Below are positions 1 to 64,000 of a stretch of 64,000 bases of DNA, one piece after another. The notes under the pieces are model-generated. The model had not been told where the DNA came from. It made no database searches and worked only from the letters and a program-made list of their open reading frames with translations. Made by a program: the position numbers and the translations under genes. Position 1 is the stretch's first letter. Each line of letters opens with the position of its first letter. Origin of the DNA: Nocardioides carbamazepini (GTDB lineage Bacteria > Actinomycetota > Actinomycetes > Propionibacteriales > Nocardioidaceae); the NCBI RefSeq assembly GCF_024614185.1, contig NZ_JAHTLF010000018.1, positions 531,821 through 595,820 of the forward strand. The letters are read 5' to 3'.

Positions 1-289
1 AGAAGGCGACCCGCTCGGCGCGGCTCCGCTCCATGACCGAGGTCCCGGCATGCGCGACGAACTCCTGGATCGGCACGCGCAGCGGCTCGACCACGGCGTC
101 GTAGAAGATCTCCTCCTTGCTGGCGAAGTGGCGGTAGAGGATCGCCTCGTTGACTCCGGCCTCCTCCGCGATCATCTTCGTCGTCGTCGAGCCCAGGTCG
201 CCGGTGCGCTCGAAGACCCGGGCGGCCGCCTGCAGGATGCTCGCGCGGCGCTCCTCGGCGCCCATCCGCCGGCGCGGCTGCTGATCCAT
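1..289 (-). CDS. TetR/AcrR family transcriptional regulator (partial, C-terminus beyond window)
   Basis: The 96 visible residues from an ATG at 289 are the N-terminal TetR DNA-binding domain: a basic start, then the helix-turn-helix with the typical N-E-A-I-L-Y-R-H-F recognition helix at about residues 44-52, followed by the S-K-E-E linker. The ligand-binding C-terminal part lies off the left edge, so the effector cannot be guessed. The gene diverges from the flavin reductase at 395 with about 105 bp between them, and palindromes in that gap are likely operators. By family knowledge it is probably an autorepressor that may also control the flavin reductase; that link is inference. Confidence 0.9.
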   Translation of the reverse strand, partial: MDQQPRRRMGAEERRASILQAAARVFERTGDLGSTTTKMIAEEAGVNEAILYRHFASKEEIFYDAVVEPLRVPIQEFVAHAGTSVMERSRAERVAF

Positions 290-312
290 GTCGCCGACCT
301 TAGCAAAGATGT

Positions 313-336
313 AAGTAAGTAATCACTTGCAATTGC
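313..336. promoter_or_regulatory. Candidate TetR operator between divergent genes
   Basis: Positions 313-328 (AAGTAAGTAATCACTT) form an imperfect inverted repeat with AAGT/ACTT ends, and 329-336 is the perfect 8-bp palindrome GCAATTGC. This is the only AT-rich stretch between the TetR gene and the flavin reductase, and its size suits a TetR dimer. Binding by the neighbouring regulator is inferred. Confidence 0.45.
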
Positions 337-394
337 TGCCGGGCGCTCCTACGCTCGGCCTGTCCTCGACCTCCCCGCCGAGAAAGGCCCCACG

Positions 395-889
395 ATGACC
401 ACCGTGCCTTCGAAGCTCTCCGACACCCGGGCCCTGCGCGACGCCTTCGCCTGCTTCCCGTCGGGCGTCACGGCCGTGTGCGCCGTCGTGGACGGCGAGC
501 CGGTGGGCCTGGCTGCGAGCTCGTTCACCACCGTCTCCCTCGACCCGCCGCTGGTCTCGGTCTGCGCCCAGAACACCTCCTCGACCTGGCCGCAGCTGCG
601 CGCGGCGCGGCGGCTCGGCATCAGCGTGCTCGGCGAGCACCAGCAGGACCAGTGCCGCCAGCTGGCCCGCAAGGGCGCCGATCGGTTCGCGGGGCTGGAC
701 TGGTCGTCCGACGCCGGCGGCGCCGTCCTCCTCGACGGCGCGCCGCTGCGGCTGAGCTGCGCCATCGAGAGCGAGATCGCCGCCGGTGACCACAGCATCG
801 TGGTGCTGCGCATCCACGACCTGCAGTCCGACACGACCGTGGCGCCCCTGGTGTTCCACGGCAGCACCTACCGCCGACTGGCCTCCTGA
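395..889 (+). CDS. Flavin reductase domain protein (HpaC/HsaB-like)
   Basis: This 164-residue protein has the length and motifs of the flavin reductase (FMN-binding split barrel) family. Residues 15-45 carry the F-P-S-G-V-T-A-V core and the G-L-A-A-S-S-F segment that contacts flavin, followed by S-L-D-P-P-L-V-S and, near the C-terminus, the H-S-I-V-V-L strand. Relatives use NAD(P)H to make reduced FMN or FAD for a partner monooxygenase. No monooxygenase lies next to it here, so the partner is unknown. The ATG at 395 follows a GAGAAAGG Shine-Dalgarno-like stretch. Control by the divergent TetR gene is plausible. Confidence 0.88.
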   Translation: MTTVPSKLSDTRALRDAFACFPSGVTAVCAVVDGEPVGLAASSFTTVSLDPPLVSVCAQNTSSTWPQLRAARRLGISVLGEHQQDQCRQLARKGADRFAGLDWSSDAGGAVLLDGAPLRLSCAIESEIAAGDHSIVVLRIHDLQSDTTVAPLVFHGSTYRRLAS

Positions 890-1003
890 CCCGTCGCTCG
901 GGCCACCGCCGCGGCCGGCACCTCTTGCTCGCCGGGTCCCCTGGCCGGTAGAGGTGAGGGTCTCGGATTCGGGGAACCTTCCCCGGAACGACGGAAGGCC
1001 CCC

Positions 1004-1009
1004 TACCGT
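1004..1009 (+). promoter_or_regulatory. Leaderless -10 element (TACCGT) for the DUF3352 gene
   Basis: TACCGT lies 6 nt before the ATG at 1016, with no Shine-Dalgarno sequence between. This is the spacing expected when transcription starts at or next to the start codon. The same TAnnnT-N6/7-start layout recurs in this window. Confidence 0.5.
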
Positions 1010-1015
1010 CTTCCC

Positions 1016-2830
1016 ATGACCGAGTTCGCGCCGTCCGCTCCGACCACCCCCTCCGCCGGCAGGAGGCGTCGGGTGGCCGCCGTCGCCGGCACGGTCGGCG
1101 TGGTCGCGGTGATCGGTGCCGGCGGCTGGGCCTGGCAGGGCTGGCTCGCCCAGGGCCCGCAGGCCTCGGAGGTGCTGCCGGGCGACACCCTCGCCTACGT
1201 CGGGATCGACCTCGATCCGCCGGGCGGGCAGAAGATCGAGGCCTACCAGACCCTGAAGCGGTTCCCGAGCCTCGCGAAGCACCTCGGCCTCAAGAGCCAG
1301 GACGACCTGCGTCGCTCGCTGCTCGACCAGGTGACCGCGGAGAGCGGCTGCGACCTCGGGTACGACGACCTCGCCGACTGGGCGGGCGACCGGGCAGCGC
1401 TGGCGGTCGTACCGCAGGACGATCCGGAGCCCGTGGCCGTGCTCCAGGTCGACGACCCGGCGAAGGCGCGCACCGGCCTGGACAAGGCCGTCGCGACCTG
1501 CGGGGACGAGGTGGGCTATGCCCTCGGCGACGGTTGGGCCGTACTCGCCCGCACCGAGGAGGTCGCCCGTCAGGTCGTCGCAGACGGCGGTCGCGCACAC
1601 CTCGGGGACGATGCCGACTTCCAGGAGCTCACCTCGGCGGCCGGGGACGCGGGCGTGCTCACCCTGTACGCCGCCCCCGAGGCCGGGCGGGCCCTGCTGG
1701 ACGCCGTCGAGGAGCATCCGTTCCTGTCGCTCTTCGTCAGCACACCGTTCGGTCTGTCGACAGACCCGGTCGACGCGCTGATGGCATTCTCGAGCTTCGC
1801 CTCCATCGGCACGCGGGCCGTGGCGGAGGTGGAGGCCGAGCTGTCTCCGGAGGAGAAGCGGTTCTGGAAGCGGATGGAGAACTACGACGAGCTCTCCCCC
1901 GCCGAGCAGGACCAGCTCACGGAGGAGATGGCCGAGTTCTACGAGAAGCAGATGCCCGAGGACGCGGACCTGCTGCCCGACGACGAGCTCCCGGAGATCT
2001 CCGAGGAGGAGATCATGGAGGACTTCGCCGTCCCCGTGCCGGACGACGTCCGGCGCCAGCTCGAGGACTTCGCCGGGCTCGGCGGGGTGGCACGCTTCGA
2101 CGACGGCGCGCTGGAGATCGAGGTCGTCGCCGACCCGCTGCTCACGGGCAACACGAGCAGGTACGACGGCACCGACGCGCTGACAGCGCTCTCCCCGCTC
2201 CCCGACGATGCGGCCCTCGCCTTCGGCGGCGGCTTCGGGGACGACTGGGCGAAGCGGACGATCACCGACGGCCCACTGTCCTTCGGCCAGGAGCCGGACG
2301 AGCTGCTGGCCGACTTCGAGAAGGCCACGGGCCTCACGCCCGACGACCTGGAGGACCTCGGCGGGGACACCATCGCGTTCGTGGCGGGTCCCGGCTTCGA
2401 GAAGGCGCTCAGCTTCGAGGACGACGCGGGCGACGCACCCATCGCGGCGCGGATCACCGGTGACGCCACGAAGGTCGAGGCCGCGTTGGAGAAGGTGCGC
2501 GCCGCGCTCGGCGGCAAGGACGTCCTGCCGTCGGCCCGCGCGGGCGACGCCGTGGTGGTGGGCGCCGACCGCGCATTCGTCGAACAGGTCGCGAAGGCAT
2601 CGGGGACGACACTCGGTGACTCGGACCGCTTCGCGAAGGCGGTGCCCGACGCCGACCGCGCCCTGACGATCACCTACGTCGACTTCGACGAGGGCGACTG
2701 GGTCTCCCAGCTCACCGACGGCGACGTCAGCCCCGCCGACCTGGCGCCGCTCGACACCGCGGGCATCACGGTGACGGCCGCCGAGGGCGAGCGACAGCGC
2801 GTCGTCATCCGGGTCGCCTTCGACGACTGA
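1016..2830 (+). CDS. DUF3352 family membrane-anchored protein
   Basis: A 604-residue protein with a short basic N-terminus, one transmembrane segment at about residues 24-44 and a large extracytoplasmic part. The segment after the membrane anchor (V-L-P-G-D-T-L-A-Y-V-G-I-D-L-D-P, about residue 60) is the characteristic start of DUF3352. The body is acidic, with a Glu/Asp-rich stretch around residues 280-350. Members are widespread in actinobacteria and have no assigned function. It stands alone between the flavin reductase and the convergent nitrite operon, 16 bp from the end of cbiX. Confidence 0.85.
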   Translation: MTEFAPSAPTTPSAGRRRRVAAVAGTVGVVAVIGAGGWAWQGWLAQGPQASEVLPGDTLAYVGIDLDPPGGQKIEAYQTLKRFPSLAKHLGLKSQDDLRRSLLDQVTAESGCDLGYDDLADWAGDRAALAVVPQDDPEPVAVLQVDDPAKARTGLDKAVATCGDEVGYALGDGWAVLARTEEVARQVVADGGRAHLGDDADFQELTSAAGDAGVLTLYAAPEAGRALLDAVEEHPFLSLFVSTPFGLSTDPVDALMAFSSFASIGTRAVAEVEAELSPEEKRFWKRMENYDELSPAEQDQLTEEMAEFYEKQMPEDADLLPDDELPEISEEEIMEDFAVPVPDDVRRQLEDFAGLGGVARFDDGALEIEVVADPLLTGNTSRYDGTDALTALSPLPDDAALAFGGGFGDDWAKRTITDGPLSFGQEPDELLADFEKATGLTPDDLEDLGGDTIAFVAGPGFEKALSFEDDAGDAPIAARITGDATKVEAALEKVRAALGGKDVLPSARAGDAVVVGADRAFVEQVAKASGTTLGDSDRFAKAVPDADRALTITYVDFDEGDWVSQLTDGDVSPADLAPLDTAGITVTAAEGERQRVVIRVAFDD

Positions 2831-2846
2831 ACCTCAGGACCGACCG

Positions 2847-3542
2847 TCAGGCCGGGACCCGGGCCGCGACGGGCATCAGCGCGAGCGCCCGCTCGACGAC
2901 CAGGTCGACCAGGCGCGGGTGCGGGCCGAGGACGTCGGCCACGACGGTCGCCCCCGCGGCGTACGCGTCGTGCCGGGCCTTGCGGTGGAAGTGGCCCGTG
3001 GCGAGGAGGTACGGCGCCACGGCATCGCCGCGCCGCACGACCTGCGCGGGGCGCGGCCCCCGACCGGCCAGGGTGGCCAGGCGGACGGGGGCACCCCAGG
3101 CCTGGGCGAGCAGGTGCGCGGCGGCGTCGAGGTCGGCCGTGGCGGCAGGGTCGGTGGAGCCGGCGGCGACCATGACGACCGGCTGGCCCGGGGTGGCGCC
3201 GGCCGCGCGCAACCGGTCGACCTGGGCGGTGGCGAGCAGGGCGTCGGGGCCCAGCGCCCGACCTAGGCGGACGGCATCGCCGCGGGCGGCGGCCGCGACG
3301 GCGGCCGGCAGGTCGTGACGCAGGTGGTAGCCGGTCGACAACAGCAGCGGGACCGCCACCGCCGGGGCGCTGACCTCCGTGACGACGTCGGCGAACAGCG
3401 GCGCGCACAGCTCGACGTAGGTCGTCGTGGCGTCCCAGCCGAGGCGTCGCGCGGCGGCCGCGGTCAACAGCCGGGCGACCTCGTTGCCCGGCGCGGTGCG
3501 CGTGCCGTGGGCGACGGTGACGAGGTGGGGTGCGGGCCTCAC
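2847..3542 (-). CDS. CbiX/SirB-like sirohydrochlorin chelatase
   Basis: A 231-residue protein of the CbiX/SirB class II chelatase family, which inserts Fe(II) or Co(II) into sirohydrochlorin. The N-terminal strand L-V-T-V-A-H-G-T-R supplies the metal-binding His, and a second half beginning P-V-V-M-V-A-A-G-S repeats the fold. A T-G-H-F-H motif lies near residue 190. The GTG at 3542 overlaps the hemD stop by 4 nt, so translation is coupled. As last gene of the nitrite operon its likely role is siroheme for NirB; cobalt chelation cannot be excluded. Confidence 0.85.
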   Translation of the reverse strand: MRPAPHLVTVAHGTRTAPGNEVARLLTAAAARRLGWDATTTYVELCAPLFADVVTEVSAPAVAVPLLLSTGYHLRHDLPAAVAAAARGDAVRLGRALGPDALLATAQVDRLRAAGATPGQPVVMVAAGSTDPAATADLDAAAHLLAQAWGAPVRLATLAGRGPRPAQVVRRGDAVAPYLLATGHFHRKARHDAYAAGATVVADVLGPHPRLVDLVVERALALMPVAARVPA

Positions 3543-4663
3543 GGGGCGACGGCCAGCCGGTAGCCGCGCTTCACCACGGTCTGGATGCAGCGGGTGCCGA
3601 GGGCGGCGCGGAGACGGGCCACCGCCATCTCGACGGCGTGCTCGGAGCCGGCGGTGCCGGAGGGCAGGGCGGCGAGCAGGTCGCGGCGGGAGACGACGGT
3701 GCCGGGGTTGACGAGGAGCGCCTGGAGGACGGCGTACGGGGCGGGTGAGAGCCGCACCTCGACGCCGTCGAGGAGCACGCCGCGATCGCCCAGGTCGCCG
3801 TGCAGCAGGAGGGTGTGGCCGGCGACCTCGAGGGTGGTGCCGGCGGCCCGGGACGGCAGCTCGACCTCGAGCTGCTTGACCATGGCGGCGAGACGGGATC
3901 GCTCGGGGTGGATGGACGGAACGCCCCACATCTCGAACGCGGCGGCGGTGACCGGTCCCACGCAGGAGGCGACCACGTCGGCCTGGAAGGCACCGACGAC
4001 CTCGTCGCGGTGGCCGGTGGTGCCGGCGGCCTCCATCATCGCGGCGATCGCGGGCGCGGCCGTGAAGGTGACCGCGTGCACCCGGCGCTCGGCGACGGCC
4101 TCGATCAGCCCGAACATCGGCTCGGGGTCGGCCGCGCCCTCCACCCGGTAGACGGCGACCGTGGTGACCTCGGCGCCCAGCCGGCGCAGCGCGTGGGCCG
4201 CGAGCGAGAGCGACTGGCCGTGCTCCTGGACGACGATCCGCCGCCCCCGCAGGTCGCGTCCGCGCAGGTGCGCGAGGACGTCCTCGAACTCCTCCGACTC
4301 CGGCGCCCACAGCTCGCGCAGCCCGAACCTGCGCAGCGCACCGACGCTCTTGGGACCCCGGGCCAGGATCTCCGCGCCACCGAGGTGGGCGGTGAGGTCG
4401 TCCAGCAGCCCCCAGCGCTCGGCCGCGGTGAACCAGGACTTCAGGCCGATGCCGGTGGTGGCGACGAAGATGTCCACCGGCTGGTCGAGCACCTCCTCGG
4501 TCGCGGCACGCAGGGCGGGCTCGTCGATCCGGTTGGGGTCGACCGACAGCGCCGGCGCGTGGACCACGGAGGCGCCGCGCCGCTCCAGCAGCGCGATCTG
4601 CTCCTCGGCCCGGCGCGCCGCCGTCACGCCGATCATGAAGCCGGACAGGGGCAGCTCGCTCAC
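3539..4663 (-). CDS. Uroporphyrinogen-III synthase fused to winged-helix DNA-binding domain (NnaR-like)
   Basis: Residues 1 to about 255 are a HemD-type uroporphyrinogen-III synthase (I-G-V-T-A-A-R-R at the start, V-A-T-T-G-I-G motif near residue 70). About 270-374 are an OmpR-type winged helix (L-S-P-A-P-Y-A-V-L-Q-A-L-L, then R-L-R-A-A-L-G and a final V-K-R-G-Y-R-L). The same fusion is known from actinobacterial NnaR, an activator of nitrate and nitrite assimilation, and it sits directly after nirB here. GTG start at 4663, overlapping the nirB stop by 4 nt. It may make siroheme precursor, regulate, or do both; the direct GTGAG repeats before nasA, narK and this operon are candidate targets. 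Confidence 0.85.
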   Translation of the reverse strand: MSELPLSGFMIGVTAARRAEEQIALLERRGASVVHAPALSVDPNRIDEPALRAATEEVLDQPVDIFVATTGIGLKSWFTAAERWGLLDDLTAHLGGAEILARGPKSVGALRRFGLRELWAPESEEFEDVLAHLRGRDLRGRRIVVQEHGQSLSLAAHALRRLGAEVTTVAVYRVEGAADPEPMFGLIEAVAERRVHAVTFTAAPAIAAMMEAAGTTGHRDEVVGAFQADVVASCVGPVTAAAFEMWGVPSIHPERSRLAAMVKQLEVELPSRAAGTTLEVAGHTLLLHGDLGDRGVLLDGVEVRLSPAPYAVLQALLVNPGTVVSRRDLLAALPSGTAGSEHAVEMAVARLRAALGTRCIQTVVKRGYRLAVAP

Positions 4664-7467
4664 GACGCGATTGTCTCGCGCCGCGCGCCCACGACCACAA
4701 CGCCGTCGACCACGCGGACGTCGTACGTCGCCACCGCGACGCCGGTGTCGTCCAGGCAGCGGCCGGTCCGCAGGTCGAAGTGGTCCTTGAACAGCGGGCT
4801 CGCCACGAAGGGGACCTCCTCGCCGACGACCGTCCGCGTCCCGACGATGCCCCGGGAGAGCACGGCGGCGCCACCGCGGGGGTCGACGTCCGAGAGCGCG
4901 AACAGCTCGTCGTCGTAGGTGCGGAAGACGGCGACCGCCTCCCCGCCGATCAGGGCCGAGACCCCGGACTCCCGGGCGATCTGGTCGAGCCGGCAGATCT
5001 CGGGCTGGTCGGGGGCGTTGACGAACGAGACGAACCGGGCGAGCTTCACCGGGTCGTCGATGGTCGCCTGCCACTCGTCGAAGTACGAGTCGACGTGCTT
5101 GGCCATCGCCGCCTCCAGCTCGTCGCCGAGGCCCAGGCTGTCGTCGACGACGACCTCGCGGACCCGGTCCAGGCCGCCGACCTCGTCGAGCCAGGTGGAG
5201 GTGCGCTGCAGCCGGTCGGCGGTGCGGATGTAGTACATGAGGAAGCGGTCGAGGTAGCGGATCAGCTCCTCGCGCGACAGGTCGCCGGCGAGCAGCTGGG
5301 CATGGGCGGGCACGGCGCCGCCGTTGCCGCCCACGTAGAGGTTCCAGCCCTTCTCGGTCGCGATCACGCCGAAGTCCTTGCCACGCGCCTCCGCGCACTC
5401 GCGGGCGCAGCCGGAGACGCCGCCCTTGAGCTTGTGGGGCGAGCGCAGCCCGCGGTAGCGCAGCTCCAGCTCGATCGCCATGCCGACCGAGTCCTGCACG
5501 CCGTACCGGCACCAGGTCGAGCCGACGCACGACTTCACCGTCCGCAGCGACTTGCCGTAGGCGTGGCCGGACTCCATGCCGGCGTCGACCAGCCGCTTCC
5601 AGATCGCCGGCAGGTCCTCCTTCCGGGCGCCGAAGAGGTCGATCCGCTGGCCGCCGGTGATCTTCGTGTAGAGGCCGAAGTCGCGGGCCACCTCGCCGAT
5701 CACGATCAGCCGGTCGGGCGTGATCTCGCCGCCGGGGATACGCGGCACGACCGAGTAGGTGCCGTTCTTCTGCAGGTTGGCGAGATAGGCGTCATTGGTG
5801 TCCTGCAGCGTCGCGTTGGCGCCGTCGAGGACGTGGTGGTTGAGCAGGCTGGCCAGGATCGAGGCGACGGCGGGCTTGCAGATGTCGCAGCCCCGACCGC
5901 GGCCATGGCCCTCGACGATGTCGTCGAAGCGGTTGTAGCCGTGCACGGCGACGACCTCGAAGAGCTCCTGCCGAGTCATCGCGAAGTGCTCGCACAGGGA
6001 CCTGTCGACGACCTTGCCGGACGCGGCGAAGTGGTCCTCGACGATCTTCTTGACCACGGTCTTGCAGGAGCCACAGGTGGAGCCCGCCAAGGTATGCGCG
6101 GTGACGCAGCCCGCGTCGGTGCACGGGCCGCCGTCGTTGAGCGTCGCGTCGTCGGAGACGGCCGCGACGATCTCGGCCTTCGTCACGTTGTTGCACGAGC
6201 ACACCTGCGCGTCGTCTGGGAGCCCGAGCTCGAGCCCCCCGCCCCGGGAGGCCGGGAGGATCAGCTCCTCCGGGTTGTCCGGCAGCTCGATGCCGGAGCC
6301 CACGAGCGGCCGCAGCACGCCGTACGACGACGCGTCGCCGACCAGGATGCCGCCCAGCAGCTCGTAGCCGCCGCTCGCGAGCTCCTTGACGACGAGCTTC
6401 TTGTAGACGCCGGCCACCGCGTCGGCGTACACGACCTCGAGAGCGTCCTCGTCGGCGGCGAAGGCGTCGCCGAAGGACGCGACGTCGACGCCGAGCAGCT
6501 TGAGCTTGGTCGACATGTCGGCGCCGGTGAAGGCGCCCGCCCGGCCGCCGAGCAGGGCGTCCACGACGACCTCGGCCATCGCGTAGCCGGGCGCGACCAG
6601 GCCGTACATCCGCCCACCCGGGGCCGCGCACTCGCCGATCGCCCAGATGTGCTCGTCGCTGGTGCGGCAGTGCTCGTCGACCAGGAGGCCGCCGCGCTCG
6701 GCGATGTCGAGGTCGGCGGCACGGCCGAGCGCGTCGCGCGGACGGATGCCGGCGGAGAAGACGACGAGGTCGACGTCGAGCGGGTTGCGGTCCTTGAGCG
6801 CGAGGCCGGTGACCCGGTCCTTGCCCAGCACGGCCTCGGTCATCGCGCCGGTGTGCACGGTGAGGCCGAGCGTCTCGATGTGCCGGTTGAGCGTCGAGCC
6901 GGCGCCGTCGTCGATCTGCACCGCCATCAGCCGCGGCGCCAGCTCGACGACGTGGGTCTCCAGGCCGAGCTGGTGCAGCGCGTTGGCCGCCTCCAGGCCG
7001 AGCAGGCCGCCGCCGATGACCGCGCCGACCTTGGCCTTCTTCGACGCCGCGCGTATCGCCTCGAGGTCCTCGATGGTGCGGTAGACGAAGACGCCTCGGA
7101 GGTCCTTGCCCGGCACCGGCGGCACGAACGGGAACGCACCGGTCGCGAGCACCAGCTCGTCGTAGTGCAGGTCCTCCCCGCTCGCGAGCGTGATCACCCG
7201 CTGGCGCGGGGAGATCGCCACGACCTCGGCGCGCAGGCGCAGCGTGACCCGCGGGTCGTCGTACGCGCCGCCGGGGAGGAAGGAGAGCGCCTCGGCGCCG
7301 CGCTCGAAGAACGAGGTGAGGGCGACCCGGTCGTACGCCGGGCGCGGCTCCTCGCCGAGGACCGTGATGTCGTGCGTCTCGGTGAGCCCACGCTCGATCG
7401 CCGCCTGCACGAAGCGGTGGCCCACCATGCCGTGGCCGACGACCACCAGTTGCTTGCGCTGGTTCAT
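4660..7467 (-). CDS. nirB: Assimilatory nitrite reductase, NirB large subunit fused to NirD
   Basis: A 935-residue siroheme nitrite reductase that converts nitrite to ammonium with NAD(P)H. In order: pyridine-nucleotide/FAD oxidoreductase (residues 1-400, G-H-G-M-V-G-H at the start), BFD-like [2Fe-2S] domain (V-C-S-C-N-N near 425, G-S-T-C-G-S-C-K near 470), ferredoxin-like half domain, then the siroheme/[4Fe-4S] domain with C-V-G-S-T-W-C near 650 and G-C-A-R-E-C near 695. The last ~110 residues are a NirD-type Rieske fold without the Cys/His ligands, as is usual for NirD. NirB proteins are normally about 850 residues with separate NirD, so this is a fusion. Coupled by overlap to hemD. Confidence 0.95.
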   Translation of the reverse strand: MNQRKQLVVVGHGMVGHRFVQAAIERGLTETHDITVLGEEPRPAYDRVALTSFFERGAEALSFLPGGAYDDPRVTLRLRAEVVAISPRQRVITLASGEDLHYDELVLATGAFPFVPPVPGKDLRGVFVYRTIEDLEAIRAASKKAKVGAVIGGGLLGLEAANALHQLGLETHVVELAPRLMAVQIDDGAGSTLNRHIETLGLTVHTGAMTEAVLGKDRVTGLALKDRNPLDVDLVVFSAGIRPRDALGRAADLDIAERGGLLVDEHCRTSDEHIWAIGECAAPGGRMYGLVAPGYAMAEVVVDALLGGRAGAFTGADMSTKLKLLGVDVASFGDAFAADEDALEVVYADAVAGVYKKLVVKELASGGYELLGGILVGDASSYGVLRPLVGSGIELPDNPEELILPASRGGGLELGLPDDAQVCSCNNVTKAEIVAAVSDDATLNDGGPCTDAGCVTAHTLAGSTCGSCKTVVKKIVEDHFAASGKVVDRSLCEHFAMTRQELFEVVAVHGYNRFDDIVEGHGRGRGCDICKPAVASILASLLNHHVLDGANATLQDTNDAYLANLQKNGTYSVVPRIPGGEITPDRLIVIGEVARDFGLYTKITGGQRIDLFGARKEDLPAIWKRLVDAGMESGHAYGKSLRTVKSCVGSTWCRYGVQDSVGMAIELELRYRGLRSPHKLKGGVSGCARECAEARGKDFGVIATEKGWNLYVGGNGGAVPAHAQLLAGDLSREELIRYLDRFLMYYIRTADRLQRTSTWLDEVGGLDRVREVVVDDSLGLGDELEAAMAKHVDSYFDEWQATIDDPVKLARFVSFVNAPDQPEICRLDQIARESGVSALIGGEAVAVFRTYDDELFALSDVDPRGGAAVLSRGIVGTRTVVGEEVPFVASPLFKDHFDLRTGRCLDDTGVAVATYDVRVVDGVVVVGARRETIAS

Positions 7468-7468
7468 C

Positions 7469-8974
7469 TCAGGAGCCTTTCGTGGCGAGAGCCGGGCGGC
7501 TGCTCAGCAGCTGCCGGACGGTGCTGGCGCAGCCACCGCAGCCGGTGGTCGCGCGGGTGGTGTCGCGGACCTGCTCCAGCGAGGAGCAGGCGCGGATCCG
7601 GCCGGCGGTGACGCCCGCGCAGGCGCACACCTCGGTGTCGTCGGGAAGGGGGCCGGCGGCCCCGACGGCCCTGTCGGTGTCCCCTCCCGTTCGCTCCGGC
7701 ATCAGCAGCCGTCCGGGCTCGTGCGACCCCAGGACGGTCCGCCGGTCGAAGTGCTGGGTGATCAGGCCGACCCGGGACAGGTCGCCGACCAGGGTGGCCG
7801 CGACGATCCGGCCGTCGCGGACGACGAGGCGCCGGTGCGACCCCGAGACCGGGTTCGCGACCTCGACCACCTCGCCGCCGGCGGCCACCTCGGCGGCGGC
7901 GTCGCCGAGCACGGCGACGTCGAGATCGGTGGCGCGCAGCCGAGCGACGATCCGGCTGCCGTCGTACGTCACGTCCTCGTCGCAGAGGACCCCCGCGAGG
8001 ATGCCGGCCTGCTCCCAGGCGGGAGGCACGAAGCCGGTCGTGCGGCCACGCCCGTCGGCAGCCACGGTCTCGGCGCAGTCGCCGAGCGCGTGGACGGACG
8101 GATCGGTGACGCTGGCGAGCCGGTCGTCGACGACGATGCCGCGGCGGACCTCGAGCCCGGCGCCGCGGGCCAGCGCCGTCGAGGGACGACCGCCTGCGGT
8201 GAGCACGACGAGGTCGGTGTCGAGTGCGTAGCCGTTGTCGAGGCGGAGCGCGGTGCCGTTGGGGCCGTCGACCAGCCGGACGGCCCGGGCGCCGGTGTAG
8301 ACGGCGACGCCGAGCCTCTTCAGGTCCCGGGCCAGGATCCGGGCGGCGGGGGCGCTGAGCTGCTGGTGGAGCAGGTGGTCGGCGCCCTCCACGACCTCGG
8401 TCGCGATGCCGCGCGCACCGAGCGCCCGCGCGACCTGCAGCCCGAGCAGGCCACCGCCGACGACGACGGCACGCCGGCTGTACGGCAGCGCGGACACCAG
8501 GCGCTCGCAGTCGGCGAGGGACCGGAAGGCGTGCACGGCCTCGTGCAGCGACCCGTTCATCCGGACCAGGCCGCGGATCGGCGGGAGCGACGGGATGCTC
8601 CCCGTGGCGAGCACCAGGACGTCGTACTCCACGAGGGTGCCGTCGACGAGCATGACGTCCTTGCGCTGGCGGTCGATGCCGAGGACGCGGGCGCCGAGCC
8701 GGAGATCGACGCCGTGGGCGGCGTACCACTCCGGCGAGCGCAGTGTCAGTGCCTCCGTCCGGTGGGAGCCTTCGAGGACGGCGGAGAGCAGGATCCGGTT
8801 GTACGGCGCGACCTCCTCGTCGCCGAGGACCGTGACGTCCATCCGCGCGGGTGCCCGCCGGGCGACCAGCTCCTCGACCAGCCGGGTCGCGGCCATGCCG
8901 GAGCCGACGACGACGAGCCGCCGGCGCGGCTCATCTGCGTGCGGTCGGCTGGTCATGGAGCCATGGAAGGTCAC
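7469..8974 (-). CDS. FAD-dependent oxidoreductase with C-terminal BFD [2Fe-2S] domain (nitrate assimilation electron transfer)
   Basis: A 501-residue protein resembling the front half of NirB: Rossmann FAD site at the N-terminus (L-V-V-V-G-S-G-M-A), NAD(P) site mid-protein (V-V-V-G-G-G-L-L-G), and a C-terminal BFD-like domain with V-C-A-C-A-G-V and C-G-G-C cysteines. Such proteins are thought to carry electrons from NAD(P)H to the assimilatory nitrate reductase, which here has no redox domain of its own. It is first in the operon, one base before the nirB ATG. Start is GTG at 8974, placed like the nasA GTG relative to a shared GCGAAAC element; an in-frame ATG at 8956 is possible. Confidence 0.88.
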   Translation of the reverse strand: MTFHGSMTSRPHADEPRRRLVVVGSGMAATRLVEELVARRAPARMDVTVLGDEEVAPYNRILLSAVLEGSHRTEALTLRSPEWYAAHGVDLRLGARVLGIDRQRKDVMLVDGTLVEYDVLVLATGSIPSLPPIRGLVRMNGSLHEAVHAFRSLADCERLVSALPYSRRAVVVGGGLLGLQVARALGARGIATEVVEGADHLLHQQLSAPAARILARDLKRLGVAVYTGARAVRLVDGPNGTALRLDNGYALDTDLVVLTAGGRPSTALARGAGLEVRRGIVVDDRLASVTDPSVHALGDCAETVAADGRGRTTGFVPPAWEQAGILAGVLCDEDVTYDGSRIVARLRATDLDVAVLGDAAAEVAAGGEVVEVANPVSGSHRRLVVRDGRIVAATLVGDLSRVGLITQHFDRRTVLGSHEPGRLLMPERTGGDTDRAVGAAGPLPDDTEVCACAGVTAGRIRACSSLEQVRDTTRATTGCGGCASTVRQLLSSRPALATKGS

Positions 8975-9012
8975 CGAGGTTTCGCGCCGGGGCGCTCGGG
9001 TCGCACGCCGAG

Positions 9013-9036
9013 GTCAACGAGTCCTCACGGCCTCAC
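9013..9036 (-). promoter_or_regulatory. Shared nitrate-regulon box upstream of the nitrite operon
   Basis: On the minus strand this reads GTGAGGCCGTGAG, five bases, then GTTGAC. It matches 22 of 24 positions, allowing the variable base, with the box before nasA (19028-19051), and the narK box has the same 24-bp frame. GTTGAC may be the -35 region. GCGAAAC lies 27 nt downstream of GTTGAC here and 26 nt downstream in nasA. Confidence 0.65.
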
Positions 9037-9107
9037 CGCGGGGACTCCGTCTCGGTCCCGTCAGACGGCTCGACGAACGTCTGGGTATGACCGCTAGCGT
9101 CGGGGCC

Positions 9108-10601
9108 ATGCTGAGGCCCGCCCCACGTGACGTGCGTGTGTCGCGGGCCACGTACGTCGCCGCGCTGGTGGCGTTCGCTGCCTGGCTGCCGTTCCTCCGC
9201 ACGCCGCTGGCGTCCGACGCGGCCGGGTTCCTCGCCGTCGGGCAGCAGTGGGACGACGGGAGCTCGCTGTACGGCGACCACTGGGTCGACCGGCCGCCCC
9301 TGCTGATCTGGATCTTCCGCGTGACCGCCCGGCTCGGCCCGATCGGGCTCGGCGCCGACGGCGTGTCCGCGCCGGCGGTGATGGTGCTCGGCGGGGTGGC
9401 GAGCGCGGCGGTCGTCCTGCTCGCGGGACTGCTCGCCGCGCGGCTCGCGGCACCCGGCGCGCACTGGACGACCCGCGCCGTCCCGATCCTCGCCGCGGCG
9501 CTGCTGTCGAGCCCGCTCCTCGGCATGCCGGAGACCAACGGCGAGCTGCTCGCGGCGCCGTTCGTCATGCTCGGCGTCGTCGGCCTCGTCGCGGCCCTGC
9601 GGGCACCCGCCGGGCGTCGTCAGCTCCTGCTGGCGGCGGGTGCCGGCGCGGCGGCGATGGCAGCCGCGCTCGTCAAGCAGAACGTCGTGGACGCCTTCGT
9701 GTTCGCGCTCGTGCTGATCGTCCTGTGCCATGGTCGGGTGGCCGGCCTCGTCCGGCTCACGGCGGCCTTCGCGGCCGGCTCGATCGTCGTCCTGGCCGCG
9801 GCCCTCGCCTCCGCCGCCGAGCGCGGCACCTCCCCCACTGCCCTCTGGGAGGCCGTCGTGGTCTTCCGGCTCCGGGCCGGGGAGGTGATCGACACGTCGG
9901 CGAGCGACGCCACCTCGGAGCGGATGCTCCTGCTCGGGCTCGCCTTCGTCGCCAGCGGCGCGGCCACGCTCCTCGGCACGACGGTGGTCATCGCGGTCCG
10001 CGACACGCTGCGGGACGGACCGCGCGGCACTCCGCTCGCGGTGGCGGGGCTCGCCCTGGCCGGGTGGGAGCTGGTCGGCGTGGTGGCCGGCGGCAGCTAC
10101 TGGCTGCACTACCTGACCGGCCTCGTCCCGGGCATCGTGGTGCTGGCCTGCCTGGTCCGTCCCACCGCCCCGGTCCGCCAGGCGCTGGCCGCCTGTCTCG
10201 GCCTGACCCTGGTCGCGACCGCCGCGGCCTGGACCGAGCAGCTGGTCAACCCCGCCAATCCCGCCATCGCGACGGACGCCCGGATCGCGCACTACCTGCG
10301 CGACCACGCCACCCCCGGCGACGGCGTCGTGGTCGCCTTCGGCCGCCCCGACATCGTGGTGGGCAGCGGGCTGACCAGCCCGTACCCCCACCTGTGGAGC
10401 CTGCCCGTCCGGGTCCTCGACCCCGAGCTGACCGAACTGCGCGCGGTGCTGACCGGCCCGGACGCACCCCGCTGGGTCGTGGTGTCCGGCAAGAGCCTCG
10501 CCACCTGGGGCGTCGATGCGAGCGGGATCGAGGACTACTTCGTCCGGCACTACCGCGAGCAGGCGGCGTACGACGACTTCCACATCTGGCGGAGGCGATG
10601 A
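9108..10601 (+). CDS. Polytopic membrane protein, GT-C glycosyltransferase-like (family 39/PMT type)
   Basis: A 497-residue protein with about ten hydrophobic segments and a short soluble C-terminal domain. The first loop after membrane helix 1 contains S-D-A-A-G-F and the later D-R-P-P-L-L-I-W motif, typical of GT-C enzymes that use lipid-linked sugars. The natural acceptor is unknown. The ATG at 9108 is preferred over an in-frame ATG at 9087 because TAGCGT lies exactly 7 nt before it, the leaderless pattern seen elsewhere here. Single gene, divergent from the nitrite operon. Confidence 0.75.
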   Translation: MLRPAPRDVRVSRATYVAALVAFAAWLPFLRTPLASDAAGFLAVGQQWDDGSSLYGDHWVDRPPLLIWIFRVTARLGPIGLGADGVSAPAVMVLGGVASAAVVLLAGLLAARLAAPGAHWTTRAVPILAAALLSSPLLGMPETNGELLAAPFVMLGVVGLVAALRAPAGRRQLLLAAGAGAAAMAAALVKQNVVDAFVFALVLIVLCHGRVAGLVRLTAAFAAGSIVVLAAALASAAERGTSPTALWEAVVVFRLRAGEVIDTSASDATSERMLLLGLAFVASGAATLLGTTVVIAVRDTLRDGPRGTPLAVAGLALAGWELVGVVAGGSYWLHYLTGLVPGIVVLACLVRPTAPVRQALAACLGLTLVATAAAWTEQLVNPANPAIATDARIAHYLRDHATPGDGVVVAFGRPDIVVGSGLTSPYPHLWSLPVRVLDPELTELRAVLTGPDAPRWVVVSGKSLATWGVDASGIEDYFVRHYREQAAYDDFHIWRRR

Positions 10602-10716
10602 ACGCCCGGCGTCCGACGGTCACGGCGGAGCCAGGTCCTCGGACCACATGGGCCCGCGCGAAGACGCCGGACAGGCGACGACAGCGATCGGCGGATAGCT
10701 GCAGGCCGGATCGAAC

Positions 10717-10734
10717 CCGTCCGCGGCCGGACGG
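10717..10734 (+). other. Stem-loop downstream of the membrane protein gene
   Basis: CCGTCCG and CGGACGG pair across the loop CGGC, and flanking bases extend the stem imperfectly (GGATCGAAC with GGTTCGAAGTCC). It lies 115 nt after the stop at 10601 in a 244-bp gap without a gene. No T-run follows, so a terminator role is uncertain. Confidence 0.35.
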
Positions 10735-10845
10735 TGGTTCGAAGTCCGGGTCGTCTACCGGGAGGCGACTCCGGCATGGACGGCTCAGGCAACGATCAAG
10801 AACGCTTCTTCCTGCTGGTCACGTTGCGCCGCACGAGGTCAGACG

Positions 10846-11244
10846 TCAGCCGGAGTCGTCCGAGAAATAGTGCTTCCGACCGTCTCCGTCCACGACGAAC
10901 CAGCGTCCGCCCTGAACGTCTGGCTCGACGTCAGCGGGTAGCTCAGGTTCATCACCCGCCGCCCAGTCGTAGGTCCCGTCATAGATGAGGTACGGCTTAT
11001 GTCCTAGCGCGTCGAGCACCCGGCCTCGAATCGGGGTGGCGGACGGGTCACCCGTTCCGTAGATCGTGCTCACATAGTCGTCCCACTCCTCCGGCGTGAC
11101 CACGATCTCCGTTGTCGCGGGTGGTCCTTCCGATCCGCCCTTCGCCACAATCTTCAGCCCCAGGGGCGTCTCATGGACCTCGCCGAGTTGAGCGAGGTAG
11201 ACGTTCAGCCGGTCCCACAACTGTCGAACAGTCAGGTCCTCCAC
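10846..11244 (-). CDS. Hypothetical protein, possible immunity protein to a lost toxin
   Basis: A 132-residue soluble acidic protein without signal peptide or membrane segment. It starts M-E-D-L-T-V-R-Q-L-W and ends with a W-F-V-V-D-G-D-G-R-K strand. No family is recognised. It lies 43 nt after an open frame whose last ~45 residues look like a toxin C-terminus (11288-11527), the order and spacing of toxin-immunity pairs. Local GC is lower than in neighbours, a sign of transfer. The immunity role is inferred only from this layout. Confidence 0.6.
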   Translation of the reverse strand: MEDLTVRQLWDRLNVYLAQLGEVHETPLGLKIVAKGGSEGPPATTEIVVTPEEWDDYVSTIYGTGDPSATPIRGRVLDALGHKPYLIYDGTYDWAAGDEPELPADVEPDVQGGRWFVVDGDGRKHYFSDDSG

Positions 11245-11287
11245 GAGTGTCTCCTGTGCTCGGCGGTGCCTTCCAGCAGGGAACGCG

Positions 11288-11527
11288 TCACGGGTTGAAC
11301 AACAAGACGTTGCCTTGGCAGTACGCCGTCTTCCGCGGAAAGCTGGTCATGATCCTTACTCCAGTCTTCCCCAATAGCACGACGACGTACCGATCCTCGA
11401 CCGTGCCGTTGGGCGACCTGATCCCGAACTTCTTCTCGAAGCGGCGCTGAGCGGTTCTCCGTGGGTCGCGTCGGTCACATCGGGCTGAGGGCGAGGAATA
11501 CCCGCCGGGGCAGCGCCGTTGCGCCAT
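11288..11527 (-). pseudogene. Truncated C-terminal toxin-like fragment
   Basis: An open frame of at most 79 codons. The first ~30 residues look like noncoding high-GC translation, but the rest (from about F-E-K-K-F-G-I-R to V-R-I-M-T-S-F-P-R) has normal composition and ends in a strand like those closing many BECR-fold RNase toxin domains. No delivery domain exists upstream on this strand, because the frame abuts the promoter of the divergent MFS gene. It is read as the 3' end of a polymorphic toxin gene whose front was lost. The family assignment is tentative. Confidence 0.4.
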
Positions 11528-11531
11528 CTCG

Positions 11532-11551
11532 ATACCCCATAGGGGTATAGT
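11532..11551 (+). promoter_or_regulatory. CsoR/RcnR-type metal operator overlapping a -10 box
   Basis: ATACCCC and GGGGTAT form a perfect 7-bp inverted repeat around ATA (11532-11548), like operators of CsoR/RcnR (DUF156) metal or formaldehyde sensors. A good -10, TATAGT (11546-11551), overlaps its right edge, so a bound repressor would block the promoter of the MFS gene. No such regulator is encoded in this window. Confidence 0.55.
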
Positions 11552-11583
11552 CCGAGACTCGTACCGCCAGAAGGGAGACCGTG

Positions 11584-12912
11584 GTGAGCCTCTTCGCGAT
11601 CCGCGACTTTCGCCGCCTGTTCGCCGCCCAGATCATCGCGCTCTTCGGCACCGGGCTGGCGACCGTCGCCCTCGGCCTCCTCGCCTACGACCTCGCCGGA
11701 CGGGACGCCGGGGCGGTGCTGGGCACCGCGCTCACCATCAAGATGGTGCTCTACGTCGTCATCGCGCCGCTCGCGGCGGCGTTCGTCGACCGGCTCCCCC
11801 GGCGCCTCTTCCTCGCGCTCCTCGACCTGGTGCGCGCCGGCGTGGTGCTGGCCCTGCCCTTCGTCAGCGAGATCTGGCACATCTACGTGCTGATCGCGCT
11901 CCTGCAGTCGGCGTCCGCGGCGTTCACCCCGACCTTCCAGGCGGTCATCCCCGACATCGTCACCGAGGAGTCGCAGTACACGCGGGCGCTCTCCGCCTCG
12001 CAGGTCGCCTACACGATGGAGAGCCTGCTGAGCCCGGTGCTGGCGGCGGTGGCGCTGACCTTCATGTCCTTCGACCGGCTGTTCGTCGGCACCTCCCTGG
12101 GCTTCGCCGTCTCCGCCGTGCTCGTCGTGTCGACCACGATCCCGAACGCACGGCCGACGGACACCGCGAACGCCTGGGAGCGGGTCGCCTCGGGCATCCA
12201 GGCCTTCGTCCGCACGCCCCAGCTGCGCGGGGTCATGGCGCTGAACCTCGTCGTGGCCTCCGCCGGCGCGATCGTGGTGGTCAACACCGTCAACTACGTA
12301 CGCGACGTGCTGGGCGGCGGCCAGGCCGACGTGGCCTGGATGCTGGCCGCCTCGGGCGGTGGCACCCTCCTCGTCGCCGTGGCCCTGCCGCGGATCCTGG
12401 ACCGGGTCGCGGACCGCGCCGTGATGATGACCGGCTCGGCCGTCCTCGTCGCCGCCGTAGTGGCGGCGCTGGCGATGACGGCGGCGGAGCTGACCACGTG
12501 GTGGGTCACCGGCGCGATCTGGATCGCGGTCGGCGGCGGCATGGCGCTGGTCGTCACCCCGACCGGCCGGGTACTGCGCCGCTCGGCGGCCCCGGACGCG
12601 CTGCCCAAGCTCTTCGCCGCCCAGTTCTCGCTCTCGCACCTGGCCTGGCTGGTCACCTACCCGGTCGCCGGCTGGGTCGGCACCGGCGTCGGCCTGACCG
12701 CCGCCTGGTCGATCCTGCTGGTGCTGGCTGTCGGCGGCGCCGTCGCCGCGCGGCTCCTGTGGCCCCGCGCAGTCGTCGTACCCGAAGGGGTGCCGGGCGA
12801 GGTCGCGCCGCGGGAGCCGGCCCTGGTCGGCGCCGGCCGGGCGCGGGCGGAGACCGAGGCGGCCGAGGGCACCCTCGCCGCCGCCCAGTGCACCTGCGTG
12901 CGCCCAGTGTGA
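11584..12912 (+). CDS. MFS transporter, possible metal efflux
   Basis: A 442-residue major facilitator with twelve predicted helices; it opens F-A-I-R-D-F-R-R-L-F-A-A-Q, typical of MFS exporters, and has the D-R-L-P-R-R loop motif near residue 60. The C-terminal cytoplasmic tail ends in A-Q-C-T-C-V, a CxC pair that could bind metal. The CsoR/RcnR-like operator just upstream makes a metal ion a reasonable substrate, but this is inference. GTG at 11584 is chosen because AAGGGAG ends 6 nt before it; GTG at 11581 is the alternative. Confidence 0.85.
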   Translation: MSLFAIRDFRRLFAAQIIALFGTGLATVALGLLAYDLAGRDAGAVLGTALTIKMVLYVVIAPLAAAFVDRLPRRLFLALLDLVRAGVVLALPFVSEIWHIYVLIALLQSASAAFTPTFQAVIPDIVTEESQYTRALSASQVAYTMESLLSPVLAAVALTFMSFDRLFVGTSLGFAVSAVLVVSTTIPNARPTDTANAWERVASGIQAFVRTPQLRGVMALNLVVASAGAIVVVNTVNYVRDVLGGGQADVAWMLAASGGGTLLVAVALPRILDRVADRAVMMTGSAVLVAAVVAALAMTAAELTTWWVTGAIWIAVGGGMALVVTPTGRVLRRSAAPDALPKLFAAQFSLSHLAWLVTYPVAGWVGTGVGLTAAWSILLVLAVGGAVAARLLWPRAVVVPEGVPGEVAPREPALVGAGRARAETEAAEGTLAAAQCTCVRPV

Positions 12913-12929
12913 GCCGACCAGCGGGCCGC

Positions 12930-14669
12930 TCAGCCCCGGCGGAGCCGATAAGTGGCGGTGATGGCGTAGGGCTCGCCGTCGAGCGGAGTGAACGTCATCG
13001 TGACCGTCACCTTCAGCCTCGCGGCGCCCCCCTGTCGACGGGCCTTGACGAGCTTCACCCTCAGCTTCCGTTTGCCCGCCCGGTTCGGCTCGATCAGGAC
13101 CGAAGCGGCGCCAGGCGCGGCGAGATCGAGTGTGACCGGCTTGGTGAAGCGCCCGGCAGCGATCTCCAGCCGTCCGGCCGCGGGCAGGGTGACGCTGAGA
13201 GCCAGGCTGCCCTTCCGCTTGTTTTTCTCGCCTCGCGATGGCGGCACGAACCGGTTCGGCGGAGCCGTCGGCTCGAGGTAGGTGTATGTCAACTTCTCCA
13301 ACCCACCGACATCGGCGAAGAGTAGGGAGTCTCCGGCGACGGTCAAGGTGTACGGGTAGGAGCTGCCAGGACCTGGAACGCTGTCAACGACGAGCTCGGT
13401 TCCTGCGCTCGTGCCATCGGTGCGCCACAGCTCGGCGCCGTGCACCATCTCCTCGGAGCTCGCGAGGTAGAGGTGGCTTCCGAGCACCACCGAGTCGCTC
13501 AACCTGTAGCGCACGGCGGACTCCTCCTGTCCGTGCGGGATGATCCTGACGGTCCCAGCGCGGGTTCCGTCGGTCCTCCACAGTTCACCTCTCATCGACA
13601 GGGTGAAGAGCAGCTGATCACCGACTACGGCCTGCTGACTGACGACGGGCTTCGGGCCGTACCCCGGCTGGGCCTGGATGTCCTTGACTATGGTCGTACC
13701 CGTCGCCGTGCCATCGCTCTTCCACAGTTCCTCGCCGTGGGTTCCGTCGTCCGCGGTGACGTAGAGGACATCGCCGACCACGGCCATGGAGGCGCCGTTC
13801 GCCAAGGCAGAGCCGACGGGATTGATGTCCTTGACCATCACCGTGCCCTCCGGCGTGCCGTCACTCCTCCACAGCTCACGACCGTGGATCCCGTCATCCG
13901 CCGCCAGGTAGACCACGTCACCAACACAGGCAGTCACTGTTGGCGCGCCCGAGTCGGAGCCTGGGTTGATGTCCTTGACCATCACCGTGCCCTCCGGCGT
14001 TCCATCGGTACGCCAGAGCTCGTGGCCCGAGCCGTCCGGCTGGGCTCCGCCGTAAAACAACGCGTGCCGGGTCGGGAAGAGGAAGTTTGCGCCGTGCGAG
14101 TGCACCAGGACAGTCCCCTCTTCGGTCCCGTCGGTCTTCCACAAGTCGTAGCGGATACTCTGGGGCTGGTAGGCGAGGAAGTAGTACTCCCCACTGAACA
14201 CCGCGACGTCGTTGCCCTCCGGAACTCCGGCGCCGTCCGGGTTGATGTCCTTGACCAGCACTGTCCCGGCCTCGGTCCCGTCTGACCTCCACACCTCACG
14301 GCCGTGAACGCCGTCGTCGATGGTGAAGACCACGCCCTCCCCCAGGGCACGGAGGGACTTCAGACGATTGCGCGGTCGGCTGACGTTCGGTCCGATGTCT
14401 TTGACCATCACTGTCCCGGCCGTCGTGCCGTCCGTCTTCCACAACTCCTGACCATGGACGCCGTCGCTCCCCGCGAAATAGGTCCAGCCACCGACGGTCA
14501 CGGGTCGATTGAACTCACCGCCCCCCATCCAGAGGCCCGCTTTCAGCAGCGTGACCTCGGGCTTCGCCACGGTGGTGCTCGGCGCCGCAGGAGCGCTCCA
14601 TCCCGACACCAGCACACAGGCGACGAGGATCCCGACACCCGCACGCAACGAGGCCACACCAAATTTCAT
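12930..14669 (-). CDS. Secreted protein with ELWxTDGT repeats
   Basis: A 579-residue exported protein. Residues 1 to about 30 are a Sec signal peptide ending near A-P-A-A-P. The body has eight copies of an ~50-residue unit with the signature ELW(K/R)(T/S)DGT-xx-GT-xxVKDI, which predicts a beta-propeller-like domain. After about residue 470 a basic linker leads to a beta-rich C-terminal domain (residues 480-579, many Lys/Arg). No LPxTG motif is seen. Function is unknown; similar repeats occur in extracellular or surface proteins. GC is lower than in neighbours. It ends 17 bp from the convergent MFS gene. Confidence 0.8.
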   Translation of the reverse strand: MKFGVASLRAGVGILVACVLVSGWSAPAAPSTTVAKPEVTLLKAGLWMGGGEFNRPVTVGGWTYFAGSDGVHGQELWKTDGTTAGTVMVKDIGPNVSRPRNRLKSLRALGEGVVFTIDDGVHGREVWRSDGTEAGTVLVKDINPDGAGVPEGNDVAVFSGEYYFLAYQPQSIRYDLWKTDGTEEGTVLVHSHGANFLFPTRHALFYGGAQPDGSGHELWRTDGTPEGTVMVKDINPGSDSGAPTVTACVGDVVYLAADDGIHGRELWRSDGTPEGTVMVKDINPVGSALANGASMAVVGDVLYVTADDGTHGEELWKSDGTATGTTIVKDIQAQPGYGPKPVVSQQAVVGDQLLFTLSMRGELWRTDGTRAGTVRIIPHGQEESAVRYRLSDSVVLGSHLYLASSEEMVHGAELWRTDGTSAGTELVVDSVPGPGSSYPYTLTVAGDSLLFADVGGLEKLTYTYLEPTAPPNRFVPPSRGEKNKRKGSLALSVTLPAAGRLEIAAGRFTKPVTLDLAAPGAASVLIEPNRAGKRKLRVKLVKARRQGGAARLKVTVTMTFTPLDGEPYAITATYRLRRG

Positions 14670-14812
14670 GGGTCGAGGCTAGCTCGCGCGAGGTCTGTTC
14701 GGGCCGGATCGACGACGGTGTGAGCCCGTGGGCCCGGCGGCCGGACTCAGAGGTCCAGCCTCACAAGGAGGCGTTGCCTCCTGATGTCGTTCGCCGGATG
14801 GCGCAGGCGATC

Positions 14813-16582
14813 CTACTCGCCGACGAGTCGGTAGCTCTGCTTGCTGCTCCGCCTGGGGCGCGTTGGAGCGACGATCCCCCGCTCCTCCAGTTCGCGAAGC
14901 CGGCGAAGGACGGTCTGGTACCCCATCCCGAGGTGGGCGGCCATGCCACGCGATGTGGCGTGACCCGCCTGGATCGTTTGGACGATGACGTCGAGTTCGG
15001 CCTCAATTCCTTCGCGCTCCGCCGCATCGGATGGGTCGGCGGAGCCCTCGAGTCCCGGAAGCGAGATCTGGTCGACCTCCTCGATCAAGCGGTAGCTGGC
15101 GTAGCGCTTGCCGCCGGTCCGAACGGCGACGCCACGTGTGACGAGGTCCCTGACCGCGCGGCGAGCGTCGGTGTCGCTCACGCCCCAGGCGCGCAGCATT
15201 CCGACGCTGACGCGACCGGAGCTTCGCATGATGGCGAGAGCAAGGTGCTGCGCATCCGTGAGCCCCGGCAGCCCGAGGCTCGCAATCCACTCGATGGTCT
15301 GGGGCGCGAGCAGCGCGGTGCGGGGCACGGTGACCATCAGCCGCCCCGGCTCCGCGTCGAACTCGGGAGGCGACATTCCAGCCTTGCGGAGCGCCGCGAC
15401 CGCCGTGACCAGGCCTGACCCTCGGTTCTCGGCGATGGTCTCGGCCGGTCGGTCTGGGAGCGGGACATCGGCAAGCAGCTTCGCCAGCGTCGCGTTCCGC
15501 GACTTGGACTCGATTCGGGCCGCACCCAACTGATCGACGGTCACGCCACCGAAGAGGCCACCGGTGCTCTTGACGACCAACCGATCTGGGTACAGCTCGA
15601 TCTGCACCTGCGTGCCTCGGCTCTCTGGGCTGTAGTCGCGGTGCATGAGAGCGTTGGTGATCAGCTCGCGGATCACCTCGGTGGGGTAGTCGTAGCGATC
15701 CTCGCGACCGAGACCGCGGACGATGGCTGCCCGGCTCATGTTGCGACGGAGAACCGCAGTCACCTCGTGCAGGATCACGGGGAGCGGGCCGTCGACGGTC
15801 ACGTTCTCGAGGAATCGCTCGCCTTCGGGGCCCAGTTCGCCCATCCGGGTCGTGGGTAGAACGACCACTGATGCGAACAGCTGCGGGAAGAACTGCTGCG
15901 GATAGACACCGAGGCTCAGCAGACCCGCCAGTGTCAGTCGTGGCACCCCGTCGAGTTCCCGGACTGCGCCGAGTCTCTTGAGCGCCGTGACCGGCTCGAC
16001 GCCGTCGAAGGCACGAGGCGATCGATCGGCCGCATGGCGGAGCACCTGCTCGACAAGGCGGGGGTCGAGATCATCGATGGTTGCCTCCGCGACGATCTCC
16101 TGGTCGTGGGTCGGTTGCTCGCGGTTCGACAGGAGTTGGGTGACCTCGTAGCGGCTCAGTCTCCGATCACCGTCGCCGCCACGGATGAAGGAGCCGTTGT
16201 ATTCACCGCGGTCGGTGATGAAGCACGGTTTGTCGACCGGGTCGAGCTCCTCGATGTCGAGGCGGACGACCTGAGCGCCCTCGAAGTCGATGACCTCGAT
16301 TGCCGTGCGGATCGGCGGTGACATCTTCTGATGACACACGTCGGCCAGAGCGTCCCGGATCCTGGATGCGTCGAAGCCAGTGGCCGGCCGAAAGCCATCT
16401 TCATCGAGTCCGAGCAGAAGGGTTCCACCGTCGCCGTTGGCGAAGGCACTCAGCGTTTCCCCGACGGTCTTCGGCAGCCCCTTGGCCGCAGCTTTGACCT
16501 CGATCTCCGTCGGCTCCAGCCCAAGGCGGCGGAGTCGCTCGACCATGGCATCCACGTTCGACTCTGACACTCTCTTCCCCAA
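14813..16582 (-). CDS. AlbA/Schlafen-like ATP-binding transcriptional regulator (RecG-like C-terminal family)
   Basis: A 589-residue protein. The N-terminal AlbA_2 (Schlafen-like) domain has E-V-K-A-A and N-G-D-G-G-T-L-L-L-G-L (residues 25-60). A GHKL-like ATPase segment follows with E-L-I-T-N-A-L-M-H-R-D-Y at about 300 and a G-S-G-L motif near 385. Two winged-helix regions end the protein (about 430-490 and 535-585). Such proteins are usually annotated as putative transcriptional regulators and occur often in mobile or defence-related regions. Start is TTG at 16582 or GTG at 16570, the latter with GGGGAAGA just before it. The start region is full of 10-bp-spaced ACTCT repeats, suggesting autoregulation. 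Confidence 0.8.
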   Translation of the reverse strand: MGKRVSESNVDAMVERLRRLGLEPTEIEVKAAAKGLPKTVGETLSAFANGDGGTLLLGLDEDGFRPATGFDASRIRDALADVCHQKMSPPIRTAIEVIDFEGAQVVRLDIEELDPVDKPCFITDRGEYNGSFIRGGDGDRRLSRYEVTQLLSNREQPTHDQEIVAEATIDDLDPRLVEQVLRHAADRSPRAFDGVEPVTALKRLGAVRELDGVPRLTLAGLLSLGVYPQQFFPQLFASVVVLPTTRMGELGPEGERFLENVTVDGPLPVILHEVTAVLRRNMSRAAIVRGLGREDRYDYPTEVIRELITNALMHRDYSPESRGTQVQIELYPDRLVVKSTGGLFGGVTVDQLGAARIESKSRNATLAKLLADVPLPDRPAETIAENRGSGLVTAVAALRKAGMSPPEFDAEPGRLMVTVPRTALLAPQTIEWIASLGLPGLTDAQHLALAIMRSSGRVSVGMLRAWGVSDTDARRAVRDLVTRGVAVRTGGKRYASYRLIEEVDQISLPGLEGSADPSDAAEREGIEAELDVIVQTIQAGHATSRGMAAHLGMGYQTVLRRLRELEERGIVAPTRPRRSSKQSYRLVGE

Positions 16583-16667
16583 CTCTCTCAGACTCTATCT
16601 AACTCTATCAGGGCCAGCCTTGTTGGGAGAGAGCTTGCGATCGAGTGGCAGTCAGAGTGTCGGAGTC
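16560..16667. repeat. ACTCT iterons and flanking inverted repeat at the AlbA-like gene promoter
   Basis: ACTCT starts at 16561, 16569, 16582, 16592 and 16602; the last three are spaced 10 bp, one helical turn. In addition GACTCTGACACTCT (16560-16573) and AGAGTGTCGGAGTC (16654-16667) are inverted copies with 13 of 14 positions matching. The repeats cover the start codon and promoter of the gene at 14813-16582, whose product has winged helices. Confidence 0.6.
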
Positions 16668-16824
16668 ATGGCTTGCGTCATCAGGTCAGCTGCTGCCGCC
16701 AGCGTCCGATCGATCCACTTCGGCCACAGGTGGCCGTCGCCAACGGTGAGCAGCCAGGTCCGGCCGCGGATGCTCGGGCAGGTACTTCACGATGTGAGAT
16801 CGCAGCATCTCCACGAGGCCGCCG
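16583..16824. other. Intergenic segment, possible gene remnant
   Basis: No complete gene fits this 242-bp gap. On the minus strand a stop-bounded stretch of about 45 codons just after nasA translates to a normal-looking tail containing T-W-L-L-T-V-G-D-G-H-L-W-P-K-W. It could be the end of a decayed gene, but the evidence is weak. The right part of the repeat system of the AlbA-like promoter also lies here. Confidence 0.25.
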
Positions 16825-18990
16825 TCAGGACGCAGGCACCAGCACCTGGGCCGCGCACACCTTGAACTCCGGCATCCGGCTGACCGGGTCGAGGGCGTCG
16901 TTGGTGAGCCGGTTGGCGCCCACCCAGTGGAAGGGCACGAAGACGGTGTCCGGACGGATGGTGGTGACCACCCGGGCGGGCGCCCGCATCTCGCCCCGGC
17001 GCGTGCGTACCACCACCGGCCGGCCATCGGTCGCGCCGATCCGGTCGGCGAGCAGCGGGTGCAGTTCGACGAACGCGCCGTCGTCGGCAAGGTCGCGGAT
17101 CCGCCGGGTCTGGGCGCCGGACTGGTACTGCGCCAGCACCCGGCCGGTCGTCAGGTGCACGGGGTACGACGGGTCGGGCTGCTCGGCCGGACCGGCGTAC
17201 TCCGGCGCGACGAAGCGGGCGCGGCCGTCGGGCGTGGCGAAGGAGTCCGCGAACAGCCGCGGGGTGCCGGGATGCTGCGCCTGACCTTCGGGGGCGGAGG
17301 GGCACGGCCAGAAGACACCCTTCTCGTCCGCGATCCGGGCGTAGCTGATGCCGGAGTAGTCGGCCCGGCCCCCCGCGGAGGCCCGGCCCAGCTCGGCGAA
17401 GATCTCCTCCGGGTCCGTCGAGAAGGCGATGGGTGCGTCCAGCCGCTCCGCCAGGCCCGCGAGGACGTCGAGGTCGCTGCGCACGCCGTCGGGCGGGCTG
17501 AGCGCCTGCCGCCGCAGGACGACCCGGCCCTCGAGGTTGGTCATCGTGCCGGTCTCCTCGGCCCACTGGGTGACGGGCAGGACGACGTCGGCGAGCGCGG
17601 CGGTCTCGGACAGGACGAGGTCGCAGACGACGAGCAGGTCGAGGGACTCCAGACGCCGCGTGATCCGCGTGGCGTTGGGCGCCGAGACCACGATATTGGA
17701 GCCGAGGACCAGCAGTGCCTTCCCGCCGTCGTGCTGCCCGAGCGAGTCCAGCAGCTCGTAGGCCGACCGGCCCTTGCCGGGCAGGCTCTCCGGCGGCACG
17801 CCCCACACCCCCGCGACGTGGGCCCGCGCCGCCGGGTCGTCGATCATCCGGTAGCCGGGCAGCTGGTCGGCCTTCTGACCGTGCTCACGCCCGCCCTGCC
17901 CGTTGCCCTGGCCGGTGAGGCAGCCGTACCCGGCGTACGGCTTCCCCGGCATGCCGAGCGCCAGCGCCACGTCGATCCAGGCCAGCACGGTGGCGGTGCC
18001 CTGGGCGTGCTGCTCGGCGCCGCGGGCGGTCAGCACCATGACCCGCGGGCGTCGGTCGCTCCGCTCCCCGCCGGCTGACGCCGCGGCGCCGGCCAGCAGC
18101 GTCACGAGGGCGCGCAGCTCGTCGGCGGCGACACCGGTGGTGCGCTCGACCCGCTCCGGCCACCAGGCGGCGGCCGCCCGGCGTACGTCGTCGAAGCCGG
18201 TCGTCCGCGCCGCGACATAGGCCTCGTCGACCGCGCCCCGGGCGTCGAGCAGGTGCAGCACCCCGAGGGCGAGGGCGAGGTCGGTGCCCGGCACGGGCTG
18301 GAGGAAGAGGTCGGCGCGCTCGCCGGTCGGGGTGAGCCGCGGGTCGATGACGACGACCCGGCCACCGCGCTCCCGGAGCCGGTCGAGGTGGCGGGCCGCG
18401 GGCGGCATGGTCTCGGCGAGGTTGGAGCCCACGAGGACGACCACGTCGGCGTGCTCGACGTCGGCCAGCGGGAACGGCAGGCCGCGGTCGATGCCGAAGA
18501 CCTGGTTGCCCGCGCTGGCCGCCGAGCTCATGCACCAGCGGCCGTTGTAGTCGATCTGGCTGGTGCCCAGGGCCACGCGCGCGAACTTCCCGAGCTGGTA
18601 GGCCTTCTCGTTGGTCAGGCCACCGCCGCCGAAGACCGCGACGACGTCCTTGCCGTGCGCCTCCTGCAGCACGCGGATCCGGCCGGCGACCAGGTCGAGC
18701 GCCTCGTCCCAGCCCGCCGCCCGCAGCTCGCCGGTCCCCGGGTCGCGCACCAGCGGCGTCGTGAGCCGCTCCCTGCTGCCGCGCAGCCCGCCCGCCGCCC
18801 AGCCCTTGCGGCACAACGCTCCCTCGTTGACCGGGAAGTCCACCCAGGCGCCGATCTCGAGACCCGGCCTCCTGCCGGTCGAGCCACCCGGGCCGGCCGC
18901 GCCTCGGGTGATCGTCATGCCGCACTGGAGGCTGCAGTAGGGACAGTGGGTCTGCGTCGGGGCGGGGGGCACGATCCGATTCCACGACAC
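16825..18990 (-). CDS. nasA: Assimilatory nitrate reductase catalytic subunit
   Basis: A 721-residue molybdopterin oxidoreductase that reduces nitrate to nitrite in the cytoplasm. The N-terminal [4Fe-4S] site is visible (H-C-P-Y-C-S-L-Q-C-G, then C-R-K-G), followed by the molybdopterin domains and the C-terminal dinucleotide-binding domain (L-T-T-G-R-V-L near 610). No Tat signal is present. It lacks the BFD or flavin domain of larger NasA forms, so it needs a separate electron donor, probably the 7469-8974 protein. GTG at 18990 is chosen because a GCGAAAC element sits 4 nt upstream exactly as in that operon; the longer frame to 19032 would start inside the shared promoter box. Confidence 0.92.
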   Translation of the reverse strand: MSWNRIVPPAPTQTHCPYCSLQCGMTITRGAAGPGGSTGRRPGLEIGAWVDFPVNEGALCRKGWAAGGLRGSRERLTTPLVRDPGTGELRAAGWDEALDLVAGRIRVLQEAHGKDVVAVFGGGGLTNEKAYQLGKFARVALGTSQIDYNGRWCMSSAASAGNQVFGIDRGLPFPLADVEHADVVVLVGSNLAETMPPAARHLDRLRERGGRVVVIDPRLTPTGERADLFLQPVPGTDLALALGVLHLLDARGAVDEAYVAARTTGFDDVRRAAAAWWPERVERTTGVAADELRALVTLLAGAAASAGGERSDRRPRVMVLTARGAEQHAQGTATVLAWIDVALALGMPGKPYAGYGCLTGQGNGQGGREHGQKADQLPGYRMIDDPAARAHVAGVWGVPPESLPGKGRSAYELLDSLGQHDGGKALLVLGSNIVVSAPNATRITRRLESLDLLVVCDLVLSETAALADVVLPVTQWAEETGTMTNLEGRVVLRRQALSPPDGVRSDLDVLAGLAERLDAPIAFSTDPEEIFAELGRASAGGRADYSGISYARIADEKGVFWPCPSAPEGQAQHPGTPRLFADSFATPDGRARFVAPEYAGPAEQPDPSYPVHLTTGRVLAQYQSGAQTRRIRDLADDGAFVELHPLLADRIGATDGRPVVVRTRRGEMRAPARVVTTIRPDTVFVPFHWVGANRLTNDALDPVSRMPEFKVCAAQVLVPAS

Positions 18991-19027
18991 CCGCGTTTCG
19001 CTCCGGACATCACCGGACCCACCCCGT

Positions 19028-19051
19028 GTCAACGAGTCCTCACGGTCTCAC
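19028..19051 (-). promoter_or_regulatory. Shared nitrate-regulon box upstream of nasA
   Basis: On the minus strand it reads GTGAGACCGTGAG, five bases, then GTTGAC followed by A, so a consensus-like TTGACA -35 overlaps the end. The GTGAG half-sites are spaced 8 bp. The start of nasA is 37 nt downstream, close to the 38 nt seen for the nitrite operon. Confidence 0.65.
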
Positions 19052-19096
19052 CGACGACCCGCTGTCCACAGGGTGGTCACCGAGATGAGACGCTAG

Positions 19097-20542
<1,446 letters not shown>

Positions 20543-20586
20543 GGTCGGGTCGGGGCGCTCCCGGCAGGTCCGGGGTGGGGGTTGGT

Positions 20587-20668
20587 TCATCACGGTATGT
20601 AGGCCAACCGCCACTTCCGTAGTGGAACTCGGCGCGGGAGGTGCGAGTTCGGCTGCATACCGTGATGA
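20587..20668. repeat. 82-bp cruciform-like palindromic element
   Basis: Perfect 13-bp outer arms, TCATCACGGTATG (20587-20599) and CATACCGTGATGA (20656-20668), enclose two further hairpins: CCACT/AGTGG (20611-20625) and GAACTCG/CGAGTTC (20625-20650). The structure resembles a three-way junction. It lies between the convergent ends of gdhA and narK, where it could also end transcription from both sides. Confidence 0.65.
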
Positions 20669-20692
20669 GACCGCGCCCCCGCGATCCCCGCC

Positions 20693-22198
20693 TCAGATCC
20701 CGGCATCGGCGTATGTCCGCCCCCGGCGGCAGTAGACCGCCCAGGTGACGACGAGACACGCGACGTAGAAGGCAGCGAAGACCGCGAAGGCACTGCGGGT
20801 CGCGGCCAGCGGCTCGCTCACCCACGGGCTGTTGAACGTGATCGGGATGAGGAAGCCGCCGAGCGCGCCGACGGCGCCGATGATGCCGACCGCGGCCGAC
20901 GACCGGCGCGTGCCGTCGAGCAGCGCGAGCTCGCGCTCGGGGCTGTCCTCGACGGTCGCCTGGATGGCGTCGGCGCGGTGGATGGCCGGGATCATCTTGT
21001 ACGTCGACCCGTTGCCGATGCCCGTGCAGGCGAACACCAGCAGGAAGACGCCGAGGAAGAGCGGGAAGACCTCCGTGTTGGTGTCGACGGCGGCGCTCTG
21101 CGCGGCGCCGCCGGCAGCCGGGATCGGGGTCAGCATCGCGAGCGTGCCGAGGATCCCGAGCGTGCCGAGTACCAGCCCGCCGAAGGCGAGCAGCGTGACC
21201 CGCGCTCCGCCGTACCGGTCGGCGAGGTGGCCGCCGAGCGGGCGGGTGACCGACCCGACCAGCGCGCCGAGGAAGGCGTAGTAGGCGAACTCGATGCCGG
21301 ACCCCGAGCCCGGACCGGTCTGGTGCCAGAAGTTGAGCTTGATCAGCAGCGGCAGCGCGGCGGAGTAGCCGATGAAGGAGCCGAAGGTGCCGATGTAGAG
21401 GAAGGCCATCACCCAGGTGTGCCGGTGCTTGAGGATGCTCAGCTGCTGGCGGGTGTCGGTGCGGGCGTTGGCCAGGTTGTCCATCCGGAAGCAGGCGGCC
21501 AGGACGGCGACCACCGCCAGTCCGGCGTACACCCAGGCGGCACGCTCGAGGTGGATGCCGCCCGCGCCGGCCTGCACGAGGCCGAAGACACCGGCCCCGC
21601 CGACGAGCACCGGCAGGAACAGCTGGATGAGCGCGACACCCAGGTTGCCGCCGGCCGCGTTGAGTCCGAGCGCGGCGCCCTTGAGCCGGGCGGGATAGAA
21701 GAAGTTGATGTTCGCCATCGAGCTGGCGAAGTTGCCGCCGCCGAAGCCCGCCGTCGCGGCGATCACGCAGAACACGGCGTACGGCGTGCCCGGCTGGGTG
21801 ACGGCGTACGCGAAGCCGAGCGTCGGCACGAGCAGCAACCCGGCGCTGACCATGGTCCAGTTGCGACCGCCGAAGCGCCCCACCGCCAGGGTGTAGGGGA
21901 CACGGATCAGGGCGCCCACCAGGTTGGGGATCGCGATCAGGAGGAAGAGCTGCTGGGGCGAGAACGCGAAGCCCTGCGCCACCAGAAAGGCCGAGCTGAC
22001 GCTCCAGATCAGCCACACGGAGAAGCCGAGGTGCTCGGCGAAGATCGACCAGACCAGGTTGCGGCGGGCGATCGGGGCGCCGGTGGTCTCCCAGAAGTCC
22101 GGGTCCTCCGGGCGCCAGTCCTCGATCCACCGGCCGCGGCGGCGGGACGGTTCGGGTGCGCGGGTGGCAAGGTCGCCACCGGGGCTGGTCAGGGTCAT
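20693..22198 (-). CDS. narK: NarK-type nitrate/nitrite transporter
   Basis: A 501-residue MFS protein of the nitrate/nitrite porter family. A soluble N-terminus (W-R-P-E-D-P-D-F-W-E) is followed by twelve helices; the NNP signature region appears as A-G-F-G-G-G-N-F-A-S-S-M-A-N-I near residue 155 and a second glycine-rich motif G-A-L-G-G-F near 445. It would import nitrate for NasA, or exchange nitrate and nitrite. It ends convergent to gdhA. Its promoter carries the GTGAG repeats shared with nasA and the nitrite operon. Confidence 0.93.
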   Translation of the reverse strand: MTLTSPGGDLATRAPEPSRRRGRWIEDWRPEDPDFWETTGAPIARRNLVWSIFAEHLGFSVWLIWSVSSAFLVAQGFAFSPQQLFLLIAIPNLVGALIRVPYTLAVGRFGGRNWTMVSAGLLLVPTLGFAYAVTQPGTPYAVFCVIAATAGFGGGNFASSMANINFFYPARLKGAALGLNAAGGNLGVALIQLFLPVLVGGAGVFGLVQAGAGGIHLERAAWVYAGLAVVAVLAACFRMDNLANARTDTRQQLSILKHRHTWVMAFLYIGTFGSFIGYSAALPLLIKLNFWHQTGPGSGSGIEFAYYAFLGALVGSVTRPLGGHLADRYGGARVTLLAFGGLVLGTLGILGTLAMLTPIPAAGGAAQSAAVDTNTEVFPLFLGVFLLVFACTGIGNGSTYKMIPAIHRADAIQATVEDSPERELALLDGTRRSSAAVGIIGAVGALGGFLIPITFNSPWVSEPLAATRSAFAVFAAFYVACLVVTWAVYCRRGRTYADAGI

Positions 22199-22287
22199 CG
22201 CAGGCTCCTGGCAGGCAGAGATCCGGTTGTCGTGCCTCAGCCTGTGCTGCCGCGGTAACGACGCGAGGCGCCCCGAGATCTCGTCTC

Positions 22288-22328
22288 GTCAACTCCGTCT
22301 CACGGGCTCACGCGCCTCACGGGCTCAC
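22288..22328 (-). promoter_or_regulatory. Double GTGAG repeat box upstream of narK
   Basis: On the minus strand two GTGAG-N3-GTGAG pairs occur, the second followed by five bases and GTTGAC, the same 24-bp frame (22288-22311) as before nasA and the nitrite operon. GTTGAC is about 90 nt before the narK ATG, further than in the other two cases. Confidence 0.6.
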
Positions 22329-22460
22329 GTCTGTGGAGAGCGCGTGGGGTCAGGGCGGGTCGTGTCGGCCCCTTCCGTCACGGTCGATCTCGCTTCTCCG
22401 TCTCGGGAGATGCGTGCACACTGGAGGAGACCGATGTGTCGATTCGTCAGGATTTCAGCC

Positions 22461-23009
22461 ATGGATGTCGCCTACGCCGAACGCTTCGAGCGGATCCCCA
22501 TGTCCCGGGCCGAGTTCGATCAGCTGCCGGAGAAGGTTCGGGCGGAGTACGTCGACGGCGTCGCTCTCGTGACGCCGCCCGCGCGCGGCGATCACAACGG
22601 GGTGGGCCTCGAGCTCGCGATCGTTCTCCGGCAGGCGTTCCCCGACGCCATCGTCCGCTACGACCGCGGCGTCGAGCTGCCGACCGGAACCCTGCGGATT
22701 CCTGATGTCGCGGTGCAGATCGTTCGTGACGACGAGGCGTGGTCGCCGAACCTGCCGGTGCTGGTCGTCGAGATCCTCTCCCGCTCGACGCGCAGTGAGG
22801 ATCTCTTCCGAAAGACCGACGACTACCGCAGATCAGGGATCCAGCAGTACTGGATCGTCGACCGCGCGGCCCGGACCCTCGCCGTCCTGGTCAATGCGGG
22901 CGAGCACTGGGACATCGGCCTCAGCCTCACGGACGACAGTCCGACGGGCTCGATCGAGGTCGCCGACCTCGGCGGCGTCGAGCTCGACCTGACGGCGCTA
23001 CTGGCCTGA
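22461..23009 (+). CDS. Uma2 family (DUF820) endonuclease-like protein
   Basis: A 182-residue protein of the Uma2/DUF820 family, a PD-(D/E)xK nuclease-like fold. The core motifs are visible: E-Y-V-D-G-V near residue 30, P-D-V-A-V-Q near 85, and V-V-E-I-L-S-R-S-T-R followed by a Y-W-I-V-D strand. Its cellular role is unknown for most members. ATG at 22461 follows AGGA with 8 nt spacing. It stands alone and its end overlaps the end of the convergent siderophore operon by 12 bp. Confidence 0.85.
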   Translation: MDVAYAERFERIPMSRAEFDQLPEKVRAEYVDGVALVTPPARGDHNGVGLELAIVLRQAFPDAIVRYDRGVELPTGTLRIPDVAVQIVRDDEAWSPNLPVLVVEILSRSTRSEDLFRKTDDYRRSGIQQYWIVDRAARTLAVLVNAGEHWDIGLSLTDDSPTGSIEVADLGGVELDLTALLA

Positions 23010-23549
23010 CAGCGCGAAGCCTCGCGCGATCTCCAGCGCGCGCTCCCGGTCGAGGAAGAAGAACTGCGCCGGCTTCTCGGCGATGCTCGTGCGGAGGTCG
23101 ACGAGCGGCCCACGCTCGCAGCCGACCCGCTCCATCATGGCGACGGAGGCGGTGTTGCGCGCGTCCGGCTCGAAGACCAGGCGCCGGCAGCCGGGCAGGT
23201 GGGCCACGAAGTCGAGCCCCGCAGCGATGACCTCCGCGGTCCGGCCGGCGCGGCGCCGGTCGTCGGCGAGGAGGAGGTGGATCCCGACGTCGCCCGGGAG
23301 GCGGTCGTACCACCGGCCGATCTCGTCGACCTCCGGGTCGTAGGTCTGCAGCAGGCCGACGGGGGCCTCGTCGACCTCGATGAGGTACGCCGCCAGATGG
23401 GCCTGCTCGACGATATAGGTGTAGACCAGCGCGACGTCCGCCACCGAGTGGTCGGTCATCCCCCAGAACTCCGCGCGCGGGGTGCTGACCCAGGTGTGCA
23501 GCAGGGCAGCGTCCCGCTCGGGGACGACAGGGCGGATCGCGACGGTCAT
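22998..23549 (-). CDS. GNAT acetyltransferase of siderophore type (IucB/RhbD-like)
   Basis: A 183-residue GNAT acyltransferase of the siderophore acetyltransferase subfamily: H-T-W-V-S-T-P-R-A-E-F-W-G-M near the N-terminus, G-I-H-L-L-L in the middle and E-P-D-A-R-N-T-A-S before the final helix. Such enzymes acylate N-hydroxy-lysine or N-hydroxy-diamines. It is last of five genes and its ATG overlaps the previous stop by 4 nt. Another GNAT domain of the same subfamily is fused to the synthetase in this operon, so two acyl groups or two products may be made. Confidence 0.88.
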   Translation of the reverse strand: MTVAIRPVVPERDAALLHTWVSTPRAEFWGMTDHSVADVALVYTYIVEQAHLAAYLIEVDEAPVGLLQTYDPEVDEIGRWYDRLPGDVGIHLLLADDRRRAGRTAEVIAAGLDFVAHLPGCRRLVFEPDARNTASVAMMERVGCERGPLVDLRTSIAEKPAQFFFLDRERALEIARGFALSGQ

Positions 23550-25537
23550 GCGGACTCCTCGGTGACGGGTCGGGTGATCGGGATCGTGCCCCCGGCCGCC
23601 CAGACCGCCTGCTGGTCGTGGTGGTGCGGCGAGGCCGGGTCGCCGCTCGCGCCGAGGGGCACGACCCAGCGGCTGTCACCGGCCAGGTCCCAGACCCAGC
23701 GGGCGACCGGCCCGTGCAGACAGGCACCGGTGCCGCCGAGGGCGCGGGTGGCGAGGACGCAGTCGTCGTCGCCGGACAGCGCGAGGTACGGAGGCGCGGA
23801 GCCGTCCGGGGCATCGAGGCCGAGCTGCTGATGCGGCGTGAGGGGTACGGCGACGTGACCGGTCCCCCACGCGGCGGGCGCGGGCTGTGTCGCCACCTGC
23901 TCCAGCGCGGCCGCCACGAGCTGCAGCACATCGACGCCGAACGGCTTGCCGGCGGCCAGGATCGCGGGCAGGCACAGCCGGATCCGGCCGCGCAGGTCGA
24001 ACCACGGCGCGAACAGCTCGCCGTGCGGGGAGCCGTCGACGCCGCGCAGCGCGGGGGCGTCGGACAGGCCATCGACGACGGCGGCCCGGACCTGCGCGAA
24101 GAGAGCGGCGTCGACGCTGCCGGCGGCCATCCGGCGGTCCCAGGCGAGCAGCCGGTCGCGGAGCGCCGCGGACAAGTCGGTGAGATCGACCAGGGACGCG
24201 ATCGTGTCGAGCAGCGCGGCGCCGGCGGTCTGCCGGTCGTCGCCGAGCACGGCGCCGACGGCGCCGGGCGTCAGGGGTCCGGCCGCCGCCCGGTCGTCGA
24301 GGAGCTCCCGGATCCGGTGGGCCCGGTGCGGCGGGGCGAAGTCGGAGCCGACCCGCTCGAAGTCCGGCGTGGCACGGTCGTTGGCGGTGACGAGCACCGG
24401 GCCGGTCCGGCGCGGCAGGTCCGCGACCCAGCCGCCCGTCCACCGGCGATCGCCGTCGCGTTCGGGGATCCGCCCGACCACGCGGTGCTCGGTGCGGCCG
24501 TACCGGTCGCCGACCACGAGGTTGTCGACCGGGCCCACCCAGCCGGCGAAGGCGGCGGTCACGTCCCTGGCGCGCCGGGAGCGCAGCAGCGGGAGGATCG
24601 CGTCGAGCCCGAGGTCGCCCAGGACGTAGGCGGGCGTGCGCAGGCTGAACGTCTCCGGTTCGTCCGGTCCACCGACCACCACGGGGCCGCGCTCGGTGAC
24701 GAGCACCTCGACCTCGTGCACGTCGTAGCTGTCGGCGCCGGTGCGGACCCGCACCTGCTCGACCCGGCCGGCGACCGGCTCCCACCCCGACGCGCCCCGA
24801 GCGATGACCGCGTCCCGATGACGGACCAGCTCCTCGACGTACACGTCCTCGTCGTCGGCCACCGCGTTGGTGATCCCCCACGCGACATCGCCGGCGTGGC
24901 CGAAGTGCTGGACACCAGGGACGCCGACGAAGGTGAGGCCGGCGACGTCGAAGGGGTCGTGCGGGTCGGTGCAGACCAGCCGCACCTGGGCGTAGCAGCC
25001 GGGCGCCTCGATCACCCGGTGCGGGTCGCCGGCGAGGATCGGCAGCCCGCTGGCGGTCAGGGACCCGTCGACGACGAGCGCGTTGCTGCCCCCGGGCAGG
25101 CCCTCGGTGCGGAAGAGCGGGAGCCACTCGTCGCCGGTCGTCGCCGCGAGGTGGCGCCGCCAGAGCTGGCTGGGGAAGCCGGAGAACAGCAGGTGCTGGA
25201 CGGCGAACACGGCGAGCGGCGTCCACGGCTGCCACCGGCGTTCGACGACCTCGTTGACGCCCTCGACGTAGGCATCCACGAAGGCGCGACTCTGGGTCGA
25301 GAGGGCGGCGTACGCCCGTCGGGCGACGTCGACGAGCAGCGCGCGGCGAGCCAGGACGTCCCACTCGACGGCGGTCGCGCCGAAGACCTCGGCACAGGTC
25401 CCCTCGGCGCGGCGGCGCTCGACCTCGAGCTGCCAGGCCCGGTCCTGCGCGGTCGCGCGGCCCTGGGCGCGCGCGACCGCGAGCACGGAGTCGCCCACCA
25501 CATGGGGGATTCCGTGCTCGTCGCGGGTGATGGTCAC
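23546..25537 (-). CDS. Penicillin acylase family protein (siderophore operon)
   Basis: A 663-residue Ntn-hydrolase of the penicillin acylase family. The expected nucleophile is Ser151 in G-G-S-N-A-L-V-V, where the precursor would cleave itself. It lacks a signal peptide: the protein begins directly with the family motif T-I-T-R-D-E-H-G-I-P-H, so it should act in the cytoplasm, unlike classical periplasmic penicillin acylases. Similar genes are known beside desferrioxamine-type clusters in some Streptomyces, where an acyl-exchange role has been proposed. Here it is coupled by 4-nt overlaps on both sides. Exact reaction unknown. Confidence 0.85.
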   Translation of the reverse strand: MTITRDEHGIPHVVGDSVLAVARAQGRATAQDRAWQLEVERRRAEGTCAEVFGATAVEWDVLARRALLVDVARRAYAALSTQSRAFVDAYVEGVNEVVERRWQPWTPLAVFAVQHLLFSGFPSQLWRRHLAATTGDEWLPLFRTEGLPGGSNALVVDGSLTASGLPILAGDPHRVIEAPGCYAQVRLVCTDPHDPFDVAGLTFVGVPGVQHFGHAGDVAWGITNAVADDEDVYVEELVRHRDAVIARGASGWEPVAGRVEQVRVRTGADSYDVHEVEVLVTERGPVVVGGPDEPETFSLRTPAYVLGDLGLDAILPLLRSRRARDVTAAFAGWVGPVDNLVVGDRYGRTEHRVVGRIPERDGDRRWTGGWVADLPRRTGPVLVTANDRATPDFERVGSDFAPPHRAHRIRELLDDRAAAGPLTPGAVGAVLGDDRQTAGAALLDTIASLVDLTDLSAALRDRLLAWDRRMAAGSVDAALFAQVRAAVVDGLSDAPALRGVDGSPHGELFAPWFDLRGRIRLCLPAILAAGKPFGVDVLQLVAAALEQVATQPAPAAWGTGHVAVPLTPHQQLGLDAPDGSAPPYLALSGDDDCVLATRALGGTGACLHGPVARWVWDLAGDSRWVVPLGASGDPASPHHHDQQAVWAAGGTIPITRPVTEESA

Positions 25538-27894
25538 GGCGCCACCGGGTTGCGCAACGTGCCGGCGAAGATGAGCGACTCGGCCTGGTCGGTCAGGTCG
25601 ACCATCTGCAGGGTGTTGCGGAGCTGCAGCCGGTTGAGGCAGCTGTGCCGGAACTCCGGTCGCAGCAGGTCGTAGCGCCGCGCGGCCTCGACCAGCTCGG
25701 GATGGTCGGCCGCGTGCTGCTCGATGGTCTCGCGCGCGATCGCCCAGAACTCCGCGGCGGGCAGCATCCCGTCGTCGTCCAGGATCGCCGCGACGAAGCG
25801 CAGCACGCCGTCAAGGATGTCGGTGTGGACGGCGAGCGCCTTGACGTCGTCGGGGAAGCTGCCGCGGATCCGCTCGACCTCGGCCGGCAGCGGCAGACTC
25901 AGCCCACCGGGAGGGGCCATCACGACGACCTCCTCGCCGATGTCCTTCATGAACGCGCCGACCGGGATGTGGTCGCGCAGCCGCAGCAGCAGGTTCTCGC
26001 CGTGCGGCATGAAGGCGAGGTCGTAGGCGTGCAGGCAGTGCACGAGCGGACGGAGGTAGGCCCGCAGGTAGCCGCGCACCCAGGTCGCCGCGTCGACCGG
26101 CGACGCCTTGATCCACGCGGTGACGAGCGCGTCGCCGTCGGCGTCGCGGTGCAGCAGCGCGGCCATGGTGGTCAGCTGCTCGCCCGCGGGGGTGCGGGGC
26201 ACCGGGCTCTCGCGCCACAGCGCCGCGATCATCTTCCGGTACGGCGACGGGCCGGCCACGCGGTGGAAGGCATCGCCCGTGTAGCCGATGGCCGCCCGCT
26301 CGCGGAGCACCTCGAACCCGCACGCCCTCAGCTCGTCGTCGGCCTCGACGACCGAGGCCACCCAGTCGTTGATCGCCGGGGTCGCCGCCATGTAGGCGGG
26401 CGAGAGCCCGCGCACGAAGCCCATGTTCTGGATGGCGAGCGCGGTCTTCACGTAGTGCCGCTCCGGCCTGCTGGCGTTGAAGAAGGTGCGGATCGACTGC
26501 TGCGGGCGGTGGTCGTCGTCGCCGGCGCCGAGGTGGACGAGGTCGCGGCGCGCGACGTCCGGCGCGAAGGTGATCGCCAGCTTGTGCTGCCACTGCCACG
26601 GGTGCACGGGGACGAACAGGTAGTCGGCCGGGTCGAGACCGAGGGCGCGCAGCCGGCCGGCGAAGCGGTCCCGGACGCCCGGCACCAGCTCGCCGTCGTA
26701 CAGCTCCGCCTCGGTGGCGTCGGCGGCCAGCGACAGGTGCGTGAGGGCGCGGCGCGCGGCGAGCCAGTGCAGCCGGACCGGTCGGCCGGTCTCGGGCGCG
26801 TAGGCGCGATAGTCGTCGAGGCCGAAGCCGATCCGCCCGTTGTTGGCGACGAACGCGGGATGTCCCTCCGTCATCGCCGACTCGATCTCCTGGTAGCCCG
26901 CATCGACCAGGTCGGCCACCGGGACGGCGCGGTGGCGCAGCTTCCACGCACCGGCCGCCAGCGTGGCGGCGATCTCCTCGAGGTAGGTCGGCAGCAGCTG
27001 GTCCGGGATGCCCAGCGTCGGCGCCAGCTCCGCGATCAGCTCCTGGGCGTCAGGGGCGGTCGTGCCACCGTCGCGGGTGCGCTCGATCGAGACGGGGTCG
27101 ACGACCCAGTGGTCGAGGAGGTGCCGCGTCGCCGTGAAGGTGTACGACGACGGGCCGGCCACGACCCGCCACCGCTCCTCGCCGGGGACCGGGGTGGGGG
27201 CCAGGAGCCGCTCGTGGGCGAACTCACCCAGCGCCTTGGCCACCAGGTGCCGCTGGGCGCGGTCCATCAGCTCGGGGGTGAGGTGGTCCGCGGGGTCGGC
27301 GTGGTCACGCACCAACCGGAACTGCTGCGTCTCGGCGGTCCGGACAGCGCATTCGGTAGGTGCGCGGACCAGGTCCGGCGCGTTCCAGTCGTCTCGGGAG
27401 CAGACCGACAGCACCGCGGTCTTGCCGGGCAGCGCGACCTCGCGGACCTCGACGAAGCCGGCGGCGACGTTCTTGGCACGGATCCTCTCGTTGCGGGCGT
27501 CCGGATCGACGACCACCCGGCGCACGGCCGGATCGGCGAAGCAGTGCGCCATGACCGCGTCGAAGACGGTCGTGGTGAGGCCGCGGACCGGGGAGCCGGC
27601 GGGCGGCGCGACGAGCAGGTGCATGCCGAGGTCGCCGTCGCCCACCTCCGGCAGGCCGGCCAGCGGGGAGTGCGCCGGGTCGTAGGTCTCGGCCAGGAAG
27701 ACCGGTCGCCCGTCGACCCGGCCCAGCCAGGCGTCATGGTGCGGGTTCGCGAGGATCCCGGCGTACTCCCGGCCGACGTCGTCGCGACTGGCGTCCTGCA
27801 TCATCCAGTACGCCGAGCGCGGGTGGGTGACCCATGCGTGGAGCAGATCGAGGTCGCGCTCGACGTCGACCGGCTCGAGGGTGACGGTCCGCAT
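25534..27894 (-). CDS. GNAT acyltransferase fused to IucA/IucC siderophore synthetase
   Basis: A 786-residue fusion. Residues 1-175 are a siderophore GNAT domain (H-A-W-V-T-H-P-R-S-A-Y-W, then D-P-D-A-R-N). Residues about 200-786 are an NRPS-independent synthetase: H-P-W-Q-W in the middle, S-I-R-T-F-F-N, K-T-A-L-A-I-Q-N-M-G, G-Y-T-G-D-A-F and H-G-E-N-L-L-L-R-L-R-D. It should use ATP to condense an N-hydroxy-N-acyl diamine with a carboxylate, as DesD does for desferrioxamines. In the des pathway the acyltransferase (DesC) and synthetase (DesD) are separate. Its ATG shares one base with the preceding stop. Confidence 0.93.
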   Translation of the reverse strand: MRTVTLEPVDVERDLDLLHAWVTHPRSAYWMMQDASRDDVGREYAGILANPHHDAWLGRVDGRPVFLAETYDPAHSPLAGLPEVGDGDLGMHLLVAPPAGSPVRGLTTTVFDAVMAHCFADPAVRRVVVDPDARNERIRAKNVAAGFVEVREVALPGKTAVLSVCSRDDWNAPDLVRAPTECAVRTAETQQFRLVRDHADPADHLTPELMDRAQRHLVAKALGEFAHERLLAPTPVPGEERWRVVAGPSSYTFTATRHLLDHWVVDPVSIERTRDGGTTAPDAQELIAELAPTLGIPDQLLPTYLEEIAATLAAGAWKLRHRAVPVADLVDAGYQEIESAMTEGHPAFVANNGRIGFGLDDYRAYAPETGRPVRLHWLAARRALTHLSLAADATEAELYDGELVPGVRDRFAGRLRALGLDPADYLFVPVHPWQWQHKLAITFAPDVARRDLVHLGAGDDDHRPQQSIRTFFNASRPERHYVKTALAIQNMGFVRGLSPAYMAATPAINDWVASVVEADDELRACGFEVLRERAAIGYTGDAFHRVAGPSPYRKMIAALWRESPVPRTPAGEQLTTMAALLHRDADGDALVTAWIKASPVDAATWVRGYLRAYLRPLVHCLHAYDLAFMPHGENLLLRLRDHIPVGAFMKDIGEEVVVMAPPGGLSLPLPAEVERIRGSFPDDVKALAVHTDILDGVLRFVAAILDDDGMLPAAEFWAIARETIEQHAADHPELVEAARRYDLLRPEFRHSCLNRLQLRNTLQMVDLTDQAESLIFAGTLRNPVAP

Positions 27895-29189
27895 CAGATC
27901 GCCTGCTTCAGGTGGTCGGGGACGCCGAACGTCTGCACGGCGACCTGCTTCTCGACGGGGTACACCTCGCGGCCGAGCATCGCGGCGACGATGACCGAGT
28001 TGCGGTACGGGCCCATGCCGAGGTCCGGGGCCAGCAGGGAGTGGGTGTGCTCCTCGGCGTTCTGCACGAAGATCTCGCCGCCGCGTACGTCGACGGAGTA
28101 GTCGGCGGCGACGTCGTAGCGACCGCGGGCGTCGTACCGGATCCGGTCCCGGACGCCGTCGAGGAACGCTGGCCGGGTGGGCGCGTAGCCGGTGGCGAGC
28201 ACCAGGCCCCCGGTGGCGAGGCCGAACGACTCACCGGTCTCGACGTGCAGCAGGTCCAGCTCGCTGCCGCCCGTGACCGGGCGGGCGCCGCGGACCTCGG
28301 TGTTGGTGAGCAGCGTCGTGCGCGGGCCGACGCCGGTGACCCGCTGCTGGTAGTGCAGGTCGAAGATCGCGTCGACCAGGTCGCCGCTGATCCCCTTGAA
28401 CAGGTGACGCTGCTCGCGGGCCAGCCGGTCGCGGGTGTCGATGGGGAGCGCACGGTGGTAGGCGCCGTACTCCGGCGAGGTCATCTCCAGCGTGAGCTTG
28501 GTGTACTCCATCGGGAAGAACCGCGGGCTGCGGGTCAGCCACACCAGCTCGTAGCCGCGGTCCGGCGCCTCGGCCAGCAGGTCCTGGTAGATCTCGGCCG
28601 CGCTCTGGCCGCTGCCGACGATGGTGATCCGCTCCTGCTGCTGCAGCTCGGCCTTGCGGGAGAGGTAGTCAGCCGAGTGCGTCGCGATGCCGTGGTCGAC
28701 CAGCGGGCGGAGCGGGTCCGGGACGCGCGGGGACGTGCCGATACCGAGGACCAGCCGACGGGTCCGCCAGGTCTCGCCGGCGGCGCTGCGCACGACGTAC
28801 GCCGTCCCGTCGTGCGTCACCTCGGTGACCCGCTGCCCGAAGCGCACGGAGGGCAGGCTCTCGGCGGCCCAGCGGCAGTAGTCGTCGTACTCCTTGCGCA
28901 GCGGGTAGAAGCTCTCGCGGATGTAGAACGGGTAGAGGTGGCCGGTCTGCTTGAGGTAGCTGAGGAACGACCAGCGCGAGGTCGGGTCGGCCATCGTGAC
29001 GAGGTCGGCGAGGAACGGGACCTGCAGGCTCGCGTCGTCGAGCAGCATCCCGGGGTGCCAGTCGAAGCCGTCGCGGGCCTCCAGGAAGACACCGTCGAGG
29101 TCGTCGCTCGCCCGCAGCGGGTCGGTCAGGCAGGCCAGGCCGAGGTTGAACGGACCGAGGCCGATGCCGACGAAGTCGTGGGTGATCAC
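27894..29189 (-). CDS. Lysine/diamine N-hydroxylase (IucD/DesB-like)
   Basis: A 431-residue flavin monooxygenase of the SidA/IucD/PvdA family, which hydroxylates a terminal amine using FAD and NADPH. The FAD motif G-I-G-L-G-P-F-N-L-G-L-A lies at residues 7-18, the NADPH motif G-S-G-Q-S-A-A-E-I-Y near 195, and the substrate motif A-T-G-Y near 335. GTG at 29189 overlaps the decarboxylase stop by 4 nt. With a decarboxylase before it, the likely substrate is cadaverine or putrescine rather than free lysine. Confidence 0.93.
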   Translation of the reverse strand: MITHDFVGIGLGPFNLGLACLTDPLRASDDLDGVFLEARDGFDWHPGMLLDDASLQVPFLADLVTMADPTSRWSFLSYLKQTGHLYPFYIRESFYPLRKEYDDYCRWAAESLPSVRFGQRVTEVTHDGTAYVVRSAAGETWRTRRLVLGIGTSPRVPDPLRPLVDHGIATHSADYLSRKAELQQQERITIVGSGQSAAEIYQDLLAEAPDRGYELVWLTRSPRFFPMEYTKLTLEMTSPEYGAYHRALPIDTRDRLAREQRHLFKGISGDLVDAIFDLHYQQRVTGVGPRTTLLTNTEVRGARPVTGGSELDLLHVETGESFGLATGGLVLATGYAPTRPAFLDGVRDRIRYDARGRYDVAADYSVDVRGGEIFVQNAEEHTHSLLAPDLGMGPYRNSVIVAAMLGREVYPVEKQVAVQTFGVPDHLKQAI

Positions 29190-30652
29190 CGGGCGACCTC
29201 CAGCGTCTGCCGCTGGTGCGCGGGCGCCAGCCGGGCGCCGGCGGCCCGGACGAGGCCGAGGACCCCCGTGATGTCCTCGACCGTCGCCATCGGGTTGAGC
29301 AGGGTGAGCTTGAGGTGCTGCACGCCGTCGACCTTGGTCGCCGCGATCATCGCCCGGCCCGACGCGTAGAGCTCCTCCCGGATCGCGTTGGCGAGGGCGG
29401 CGCTCGCCCTCTCGTCGAGCGCGGGCCCGGGCGGGACGTAGCGGAAGACGAGGGTGCTCAGCTCGGGTGCGGCGGCGAAGGCGAGGTCGACCTCGTCCCG
29501 GTGGGCGGCGTACACCTCCGTCGCGAGGTCGATGACCGCGTCGACGTACCGGCCGACGAGGTCGGGTCCCATCGTCCGCAGCGTCACCCACAGCTTGAGT
29601 GCGTCGAAGCGGCGGGTGGTCTGCAGGCTCTTGTCGACCTGGTTGGGGTTGGTGGCCTCGCGCGGGTTGAGGTAGTCGGCGTGCCAGGTCGCCGGGCGCA
29701 GCGTGGCACGGTCGCGCACGACGATCGCGCTCGACGACACCGGCTGGAAGAAGGTCTTGTGGAAGTCGACGGTCACCGAGTCCGCGCGCTCGATCCCCCG
29801 GAGCCGGTCGCGGCGGGTCGGGGAGACGAGGAGCCCGCCGCCGTACGCCGCGTCGACGTGGAGCCAGGCGTCGTACGCGACGGCGAGGTCGGCGATCTCG
29901 TCGAGCGGGTCGATCGCGCCGAAGTCCGTGGTCCCTGCCGTCGCGACGATCGCCATCGGCCGCAGGCCGAGATCGACGCAGGCCGCGAGCGAGCGCTCCA
30001 GCGCGACCGGGTCCATCCGGTGCCGCTCGTCGGTCGGCACGCTGACCACAGACTCGTCGCCGAGGCCGAGCAGCCGCGCGGACTTCTGCACCGAGAAGTG
30101 GCTCTCCGCCGAGGCGAGGATGCGCAGCCGCTCGGCGGGGACCTGCTCGTGCCGGCCGCGGGCGAGCAGCAGGGCCTGCAGGTTGGACTGGCTGCCGCCG
30201 CTGGTGAACACCCCGTCCGGGTCACCGCCCTCGTCGTAGCCGATCCGCTCCGCCGTCCACGCGATCAGGCGCCGCTCGATGAACGTCCCTCCGACGCTCT
30301 GGTCGAAGGTGTCCAGCGAGCTGTTGACCGAGGCCACGAACAGCTCGGCCAGCAGGGCCGGTACGACGACCGGGCAGTTGAGGTGGGCGGCGTACGACGG
30401 CTCGTGGAACCAGACCGCGTCGTCGAGCCACAGCCGCGACATCTCGTCGAGGACCTGGGTGGCATCGGCCAGCGGCTGGTCGAGATCGACCTCCGCCACC
30501 TGGGCGGCCGCCCGGTGCGGTGGCATACCGGTCGCCGGTCCGCTCACCCCCTTGAGCTGGCGCAGCAGGTGATCGAGACCCTCGCCGAGAGTGGCGGCGT
30601 AGTGGTCGGCATGGGCAGGATGGAACACGTGGTGCAAGGGGAGCTGAGGCAC
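29186..30652 (-). CDS. PLP-dependent amino acid decarboxylase (DesA-like, siderophore)
   Basis: A group II PLP decarboxylase of about 488 residues. The PLP lysine is in D-F-H-K-T-F-F-Q-P, the cofactor aspartate in L-H-V-D-A-A-Y-G-G, and T-S-G-G-S-Q-S-N-L lies near residue 145. As first gene of a hydroxamate operon it probably makes cadaverine from lysine, the DesA step. GTG at 30652 is chosen because the iron box at 30676-30694 lies just upstream, AAGTGAG precedes it, and the length fits the family; the open frame reaches 30994 but would run through the operator. Confidence 0.9.
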   Translation of the reverse strand: MPQLPLHHVFHPAHADHYAATLGEGLDHLLRQLKGVSGPATGMPPHRAAAQVAEVDLDQPLADATQVLDEMSRLWLDDAVWFHEPSYAAHLNCPVVVPALLAELFVASVNSSLDTFDQSVGGTFIERRLIAWTAERIGYDEGGDPDGVFTSGGSQSNLQALLLARGRHEQVPAERLRILASAESHFSVQKSARLLGLGDESVVSVPTDERHRMDPVALERSLAACVDLGLRPMAIVATAGTTDFGAIDPLDEIADLAVAYDAWLHVDAAYGGGLLVSPTRRDRLRGIERADSVTVDFHKTFFQPVSSSAIVVRDRATLRPATWHADYLNPREATNPNQVDKSLQTTRRFDALKLWVTLRTMGPDLVGRYVDAVIDLATEVYAAHRDEVDLAFAAAPELSTLVFRYVPPGPALDERASAALANAIREELYASGRAMIAATKVDGVQHLKLTLLNPMATVEDITGVLGLVRAAGARLAPAHQRQTLEVAR

Positions 30653-30675
30653 GACAGGCTCACTTCGGTCCGAGA

Positions 30676-30694
30676 TCAGGTAAGCCTTACCTAA
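30676..30694 (-). promoter_or_regulatory. DtxR/IdeR/DmdR iron box
   Basis: The 19-bp sequence TTAGGTAAGGCTTACCTGA (minus strand) matches the actinobacterial iron-box consensus at 16 of 19 positions and is nearly palindromic. It sits 24 bp before the decarboxylase GTG, so the siderophore operon should be repressed by an iron-loaded DtxR-family protein. Confidence 0.88.
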
Positions 30695-30980
30695 GCAGAT
30701 CGGACCGGGCTGTGGCACCCCCTGTCTCAGGTGCGGCGCATCACGCCCGCTTCCGACGTGATCGACAGCGATCCGATGAACCAGCTTGATCGGATCCCGG
30801 TCAATGCCCGCCAGGAAGTGGCCTGGCCGACCGCTCGTCGCGTCGTACCGACCGCTGGTCGACAACCCGGCCCCACTCGGCGCGCAGCCGGCCCGCACCC
30901 CTCCCGGCGCGAGCGCCGCCGCTCCTAGCGTCGGAACGTCCGTGACCCCGGTCACATGCACCGATCCGAGGAGGCCCGTC
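30695..30980. other. Intergenic region between siderophore operon and acetate genes
   Basis: Together with the iron box this is a gap of about 330 bp between divergent operons. Apart from the box and the GAGGAGG Shine-Dalgarno sequence of the DUF485 gene (about 30968-30974), no convincing gene, repeat or RNA was seen. The promoters of both operons must lie here. Confidence 0.6.
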
Positions 30981-31367
30981 GTGACGTCCGACATCTCGCC
31001 CCATGACCCTCATGACGCCGCAGCGCGCCATGATCCCGTGTACGACGAGCTCCGGGCGATGCCGGAGTTCGCCGAGCTCAAGCGCCGCTACCGGGGCTTC
31101 GTGTTCCCGGCGACGATCGCCTTCCTGAGCTGGTACCTGCTCTACGTCGTTCTCTCCAACTGGGCCGGCGGCTTCATGGGCACGCAGGTGGTCGGCAACA
31201 TCAACGTGGCCCTGGTCTTCGGGCTGCTGCAGTTCGTGACGACCTTCCTCCTCGCGTGGCTCTACGCCCGCTACTCCAGCGCCCGCCTCGACCCGCTGGC
31301 GCGCCAGCTCGACGAGCGCTTCGTCGCCCTCGAGGGCAAGTCCTCCCGCGGAAGGGGCGACCACTGA
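30981..31367 (+). CDS. DUF485 family membrane protein
   Basis: A 128-residue protein with two transmembrane helices (about residues 45-65 and 78-100) and the DUF485 signature F-x-x-L-K-R-R-Y-R-G-F-V-F-P before the first helix. DUF485 proteins (YjcH-like) are almost always encoded with an acetate/solute sodium symporter, as here, where the stop overlaps the symporter ATG by one base. The GTG at 30981 has a strong GAGGAGG ribosome site. It is probably an accessory subunit of the symporter. Confidence 0.93.
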   Translation: MTSDISPHDPHDAAARHDPVYDELRAMPEFAELKRRYRGFVFPATIAFLSWYLLYVVLSNWAGGFMGTQVVGNINVALVFGLLQFVTTFLLAWLYARYSSARLDPLARQLDERFVALEGKSSRGRGDH

Positions 31368-32971
31368 TGGACGACCAGCTCCTCACCACCCTGCTGTTCC
31401 TCGCCGTCGTCGCCCTGACCCTCGGCATCACCATCTGGGCGAGCCGCCAGACGTCCGGCACGGCCGACTTCTATGCCGGTGGCCGCAGCTTCTCGGGCAT
31501 CCAGAACGGCTTCGCGATCGGCGGCGACTACATGTCGGCGGCGTCCTTCCTCGGCATCTCCGGCGCGATCGCGCTGTCCGGGTACGACGGCTTCCTGTAC
31601 TCGATCGGCTTCCTCGTCGCCTGGCTCGTCGCGCTCCTGCTCGTCGCGGAGATGCTGCGCAACTCCGGCCGCTACACGATGGCCGACCAGCTGGCGTACC
31701 GCATGAAGCAGCGCCCGGTCCGGATGGCCGCGGCCACGTCGACGGTCGTGGTGTCGATCTTCTACCTGCTGGCCCAGATGGTGGGCGCGGGTGCGCTCGT
31801 CGCGCTCCTGCTCGGCGCGGACAGCCAGGCGCTGAAGAACCTCACCATCGTCGGCGTCGGCGCCCTGATGATCTTCTACGTCACCATCGGCGGCATGAAG
31901 GGCACCACCTGGGTGCAGATCGTCAAGGCGATCCTGCTGATGGTGGGCTCGGCGCTGATCGTCGTCCTGGTGCTCGCGCACTTCCACTTCAACCTGTCCG
32001 AGCTGCTCGGCACCGCCGCGTCCAACACCGGCAAGGGCCAGGCATTCCTCGAGCCCGGGCTGAAGTACGGCATCGACACCACCAGCAAGATCGACTTCCT
32101 CAGCCTCGGCCTGGCGCTGGTGCTCGGTACCGCGGGGCTGCCGCACATCCTGATCCGCTTCTACACCGTCCCGACGGCCCAGGACGCCCGCAAGTCGGTG
32201 CTCTGGGCGATCGGCCTGATCGGCGTGTTCTACCTGTTCACGCTGGTGCTCGGCTTCGGCGCGGCCGCGATGCTCAAGGGCGACAAGGCCACCGACGTGG
32301 CGGCGTCCGGCGGCAACCTGGCGTCGCCGCTGCTCGCCGAGGAGGTCGGTGGCGGCGCCGGGTCCACGGGCGGCGCGATCCTGTTGGCGTTCATCGCGGC
32401 AGTCGCCTTCGCGACGATCCTCGCGGTGGTGGCGGGCCTGACCCTCACCTCCTCGACCTCCGTGGCGCACGACATCTACAACAGCGTCGTGAAGGGCGGG
32501 AAGGCGAGCGAGCACGACGAGATCAAGGTGACCCGGATCGCCGCGGCGGCCATCGGCGTCATCTCCATCGCGCTCGCGATCCCGGCGCAGAAGCTGAACA
32601 TCGCCTTCCTGGTGGCGCTCGCGTTCGCGGTGGCGGCCTCGGCCAACCTGCCGGCGATCGTCTACAACATGTTCTGGAAGCGCTTCAACACCCGTGGCGC
32701 CACCTGGGGCATCTACGGCGGCCTGCTGTCGTCGGTCGGCCTGGTGTTCTTCTCCCCCGTCGTGTCGGGCTCGGAGACCGCTCTGGTCACCGGCGCGGAC
32801 TGGTCCTGGTTCCCGCTGAGCAACCCGGGCATCATCTCGATCCCGCTCGGCTTCTCCTTCGGCTGGCTCGGCACCGTCACCTCCCACGAGCCGGAGGCCG
32901 AGGAACGGTTCACCGAGCTCGAAGTCCGTGCCCTCACGGGCGCGGGCGCCGAGCAGGCGGTCCAGCACTAG
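31367..32971 (+). CDS. Sodium/solute symporter, acetate permease ActP-like
   Basis: A 534-residue SSS family transporter with about thirteen helices. The typical start A-D-F-Y-A-G-G-R-S-F-S-G-I-Q-N-G and the G-D-Y-M-S-A-A-S-F-L-G substrate region lie in the first 75 residues; P-H-I-L-I-R-F-Y-T-V is mid-protein. With DUF485 upstream and acetyl-CoA synthetase 200 bp downstream, acetate or another short monocarboxylate is the likely substrate. Confidence 0.93.
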   Translation: MDDQLLTTLLFLAVVALTLGITIWASRQTSGTADFYAGGRSFSGIQNGFAIGGDYMSAASFLGISGAIALSGYDGFLYSIGFLVAWLVALLLVAEMLRNSGRYTMADQLAYRMKQRPVRMAAATSTVVVSIFYLLAQMVGAGALVALLLGADSQALKNLTIVGVGALMIFYVTIGGMKGTTWVQIVKAILLMVGSALIVVLVLAHFHFNLSELLGTAASNTGKGQAFLEPGLKYGIDTTSKIDFLSLGLALVLGTAGLPHILIRFYTVPTAQDARKSVLWAIGLIGVFYLFTLVLGFGAAAMLKGDKATDVAASGGNLASPLLAEEVGGGAGSTGGAILLAFIAAVAFATILAVVAGLTLTSSTSVAHDIYNSVVKGGKASEHDEIKVTRIAAAAIGVISIALAIPAQKLNIAFLVALAFAVAASANLPAIVYNMFWKRFNTRGATWGIYGGLLSSVGLVFFSPVVSGSETALVTGADWSWFPLSNPGIISIPLGFSFGWLGTVTSHEPEAEERFTELEVRALTGAGAEQAVQH

Positions 32972-32986
32972 CCCGGGGCCCGTCCT

Positions 32987-33056
32987 TGTAACTACCTGCT
33001 ACCGCCACTACCGCACCGGTAGACCGGTGCGGTAGTGGCAAGAACAGATAGTTACA
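32987..33056. repeat. 70-bp nested palindrome between actP and acs
   Basis: Inner arms GCCACTACCGCACCGGT (33004-33020) and its complement (33023-33039) pair perfectly over 17 bp around AG. Outer arms TGTAACTA (32987-32994) and TAGTTACA (33049-33056) also pair, with 9 nt on each side between inner and outer arms. It begins 16 bp after the symporter stop, so it may terminate or attenuate transcription. There is no T-run. Confidence 0.7.
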
Positions 33057-33171
33057 GCAGAAGGCCGCCTCACCGGCGCCCGGACCGGCAACCCGCATGC
33101 AACCCCTTGTCGACAGACTTCCCGTGGGTCCTAATGTGACCTGAGGCACCCCACTCGATCAGGAGACGACC

Positions 33172-35160
<1,989 letters not shown>

Positions 35161-35164
35161 TCCC

Positions 35165-35375
35165 CGACCCGTCGCAGATTGAACGAACACCGACGCCGAC
35201 CCGGCTCAGATTGAACTCGAGAAAGTTCACTCTGCGCCGGGTCGGCGCGTGTCCGGGTTCAGTCTGCGCCGGGTCGGCGCGCGTCCGGGTTCAGTCTCCG
35301 CCGGGTCGGCGCGTGTCCGGGTTCAGCTTGCGCCGGGTCGGGGCTCCCAGAGCTTCAGTCTGAGCCGGGTCGGCG
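35165..35375. repeat. Array of seven 32-bp repeats, two inverted then five direct
   Basis: Five direct units begin TTCA at 35226, 35258, 35290, 35322 and 35354, exactly 32 bp apart; the core is TTCAGTCTGCGCCGGGTCGG and GCGCCG-GGT-CGGCGC forms a hairpin inside it. Two units in opposite orientation precede them, ending TTGAA at 35179 and 35211, again 32 bp apart. The last direct units are more diverged. The array fills the gap between acs and the next gene and ends at the latter's -10 box. Confidence 0.85.
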
Positions 35376-35388
35376 TACCTTGTGGGCC

Positions 35389-35808
35389 GTGCCCGCACTC
35401 GAACCCGTCGCCTGGACCGCCCTGCCCGCCGAGCTCATCGCGTTCTGGACGGAGTACCACCTCTGCACGCTGAGCACGCTCGACCGGCACGGCGCCCCCC
35501 ATGCCGTCCCCGTCGGCGCGACCCTCGACCTCGACCGGCAGTGCGCCTGGATCATCACCCGGCGCGGCTCGCAGAAGGTGCGCAACCTCGGCCGCGACCC
35601 GCGCCTCACGATCACCCAGGTCGACCGCGGCCGCTGGGCGTCACTGGTCGGGACCGGTGAGGTGCGGGAGGACGAGGAGTCCGTGACCCGCGCCTGTGAG
35701 CTGTACGCCGCCCGCTACCGCCCGCCGACCCCGAACCCCGAGCGGGTGGCGATCCGGGTCACCGTGGCGCGGATCCTGGGCTCGGTCCAGGTGCTGCCCG
35801 AAGCCTGA
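35389..35808 (+). CDS. Pyridoxamine 5'-phosphate oxidase-fold protein, PPOX class
   Basis: A 139-residue split-barrel protein of the PPOX class common in actinobacteria, where members bind F420, FMN or haem. The pattern L-C-T-L-S-T-L-D-R-H-G-A-P-H-A-V-P-V-G and then R-G-S-Q-K-V-R-N-L is typical. GTG at 35389 is chosen because TACCTT ends 7 nt before it (leaderless), after the repeat array. The substrate is unknown. The end overlaps the convergent membrane protein by 50 bp. Confidence 0.85.
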   Translation: MPALEPVAWTALPAELIAFWTEYHLCTLSTLDRHGAPHAVPVGATLDLDRQCAWIITRRGSQKVRNLGRDPRLTITQVDRGRWASLVGTGEVREDEESVTRACELYAARYRPPTPNPERVAIRVTVARILGSVQVLPEA

Positions 35809-36178
35809 GCTCCTCCGCCCGACGGTCCTGCCACCGCAGGAGCTGCTCGCCGAGGACGAGTCCCGCGAGAACACCGCCCACGTAGAGCAGCACGCTCTCG
35901 GCCGAGCCGGTCTCGTCGTCAAAGACGAACTCCTGGCCGGAGACGAGCGTGAGCCCGACGCCGACGCACAACGCGACGGTCGGCACGATCAGCCGGTCCA
36001 CCAGGTCACGGCGATAGAGCACCTGCCAGGCCGCGCCCAGCACCAGCCCGGCGACGGCGAACGGGACCCGGTCGGCGTCGAGGAACTCCTGGCCGGCGAC
36101 GCCGAATCCCAGGCCGAACCCCGGCAGCATCCACGCCCACCCCTGCCGGGCGACGCGATCCAGAGCACGACCTTCCAC
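35759..36178 (-). CDS. Small hypothetical membrane protein downstream of nhaA
   Basis: A protein of up to 139 residues with three to four hydrophobic segments (about residues 17-30, 38-54, 62-78, 92-110) and a basic C-terminus. No family recognised. The GTG at 36178 is 3 nt after the nhaA stop and lacks a clear ribosome site, suggesting coupling; an ATG at 36130 is the alternative. Its last 50 bp overlap the end of the convergent PPOX gene, so the exact extent is less certain. Confidence 0.6.
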   Translation of the reverse strand: MEGRALDRVARQGWAWMLPGFGLGFGVAGQEFLDADRVPFAVAGLVLGAAWQVLYRRDLVDRLIVPTVALCVGVGLTLVSGQEFVFDDETGSAESVLLYVGGVLAGLVLGEQLLRWQDRRAEELRLRAAPGPSPGSAPR

Positions 36179-36181
36179 GGG

Positions 36182-37549
36182 TCAGATGCTGTCACCGCGC
36201 GCGCGGTCGCGTCCCGACAACAGCAGAAGCAGTACGCCGACCGCGGCCGCGACCACCGACGCGACCAGGATGCCGACCTTCGCCTCGGCGGTGAGCAGGT
36301 CGGAGCCCGGGAAGGACAGGCCGGCGATGAACAGCGAGACGGTGAAGCCGATGCCGGCGACCGCACCGACACCGACGATCTGCGGCCAGGACGTGCCCTC
36401 CGGCATCCGGCCGACGCCGAGCCGGATCGCGACGAAGCAGGCGAGCGTGATGCCGAGCGGCTTGCCGAGGACCAGACCGGCGGCGATGCCGAGCGCGACG
36501 GGCGAGCGCAGCGCCTCGCCGAGGACGCCGTCGCCCAGGGCGACGCCGGCGTTGGCGAGGGCGAACACCGGCAGCACGACGTACGACGACAGCGGGTGCA
36601 GCTTCGACTGCAGTCGTTCGACGACGGGGACCGACTCACCGATGAGGAAGCGCAGCCGGTGCAGCTCCTCGGCGTCCAGCTCGTTGTCGCGCAGGCCCTC
36701 GACGGCGTAGTCGGTCGCAGCCTCGGGACGCAGCAGGGCGACCGCCGGGGTGAGCAGGCCGATCGCGACGCCGGCGAGCGTGGCGTGCACCCCGGACTGG
36801 AGCAGCGCGAACCACACCGTCACGCCGAGGACGGCGTACACCGGAATCGCCCACACCCGCGCGGCGCGGAGCGCGGCCATCAGCACCAGCAGGCCGAGGG
36901 CGAGGGCGAGCCAGCCGAAGGACAGGTCGGCGGTGTAGAACACCGCGATCACCAGGATCGCGCCGATGTCGTCGACGATCGCGAGCGTCAGCAGGAACAG
37001 CCGCGCGGCGGACGGGATCCGCGAGCCGAGCAGGCCGAGCACGCCGACGGCGAAGGCGATGTCGGTCGCCATCGGGATCCCCCAGCCGCCCGAGCCCTCA
37101 CCGCCACCGACGATCGCGACATAGACCAGCGCCGGCACGACCATGCCGCCGACGGCGGCGACGATCGGCAGCGCCGCGGTGCGCGGGTCGCGGAGGTCGC
37201 CGTGGACCAGCTCGTACTTGATCTCGAGGCCGACCACGAAGAAGAAGACGGTCATCAGCCCGTCGTTGACCCAGTGCTGGAGCGACTCCTCGATCCGCCA
37301 GTCCCCCACCTCGAGGGCGATGGGCGTGTGCCAGAAGTGGTCGTACGCCGACGCCCAGCCGTCGAACGGGAGATTCACCCAGAGCAGCGCGATGACGGTG
37401 GCCGCGAGCAGCAGCGCCGATCCCGCCGCCTCGACGTGGAGGAACTCGCGCAGCGGGCGGGCGACGTAGCGCGCCAGCGGGCGCTCGCTCGCGGTCCACA
37501 CAGGGCCGCGGCGCCACAGGTCGTCCGGGGTGCGGGCGGGGTCGGACAT
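36182..37549 (-). CDS. nhaA: NhaA-type Na+/H+ antiporter
   Basis: A 455-residue secondary transporter with about twelve helices. NhaA landmarks are visible: H-W-V-N-D-G-L-M-T-V-F-F-F-V-V-G-L-E-I-K-Y-E near residue 80, the A-T-D-I-A-F-A segment and the ion-binding pair in I-V-D-D-I-G-A-I. It exchanges Na+ or Li+ for protons and serves pH and salt homeostasis. It appears co-transcribed with the small membrane protein after it. Confidence 0.95.
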   Translation of the reverse strand: MSDPARTPDDLWRRGPVWTASERPLARYVARPLREFLHVEAAGSALLLAATVIALLWVNLPFDGWASAYDHFWHTPIALEVGDWRIEESLQHWVNDGLMTVFFFVVGLEIKYELVHGDLRDPRTAALPIVAAVGGMVVPALVYVAIVGGGEGSGGWGIPMATDIAFAVGVLGLLGSRIPSAARLFLLTLAIVDDIGAILVIAVFYTADLSFGWLALALGLLVLMAALRAARVWAIPVYAVLGVTVWFALLQSGVHATLAGVAIGLLTPAVALLRPEAATDYAVEGLRDNELDAEELHRLRFLIGESVPVVERLQSKLHPLSSYVVLPVFALANAGVALGDGVLGEALRSPVALGIAAGLVLGKPLGITLACFVAIRLGVGRMPEGTSWPQIVGVGAVAGIGFTVSLFIAGLSFPGSDLLTAEAKVGILVASVVAAAVGVLLLLLSGRDRARGDSI

Positions 37550-37651
37550 GGGGCGGGCTCCTGACGTCAGGCGGGCGCGGCGAGTTCACATGCCGACCAG
37601 ACTTCCCGGCTCACCTGCACCGATCTTATCGATGTCGGTAAGGTCGGTCGC

Positions 37652-38062
37652 ATGGCCACCGAACCGCGGACCCTCACTGGGGAAGAGCCGACCATCGGGC
37701 GTCTCATCAAGGACGCCCAGACCGACTTCTCCACGATCATGCGCAAGGAGATCCAGCTCGCCAAGTCCGAGCTGAAGGTCAGCGTCACCGCGGGTGGCGT
37801 CGGGGCCGGCCTGATCGCGGCCGCCCTGTTCCTCCTGGTGCTGGCCGTCATCATGCTGTCGGTGGCGATCGCCTACCTCATCCACTGGAACGGATCGGGC
37901 CTCGACCTGCACTGGGCGTTCCTGATCGTCTTCGGCTTCTACGTCCTGCTGGCCGCGCTGCTGGTGTTCCTCGCGATCCGCAGCTTCAAGAAGGTCAAGG
38001 CACCCGAACGCGCCATCGGGCAGGGGCGCGAGATCCCGCGCGCCCTCAAGGGCCAGGCCTGA
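37652..38062 (+). CDS. Actinobacterial holin-X-like (phage_holin_3_6) membrane protein
   Basis: A 136-residue protein with two long transmembrane helices (about residues 48-75 and 85-110) and the family start P-T-I-G-R-L-I-K-D-A-Q-T-D-F-S-T-I-M-R-K-E-I-Q-L-A-K-S-E. Despite the family name these genes are common housekeeping genes in actinobacteria and no phage genes are nearby. TAAGGT lies 7 nt before the ATG (leaderless). It probably shares a transcript with the fructosamine kinase 30 bp downstream. Confidence 0.88.
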   Translation: MATEPRTLTGEEPTIGRLIKDAQTDFSTIMRKEIQLAKSELKVSVTAGGVGAGLIAAALFLLVLAVIMLSVAIAYLIHWNGSGLDLHWAFLIVFGFYVLLAALLVFLAIRSFKKVKAPERAIGQGREIPRALKGQA

Positions 38063-38092
38063 GTCGCAGCGCAGGGCACGAGGAGGACGCCG

Positions 38093-39049
38093 ATGGCGCG
38101 GCAGCCGGTCGTCGCAGGGCGAGCCGAGCAGCTGCTCGGCTCCGCCGTGGTCGCCACGGCACCGGTGGCGGGCGGCGACATCGCGACCGCGGTCAAGCTG
38201 CGTCTCTCCAGCGGACGCACGGCGTTCCTGAAGACGCTGAGCCCCGCGCCGCCACAGTTCTTCGCGCGTGAGGCCGCCGGCCTGCGCTGGCTGGCCGAGG
38301 CGACGCCCGGTGGCGGCGTGGCCGCCGCCGAGGTGCTCGCCGTCGACACCGACTGCCTCATCCTCGACTGGGTCGAGACCGCCCGGCCCAACGCCGAGGC
38401 CGCTGCGACCTTCGGCCGTGCGCTGGCCGCCACGCATGCGTACGGCGCGCCCTGCTTCGGGCTGGAGGTCGACGGGCCCGGGGGGTCCGCGGGGGGCGGA
38501 GCCCCCCGTGTGGAAAGAAAGAAGAGCGGGGGGTCCGCGGGGGGCGGAGCCCCCCGTGTGGATGGGTACATCGGTCGGCTTCCGCTGCCCAACCGGCCGC
38601 TGCCGAGCTGGGCGGAGTTCCACGCCGAGCGCCGGATCGCGCCGTACCTCAAGGTGCTGCGCGACAAGGACATCGTCAGCGCCGAGGACGCCGCGACGAT
38701 CGAGACCGCCGCCGCGCGCGGCCCGTCGATCGTCCCCGTCGAGCCGCCGGCCCGCCTGCACGGCGACCTGTGGAACGGCAACGTGCTGTGGGCCGCCGGC
38801 GACCGCGTGGTCGTCATCGACCCCGCGGCGTACGGCGGGCACCGCGAGGTGGACCTGGCGATGCTGGCGCTGTTCGGGCTCCCCCAGCTGCCGCACGTGA
38901 TGGCTGCCTACCACGAGGCGACGCCGCTGGCCGACGGCTGGGAGGAGCGGCTGGGCTACCACCAGCTGTTCCCGCTGCTGGTCCACGCCTGCCTCTTCGG
39001 GGGCCAGTACGGCGCCCGCGCGGCCCGGGTCGCGCAGCGCTACCTCTGA
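38093..39049 (+). CDS. Fructosamine kinase family protein with in-frame repeat insertion
   Basis: A 318-residue fructosamine/ketosamine-3-kinase-like protein, which phosphorylates sugars attached to amines and so promotes deglycation. The kinase motif L-H-G-D-L-W-N-G-N-V-L and the metal-binding V-I-D-P-A-A-Y-G-G-H-R-E-V-D-L are near residues 222 and 242. Residues about 129-160 are an unusual Gly/Ser/Pro stretch made by two identical 36-bp DNA copies; the usual family sequence resumes at D-G-Y-I-G-R-L-P. The insertion keeps the frame and lies in a loop, so the enzyme may still work. Ends overlap the convergent NB-ARC gene by 10 bp. Confidence 0.88.
   Translation: MARQPVVAGRAEQLLGSAVVATAPVAGGDIATAVKLRLSSGRTAFLKTLSPAPPQFFAREAAGLRWLAEATPGGGVAAAEVLAVDTDCLILDWVETARPNAEAAATFGRALAATHAYGAPCFGLEVDGPGGSAGGGAPRVERKKSGGSAGGGAPRVDGYIGRLPLPNRPLPSWAEFHAERRIAPYLKVLRDKDIVSAEDAATIETAAARGPSIVPVEPPARLHGDLWNGNVLWAAGDRVVVIDPAAYGGHREVDLAMLALFGLPQLPHVMAAYHEATPLADGWEERLGYHQLFPLLVHACLFGGQYGARAARVAQRYL
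38479..38562 (+). repeat. Two identical 36-bp GC-rich repeats inside the fructosamine kinase gene
   Basis: The copies span 38479-38514 and 38527-38562, 48 bp (16 codons) apart, separated by an A-rich 12-bp spacer. Each contains the palindrome GGGGGGCGGAGCCCCCC. Both are read in the same frame as G-G-S-A-G-G-G-A-P-R-V. Confidence 0.85.
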
Positions 39050-41328
39050 GGCTCGAGCCGCTCGATCCGTTCGATCCGCTCAAGCCGCTCAAGCCGCGCC
39101 GTGTCACCACCGCGCCGGGCCAGCTCGGCGACCTCGTCGAGCAACGCGTCCGCCGTCGCCTCGCCCCGCTCGGCGGCGATCGCACCGAGCCGCTCCAGCG
39201 CCTCCATGATCAGGATCGTCAGGCCCGCGTCGACGGCCGTCTCGCGGACCTCCGCGAAGTGCTCGACGGCGAGGTCCGGTCGGCCCGCCTCGCGCTCGAC
39301 GTCGCCCAGCGCCAGCAGCGCCTCGGTCGCGACGATCGCCGCGTCCAGCTGCCGGGCCCGGTCGAGCGAGACGTGCAGCTCCGCCCGGGCGCGGCCGAGG
39401 TCGCCCTGCTGGCGCGCAACGGAGGCGCGCGTGATGCCCAGGTGCGCCCGCTCGGCCTGCAGCCCGTGCCGCTCGGCGATCGCGATCGCCTCGTCCAACG
39501 GGGCCACCGCCCGCTCCGGCAGCTCCTGGTCCTTCCACGCGACCGCCCGGTTCCCGAGCGCCATGAGCAGCGTGGCCTCCTCGCCGGCCTCGCGCAGCAC
39601 GCGCTCGGCGTCGTCGAAGTAGGAGTGCGCCGCGGCGAAGTCGCGACGGAAGCGTGCGAGGTTCCCGAGGTTCGACAGCGCGCGGCCGAGCACCCGGCTC
39701 TCCCCACGCTCGGACGCGAGGTCGCGAGCGGCGGCGTACCGCTCGGCGGCCAGGTCGAGCTCGCCCTGCCGGTACGCCGCATTGCCCGCCAGCAGGACGT
39801 CCTCGGCAGCCGGATCGTCCCGCAGCGCCTCGTCGAGCCAGTAGAGCTGGTCGCGGAAGCGACCGGCGTGCTCGGCCAGGCGCGCCAGCCCCTGGCGCGC
39901 CCGCCGCCGCACCGCCAGGTCGGGGTGGTTAGCCGCCCCCGACAACAGGCTCTCGGCGTCGTCGTACCGGCCTCGTGCCTCCAGGAGCCAGCCGACCTCG
40001 ACCGCGAAGCCGGCGCCGGCAGGTCCGGCCCCCGACAGCGCCAGCGCGATCATCTCGGCGACCTCCACCTCGTCGACAGGACCCGCGTCGCCGAGCTGGG
40101 CACGAGCCCGATCGACCAGACGGGCGAGCCCGGCGTCCTGTGCGGACCGCGGAGTCCGCTCGGCCAGCAGGCCGGCGGCGAACGCGCGGACCAGGTCGTG
40201 CACGCGCTTCTCGTCGTCGCCGATGACGAGCTGCTCACGAGCCAGCCGGTCGAGGACGGCACTCGCCTCGGACGGCGTACGGTCCCACAGCGCGGCGACA
40301 CTCACCGGTCGCAGCACAGCGCCGGGGTGTAGTGCCAGCAGCCGGAAGGCGTCCTGGTCGGCCGGCTCCAATGCGTCGTAGGACAGCGCGAGCGCGGCGT
40401 CGACGTCCCGGTGGCCGCCGGCCCGGGTGAGCTTGTGCACGACATCGTCCAGCGGCCAGTCCGCGTCACGGCGTACGGCGGCCCGGGCGATCTGCAGCGC
40501 CAGCGGGAGTCCGCCGGCCCAACCCACGATGCGCCGCACGGTCCCGGGAGGAGCGTCCGGGATCCGCTCGGCCAGCAGCGTCGCCGCCACGTCGTCGTCC
40601 AGCGGCGCGAGGGTCAGCTGGTCAGCCGCCGGCAGGTCGAGTGGACGACGGCTCGTCACCAGCACCCGGCTGGATACCGGGCCCGGGCCGGCCGGGACCA
40701 GCGGCCGGGCCTGCGCGGCGTCCGCCGCATTGTCGAGGACGACGAGCATCCGGCGGGTGGCGAGAAGCTCCTGCCAGCGCGCCCGGAGCGACGCCTCATC
40801 CGCCCCGGGGCGCTGGCCGGGACCGGCGACGGCACGGACGAGGTCGGCCAGCGCCTGCCCGGGGTCGGCGTCGCGGAGCCGTGCCGTGCGCCCGCCGAGG
40901 TCGACGAACACCACGTCGTCCCACGCCTGCTCGGCGAGCAACGCATGGGCGACGGCGGTGGCGAGCGCGGTCTTGCCGATTCCCGCCATCCCGTTGACCG
41001 CGGTCACGCCCCGGGCGTGGACCAACGCCGCGAGGTCGTCCTCCCGCCCGGGGACCGGCTCCGGCCCGGGCAGCTCCGTGCGGACACTCGCCACCCACCG
41101 GCCGCTGCGTGCGGCCGCGGTCGCGGCGCGCCAGGCCGGCACGTCGGTGCCGCCGAGCACCGTCACCAGGTCCGCCACGAGCTCGACGTCGAGACGGAGC
41201 CGTCCGGGCGGAAGCAGTCGTAGATCGTCACCCGTCCCGGGCTCGCCTCGGACGCCGGCACGCCCCGATCGGCCCGGAGCTCGCGGACCCGCACCACCAA
41301 CGTCCGGTACGACGGCTGGCCCGCCCAC
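39040..41328 (-). CDS. NB-ARC ATPase with TPR repeats (N-terminus frameshifted)
   Basis: A 762-codon frame encoding a STAND/NB-ARC regulator. Walker A G-M-A-G-I-G-K-T-A is near residue 115, the Walker B-like M-L-V-V-L-D-N-A near 195, and G-L-P-L-A-L near 275; TPR helices fill residues about 430-745. The end is a run of Arg-Leu-Glu-Arg units from a 9-bp repeat. Family members start with an HTH-like domain; that domain is present here but in another frame (41163-41416), and the two join at about 41200 by a one-base shift. The first ~45 residues of this frame are therefore probably not real. Function unknown; such proteins regulate transcription or sense signals. Confidence 0.8.
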   Translation of the reverse strand: MGGPAVVPDVGGAGPRAPGRSGRAGVRGEPGTGDDLRLLPPGRLRLDVELVADLVTVLGGTDVPAWRAATAAARSGRWVASVRTELPGPEPVPGREDDLAALVHARGVTAVNGMAGIGKTALATAVAHALLAEQAWDDVVFVDLGGRTARLRDADPGQALADLVRAVAGPGQRPGADEASLRARWQELLATRRMLVVLDNAADAAQARPLVPAGPGPVSSRVLVTSRRPLDLPAADQLTLAPLDDDVAATLLAERIPDAPPGTVRRIVGWAGGLPLALQIARAAVRRDADWPLDDVVHKLTRAGGHRDVDAALALSYDALEPADQDAFRLLALHPGAVLRPVSVAALWDRTPSEASAVLDRLAREQLVIGDDEKRVHDLVRAFAAGLLAERTPRSAQDAGLARLVDRARAQLGDAGPVDEVEVAEMIALALSGAGPAGAGFAVEVGWLLEARGRYDDAESLLSGAANHPDLAVRRRARQGLARLAEHAGRFRDQLYWLDEALRDDPAAEDVLLAGNAAYRQGELDLAAERYAAARDLASERGESRVLGRALSNLGNLARFRRDFAAAHSYFDDAERVLREAGEEATLLMALGNRAVAWKDQELPERAVAPLDEAIAIAERHGLQAERAHLGITRASVARQQGDLGRARAELHVSLDRARQLDAAIVATEALLALGDVEREAGRPDLAVEHFAEVRETAVDAGLTILIMEALERLGAIAAERGEATADALLDEVAELARRGGDTARLERLERIERIERLEPQR

Positions 41329-41416
41329 TCCCGCAGCTCGACCAGCCGCGCGGTGACCCCGTCGAGTCCGTCGGCGTCGACGGGCGGGGCAGGGGGAGAC
41401 GCCACGTCGGTCAGCA
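41163..41416 (-). pseudogene. N-terminal HTH segment of the NB-ARC gene, separated by a frameshift
   Basis: From an ATG at 41416 this frame reads V-T-A-R-L-V-E-L-R-E-W-A-G-Q-P-S-Y-R-T-L followed by V-T-I-Y-D-C-F-R-P-D-G. In intact relatives this runs straight into R-L-D-V-E-L-V-x-D, which here is encoded in the frame of 39040-41328. A single missing base near 41200 explains the break. Whether the gene is a true pseudogene or the sequence has an error cannot be told. Confidence 0.65.
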
Positions 41417-41537
41417 TAGGCACCCGCGGCGGCATGAACCGGCCGGATTCGTCCGGATTCCTGGTCCCCCGTCCCGGCCCTTCGTGGAATGGGTCTCCGG
41501 CGTCCACCGGCGCGCCCCCACCCCTGAGGAGACCACG

Positions 41538-41597
41538 TTGCTGCCCACCCGACTCACGATCCCGCTCGAGCTGGCCGACGAGCCCCCGGCGGAGTGA
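41538..41597 (+). CDS. Possible 19-residue leader peptide
   Basis: A TTG at 41538 follows GAGGAGACCACG, a strong ribosome site, and opens a 19-codon frame (M-L-P-T-R-L-T-I-P-L-E-L-A-D-E-P-P-A-E) whose stop lies 5 nt before the next gene's ATG. The stop region doubles as that gene's ribosome site (GGCGGAG), so the peptide may couple translation. Support is limited to these signals. Confidence 0.4.
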   Translation: MLPTRLTIPLELADEPPAE

Positions 41598-41602
41598 CCT
41601 CG

Positions 41603-42139
41603 ATGTTCAAGAAGCTCATCCAGAAGCGGCTCGCCGGCGGGCCGGACATGCAGGCGCTGATCACGGCCGTCCTGGCAGAAGGCGAGACGATGGTCGCCTG
41701 GACCGTGGGCGCGCACTGCGCCGGCGACGGCTCCGACAACAGCGGCATCGTCGACGGCACGGTCGTCTCGGACGTCGCCCTGACCGGTGACCTCAAGCTG
41801 TCGACCCTCACCCGCAAGGCGATGAACGCCCGCGACCGCAAGCTCCACACCGGGGGCGAGCAGGGCAGCGACGCCCGCCGGATCCCGATCAACAAGATGA
41901 ACCCGTACCACCTGCTGACGGACCGCCGCTACGTGCTGCTCGACTTCGGGTTCGCCACCTTCGCCGAGGAGCCGGAGATCGCGTTCACCGTCGGCCGCGA
42001 CCGGATCGCGAGCATCGCCCGGGTCGGCAAGGAGTCCCGGGACCGGGTGCGCACCCGGATCACCTTCGTCGACGACTCCTTCGCCGACTACGACCTGTGG
42101 GTCGACCCGGCCGGCGCCAACGCGGGCTTCTGGTCGTGA
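41603..42139 (+). CDS. Hypothetical protein
   Basis: A 178-residue soluble protein with no recognised family. It starts M-F-K-K-L-I-Q-K-R-L-A, has an amphipathic N-terminal helix, then alternating strands (Y-V-L-L-D-F-G-F-A-T-F, F-T-V-G-R-D-R-I-A-S-I), a pattern that could be a PH-like barrel. ATG at 41603 has GGAG 8 nt upstream; a GTG at 41594 is less well spaced. It lies between the NB-ARC gene and the NUDIX gene. Confidence 0.7.
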   Translation: MFKKLIQKRLAGGPDMQALITAVLAEGETMVAWTVGAHCAGDGSDNSGIVDGTVVSDVALTGDLKLSTLTRKAMNARDRKLHTGGEQGSDARRIPINKMNPYHLLTDRRYVLLDFGFATFAEEPEIAFTVGRDRIASIARVGKESRDRVRTRITFVDDSFADYDLWVDPAGANAGFWS

Positions 42140-42204
42140 GCACGGCACCCCGCGCGGCCCGGGGCGCGCAGCGCCACCTGTAGCGGCCCCGTAGCCTGAC
42201 GCCC

Positions 42205-42687
42205 GTGCCGGATCCCCAACTCGACACCCAACTCGACACCCAACTCGACACCCAGCTCGACACCCAGCTCATCACCGTCAGCGCCGTCGTCATCCGCGAC
42301 GGGACGGGCGCGGTGCTGACGGTCCGCAAGCGCGGCACCGACCGGTTCATGCTCCCCGGCGGGAAGCCGGAGCCGGGCGAGACGCCGCTGCAGACCGGCG
42401 TGCGCGAGTGCCACGAGGAGCTGGGCGCCGCGCTCGACCCGGCCGACCTGCGACTCCTCGGCACCTTCCGCGCCGCCGCGGCCAACGAGGCCGGGTTCGA
42501 GGTCGCGGCGACGGTCTTCGAGCATCCGGCGCAGGTGGCCGTCGTCCGCTCCGCCGAGATCGCCGAGCTGCGCTGGCTGCCGGCGGGCACCCGACCACTG
42601 CCCGCCGACCTCGCCCCGCTGCTGGCCGAGCACGTCCTGCCGGCCCTCGACCGCCTCTCAGCCATCGCTCAGGCCGATCGGCCATGA
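42205..42687 (+). CDS. NUDIX hydrolase with N-terminal QLDT repeats
   Basis: A 160-residue NUDIX protein. The NUDIX box is visible at about residues 52-74 ([18 protein letters not shown]). Members hydrolyse nucleoside diphosphates linked to other groups; the substrate is not predictable. Residues 5-20 are four copies of Q-L-D-T, encoded by a 12-bp tandem repeat at 42217-42264, which is not part of the fold. Leaderless GTG start with TAGCCT 7 nt upstream. An MprA-like regulator starts 7 bp after its stop. Confidence 0.88.
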
Positions 42688-42694
42688 TGGGGGC

Positions 42695-43408
42695 GTGTCT
42701 GCCCGCGCCACCACTCCGCACCGCATCCTCGTCGTCGACGACGACCGCGCCGTGCGGGAGTCGCTGCGGCGCTCCCTCGCCTTCAACGGGTACGACGTCC
42801 ACCTGGCCGGCGACGGCGCGGAGGCGCTCGCCGGCATCGGCGCGGTCGCTCCCGATGTCGTCGTGATGGACGTGATGATGCCCAAGCTCGACGGGCTGGA
42901 GGCGACCCGCGCGCTGCGGGCGGCCGGCAACGACGTACCGATCCTGGTGCTGACCGCGCGCGACGCCGTCGGCGACCGGGTCGAGGGGCTGGACGCCGGC
43001 GCGGACGACTACCTGACGAAGCCGTTCGCGCTGGAGGAGCTGCTCGCGCGGCTGCGGGCGCTGCTGCGCCGGGTGGCGCCGATCGAGGAGGGCGCCGAGG
43101 AGGAGGTCCTCTCGTTCGCCGACCTCACCATGAACGTCACGACCCGTGAGGTGCGCCGCGGCAGCCGGCCGATCGAGCTGACCCGCACCGAGTTCACCCT
43201 GCTGGAGATGTTCCTGCGCCGGCCGCGCCGGGTCCTCGATCGCAGCTTCATCCTGGAGGAGGTCTGGGGCTACGACTTCCCCACGACCGCCAACTCGCTC
43301 GAGGTGTACGTCGGCTACCTGCGTCGCAAGACCGAGGCCGAGGGCGAACCACGGCTGATCCACACCGTCCGCGGCATCGGGTACGTCCTGCGCGCCACGG
43401 AGTCCTAG
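42695..43408 (+). CDS. OmpR/PhoB-type response regulator (MprA-like)
   Basis: A 237-residue two-component regulator. Receiver domain at 10-125 with the acidic pair V-V-D-D-D, phospho-acceptor Asp in V-V-M-D-V-M-M-P and K-P-F; winged-helix output at 140-234 with [10 protein letters not shown] and T-V-R-G-I-G-Y. Sequence and the paired kinase resemble mycobacterial MprAB, an envelope-stress system; this assignment is by similarity only. GTG start. Confidence 0.93.
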
Positions 43409-43424
43409 TGTCCTGGACGCGAGG

Positions 43425-44867
43425 GTGACCGTTCCCTGGGGCCTGGGAGTCGGCCAGGGTCTCGGGGTCGGGCAGGGTCCCGACGGGCGCTGGCACTACC
43501 GCCGCTCGTTGGCCAGCCGGGTGATCTGGCTGACCACGATCGCGGTCGGCATGTCCGTGGCCCTGGTCGCGGTCGGCGCCTACATCACGGCCCGTGTCCA
43601 GATGCAGGACACCCTCGACAACGCGCTCGTCGACCGCGCCGAGAGGGCGGCCGACTCCGACAGCCTGCTGCAGGCGGGCTCACAGGGCATCCCGTCGTGG
43701 GCGCTGGGCGCGGGCGACGTACGGATCGCGATCCTCGACTTCAACAACGGCACGCTGCGGATCCTCGACCGTGGCCCCACCCTCGAGCTGGGCCGGCCCG
43801 AGCTCGACGTCGCGCAGGGCAAGCAGGACCGCAGCCTGCGCACGATCGTGCTGGCGGGCGAGCGCTACCGGGTGGTCGCCGTACCGACCCAGCAGAGCGG
43901 GGTCGCACTGGTCATCGCCCAGCCGCTGGAGGACCAGGACCGCACGCTGCGCCGCCTCGGCTGGGTCACCGTGGCCTTCGGCGTCTTCGGCGTCATCGTC
44001 GCCGCCCTGGCCGGGTGGGCTGTCGCGAGCAACGGCCTGCGACCGGTGCGCCGGCTGAGCGGCTCGGTCGAGGAGATCGCGCGCACCGAGGACTTCACGC
44101 CGCTGCCGGTCGAGGGCGACGACGAGATGGCGCGGCTGGCGACGGCGTTCAACCACCTGCTCGTGGCGCTGGACGCGAGCCGGGTCCGGCAGCGGCAGCT
44201 GGTCGCCGACGCGAGCCACGAGCTGCGCACGCCGCTGACCGCGCTGCGCACCAACATCGACCTGCTCACCATGACCGCCCGCAGCCCCGACGGCTTCGGC
44301 GGCCTGCCCCCCGACGCCCGCGACGAGCTGCTCGACGACGTCCGTGCCCAGATCGAGGAGCTCACCACCCTCATCGGCGACCTCACCGAGCTGGCCCGCG
44401 ACGAGCCGATCCCCGTGCAGGTGGAGCCGGTCGACCTCGCCGACGTCGTCGACCACGCCGTGCAGCGGGTACGCCGCCGCGCCCCCGGTCTCGAGTTCGA
44501 GGTGTTCACCCGGCCGTGGTGGGTGATCGGCGAGGACGCCGAGCTGGAGCGCGCGGTGACGAACCTGCTCGACAACGCCGCCAAGTGGAGCCCCGAAGGA
44601 GGCCAGGTGACCGTCCGACTCAGCGACGGGGTGCTGACCGTCGACGACCAGGGACCCGGGATCGCGGAGTCCGACCGGGCCCAGATCTTCGACCGGTTCT
44701 GGCGCTCGCCCGACGCCCGTACGATGCCCGGCTCGGGCCTCGGCCTGGCGATCGTGCGCCAGGTCGCCCAACGACACTCCGGCTCGGTCCAGGCCACCGC
44801 CAACGCCAGCGGTGGCGCCCGCCTCGTCCTCCGGCTGCCCGGACGGGAGAAGAACCCCTATGCCTGA
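43425..44867 (+). CDS. Sensor histidine kinase (MprB-like)
   Basis: A 480-residue membrane kinase: transmembrane helices at about residues 33-58 and 180-200 enclosing an extracytoplasmic sensor domain, HAMP, the phospho-acceptor in A-D-A-S-H-E-L-R-T-P, and an ATPase domain with N-L-L-D-N-A-A-K-W-S and G-S-G-L-G-L-A-I-V. It presumably phosphorylates the regulator encoded 16 bp upstream. The first residues carry a G-L-G-V-G-Q-G duplication. The stop overlaps the start of the lipoprotein gene by 8 bp. Confidence 0.93.
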   Translation: MTVPWGLGVGQGLGVGQGPDGRWHYRRSLASRVIWLTTIAVGMSVALVAVGAYITARVQMQDTLDNALVDRAERAADSDSLLQAGSQGIPSWALGAGDVRIAILDFNNGTLRILDRGPTLELGRPELDVAQGKQDRSLRTIVLAGERYRVVAVPTQQSGVALVIAQPLEDQDRTLRRLGWVTVAFGVFGVIVAALAGWAVASNGLRPVRRLSGSVEEIARTEDFTPLPVEGDDEMARLATAFNHLLVALDASRVRQRQLVADASHELRTPLTALRTNIDLLTMTARSPDGFGGLPPDARDELLDDVRAQIEELTTLIGDLTELARDEPIPVQVEPVDLADVVDHAVQRVRRRAPGLEFEVFTRPWWVIGEDAELERAVTNLLDNAAKWSPEGGQVTVRLSDGVLTVDDQGPGIAESDRAQIFDRFWRSPDARTMPGSGLGLAIVRQVAQRHSGSVQATANASGGARLVLRLPGREKNPYA

Positions 44868-45429
44868 CATCCGTCGCCGTCGTACCGCCCTCGCCGCGAC
44901 CGCCCTCGCCCTGCCCCTCGTCCTCGCCGCCTGTGGCGGCGAGGAGGTGGGCGCGAAGCCCGACCTGCCCAGCGAGCCGCCCGCGCTGTGGAACCCGTGC
45001 GACGTGCTCGACGCGGCGTTCGTCCAGGCGGAGTTCGGCATCGAGACCACCGAGCACGCGGGCACCCCCACGAAGCCGGAGTGCCGGTTCACCCCGGCGG
45101 AGGGCAGCGGCGACGCCGTCGTGACCTCCAACTACGTGCTCTTCCCCGGCACCCTCGAGGAGGCCTGGAAGACGATGGGCCAGCAGGCCGACGCCGACGT
45201 CCGCACGCCCTCCGTCGAACGGGCCGACGACGCCCGGGTCGTGGTCAACGCCGCCGAGGAGCAGCTCTACGTCACCGGCTTCGTGCAGAACGGCGACCTG
45301 ATCCAGCAGGTCGATGTCGTCGATCCCGCGCCGTACGACGAGAAGCGGGTCGTGCGCGGCGTCACGGCCACGCTCAGCCTGTTGTCCGGGCGCGCGGCGG
45401 AGACGGGCGCGGGCACCGAGCCGGACTGA
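44860..45429 (+). CDS. DUF3558-like lipoprotein
   Basis: A 189-residue exported lipoprotein. The signal peptide ends in the lipobox L-A-A-C (Cys25), and the mature part has W-N-P-C-D-V-L and E-C-R-F cysteine motifs like DUF3558 proteins. GGGAGAAG precedes the ATG at 44860, inside the kinase gene, so it is translated with the two-component pair and may be part of that signalling pathway. Confidence 0.82.
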
Positions 45430-45469
45430 GCCCGGGCGGGTCGGGCGTGCCGGCCACGTTGCGGACCGG

Positions 45470-46720
45470 TCAGGGGTTGACCGCCTGCAGCAGCCGGGCC
45501 GCCTTCCACTCCGTCTCGGCCCACTCCTCGGCGACGTCGCTCGCGACGGTGATGCCGCCGCCGGTCCCGAGCACGTACTCGTCGCAGCCGCCGGCCGTCA
45601 GCAGCGTGCGGATGATCACGCCGAGGTCGGCCCGGCCGTCGCCCGCCACCCAGCCGAACGCGCCGGCGTAGGCCCCGCGCGGGGTCGCCTCGACCTCGTC
45701 GATGATCTCCATCGTGCGCAGCTTGGGCGCTCCGGTCATCGAGCCCGCGGGGAACAGGGCTCGGAGCGCGCCGACCGTCGTGACGTCGCCGCGGAGCCGG
45801 CCGCGGACCGTCGAGACCAGCTGGTGCACGGACGCGTACGACTCGACCTCCATCAGCGCCGGCACCTCCACGCTGCCGACCTCGCAGACGGTGGCGAGGT
45901 CGTTGCGGAGCAGGTCGACGATCATCAGGTTCTCGGAGCGGTACTTCGGGTCGCTCGCCAGCCGGTCCCGCGCCTCGGCGTCCTCGGGCGGGGTGCCTCC
46001 GCGCGGGGTGGTGCCCTTGATCGGCTTGGTCTCGAGTGTGCGGTCCGCGGTCACCAGGGCATACCGCTCGGGTGAGGAGCTCAGCAGCCAGGCTCGAGAC
46101 TCCGCCACGTCGTGCTGGAGGAACCCGGCGTACGGCGCGGGGTTGAGCGCGCGGAGCCGGAGGTACGCCGCAGCGGGGGTGAGCGGACTCGACGCGCGGA
46201 GCCGGTGGGTCAGGTTGACCTCGTAGGAGTTGCCCGCCTGCAGGTGCTCCTGGACGGTGGCGAAGGCGGCGGCGTACGACGCGGGCACGGGCGCCGGCAG
46301 GCCGACGGTCACCCCCAGGCTGGTCGCGGGCGCGGTGACGGGGTGCTCGTACTCACGCAGGTGCGAGGGTCGCAGCCAGACCGCGTCGGGGAGGTCCGGG
46401 TCGGGCGCGGCGGGCAGGTCGGCACGGGCGGCGTACCCGAAGTAGCCGAACCACTGGTCGCTGGGCCGCCCCGCCGCCAGCTCCGCCTCGAGGACGGCGA
46501 AGGGGTCGTCGCCGACGACGACGGCCCGGCCACCGGCGTGCCGGGTCACCTCGCGCCGGCCCGCGTCGTAGGAGATCGAGACGTCGTCGTCGTCGAGCCA
46601 GCCGAGGATCGAGCGGCGCCGGGACCAGTCGCGGGCGCCGCCCCCGTCGAGCCACACGCACCGCGCGTGGCGGGCCTGGATCCGCGCGAACGCCTCCGCG
46701 GGGTCGCCCTGCGTCACCAT
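45470..46720 (-). CDS. pabB: Aminodeoxychorismate synthase component I
   Basis: A 416-residue chorismate-binding enzyme. P-I-K-G-T-T-P-R-G is the form found in PabB, with the lysine that attacks chorismate; S-G-S-M-T-G-A-P-K-like (A-G-S-M-T-G-A-P-K) and the G-G-G-I-T motif follow. With the amidotransferase upstream it makes 4-amino-4-deoxychorismate for folate. ATG at 46720 has GGAG upstream and lies 10 nt after the pabA stop. Confidence 0.9.
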
Positions 46721-46730
46721 GGGGTCTCCA

Positions 46731-47312
46731 TCAGCCGCGACCGGCGTCGAGGAAGTTCGCGACGAGCCGGGCACCGTGGTCGGTGAGCACCGACTCGGGA
46801 TGGAACTGCACGCCCATGACCGGCAGCGTCACGTGTTCCACCGCCATGGTCAACCCGCTCCGCGCGTCGACCGCCGTCGCGCGCAGCTCGTCGGGCAGCT
46901 CGACGGCCGCCAGTGAGTGGTAGCGGACCGCGTCGAACGGCGTAGGTACGCCGGCGAACAGCCCGGTCCCGTCGTGCGCGACCTCCGCGAGGATCCCGTG
47001 CCCGGGCGCGACCCGCTCGACCCGTCCGCCGTACGACGTCACGATGCCCTGCATGCCGAGACAGACGCCGAGGACCGGGCGGGCCTCGGCCCGCAGCACC
47101 GCGCGGCCGACGGCGAAGTCGCGCTCCTCCGCGGGATGCCCCGGCCCGGGCGAGAGCACGACGTACGCGTGCGCCAGCACCTCCTCGGCCGTCACCTCGT
47201 CGTGCTGGACCACGGTCGGCAGCACGCCGGTGACGCCGGCCACGAGGTGGACCAGGTTCCAGGTGTAGGAGTCGTGGTGGTCGACGACGACCACGTCGGG
47301 GGTCACGGCCAC
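46731..47312 (-). CDS. pabA: Aminodeoxychorismate/anthranilate synthase glutamine amidotransferase component
   Basis: A 193-residue class I glutamine amidotransferase. The oxyanion segment S-P-G-P-G-H-P, the nucleophile in G-V-C-L-G-M-Q, and the His-Glu of Q-F-H-P-E-S are all present. It supplies ammonia to the synthase encoded directly downstream. GTG at 47312 or 47306, the second better spaced from GGACGGA. Confidence 0.9.
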   Translation of the reverse strand: MAVTPDVVVVDHHDSYTWNLVHLVAGVTGVLPTVVQHDEVTAEEVLAHAYVVLSPGPGHPAEERDFAVGRAVLRAEARPVLGVCLGMQGIVTSYGGRVERVAPGHGILAEVAHDGTGLFAGVPTPFDAVRYHSLAAVELPDELRATAVDARSGLTMAVEHVTLPVMGVQFHPESVLTDHGARLVANFLDAGRG

Positions 47313-47361
47313 TCCGTCCTGGGCATCACGTCTCCTCGCGGCGTATGGTCGAAGGAAGGAA

Positions 47362-47396
47362 GCGGGACGGCACAGGTGGACGCTGAGCCGTCCCGC
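47362..47396 (-). terminator. Hairpin downstream of the tiny membrane gene
   Basis: GCGGGACGGC (47362-47371) and GCCGTCCCGC (47387-47396) pair over 10 bp around a 15-nt loop. It lies 7 nt after the stop of the 29-codon gene and before pabA. No clear T-run follows, as is common in high-GC actinobacteria. Confidence 0.55.
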
Positions 47397-47402
47397 CCCT
47401 GC

Positions 47403-47492
47403 CTACGGCAACCGAGGGAAGCGGTCGATCACCTGGATGATCGCCCACACCGCTCCGGGCAGTGCCAGCAGGGTTGACACGACGAGAACCAT
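47403..47492 (-). CDS. 29-residue single-helix membrane peptide
   Basis: An ATG at 47492 follows GGAGAGGAAGGGCGCG, a very strong ribosome site, and opens a 29-codon frame: M-V-L-V-V-S-T-L-L-A-L-P-G-A-V-W-A-I-I-Q-V-I-D-R-F-P-R-L-P. It predicts one membrane helix with a basic C-terminal end. A hairpin follows the stop. Family unknown; the strong ribosome site and the hairpin are the grounds for calling it a gene. Confidence 0.6.
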   Translation of the reverse strand: MVLVVSTLLALPGAVWAIIQVIDRFPRLP

Positions 47493-47600
47493 CGCGCCCT
47501 TCCTCTCCACCGGACCTTCCGGTGAAGCGGAGCGATGGGTCGATCGTGCCCGTCGGCGCCGACAGATGCCACCGCGGGACGCGGACCTGTGGAGAACCGC

Positions 47601-48173
47601 TCACAGCTCGGTCGCCAGCTCGCCGCGGCGCAACGCCGCGACGACCCCGGGCGCGGGGGCCACGCGCACCTCCGGGAGGTCCACCTCGCCGGCGGCCGGA
47701 TCGACCGGCCAGGCCAGCCGCTCCTCGCCGAGCGAGAACTCCGCCGCCACGCCCGGCTTGTTGCCACGCGGGTCCTGCCGGTGCCAGCGGTCGTCGAGGT
47801 GGACGGCGACCAGCCCGTGCACGACGTACCCGCCGGGCGTCGCGTCGTCGGCCAGCCGCTGGTAGCAGAGCCCGGTCGGTACTCCGCCCGCCCGCAGCAC
47901 CGCCGCCAGCAGATGGGCCTTGGCGTAGCACCAGCCGACGCCGTCGGCCAGCACCTCGGTCGCGCTCACCGCGAACCGCGGGTCCCCCGCGTCGCCGGCG
48001 TGGGCGATCTCGTCGCGCACCCAGGCGAAGGCCGCACGGGCGAACACCCGTGCGTCCCCACGGCCTGCGCCCAGCCGGTCCGCCAGCGCCATCACCTCCG
48101 GCGCCGTCGACTGCACCACCTCATCCGCGCCGAGGTAGTCGCCCGGAACGGCCGCCGTCAGCTCGAAGGACAC
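47601..48173 (-). CDS. Transglutaminase-like cysteine protease-fold protein
   Basis: A 190-residue protein with the transglutaminase-like triad: Cys in G-W-C-Y-A-K-A-H-L-L-A, His in Y-V-V-H-G-L-V-A-V, Asp in H-R-Q-D-P-R. No signal peptide is present. Relatives include proteases and amide hydrolases or are uncharacterised. It sits one base after the VapC stop on the same strand. Confidence 0.82.
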   Translation of the reverse strand: MSFELTAAVPGDYLGADEVVQSTAPEVMALADRLGAGRGDARVFARAAFAWVRDEIAHAGDAGDPRFAVSATEVLADGVGWCYAKAHLLAAVLRAGGVPTGLCYQRLADDATPGGYVVHGLVAVHLDDRWHRQDPRGNKPGVAAEFSLGEERLAWPVDPAAGEVDLPEVRVAPAPGVVAALRRGELATEL

Positions 48174-48554
48174 TCAGACCTCGATGACGGGCAGGGACGG
48201 GTCCACCGCACGGATGTCGTCGGGGTCGGACGTGACCACGGCATGACGGTGCTGGCGCGCGTGCAGGGCGACGTGGACGTCCGTGACGTCGGGATGACCC
48301 GTGATGCCCGCGAGCTCCCCCACCAGCCTGGCGGTCGACTCGGCGAAACCGACCACGACAACGCCCTCCTCCTTCAGCAACCGAGCCAGCCGGACCTGCC
48401 GACGTCCATCGCGCCACGCCTGAGCGAGCGCGCCGGGAACCACGTGGACCGGCCGATCGGCCAGCAGAGCCTGGCGGATCGTCTCGGCGACCACCCGGTC
48501 GCCTCGCTCCACCGCGATCAACGCGCCGGCGTCCAACGTCAGTCCGTCTTCCAT
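48174..48554 (-). CDS. PIN-domain toxin (VapC-like)
   Basis: A 126-residue PIN-domain protein. The acidic residues expected for Mg-dependent RNase activity are seen in L-D-A-G-A-L-I-A-V-E near the start, D-V-T-D-V-H in the middle and T-S-D-P-D-D near the end. Its ATG overlaps the antitoxin end by 16 bp. VapC toxins cut tRNA or rRNA; the target here is unknown. Confidence 0.87.
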   Translation of the reverse strand: MEDGLTLDAGALIAVERGDRVVAETIRQALLADRPVHVVPGALAQAWRDGRRQVRLARLLKEEGVVVVGFAESTARLVGELAGITGHPDVTDVHVALHARQHRHAVVTSDPDDIRAVDPSLPVIEV

Positions 48555-48781
48555 CCGAGCCTCCGCAGGATGTCGTCGACCCGCGCCCTCTCCTCGGCCG
48601 TCGGCGCCCCGAACTCCTTGTCGAACTCCTCGAAGAAGTCTCCGAGCGGCTCCCGCTCGCCCTTCTCCCGGAGCGCCTCGGCGACGTAGGCCGACACGGA
48701 GGCCGCCCGCCCCTCGGTGACCGCCGCACGTGCCTGCTCGACCAGGTCGTCGGGCAGACTGACGGCGATCTTGGTGGTCAT
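48539..48781 (-). CDS. VapB-like ribbon-helix-helix antitoxin
   Basis: An 80-residue antitoxin. Residues 3-45 are a ribbon-helix-helix DNA-binding domain (K-I-A-V-S-L-P-D-D-L-V-E-Q-A-R), followed by an acidic tail that would wrap the toxin. TATGAT ends 6 nt before the ATG at 48781, a near-consensus -10 for leaderless transcription, and a CGGTATGA direct repeat overlaps it, a likely autoregulatory site. Confidence 0.87.
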   Translation of the reverse strand: MTTKIAVSLPDDLVEQARAAVTEGRAASVSAYVAEALREKGEREPLGDFFEEFDKEFGAPTAEERARVDDILRRLGWKTD

Positions 48782-48904
48782 ACCGGCATCATACCGCGTG
48801 CCCGGCTCCTGGAGGGTCCGGGTCGCCATGCCACCAGCCTGACGCCGTCCCGGCCTCGGCGCCACCGCCGGTCCGCGGCCTGTGGACAGCGTCCGGAGCG
48901 ATCG

Positions 48905-50830
48905 TCAGAGCAGGACGCCGGCGACCAGGTCGTGCACGATGTCGAAGCCCCGCTCGGTGAGGATCGACTCGGCATGGAACTGGACGCCCCGGTAGTGCGG
49001 CCCGGCCAGCGCGTCGACGTCACCGGTCGCCGGGTCGGCGTCCACCCGGACGCCCTCCGGCAGCACCGCGTCGCCGGAGACCCGGCCCACGAAGGTGTTG
49101 TAGAAGCCGACCCGCTGCGGACTCCCGTCGAGCAGCACGGTGGCCTGGGTGCCCTGGAAGACGATGTCCTTGTAGGCGAGCGGGATGCCGAGCTGGTGGC
49201 ACAGCGCCTGGTGGCCCAGGCACACCGCGAGGAACGGCTTCTCGTGGGCGAGCAGCCAGGCGACGGCGGCGCGGAGCTGGGCCATCTTCGGGTCGGTGTC
49301 GTCGCGCGGGTCACCGGGGCCGGGGCCGACGATGACCAGGTCGTACCCGTCGAGTACGCCGTCGGCGTACTCCTCGTGGCGTACGACGGACGAGCTCATG
49401 CCCATCCGGGCGAGCATGTGGCGCAGCATGTTCACGAAGTCGTCCTCGCCGTCGAGGATGACCGCGGACCTGCCGGCAAGACGCGGGTCGGTGGGCGTGC
49501 CGGCCTGGTCGGCGAGCCAGAAGCCGGAGAGCCGGTTGTTGCGGGAGTTGAGCGCGATCAGCACCTCCTCGTCGGCGACGAGGGTGGCGATGTCCGTGGT
49601 GGGGACCGGGGCGGGGGGCACGAGCCCGAAGGCGGAGAGGATGCCGCCGGCCTTGGCATGGGTCTCCGCGACCTCGTACGCCGGCACCGAGTCGCGCACC
49701 AGGGTGGCTCCCGCGGTCACCTTCAGCTCGCCGGACGCCGAGACGTCCGCCGTCCGCAGCACGATCGGGCTGTCGAGCACCGGCTCACCGGCCTCGTCGC
49801 GGCCGAAGAGCGCGAGCGCGGAGGCGTAGTAGCCGCGGCCCTCGGGCTCGTACTGCCGGATCAGGCGGCACGCGTTCTCGACGGGCGAACCGGTGACCGT
49901 GGCGGCGTACATGGTGTCGCGCAGGACCTCGCGGACGTCGCGCGAGGTGCGGCCGGCGAGGAGGTACTCGGTGTGGATGAGGTGGGTCATCGGCTTGAGG
50001 AACGGCCCGAGCACCTGGCCGCCCTCCGTGCAGATGTCGCACATCATCTTGAGCTCCTCGTCGACGACCATGAAGAGCTCGTAGATCTCCTTCTCGTCCT
50101 CGAGGAACTCGCGGAGGCGCGCCTCGGTGCTGCGCGTCTCGCCCGCCGGCGGTCGCAGGTGGAACGTGCCGGAGATCGGGTTCATCCGGACGTCGCCGCC
50201 GTGCACGGACACGTGCCGCTCGGGCGAGGCGCCGATGAGGAAGCGGTCGCCGGTGAAGAAGACGAAGGTCCAGTACGCACCGCGCTCGCGCTCGAGCAGG
50301 CGGCGGAAGACGGTCAGCGCGACGCTCGCGTCGAAGTCGGCGACGACCGCCCGGTAGTTGCGGCCGACGACCAGGTTGGCCCCCTCGCCCTGACCGATCT
50401 CGCCGTCGATGATCGCGGCGACGATCTTGGCGTACTCGTCGTCATCGGTCTCGAAGCCGCCGCGGTCGGTGAACTCGACCGGCACCGGGTCGATCGCGTC
50501 CACCACGTCGGCGACGGAGAACTCGTGCTCGGTCCGCACGTCGACCACGACCAGCGGCGTGCCGTCGTCGTGGGCCTCGAAGCCCCGCTCACGCACCTGG
50601 CGGAAGGGTACGGCGACGAGTCGGTCGCAGATGTGCCCGGGCTCGGGCACCCCCGTCTCGAGAGGGATGTCCATGATCGACTCGACGACGCTGCGCGTGC
50701 CGCCGAGCACGCCGACGGTGTCGCGGTCGCCCGCACGGGTGGAGCGCCGGATGATCGCCCAGGCCTCGTGCCCCTGGACGGCCGTGATGGCTTCCCGGGC
50801 GGTGAGGGTGGTGCTGGGCTGTTCAGGCAT
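48905..50830 (-). CDS. Fused anthranilate/ADIC synthase (TrpEG/PhzE-like)
   Basis: A 641-residue fusion: residues 1 to about 425 are a chorismate-binding TrpE-type domain (N-P-I-S-G-T-F, then Y-A-A-T-V-T-G-S-P), and about 435-641 a class I amidotransferase (V-G-P-G-P-G-D-P, nucleophile in A-V-C-L-G-H-Q, Q-F-H-A-E-S). The order and motifs resemble PhzE-like enzymes of phenazine and enediyne pathways and fused TrpEG proteins; product could be anthranilate or 2-amino-2-deoxyisochorismate. No other trp or phz genes are nearby. Leaderless ATG with TAGGCT (50837-50842) 6 nt upstream. Confidence 0.85.
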   Translation of the reverse strand: MPEQPSTTLTAREAITAVQGHEAWAIIRRSTRAGDRDTVGVLGGTRSVVESIMDIPLETGVPEPGHICDRLVAVPFRQVRERGFEAHDDGTPLVVVDVRTEHEFSVADVVDAIDPVPVEFTDRGGFETDDDEYAKIVAAIIDGEIGQGEGANLVVGRNYRAVVADFDASVALTVFRRLLERERGAYWTFVFFTGDRFLIGASPERHVSVHGGDVRMNPISGTFHLRPPAGETRSTEARLREFLEDEKEIYELFMVVDEELKMMCDICTEGGQVLGPFLKPMTHLIHTEYLLAGRTSRDVREVLRDTMYAATVTGSPVENACRLIRQYEPEGRGYYASALALFGRDEAGEPVLDSPIVLRTADVSASGELKVTAGATLVRDSVPAYEVAETHAKAGGILSAFGLVPPAPVPTTDIATLVADEEVLIALNSRNNRLSGFWLADQAGTPTDPRLAGRSAVILDGEDDFVNMLRHMLARMGMSSSVVRHEEYADGVLDGYDLVIVGPGPGDPRDDTDPKMAQLRAAVAWLLAHEKPFLAVCLGHQALCHQLGIPLAYKDIVFQGTQATVLLDGSPQRVGFYNTFVGRVSGDAVLPEGVRVDADPATGDVDALAGPHYRGVQFHAESILTERGFDIVHDLVAGVLL

Positions 50831-50975
50831 GACCGAAGCCTATGCGGGCGCCGAGGTCCGGACAGAGGCAGTCTCAGACCAGGATCGGAGCCGGCTCGGA
50901 GCAGTCCGGTGATCAGCTCACCGACGACCGGCAGGGCCGGCGAGCACCGCACCTTCCGTGTGCCGGACCCCCGGA

Positions 50976-53522
50976 TCACACCCCCAGGGCGAGGAACGCC
51001 GCCGCCGTACCGGCGGCCACGGCGTCGTCGGCTGCCCGGAGACGGACGTCGAGCAGGGCCGCGGCCGGGTCGCTGCCGACGGCGAGCGCGGCGTGCAGAT
51101 CGACCATCAGCGCCGCGGTCGCGGCGTCGTTGACCTCGCCGACGCTGCAGACCAGGCCCGCGGACCCGAGTGAGAACAGCGCCGCCGCCAGCCCGAGCAG
51201 CTCCTCGGCACCGACCGGCGCGAGGACGCCGGACTCGCAGGCTGACAGCACCACCCGGTACGGCGCCCGCCGGACCCGCTCCAGGTCGTGCACCGTCAGC
51301 GGCCCGTCGGCGAGGTCGAGCGCCGAGAACAGCGGGCTGTCGGCCCGGAACCGGCCGTGCGCGGCCAGGTGGACCAGTCCGGCGCCGTCGAGGTGGGCGA
51401 GGACCGCGTCGAGGGTGGCGCGCGACCCGTCGAGGAGCACCGCGTCGGGATGACGGCGGGCGAGGACGGGGACCTCCGCGCCACCGCTCGCGAGCGCCGG
51501 TCCGGCGACGAGGACGGTGCTCGCCGGATCGGGCGCTGCCGTGGCGCGGGCGCGCAGCCACTGTCCCGCCGACGGGACCACGGCGAACGGCCGGTCGTGC
51601 AGGGCGGGCAGCAGCGACCAGGCCAGGCCGTGCAGGCGCGCCGTCGGGGCGAGGACCACCGGAGCATCCGGCAGCAGCCGGACCGCGTCGCCCAGCACCG
51701 CCTCCTGGAGGGCCCTCCCCAGCCCGGCCGTGTCGGCCGGCCGGCCGCGGGCCGCGCGGCGCAGCAGCATCGCCGCCGGGCCGAGCAGGGCGGCGACCTC
51801 CTCGGTGCTGCCGGCCACCCGGCGGCGTACCGTGCCGGCGTGGGCGACCACGACGTGCAGTACTCCGTCGACGTCGACCAGCTCGACCAAGCAGGTGTCG
51901 CCGGTCGCGGCGACGATCTCCGCGACCCCGGCCGGTCGCTGCTGCGCCGTGGTCGTCGCCGACAGCGTGTGGCTCTCGGCCCGCACCGCCCGCTCCAGCC
52001 GACGTCGCTCCCGCTCGAGGTCCTCGGTGGCCGCCCCCTCCTGCCGCGCCTCGGCCAGTCGCCGTCCGTTGTCGCGCAGCGCGGCCAGCGCTGCCGGGAT
52101 GGTCGCGGCGTCCGAGGTCGCCGGGGGCTGCGCCAGCGCCGTCGCCCGCGTGCGCTCGCTCCAGCGCAGCAGGCTGCGCGCGTCGCTCGCCGCGTGCCGC
52201 AGAGCGATCGCCGCCAGCTCCCGACCGTGCGTGGTCGCCAGCGCCCGCAGCTCGGACGAGCCGATCAACCGCCGGTGCTCGTCGATCGCGTCCAAGCCGG
52301 CGGCTGCTGCGCGCAGAACGCCCCCGTGGTTCTCGGCCTCCTCGCGGGCCAGGGCCTGGGCATGCCAGGCACCGGCCCGGACCAGGGCGTTGGGGTGGGC
52401 GCGGTATGACGCCGCCCGCTCCCACAGCTCGATCCGCTCCTCGCCACGGCCGAGGCGTCCGGCGAGCGTCAGCGCGACCGGAGCCTCGTGCGCCCGCTCG
52501 GCGTGGAGGGACTCGGCCAGTGCGGCGGCGCGACTCCGGCTGGGACGGGCCCGGGGGGCATCGCGGGTGGCATCGCGGGCGCGGCGCTCGACGAGCTCCG
52601 CGCGCGCCCGGTGCCAGTCGCGGTGCTGGCGCCGGAACATCGCGTGCGCCGTCCGCGCCTGGTCCAGTGCGAAGGTCTCCTCCCCGATGGCCAATAGGGC
52701 TGTGGCGTGGAGAAGGTGGAGCTCCGCCTGGTCGACGGCAGGGATCCCACCCCGCTCCAGGAAGCGCGCGAGCAGGGCGACCGCCTCGCGGGCGAGACCG
52801 GCGGAGAGGTAGGCGCGGGCATGCATCGCGGTGCCGGCGTAGCGGACCGGCTGTCCCAGGGCTCGGTAGCGAACCGCCGCTTCGGCGTAGAGCCGCAGGC
52901 CGCCGGCCAGGTCGCCGCGCGCGATCGCGATGTCGGCACGGTTCTCGATGGCCGTCACCCGCTCGAGCTGGGCGCCCGCCTTCTCGAGGAGTCGTTCGGC
53001 ACGACGCGCCTCGGCTTCGGCGAGGTCGAGGCGGCCGTGCCGCAGCTCCAGGTCGCCGAGCCAGATCCTGGTGCGGGCCTCCCACACCTCGTCGCCCGTC
53101 GCGACGAGCGCGTCCCGCGAGGCCCGGAGGACGGGCACCGCCTCCTCATCGCGACCGAGGAGCACCAGGACCCCCGCTCGACGCATGCCGATGCGCGCCG
53201 CCAGGGCGCCGGTGGCTCCGTCCGCGGCACGGGCCAGCTCGTCGAGGCCGGCCCGGGTCCGGCCGGCGAAGACCAGCGTCGCTCCCAGCGTGGCGCGTAC
53301 GTCCCGCTCGCGGTCGGCCACGGACGACTGCCGTGCGGCGCGCAGCGCGGCCCGGAGCTCCCGCAGCGCCGCGTCGTGGTCGCCCCTGTCGCGGTGCACG
53401 ATGCCGAGGCACTGGTGCGCGTAGGAACGCGCGAGTGCGTCGGCCGGCCCGTTCAGCAGCAGCTCTGCCCGGGCACGACCTTCGTCGGGATCCTCGAGCG
53501 CGAGGTCGAGCAGTTCCTCCAT
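50976..53522 (-). CDS. CHAT-domain (caspase-like) protease with TPR repeats
   Basis: An 848-residue cytosolic protein. Residues 1 to about 480 are TPR-like helices; about 560-848 are a CHAT domain, a caspase-fold peptidase. The catalytic pair is intact: His722 in L-V-H-L-A-A-H-G and Cys762 in V-L-S-A-C-E-S-G. TPR-CHAT proteins are known effectors in bacterial conflict systems, for example with type III-E CRISPR, though no CRISPR is here. AAAGGAG precedes the ATG at 53522. It diverges from a cytosolic subtilisin 98 bp away, suggesting that one protease activates or is cut by the other; this is inference. Confidence 0.9.
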   Translation of the reverse strand: MEELLDLALEDPDEGRARAELLLNGPADALARSYAHQCLGIVHRDRGDHDAALRELRAALRAARQSSVADRERDVRATLGATLVFAGRTRAGLDELARAADGATGALAARIGMRRAGVLVLLGRDEEAVPVLRASRDALVATGDEVWEARTRIWLGDLELRHGRLDLAEAEARRAERLLEKAGAQLERVTAIENRADIAIARGDLAGGLRLYAEAAVRYRALGQPVRYAGTAMHARAYLSAGLAREAVALLARFLERGGIPAVDQAELHLLHATALLAIGEETFALDQARTAHAMFRRQHRDWHRARAELVERRARDATRDAPRARPSRSRAAALAESLHAERAHEAPVALTLAGRLGRGEERIELWERAASYRAHPNALVRAGAWHAQALAREEAENHGGVLRAAAAGLDAIDEHRRLIGSSELRALATTHGRELAAIALRHAASDARSLLRWSERTRATALAQPPATSDAATIPAALAALRDNGRRLAEARQEGAATEDLERERRRLERAVRAESHTLSATTTAQQRPAGVAEIVAATGDTCLVELVDVDGVLHVVVAHAGTVRRRVAGSTEEVAALLGPAAMLLRRAARGRPADTAGLGRALQEAVLGDAVRLLPDAPVVLAPTARLHGLAWSLLPALHDRPFAVVPSAGQWLRARATAAPDPASTVLVAGPALASGGAEVPVLARRHPDAVLLDGSRATLDAVLAHLDGAGLVHLAAHGRFRADSPLFSALDLADGPLTVHDLERVRRAPYRVVLSACESGVLAPVGAEELLGLAAALFSLGSAGLVCSVGEVNDAATAALMVDLHAALAVGSDPAAALLDVRLRAADDAVAAGTAAAFLALGV

Positions 53523-53620
53523 CGGCGGCCTGTACTCCTTTACGGGACCCGCGCGGCGGCACTACGTTAGCGCCGACGGCGGGCCTACGGCGTGTTCGTC
53601 ATCTCGCCCCAGGAGCGGCC

Positions 53621-55012
53621 ATGAGCGACCCCGTCCGACCCAGCCTCCCGGTCCACCTGCTGCGCGAGCTGCTGCGGAGGCTGCGCCTCACCCGTCCCCG
53701 CCCGCCGCGCGACGTCGGGGCCGAGCGGCTGCGCGCCCAGGTCCGGGTGATCCGGAACGCGATGAAGGAGTCCGGCGTCTCGGGCGCGCCGGAGAAGGGA
53801 TCACGGCCGACCAGCGACGACGCCGACGTCCACTACCTCTACCGGCCCGGGCACGCCCTGGTGCGTCGCCAGGACCTCAGCCGACTGGAGGACTACTTCG
53901 GCACGGACGAGAACCGGAAGCGGTTCACCGGCAGGCTGGATGCCCGGGAGACCCGGGTCCCCGAGTTGCTGCTGGCCGTCCTCCCGGCCCGCGTCGACCG
54001 TCAGGACGACGTCCTCGCGACGCTCGACGAGCTGGAGCGCTCCCAGGTCGTCGAACGCGGTGCCGTGGCCCCCGACCACGTCGTCTACGTGACTCCGCGC
54101 GGCTTCATGTGCCCCGCCACCGAACCCGAGATGCCCCACCGTCACACCAAGCCCTGGCCCGCGGCGCAGACCTCACCCGGCAAGCTGGCGGACAGGGACC
54201 GGATCCGGGTCGCCGTCGTCGACACCGGCCTGTGGACCGACGCCGTCGGCAGCACCGCGACACCCTGGCTGGAGGCCGGCGACGTGCTGGCCGACCCGAG
54301 CGACATCGAAGCGGTCGACCCCGACGCCATCCACCCGTACGCCGGCCACGGCACCTTCGTCGCGGGCGTCATCAGCTGCCTGGCGCCGGACACCCGGGTC
54401 GAGGTGGAGGGGGTGCTGGTCCACGGCGGCGCGGTCTACGAGTCCGACATCGTCGCGCAGCTCCAGGAGGCGATCGACGACGACGACCGCCCCCAGGTCA
54501 TCAGCATCTCGGCCGGCACCCACACCCGTGGCGACTTCGCCCCGCTCGGGTTCCAGCTGCTCGGCGAGTCCAACAAGCTGACGGAGCGGGCCGACGTGCT
54601 GATCGTCGCCGCGGCGGGCAACGACGCCAGCGACAAGCCGTTCTGGCCGGCGGCCTTCCCGTGGGTCGTCTCCGTGGGGTCGGTGGACCCGGACACCTGC
54701 GTCTCCGACTTCTCCAACGTCGGTCGGTGGGTCGACGTGTACGCCCGCGGTCGCGACCTGGTCAACGCGTTCCCGAAGGGCACCTACACCTGCTACGAGC
54801 CGCCGAACGTCGGAGAGGTCCGTACGTTCGACGGCCTCGCCCAGTGGAGCGGCACGTCCTTCTCGACACCGATCGTCACCGGGCTGATCGCGGCCCGGAT
54901 GCGGGAGACCGGGCAGTCCGCGCGGGACGCGTGGAGCGACGTCCTCGCCGGCGCGACCGCCACGACGGACCCGCGCGGCGGCGCGATCAGGATCGTCGGC
55001 CCGCTGACCTGA
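53621..55012 (+). CDS. Cytosolic S8 family (subtilisin-like) serine protease
   Basis: A 463-residue subtilisin with intact Asp201 (V-V-D-T-G), His243 (A-G-H-G-T-F-V-A-G), oxyanion Asn334 (A-A-G-N-D) and Ser413 (G-T-S-F-S-T-P). Residues 1 to about 185 are a predicted prodomain-like region with no signal peptide or membrane helix, so the enzyme should remain inside the cell, unusual for S8 proteases. AGGAG lies 6 nt before the ATG. The divergent neighbour is a TPR-CHAT protease; an ECF sigma factor with a coupled small protein lies 2 kb away. Confidence 0.92.
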   Translation: MSDPVRPSLPVHLLRELLRRLRLTRPRPPRDVGAERLRAQVRVIRNAMKESGVSGAPEKGSRPTSDDADVHYLYRPGHALVRRQDLSRLEDYFGTDENRKRFTGRLDARETRVPELLLAVLPARVDRQDDVLATLDELERSQVVERGAVAPDHVVYVTPRGFMCPATEPEMPHRHTKPWPAAQTSPGKLADRDRIRVAVVDTGLWTDAVGSTATPWLEAGDVLADPSDIEAVDPDAIHPYAGHGTFVAGVISCLAPDTRVEVEGVLVHGGAVYESDIVAQLQEAIDDDDRPQVISISAGTHTRGDFAPLGFQLLGESNKLTERADVLIVAAAGNDASDKPFWPAAFPWVVSVGSVDPDTCVSDFSNVGRWVDVYARGRDLVNAFPKGTYTCYEPPNVGEVRTFDGLAQWSGTSFSTPIVTGLIAARMRETGQSARDAWSDVLAGATATTDPRGGAIRIVGPLT

Positions 55013-55180
55013 GCCCGACCGGCGGCCTGTGGCCGCGCGGATCGAGCGGGCGGCGCGGGCTGCCACGCCCCCGGACCGACCTGACACTGCCCCGGCACGC
55101 CCCAGGGAAGAACCCGTACGGCCGCTCTCATCGGCGGACTCGGCGCCCTTGCTGACAGCTGTCCACAGGGGCACATCGGA

Positions 55181-55196
55181 TCGAACATCTGTTCGA
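55181..55196 (+). promoter_or_regulatory. SOS box (LexA operator)
   Basis: TCGAACATCTGTTCGA fits the actinobacterial LexA consensus (CGAAC-N4-GTTCG) perfectly, with arms of 6 bp. A -10 (TAAGAT, 55206-55211) follows so that the box covers the -35 region of the DUF222/HNH gene. Confidence 0.88.
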
Positions 55197-55246
55197 TGGA
55201 TCTGATAAGATCGACGTACGTCGACCACTCGGGAAAGGCGAGCACG

Positions 55247-56584
55247 ATGACCGTCGCACCAGTTGCCCAGCAGCCGTTGCTGGCAGCGGTGGAGACGTGC
55301 CGTGCGGTGTTGGCCCAGGTGGGCGACTTCCAGCCGCTGTACCTCTCGGCCGCAGAGAAGGAGCAGCTGCTGGTGGAGTCGGCCAGGCTGGCGGCACAGG
55401 TCGAGGAGCTGCGGTTGCGGACCCTGGCCGAGGCAGGTGATGTCGCCGAAGCACACGGTGCCCGCGACGCGGCCGCCTGGCTGGCCCACGCCACCCGGCT
55501 CGACCCGGCACCCGCCCGCGCCGACCTCCACCTCGCCCACACCCTCGCACAGCGGGCACACCTGGCTGGCGCATTGCGGGCCGGGACGGTCAACACCGCC
55601 CAGGCCCGGGCGATCACGACAGCACTCGAGGCACTGCCCGAACGACTCGGCCCCGAGCTGCATGCGGAGGCCGAGGCCCTGCTGATCGGCTATGCGAAGG
55701 AGTTCGCTCCCGCCGACCTGCGTCGTTTGGGACGCCGGATCCTCGACGTGGTGGCCCCCGAGATCGCCGAAGCCGAAGAGGCGAAGCGTCTGGAAGCCGA
55801 AGAAGCAGCAGCCCGGGACAACGCGTCGTTGAAGTTCCGCGACCTCGGCGACGGCAGCTCACGGATGACCGGGACCCTGCCCACCACTGCCATCGAACGC
55901 CTCAAGACCTACCTCGACGCCCACACCAACCCCACCCGGCGTACTGCCGACGACATCGACGCCACGGGCCCAGTCGGCGTGGCCGACACCGCGGACGTGG
56001 CCCACAACGCGGACGTGGCCGACAACGCGGACGTGGCGGACGCGAATCCCGATCTCGCGCGGACCCCGTTCCACCGCCGCCGGGCCTGGGCCTTCATGGA
56101 CCTGCTGGAACTGATCGACCCCGACCGGCTCCCCGTCCACGGCGGGGATGCCACCACCGTCGTGGTCACCATCGGCATCGACCAACTCCGTACCGACCTC
56201 GCGGCCGCCGGAATGCTCACCCCCGAGGGCGAGGAGCCCATCTCCGCGACCCAGGCCCGCCGGCTGGCCTGCCAGGCGAAGATCCTCCCGGTGGTCCTGG
56301 ACGGCCACGGCCGCGTCCTCGACCTCGGCCGCTCCGCCCGCCTGTTCCAACCCGCCCAACGGACCGCGATCCGGCTCCGCGACCACCACTGCCGCGCCGA
56401 GGGCTGCACCATCCCCGCCCGCTGGTGCCACCTGCACCACCACGCCCCCTGGTCCCGAGGCGGTGCCACCGACCTCGACCAGGCCATCACCCTCTGCGCC
56501 CACCACCACCAACGCATCCACGACCACACCTACACCCACCAACGCCTGCCCGACGGCGACATCCGCTTCCACCGACGCAACTGA
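55247..56584 (+). CDS. DUF222 domain HNH endonuclease (13E12-type), SOS-controlled
   Basis: A 445-residue protein with an N-terminal helical DUF222 domain and a C-terminal HNH nuclease (R-D-H-H-C-R-A-E-G-C near 385, C-H-L-H-H-H near 402, C-A-H-H-H-Q-R-I-H near 425, with the zinc cysteines). The family is abundant in actinobacteria as multi-copy 13E12-like genes, some of them damage-inducible, which fits the SOS box. Residues about 245-265 contain N-A-D-V-A-D repeats from an 18-bp DNA repeat. ATG at 55247. It lies between the two halves of the CHAT/S8/sigma group, possibly as a later insertion. Confidence 0.9.
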   Translation: MTVAPVAQQPLLAAVETCRAVLAQVGDFQPLYLSAAEKEQLLVESARLAAQVEELRLRTLAEAGDVAEAHGARDAAAWLAHATRLDPAPARADLHLAHTLAQRAHLAGALRAGTVNTAQARAITTALEALPERLGPELHAEAEALLIGYAKEFAPADLRRLGRRILDVVAPEIAEAEEAKRLEAEEAAARDNASLKFRDLGDGSSRMTGTLPTTAIERLKTYLDAHTNPTRRTADDIDATGPVGVADTADVAHNADVADNADVADANPDLARTPFHRRRAWAFMDLLELIDPDRLPVHGGDATTVVVTIGIDQLRTDLAAAGMLTPEGEEPISATQARRLACQAKILPVVLDGHGRVLDLGRSARLFQPAQRTAIRLRDHHCRAEGCTIPARWCHLHHHAPWSRGGATDLDQAITLCAHHHQRIHDHTYTHQRLPDGDIRFHRRN

Positions 56585-56746
56585 GAACGCCGCGATTCCT
56601 GCTGCTCCTCCTGCAAACAACGGTGTTGCAGGTGGGCTGATCGACGCACCCCGGTGGCCGGTGCGACACGGCTCCCGGCAGGCACATCGCACCCGATCGA
56701 GCGGACAACGCGGGAAGCCGCCGCACGGCTCTGAGCGGATCGGCGG

Positions 56747-57229
56747 TCAGAGGGTCACCCAGGGCGTGGTGAGCGACCACCCACCCTGCTCGACGACGAA
56801 GCGGACCGCGCCCGGGCGCACGCCCTCGAGCCGGAAGAAGCCGGACGCGTCGGCGACGGCCGACTGCGCGTCGGCGTCGGGCCGCTCCAACAGCACCGAG
56901 GCCGGCTCGGTCGCGGCCGAGGCGCCGCCGGTGGTGCCGATCACCTGACCGAGAAGCACCTCGCCTTCGACCTCGATCTCGAGGGTCAGGCCGCTGTGGC
57001 CGAAGGAGAGGGTCCGGGACTCGTCGCCGTCCGAGCGCACCGCGGCGCCGGCGGCGAGCGCCGAGTCGTGCAGCAGCTCGGCCAGCTCGGCGTCGACCGA
57101 GCGCCAGGTGAAGGCGGCGCGGGCCGCCGTACGGCGGCGGTCGCTGACGACGGCCTCCTCCGCCACGGCCTCGCCGAGCAGGGCCATCAGCTCGTCGTCG
57201 TTCATGGGGTTGTTCACGGCGTCGTTCAC
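56747..57229 (-). CDS. Small protein with carboxypeptidase-regulatory-like C-terminus, coupled to sigma factor
   Basis: A 160-residue protein. The N-terminal ~70 residues are helical and acidic (N-D-D-E-L-M-A-L-L-G-E-A-V), the rest beta-rich with G-F-F-R-L-E-G-V-R-P-G-A-V-R-F and the ending W-V-T-L, like carboxypeptidase regulatory or CNA-B strands. GTG at 57229 overlaps the sigma factor stop by 4 nt. In other actinobacteria similar small proteins accompany ECF sigma factors near CHAT and S8 genes; an anti-sigma or partner role is inferred. No membrane helix. Confidence 0.75.
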   Translation of the reverse strand: MNDAVNNPMNDDELMALLGEAVAEEAVVSDRRRTAARAAFTWRSVDAELAELLHDSALAAGAAVRSDGDESRTLSFGHSGLTLEIEVEGEVLLGQVIGTTGGASAATEPASVLLERPDADAQSAVADASGFFRLEGVRPGAVRFVVEQGGWSLTTPWVTL

Positions 57230-57849
57230 GGGGTCACCTCCACCAGTCGACGCAGGGCCGGGGTACGACGCAGCTGGTCGAGGGCCCGCGCGCGGGTCGG
57301 GCCGATGCTGCCGATCGGGATGCCGAGGCGCCGGCTGATCTCCTCGTAGCCGATCGGCGGGTCGGCCAGGAGGAGCAGCAGCAGCGCACGACGTGCCTCG
57401 GGCAGCTCGGCGAGCGCCTCCCGGAGCAGCTGACGACTCTCGGCCGCGAGCAGGCCGGTGCCGGCACTGTCGTCGACGACGGCGTCGAGGCCGGTCGCGT
57501 CCTGGGGATCGACCGGCCGGATCCGGCCGCGGGCGGCCAGCAGCCGCAGGCACTCGTTGCGGGTCGTCGTCCGGAGCCAACCGGGCAGTGCCGCCGGCTC
57601 GCGCAGGTCGCCGAGGTGCTCGACGAGGCGCAGCCAGACGGTCTGGCTGACGTCGTCGCCGTCGGCCCCGCTGAGGCGGTGGCCGCGGATGATCGCGTCC
57701 ACCAGCGGGAGGAACCGGTCCACGATCGCGTCCCACGCATGCTGCTCTCCTTCCCGTGCCGCGGAGACGAGCGCCGGCAGCGGTGAGTCCACGTCCACAC
57801 CCGACCCCCTTCGCGTCGCGCGAGAGCTTGCGGATGCATCGTCCCGCAC
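57226..57849 (-). CDS. ECF-type sigma-70 family sigma factor
   Basis: A 207-residue sigma factor. Region 2 spans about residues 35-100 (F-L-P-L-V-D-A-I-I-R, then D-D-V-S-Q-T-V-W-L-R-L-V-E) and region 4 about 140-200 (L-P-E-A-R-R-A-L-L, then Y-E-E-I-S-R-R-L-G-I-P-I-G-S-I). GTG start. The next gene overlaps its stop. An inverted repeat TGATAC/GTATCA lies before it. It probably drives a small regulon that may include the CHAT and S8 genes; no promoter match proves this. Confidence 0.88.
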   Translation of the reverse strand: MRDDASASSRATRRGSGVDVDSPLPALVSAAREGEQHAWDAIVDRFLPLVDAIIRGHRLSGADGDDVSQTVWLRLVEHLGDLREPAALPGWLRTTTRNECLRLLAARGRIRPVDPQDATGLDAVVDDSAGTGLLAAESRQLLREALAELPEARRALLLLLLADPPIGYEEISRRLGIPIGSIGPTRARALDQLRRTPALRRLVEVTP

Positions 57850-57873
57850 ATCGGACCCGCGAGCCAGTACCGC

Positions 57874-57898
57874 TGATACGTCGACTTCGCGTGTATCA
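57874..57898. promoter_or_regulatory. Inverted repeat between sigma factor and divergent gene
   Basis: TGATAC (57874-57879) and GTATCA (57893-57898) are inverted copies 13 bp apart in the 120-bp divergent gap. They could be an operator or part of an autoregulated promoter. Confidence 0.4.
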
Positions 57899-57969
57899 CC
57901 GGCACCGCCGGGCCCCTCCTTCTCCTACCCGCTCCCGACGGCCCACTCGACTCCTCGGAAGGACTCCCC

Positions 57970-58368
57970 ATGACCTGGAACCTCCACGAACGCCTCCGCA
58001 TCATCCGCGTGGTCGAGGCGGTCGCCGCCGTCGACATGAGCGGCGCCCTGCCGTGGCGGGAGGAATGGCGCACGCACTTCGACGGGCCGGTCGCGCTGGT
58101 CGCCGCGCTCCGCTCCCACTGGCAGCACCGCTCGCCGGCACCGGCGGAGTCGGAGATCGACGAGGTCCGCGAGGTCGACGTCCGGCTGCGCCGTACCGAC
58201 ATCGCGGTCCGCGAGATCCTGCGCCGGTACGACGCGGGCGACCCGGCCGCACCCGCACTCCTCGACCTGGCGGACCCGCGCCCGGCCACCCTCCTGCCGC
58301 GGTTCCCCCGGCCCCGCCGGCCCCGCCGCCGGTCCCGGGCGATCCTCCGCGACCCGGTCCTGGACTAG
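57970..58368 (+). CDS. Hypothetical protein divergent from sigma factor
   Basis: A 132-residue soluble protein of unknown family. It is largely helical up to residue 100 (M-T-W-N-L-H-E-R-L-R-I-I-R-V-V-E-A-V) and ends in a Pro/Arg-rich basic tail. GGAAGGA precedes the ATG by 7 nt. Its stop is 2 nt before the GTG of the LuxR-type gene, so the two form a unit that diverges from the sigma factor. Confidence 0.7.
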   Translation: MTWNLHERLRIIRVVEAVAAVDMSGALPWREEWRTHFDGPVALVAALRSHWQHRSPAPAESEIDEVREVDVRLRRTDIAVREILRRYDAGDPAAPALLDLADPRPATLLPRFPRPRRPRRRSRAILRDPVLD

Positions 58369-58370
58369 CC

Positions 58371-58631
58371 GTGCACCCGACAGAGGCGACCACCATCGAG
58401 CTCACCAGCGTCGCCGCCGACCGGCTCGACCGGCTCAGCCACCGGCAGCGCCAGGTGCTCGAGCTCGTCGCGCTGGGTCAGTCCGAGGCGGCCATCGCGG
58501 CCCAGCTCGTCCTGCGGCCGGAGACCGTCGCCACCCTGTGCGCCGAGGTGTTCCGCACGCTCGGTCTCACGCCGTCGCTCCACCTCGACCGCCGGCTGCT
58601 CGCGATCCTGACGCTCGGACAGGCGCACTAG
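58371..58631 (+). CDS. Small LuxR/GerE-type HTH protein
   Basis: An 86-residue protein that consists almost only of a LuxR-type HTH: L-S-H-R-Q-R-Q-V-L-E-L-V-A-L-G-Q-S-E-A-A-I-A-A-Q-L near residues 22-46, then a second helix pair. There is no receiver or ligand domain. GTG at 58371 lies 2 nt after the preceding stop. It may regulate its neighbours, or act as a modulator of other regulators. Confidence 0.75.
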   Translation: MHPTEATTIELTSVAADRLDRLSHRQRQVLELVALGQSEAAIAAQLVLRPETVATLCAEVFRTLGLTPSLHLDRRLLAILTLGQAH

Positions 58632-58666
58632 TGCCCCTCTGGGCCCCGATGCCGGGTCCGGGCAGC

Positions 58667-59173
58667 TCAGGCCTCCCGCTCCTCGGAGCGCACCGTCACC
58701 TTCTTGAGGAGCCGGTTGAGCGTCGCCAGCTCCCGCTCGGTCAGCGCACCGGCGAGGTCGTTCTCGGCCTCCCCCCGGATGCCCATCGCCCGGCGCCAGA
58801 TGCCCATGCCGGACCTGGTGACCTCGACGATCACGCGGCGCCGGTCGTCGACCGACGGGATCCGGCGGATCCAGCCGGCCTTCTCCAGGCCGTCGAGCCG
58901 CCCGGTCATCCCGGCACCGGAGACGCCCAGCTCGGTGGCCAGCTCGGTGGGCGACGCCGAACCGGGGGTGTCCCGGATCATCAGCACGTGCAGGGTGTCG
59001 TACTCGAAGTCGGTGAGGCCGACCTCCGCAACGGCGCGCTGCTTGGCGGAGCGCAGGTACCGGTCGATCCGGTTGACCCGGACGAACACGCCCTCCACGA
59101 CCTCGTCGAACGCCAGGTCGAGCCAGTGGTCCTTCCACCGCGCGACGTGGCGGTCCGTCCAGTCCTCGGCCAT
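58667..59173 (-). CDS. MarR family transcriptional regulator
   Basis: A 168-residue winged-helix regulator of the MarR type: L-T-D-F-E-Y-D-T-L-H-V-L, the recognition region T-E-L-A-T-E-L-G-V-S-G-A-G-M-T-G-R-L, and the wing S-V-D-D-R-R-R-V-I-V-E-V-T. MarR proteins repress efflux and stress genes until a ligand binds. The tandem TTCG-N4-CGAA sites at 60310-60339, before an MFS gene 1.2 kb away, are possible targets, though unproven. Confidence 0.9.
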   Translation of the reverse strand: MAEDWTDRHVARWKDHWLDLAFDEVVEGVFVRVNRIDRYLRSAKQRAVAEVGLTDFEYDTLHVLMIRDTPGSASPTELATELGVSGAGMTGRLDGLEKAGWIRRIPSVDDRRRVIVEVTRSGMGIWRRAMGIRGEAENDLAGALTERELATLNRLLKKVTVRSEEREA

Positions 59174-59211
59174 GGGCGAACGCTACTGCGCCGCGCCGGG
59201 GACCCGCCGAC

Positions 59212-59733
59212 TCACTTCCGGCGAGCGCTGAGCGGGACCCAGTACGGCGCCTCGCCGAGGCGGGTCGCGCAGTTGGCGACGTCGACGGAGAGCTGGCCGG
59301 TCACCTTGCCGCCCTTGCCGAAGCGGAGCTGGAGCCGACCCTCGAGGGTCTCGACCTCGCCGTCGACCGTGAACTGCTGCGTCCAGGCGTGGTCGACCTT
59401 GCGTCGCGAGATCGGCGCCTTCGGCATCTCCACGACGGCGGGCAGCTGCGTGTAGGTGTTGGGGTAGGTGTAGCACTGCAGCCACACCCGGGTGTTGAAG
59501 CCGACGATCCGCTTCCCCTTCTTGACCCGGAACCGCACCCACTCCTCGGCGCTGGGCGCGCCGTCCTCGACGATCGTGCCGGCGTACTTGCCGGAGGCGA
59601 CCGGGGCCGCGGCCCGGGCGGGGGACGCGGAGGGGCCGGCGATGACCAGGCCGGCCACAGCGGTGACCAGAACGGTGACCAGTGCGGCGACCGACCTCGG
59701 CCGCCGGCGCGCGGGCAGGTGCGGGTTGACCAT
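59212..59733 (-). CDS. Secreted hypothetical protein
   Basis: A 173-residue exported protein: a basic N-terminus (R-R-R-P-R-S), hydrophobic segment and A-R-A-A-A cleavage region give a signal peptide of about 42 residues. The mature part is beta-rich, starting S-G-K-Y-A-G-T-I-V-E-D-G, with two cysteines that could form a disulfide. No family recognised. ATG at 59733. Confidence 0.75.
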   Translation of the reverse strand: MVNPHLPARRRPRSVAALVTVLVTAVAGLVIAGPSASPARAAAPVASGKYAGTIVEDGAPSAEEWVRFRVKKGKRIVGFNTRVWLQCYTYPNTYTQLPAVVEMPKAPISRRKVDHAWTQQFTVDGEVETLEGRLQLRFGKGGKVTGQLSVDVANCATRLGEAPYWVPLSARRK

Positions 59734-59765
59734 GTCAGCTCCTCGAGAAGGTGGAGTCGCCCACC

Positions 59766-60266
59766 CTAACTCCGCGCCCGCCAGCGTCCCGCGAGACCGC
59801 TGCCGACGAGCAGCGCGGCGACGAGGGGGAACAGGTAGGTCGGGACCGCGAACCAGTAGTGGTTCGACGGCAGGTCCTGGGCGAAGTCGAAGAAGCTGGG
59901 CAGGTCGGCCAGGAACCAGACGAACGGGACGCCGCCCCACAGGAGACCGGCGACGACCGGTCCCAGCCCGGAGACGCGGGCGGAGGCGGCCACGGCGGCC
60001 AGGATCAGCGCCCCCACGAACATGAGCACGAGCTCGCCGGTCGCGCCGGAGTCTTCGAGGGTGACCATCCGCTCCCGCGCGTACCTCCCCGCCCCGTAGT
60101 CGAACACCAGGATGCCGACAGGGGTCAGGCCGAGCGCGACGACCACGCCGACGACGTGCCGCAGCACCATCGACTCCCGCAGCGGCCGGGCCGGCTGCGC
60201 GAAGGGGCTGGGCGGGCCCTGTCCGGGCGGCGGAGGCGGGGCGAAGGGGGCACCGGACGCGGTCAT
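59766..60266 (-). CDS. Hypothetical four-helix membrane protein
   Basis: A 166-residue protein with a Pro-rich cytoplasmic N-terminus (A-P-P-P-P-P-G-Q-G) and four predicted membrane helices (about 40-57, 74-95, 103-120 and 138-157). Actinobacterial proteins with such tails are common and uncharacterised. ATG at 60266 is chosen because the upstream part of the open frame covers the divergent promoter region. Confidence 0.72.
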   Translation of the reverse strand: MTASGAPFAPPPPPGQGPPSPFAQPARPLRESMVLRHVVGVVVALGLTPVGILVFDYGAGRYARERMVTLEDSGATGELVLMFVGALILAAVAASARVSGLGPVVAGLLWGGVPFVWFLADLPSFFDFAQDLPSNHYWFAVPTYLFPLVAALLVGSGLAGRWRARS

Positions 60267-60306
60267 GGATCCGATCCTGCCCCCGTCCGCACCGCGCCGA
60301 AACAAG

Positions 60307-60343
60307 TACTTCGTTGCCGAATACTTCGTCAGCGAAGTACCCT
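60307..60343 (+). promoter_or_regulatory. MFS promoter with two tandem palindromic operators
   Basis: A -35 TTGCCG (60314-60319) and -10 TACCCT (60338-60343) are 18 bp apart, and TACCCT ends 6 nt before the GTG. Two TTCG-N4-CGAA palindromes, at 60310-60321 and 60325-60336, are centred 15 bp apart; the second extends to TACTTCG-TCAG-CGAAGTA with 7-bp perfect arms. They cover the promoter, so bound protein would repress it. Confidence 0.7.
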
Positions 60344-60349
60344 GCCGGC

Positions 60350-61594
60350 GTGACCCTCTCGTCCCCCTTGCGCTCGCGCGACTTCCGCCTGCTCGTCGGA
60401 GGCGTCGCCGTGAGCGGGCTGGGCTCGGCGATGACTCCCGTGGCACTGGCGTTCGCGGTCCTCGACCTCGGCGGCTCGGCCACCCAGCTCGGCCTCGTCG
60501 TCGCCGCCTTCGCGGGGGCCGAGGTCGTCACCATCCTGTACGGCGGGGTGCTCGGCGACCGGCTGCCCCGCCCCCTGCTCATGCAGGGCTCGTCGGCGGC
60601 GACCGCCGTCAGCCAGGCAACCGTGGCGGTGGTGCTGATCAGCGGGCACGGCTCCATCTGGTTCCTCACCGCCATCGGGGTGGTCAACGGCTGCCTCGGC
60701 GCCATCGCCCAGCCCGCGTCCAACGCGATGACCCGCTCGACCGTCACCGAGGCGCAGCTGCCCCGCGCGGTCGTGCTGCGCAGCCTGGCCGGCCAGACCG
60801 CCTTCGCGGTGGGCTTCGCCCTGGCCGGTGTGATCGTCGCCGTCGCGGGACCGGGCTGGGCGATCGCCGCCGACGCGGCGACGTACGCCGTCGCGGCGGT
60901 GCTCTTCGCCATGATCCGGACGGCAGGGACGACGGCCGGCCCGCGCGAGCGGCTCCTCGCGGAGCTCGCCGACGGCGCCCGGGAGGTGTTCCGGCACAGC
61001 TGGCTGTGGCTGTTGATCGGACAGGCGCTGCTCTACCACCTGTTCTACAACGGCGCCCAGGGCGTGCTCGGGCCGATCGTGGTCGGGGACACCTGGGGCG
61101 AGGAGGCCTGGGGCTGGGCACTGTCGGCACTCATGGTGGGCTTCGTCGCCGGCGGCCTGGTCGCGCTGCGCTGGCGGCCGCGCCACCTCCTGCGCTGGGG
61201 CCTGGTGCTGCTGTCGCTGACCGCGGCGTTCCCGCTCGCGATGGCCACCGCCGACGACCTCCGCCTCGTCCTCGCCGGCGCGTTCGTGCACGGCGTCGGG
61301 CTGCAGCTGTTCAGCGTCAACTGGGACCTGGCGATCCAGGAGAACATCGCCGAGGACATGCTCGCGCGGGTCTACTCCTTCGACCTGGTCGGCTCCTTCG
61401 CCGCTCGCCCGGTCGGCCTCGCGCTCACCGGTCCGGTCGCCGCGCTGGTCGGGACCGACACCTGGCTCCTCGTGGTCGCCGCCGTGATCGGGCTCAGCTC
61501 CCTCGCCGCGCTCGGCGCTCCGTCGGCGCGACGGCTGACCCGTCGTACGGCGGAGTCGGCGGAGTCGGCGGGGGTCGAGGCCACGGTGCCGTAG
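60350..61594 (+). CDS. MFS transporter (drug/metabolite efflux type)
   Basis: A 414-residue major facilitator with twelve helices. It starts L-R-S-R-D-F-R-L-L-V-G-G and has the G-D-R-L-P-R-P-L-L loop motif near residue 65 and G-R-x-A-Q-P-like A-I-A-Q-P-A-S-N-A near 120, as in MFS_3/enterobactin-exporter-like efflux proteins. GTG at 60350 is chosen from the leaderless promoter; a TTG at 60314 would lie inside the operators. Substrate unknown; control by a MarR or TetR regulator is likely. Confidence 0.88.
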   Translation: MTLSSPLRSRDFRLLVGGVAVSGLGSAMTPVALAFAVLDLGGSATQLGLVVAAFAGAEVVTILYGGVLGDRLPRPLLMQGSSAATAVSQATVAVVLISGHGSIWFLTAIGVVNGCLGAIAQPASNAMTRSTVTEAQLPRAVVLRSLAGQTAFAVGFALAGVIVAVAGPGWAIAADAATYAVAAVLFAMIRTAGTTAGPRERLLAELADGAREVFRHSWLWLLIGQALLYHLFYNGAQGVLGPIVVGDTWGEEAWGWALSALMVGFVAGGLVALRWRPRHLLRWGLVLLSLTAAFPLAMATADDLRLVLAGAFVHGVGLQLFSVNWDLAIQENIAEDMLARVYSFDLVGSFAARPVGLALTGPVAALVGTDTWLLVVAAVIGLSSLAALGAPSARRLTRRTAESAESAGVEATVP

Positions 61595-61629
61595 CCCGCC
61601 GTACGACGGGTCACGCCCTGGACAGCGGG

Positions 61630-63156
61630 TTACAGCGCCGCCAGCACCTCGCGGGCGGCACGCTCGCCGGAGCGGACGGCGCCGTCCATGTAGCCGGTCC
61701 AGTACGTCGAGGTCTCGGTGCCCGCCCAGTGGACCCGGCCGTGCGGGGTGCGGATGTGCCGGCCGTGGACGGACAGGACGCCCGGCGGGTAGATCGCGGT
61801 GGGACCGCCGCCGGTCCACTGCTCCCGGGTCCAGTCGTGCTCGGTGTAGTCGATGGGGTGCAGCGCCTCCTCGCCGAACAGCTTCGCGAAGCCCTCGAGG
61901 ACGGCGGCGCGGCGCTCCTCGACCGATCGGGTGCCGAACTGCTGCCACGCGGACCCGCCGACGAAGGCCAGCAGGATGCCGTGGCCGGTGTCCGAGACGT
62001 GGTTGTCGAACGCGACCCGGACGGCACCCGACTCGGCGATGCCGAAGCCGGTGAGGCCCTGGTCGCGCCAGAACGGCCGCTCGTAGACGGCATCGCACTT
62101 CATCAGCCGGCCCATCTGGACCTGCTCGAGCAGCGCTCGGCGCCCGGCGGGGAGAGCGGGCGAGAACCCGATGCCGAGGACCTGCTTCGGCGGCGCGGAG
62201 ACGATGACCCGGCGGGCCCGCACCCTGCCGCGCGGGGTGTGCACCCGGACGCCGTGGTCCAGGTGCACGATCCTGGTCACGGGCGCGTCGAGCGCGACCC
62301 GCCTGCCGAGCCGCTTCGCGAGCTCCAGCGGCACCCGCTGGGAGCCGCCGACGAACCGGCTCTCCTGGGCGCCGCCGACGGTGTCGGAGTTGCGCTCGAA
62401 CGTGCCGGGCGTGGACTCGTTGCCCGAGCAGGAGATGTAGTGGAGCACGAAGAGCAGCGAGACCTGGTCCGGATCGGCACCGAAGCCGGGCTGGGTCCAG
62501 GACTGGATCAGCTTCTCGATCCCCCGGCTGTTGAGGGTGTTGCGGCGCAGCCAGTCGCCGAGGCTGAGGGCGTCCCACTCGGCGGCGCGGGGATGGGCCC
62601 ACGGGGCGTCGACCCGGAGCTGCCGGGCGAAGCCGTTGAGGCGCTTGAGCGCCAGGGCGGCGTCCAGCAGGATCGTCGGGTCCGGCGGGACGGTGCCCTT
62701 GAACTCCATCCGCCCCAGTAGGGAGGAGAGGTAGACGTTCTTGCCGGTGACGTACTCGTCGAAGGTGGCGACACCGAGCCGGCTCGCGAGCCGCTTGATG
62801 TGGTCCTGGGTGGGTCCGACGAACGCGCCCCCGGCCTCGAGGGTGCCGCCGGTGGGCAGCTCGTGGTTGAGCACCCGCCCGCCGACGCGGTCTCGGGCCT
62901 CGACGACGAGCACGGAGTGCCCGGCGCGGGCGACCTTGCGGGCCGCGACCAGCCCCGCGAGGCCGGCGCCGACGACCACGACGTCCACCGCGCGCGGCAG
63001 CCGGCCGGTGCGGGTGCCGGCGACGACCTCCGCCTCCAGGGCGTCGAGGGCGAGCACGCCGGCGGCGGCCCCGGCAGCCCCGGCCGCCCCGGCAGCCCCG
63101 CCGGCCAGCAGTCCCCGGCGGCCCAGGGCGTGACGTCCGGGATGGGTGGTGTCCAC
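61630..63156 (-). CDS. Flavin monoamine oxidase family protein with Tat-like signal
   Basis: A 508-residue FAD-dependent amine oxidase. The FAD motif V-V-V-G-A-G-L-A-G-L is near residue 63, E-A-R-D-R-V-G-G-R-V near 92, and the C-terminal W-A-G-T-E-T-S-T-Y-W-T-G-Y-M-D-G-A at about 480. The N-terminus (L-G-R-R-G-L-L-A-G-G followed by an Ala-Gly run) looks like a Tat signal, so it may be exported folded. The substrate may be a primary amine. It diverges from a TetR gene, its likely regulator. Confidence 0.9.
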   Translation of the reverse strand: MDTTHPGRHALGRRGLLAGGAAGAAGAAGAAAGVLALDALEAEVVAGTRTGRLPRAVDVVVVGAGLAGLVAARKVARAGHSVLVVEARDRVGGRVLNHELPTGGTLEAGGAFVGPTQDHIKRLASRLGVATFDEYVTGKNVYLSSLLGRMEFKGTVPPDPTILLDAALALKRLNGFARQLRVDAPWAHPRAAEWDALSLGDWLRRNTLNSRGIEKLIQSWTQPGFGADPDQVSLLFVLHYISCSGNESTPGTFERNSDTVGGAQESRFVGGSQRVPLELAKRLGRRVALDAPVTRIVHLDHGVRVHTPRGRVRARRVIVSAPPKQVLGIGFSPALPAGRRALLEQVQMGRLMKCDAVYERPFWRDQGLTGFGIAESGAVRVAFDNHVSDTGHGILLAFVGGSAWQQFGTRSVEERRAAVLEGFAKLFGEEALHPIDYTEHDWTREQWTGGGPTAIYPPGVLSVHGRHIRTPHGRVHWAGTETSTYWTGYMDGAVRSGERAAREVLAAL

Positions 63157-63161
63157 GTCGC

Positions 63162-63206
63162 CTCCGAAGGTGAATATGTGTCAGGTTCGGGTTCGGAGGC
63201 TACACT
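63162..63206 (+). promoter_or_regulatory. TetR promoter with inverted repeat
   Basis: CTCCGAA (63162-63168) and TTCGGAG (63192-63198) are perfect 7-bp inverted copies in the 56-bp gap between the amine oxidase and TetR genes. The TetR -10 TACACT (63201-63206) is 6 nt before its ATG. The repeat may be the regulator's operator controlling both genes. Confidence 0.5.
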
Positions 63207-63212
63207 GCGGCC

Positions 63213-63887
63213 ATGTCCTCCGCCAGCGTCCCGGACGCCCCCGTCGGGCCCAGCCGTCGCCGGCTCCCCGCCCAGGCCCGCTCCCGGGAGCGGGTCGAGC
63301 GGATCCTCGACGCGGCCGCGCGCCTCGTGCTGATCAACGGCGTCGACGGCCTGACGACACGCTCGATCGCGGAGGCCGCCGAGCTGCCGGTCGCCTCGCT
63401 CTACCAGTACTTCGCCGACAAGGAGGCCGTCCTGCTCGCCCTCTGCGAGCGCGACATGGCCGAGATGGACGAGCGCGTCGCCACCGACCTCGCCACCCTG
63501 GCGGACCCGGCCAACCCGGCGGAGCTGACCATCGCCAGCATGGTCGAGACGGCGATGCGTGCCTTCGTCACCGTCTATCACCGCCGCCCCGCGTTCATGC
63601 AGATCTGGATGCGCGGGCGGGCCAACCCCGCGATCTACGACTACGGGCGTCACCACAACCGTCGGATCGCCGCCAACCTGCTCGCCTTCGGCCTCGGCGC
63701 GGGCCTGCTCGGCACCGATCGCTACGACGACGACGAGATGACCGCCATCGCCGAGCTCGCCGTCGAGGTCGGTGACAGCGCCTTCCAGCTGGCCTTCGAG
63801 CACGACCCGCGCGGCGACGAGTTCCTGATCGGCCAGGCGATCGCGCTCGTCTCCGGCTACCTCGAGCGCATCACGAGCGACCGGTGA
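63213..63887 (+). CDS. TetR family transcriptional regulator
   Basis: A 224-residue TetR protein. The HTH is at about residues 25-70 (R-I-L-D-A-A-A-R-L-V-L, then T-T-R-S-I-A-E-A-A and L-Y-Q-Y-F-A-D-K-E-A), and the C-terminal effector domain resembles the TetR_C group of amine or catabolic regulators. Leaderless ATG. It diverges from the amine oxidase and its stop overlaps the next gene's GTG, so it probably senses a compound handled by one or both. Confidence 0.92.
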   Translation: MSSASVPDAPVGPSRRRLPAQARSRERVERILDAAARLVLINGVDGLTTRSIAEAAELPVASLYQYFADKEAVLLALCERDMAEMDERVATDLATLADPANPAELTIASMVETAMRAFVTVYHRRPAFMQIWMRGRANPAIYDYGRHHNRRIAANLLAFGLGAGLLGTDRYDDDEMTAIAELAVEVGDSAFQLAFEHDPRGDEFLIGQAIALVSGYLERITSDR

Positions 63888-64000
63888 GCGACGGCCCGGC
63901 CGGCCGACGCCAGGAGGTCGCCGCGGCCGCCCGCCGGCTCGCCGCCGCCGGGCTGCTCGTCGGCACCGCCGGCAATGTCTCCGCCCGCGCCGGCGACCGG
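63884..64000 (+). CDS. Class II aldolase/adducin family protein (partial, N-terminus only)
   Basis: Thirty-nine codons from a GTG at 63884, which overlaps the TetR stop by 4 nt. The translation A-A-R-R-L-A-A-A-G-L-L-V-G-T-A-G-N-V-S-A-R matches the start of class II aldolases such as L-fuculose-phosphate aldolase, where the G-T-A-G-N-x-S segment binds the substrate phosphate. The rest, including the metal ligands, is beyond the window. Confidence 0.8.
   Translation, partial: MSDGPAGRRQEVAAAARRLAAAGLLVGTAGNVSARAGDR

Follow-up and report, generated by a model that had tools for sequence, protein, structure and literature searches.

Five overlapping genes and an iron box on the minus strand of the window (the complete 64,000-nucleotide stretch of DNA analysed here) represent known biology, namely a desferrioxamine operon together with genes of the desG and desH kinds that are already published. 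Our preferred reading, to which we assign a probability of roughly 0.8, is an iron-repressed operon that would give desferrioxamine E and, through an acyl exchange performed by DesG and DesH, desferrioxamine B.

Organisation and probable iron control of the operon

Reading of the minus strand from position 30694 down to 22998 revealed one compact set in the order iron box, desA, desB, desCD, desG and desH. The first gene, desA (29186-30652; Pfam PF00282, E 7.6e-57), encodes a PLP-dependent decarboxylase predicted to form cadaverine from lysine; its GTG start was chosen by its position after the iron box. It is followed by desB (27894-29189; Pfam PF13434, E 2.6e-112), which encodes a flavin N-monooxygenase and putative cadaverine N-hydroxylase, and by desCD (25534-27894) with a DesC acyltransferase domain (approximately residues 1-175) and a DesD NIS synthetase domain (approximately residues 200-785). 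The last two genes are desG (23546-25537; Pfam PF01804, E 3.9e-128), coding for a penicillin-amidase-family Ntn hydrolase, and desH (22998-23549; Pfam PF13523, E 2.5e-39), coding for a second GNAT that would transfer acetyl to N-hydroxycadaverine. The Pfam domains in operon order are Pyridoxal_deC, Lys_Orn_oxgnase, Acetyltransf_8 with IucA_IucC and FhuF in a single open frame of 786 aa, Penicil_amidase and Acetyltransf_8. All four desABCD-type domains (PLP decarboxylase, N-monooxygenase, GNAT acyltransferase and IucA/IucC synthetase) are thereby found in adjacent genes, and the genome of the window contains one IucA/IucC match.

Neighbouring genes share 4, 1, 4 and 4 bases along the operon, the 1-base overlap lying between desB and desCD; the assigned start codon of desG overlaps the stop of desCD. 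Because of these overlaps, a single transcript with translational coupling is likely. The layout agrees with the first-pass annotation, which had described five overlapping or abutting genes behind a strong iron box, an acyltransferase fused to the synthetase, a second GNAT and a penicillin-acylase-like enzyme lacking a signal peptide. In an NCBIfam scan none of the five operon proteins scored above a curated cut-off; the desA decarboxylase matched several families, all below their own cut-offs. A sigma-70 promoter scan found no promoter, and one weak terminator-like site was seen within desH, with 0.7 expected by chance.

The predicted operator occupies positions 30676-30694 on the minus strand and lies 23 bases ahead of the start chosen for desA; we take it to be of the IdeR/DmdR1 type. 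It matches the pattern TTAGGTWAGGCTWACCTRA with 0 mismatches (0 matches expected), and 100 shuffles gave no TTAGGTWAGGCTWACCTRA match even at up to 3 mismatches. Comparison of the box TTAGGTAAGGCTTACCTGA with TTAGGTWAGSCTWACCTAA gave a score of 18 of 19. A site scoring at least 15 of 19 was present in 73 of 74 upstream regions of related desA genes, and letter-shuffled controls, one per region, reached at most 13. These 74 regions, for which at least 250 bases were needed, are what remained of 79 loci with both the DesC and the DesD domain after 5 were set aside in which desA was not found or the upstream sequence was shorter than 250 bases. Allowing at most two mismatches, we found six iron-box matches in the whole genome, against none for the reversed pattern used as a control. 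When one frame at each of the five other places was scanned with Pfam, HtaA, SIP (siderophore-interacting protein) and HrcA domains were detected at one place each, and the frames at the other two gave no Pfam family. The HtaA and siderophore-interacting-protein frames beside iron boxes fit a candidate iron regulon.

DesG and DesH in the window and in other genomes

The window DesG displays three traits of the SCO4049-type protein: membership of the penicillin-amidase family, pairing with a second GNAT and iron-box control. Its residues Ser151, His173 and Asn386 are identical in all 102 aligned DesG rows; the partner roles of the His and Asn presumably correspond to those in penicillin acylases. 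The first-pass annotation was right about Ser151, which aligned with the N-terminal residue of the beta chain in 35sz, the best solved match by sequence, which is not among the 50 fold matches listed for the DesG model. Residue 3 of the DesG query aligned to residue 9 of 1ai4_A, so that the protein starts approximately where mature alpha chains begin. With this start codon a signal peptide therefore does not fit in. Judged from this assigned start, DesG does not share the exported precursor with an N-terminal signal peptide that characterises classical penicillin G acylases, and for this reason it is probably cytosolic.

An AlphaFold model of DesG, built with a 15-row alignment, reached a mean pLDDT of 87.3 and a pTM of 0.90. 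The best of the 50 fold matches listed was the cephalosporin acylase 4e55 (Z 36.9, rmsd 3.4, 564 aligned residues); the D-succinylase 7eby (Z 34.1, rmsd 3.0, 615 aligned) came after the cephalosporin acylases among these matches. The D-succinylase-like fold of the model would be compatible with a de-succinylating role. The window DesG and the Streptomyces DesG sequences found share about 42-46% identity, so their substrate preferences could differ.

For the two acyltransferases, a FastTree analysis placed 88 DesH and 80 DesC rows on opposite sides of one branch with a local support of 100. The rows had been labelled by gene position only (DesC just upstream of DesD, DesH downstream of DesG or DesD), and one DesH row, L169, was omitted because its matched range contains a stop codon. 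The window desH groups with GNATs adjoining desG and apart from the DesC domains. This grouping with desG-adjacent GNATs of other actinobacteria identifies DesH as a GNAT distinct from DesC. The DesC domain and DesH of the window are 41% identical over 133 residues. A His (92 in DesC, 91 in DesH) and an Asp (132 and 129), which we assume to be catalytic, are kept in all rows of both groups, and both proteins may therefore be catalytically competent. The groups are separated by Glu69 in 80/80 DesC rows versus Gln68 in 87/88 DesH rows and, three residues before this site, by Phe66 in 78/80 DesC rows versus Ala/Gly65 in 87/88 DesH rows; a few further differences are less sharp. DfoC and NcdE have Glu at the position of DesC Glu69.

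Among 101 other distinct DesG loci, DesH lies beside DesG on the same strand in 86: 43 of the 49 whose stretch includes desD and 43 of the 52 whose stretch does not. An adjoining DesH was undetected in 15 of the 101, at least 3 of which involve a broken gene or the end of a contig. At L096, where desG consists of two matched pieces and the better one was used, desH is present yet was not counted as adjacent. An iron-box score of at least 15 within 1.5 kb upstream was found at 36 of the 52 desG loci lacking desD in the stretch and was absent at 16; shuffles reached a maximum of 14.

Within a set of 60 loci chosen by DesCD similarity alone, desG is part of the des operon in 30. The search was repeated in all 30 genomes having a desC-desD locus without desG (neither desA nor desB was seen at 3 of these loci). 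In 15 genomes a desG reaching at least E 1e-90 turned up elsewhere, with DesH beside it in 12 of them; the remaining 15 showed no desG at this threshold. Two of the other three genomes with desG elsewhere (G097 and G106) carry desH in a des operon without desG, and about 1.5 kb on either side of their desG contains no DesH. From these two cases, desG and desH appear to be kept together in the genome even when they are separated, as expected of partners. A loss of desG from two fused-CD operons that hold desH only (L043 and L044) was ruled out, desG being located elsewhere in both genomes. Our loci, mostly from Nocardioidaceae, repeat the published pattern in which desG either belongs to the des cluster or occupies an iron-controlled locus apart from it.

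Fusion of the DesC and DesD domains

The desCD protein aligned end to end (residues 5-785, E 4.6e-207) with DfoC of Erwinia amylovora (5o7o), in which the DesC and DesD domains are likewise joined in one protein in the same order. DesD structures match residues 199-785 of desCD, and among proteins of solved structure DfoC and DesD come closest to the fusion. According to the available text of PMC6391442, the dfoJAC operon consists of three genes with DFO E as the major product; desG and desH are not among these genes, whereas the window has both. Other acyltransferase-synthetase chimeras that resemble desCD, as far as their description in the accessible part of PMC6164419 goes, are BibC of Aliivibrio salmonicida, cited there as a multi-enzyme, and BsbCD1 of Tenacibaculum mesophilum, described there as a chimera. 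A second acyltransferase, BsbC2, is encoded in the bsb cluster, as a second GNAT is in the window; the products of the BibC and Bsb systems are, however, bisucaberin and bisucaberin B, and the six bsb genes tabled in that part do not include a penicillin amidase.

In a non-random sample of loci chosen by similarity to the DesCD or DesG of the window (140 collected, 9 duplicates dropped), the 79 distinct loci with both domains comprise 41 fused and 38 split C-D arrangements. The two labels are scattered over the best DesD tree (FastTree, 80 rows including the window), where they change at least 13 times, with 8 changes forced by well-supported branches. Fusion and fission of C and D thus appear to be frequent, and the fusion is therefore not evidence for an unusual product. 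Its novelty was ruled out by the earlier examples DfoC, BibC and BsbCD1 and by the numbers of fused and split loci given above.

Fused desGH genes are reported for some strains in the accessible text of PMC12161575. Among 44 of our loci including the window, G-H is fused in 2 and separate in 21 with fused C-D versus fused in 8 and separate in 13 with split C-D (Fisher p 0.031). The idea that C-D fusion excludes G-H fusion was rejected, as 4 phylogenetically independent pairs on well-supported branches gave a sign test that was not significant (median p 1). One may speculate that in this lineage the C-D fusion channels the succinylated monomer to the ring, that DesG and DesH from the same operon compete for this monomer, that fusion and fission tune the E:B ratio, and that the Glu to Gln and Phe to Ala/Gly replacements mark a switch in acyl preference; we regard this proposal as doubtful.

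Comparison with characterised systems and predicted products

In S. coelicolor, mutants of desG and desH showed DFO B reduced about 1000-fold and 16-fold, respectively, and E increased, and were complemented (PMC12161575, PLoS Biol 2025; from the part of the article available). It was proposed there that DesG de-succinylates N-hydroxy-N-succinylcadaverine and that DesH acetylates the freed N-hydroxycadaverine; nine strains without desGH gave uncapped products only. The term 'Nocardioid' is absent from the main text of that article. The S. coelicolor genes desABCD (SCO2782-2785) and desGH (SCO4049-4050) resemble those of the window in enzyme functions, iron-box control and the predicted products E and B, the likeness of DesG and DesH to the SCO4049 and SCO4050 types being drawn from the other Streptomyces loci compared. 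The arrangement differs: desC and desD form one gene and desG and desH belong to the same operon in the window, whereas S. coelicolor, in the same portion of the article, has desC and desD as separate genes and desJGH as a separate locus. The amidase and second GNAT, called unusual tailoring genes in the first-pass annotation, are of kinds published for this species. A literature search for penicillin acylase together with siderophore and desferrioxamine retrieved no paper.

Four major products, DFO B, D3, E and bisucaberin, have been described for Nocardioides simplex 3E, a strain of related name (PMC7824959). In the available text of this paper, an N. simplex strain is cited as a ferrioxamine B producer described in 1968, the discussion suggests that the siderophore of 3E may not be mainly DFO B, and neither an amidase nor an acyltransferase is mentioned; strain 3E is described there as branching apart from other simplex strains. 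Desferrioxamine B was also reported for Kribbella, and the word 'penicillin' does not occur in the accessible text of that report (PMC7411998).

We infer the chemical steps in the window from S. coelicolor genetics and the known desferrioxamine pathway. DesA and DesB would convert lysine to N-hydroxycadaverine, the DesC domain would succinylate it, and the fused DesD domain would join and cyclise the units to desferrioxamine E. In the cytosol, DesG would strip the succinyl group from some of the N-hydroxy-N-succinylcadaverine; DesH, for which the same genetics suggests the use of acetyl-CoA, would acetylate the freed N-hydroxycadaverine, which would then cap the chain to give desferrioxamine B.

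Enzymes of the penicillin-amidase family hydrolyse many amides, and a DesG that is probably cytosolic, with no signal peptide from its assigned start, could be imagined as a hydrolase acting after uptake, which recycles ferrioxamines or cleaves foreign ones while DesH re-acetylates the fragments. The position of desG within a biosynthetic transcription unit argues against such a role, as does the S. coelicolor desG mutant, in which almost no DFO B is made and E rises (PMC12161575, available part); this fits synthesis and not recycling, and we consider the hydrolase explanation very improbable. Somewhat less improbable, although still unlikely, is that DesG and DesH install another cap, aryl or fatty acyl, with DesG as an acyl-transferring amidase or DesH using a different acyl-CoA, in which case the product would not be B. 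The positions that differ between DesH and DesC while being nearly fixed in both groups would agree with this. On the other side, Pfam detected no acyl-CoA ligase, PKS or fatty-acyl synthesis gene among the five operon genes, no arylated product is identified for S. coelicolor in the accessible text of PMC12161575, and the four major compounds of N. simplex 3E are those listed above (PMC7824959).

The slimmest chance is given to a pathway that starts from putrescine, a shorter diamine, or whose main product is the cyclic dimer bisucaberin; DesG and DesH would then contribute little. The report of bisucaberin as one of the major products in N. simplex 3E (PMC7824959) and the several sub-threshold NCBIfam matches of the decarboxylase would allow for it; of the solved relatives, however, those nearest to the synthetase domain are DfoC and DesD, which make trimeric products and both fall in the trimer clade in the part of PMC6164419 available.

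The products of the window operon, read as a desferrioxamine operon with DesG/DesH acyl exchange, are thus most likely plain desferrioxamines E and B. The first-pass annotation had suggested a desferrioxamine-like product with an additional or exchanged acyl group. The exchange was right in outline and already published, whereas a novel acylated siderophore is not expected; this stronger claim probably fails, since the predicted products are plain B and E, the outcome that the annotation had itself named as contradicting it. The published desGH pattern of desferrioxamine B producers is now extended to Nocardioidaceae. Because desferrioxamine B is a drug used against iron overload, operons of this compact kind could be useful for producing it or for testing the proposed de-succinylation step biochemically.

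The same gene order is kept in near relatives. The source organism of the window is Nocardioides-like, and its near relative Nocardioides sp. LHD-245 (L096) shows 98-100% identity to it across the matched parts of the operon proteins. Together with LHD-245, Pimelobacter simplex ATCC 6946 (L095) and Nocardioides sp. SLBN-35 (L094) share the layout of fused CD, desG and desH with the window and differ from it in sequence only, with 75-100% protein identity; the desG of L096 matches in two frames.

Arrangement of desG and desH in related genomes

In two relatives with a fused-CD des operon that lacks desG (L043 in genome G106 and L044 in genome G097, with loci L213 and L211), desH directly follows the fused desCD gene. 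The sole desG found in each of these two genomes sits elsewhere, with no DesH inside about 1.5 kb. In L096, the locus of the near-identical relative Nocardioides sp. LHD-245, the desG matches around 8001-9991 are split over two different frames, and this desG is therefore either broken or misassembled. The genome of the window itself carries another penicillin-amidase-family gene (L032; G000:C11:654851-657280), whose match to the DesG profile is far weaker.

Family match of DesA and flanks of the operon

The top NCBIfam match of DesA (window 29186-30652) was L-2,4-diaminobutyrate decarboxylase, with 401 bits far under the cut-off of 900. A plus-strand gene of the Uma2 family (putative restriction endonuclease; window 22461-23009) converges on the 3' end of the operon, where its last 12 bases also belong to desH. 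Scanning of window 19160-22198 and 31376-35160 revealed a glutamate dehydrogenase-type gene, an MFS transporter, a sodium:solute symporter and an acetyl-CoA synthetase, neighbours with no apparent connection to iron.

Further iron boxes in the genome

Two other iron boxes of the same genome adjoin a siderophore-interacting-protein frame (L221; G000:C18:182972) and an HtaA-domain frame (L219; G000:C11:727514), respectively. Both sites are probably members of the same iron regulon as the des operon.
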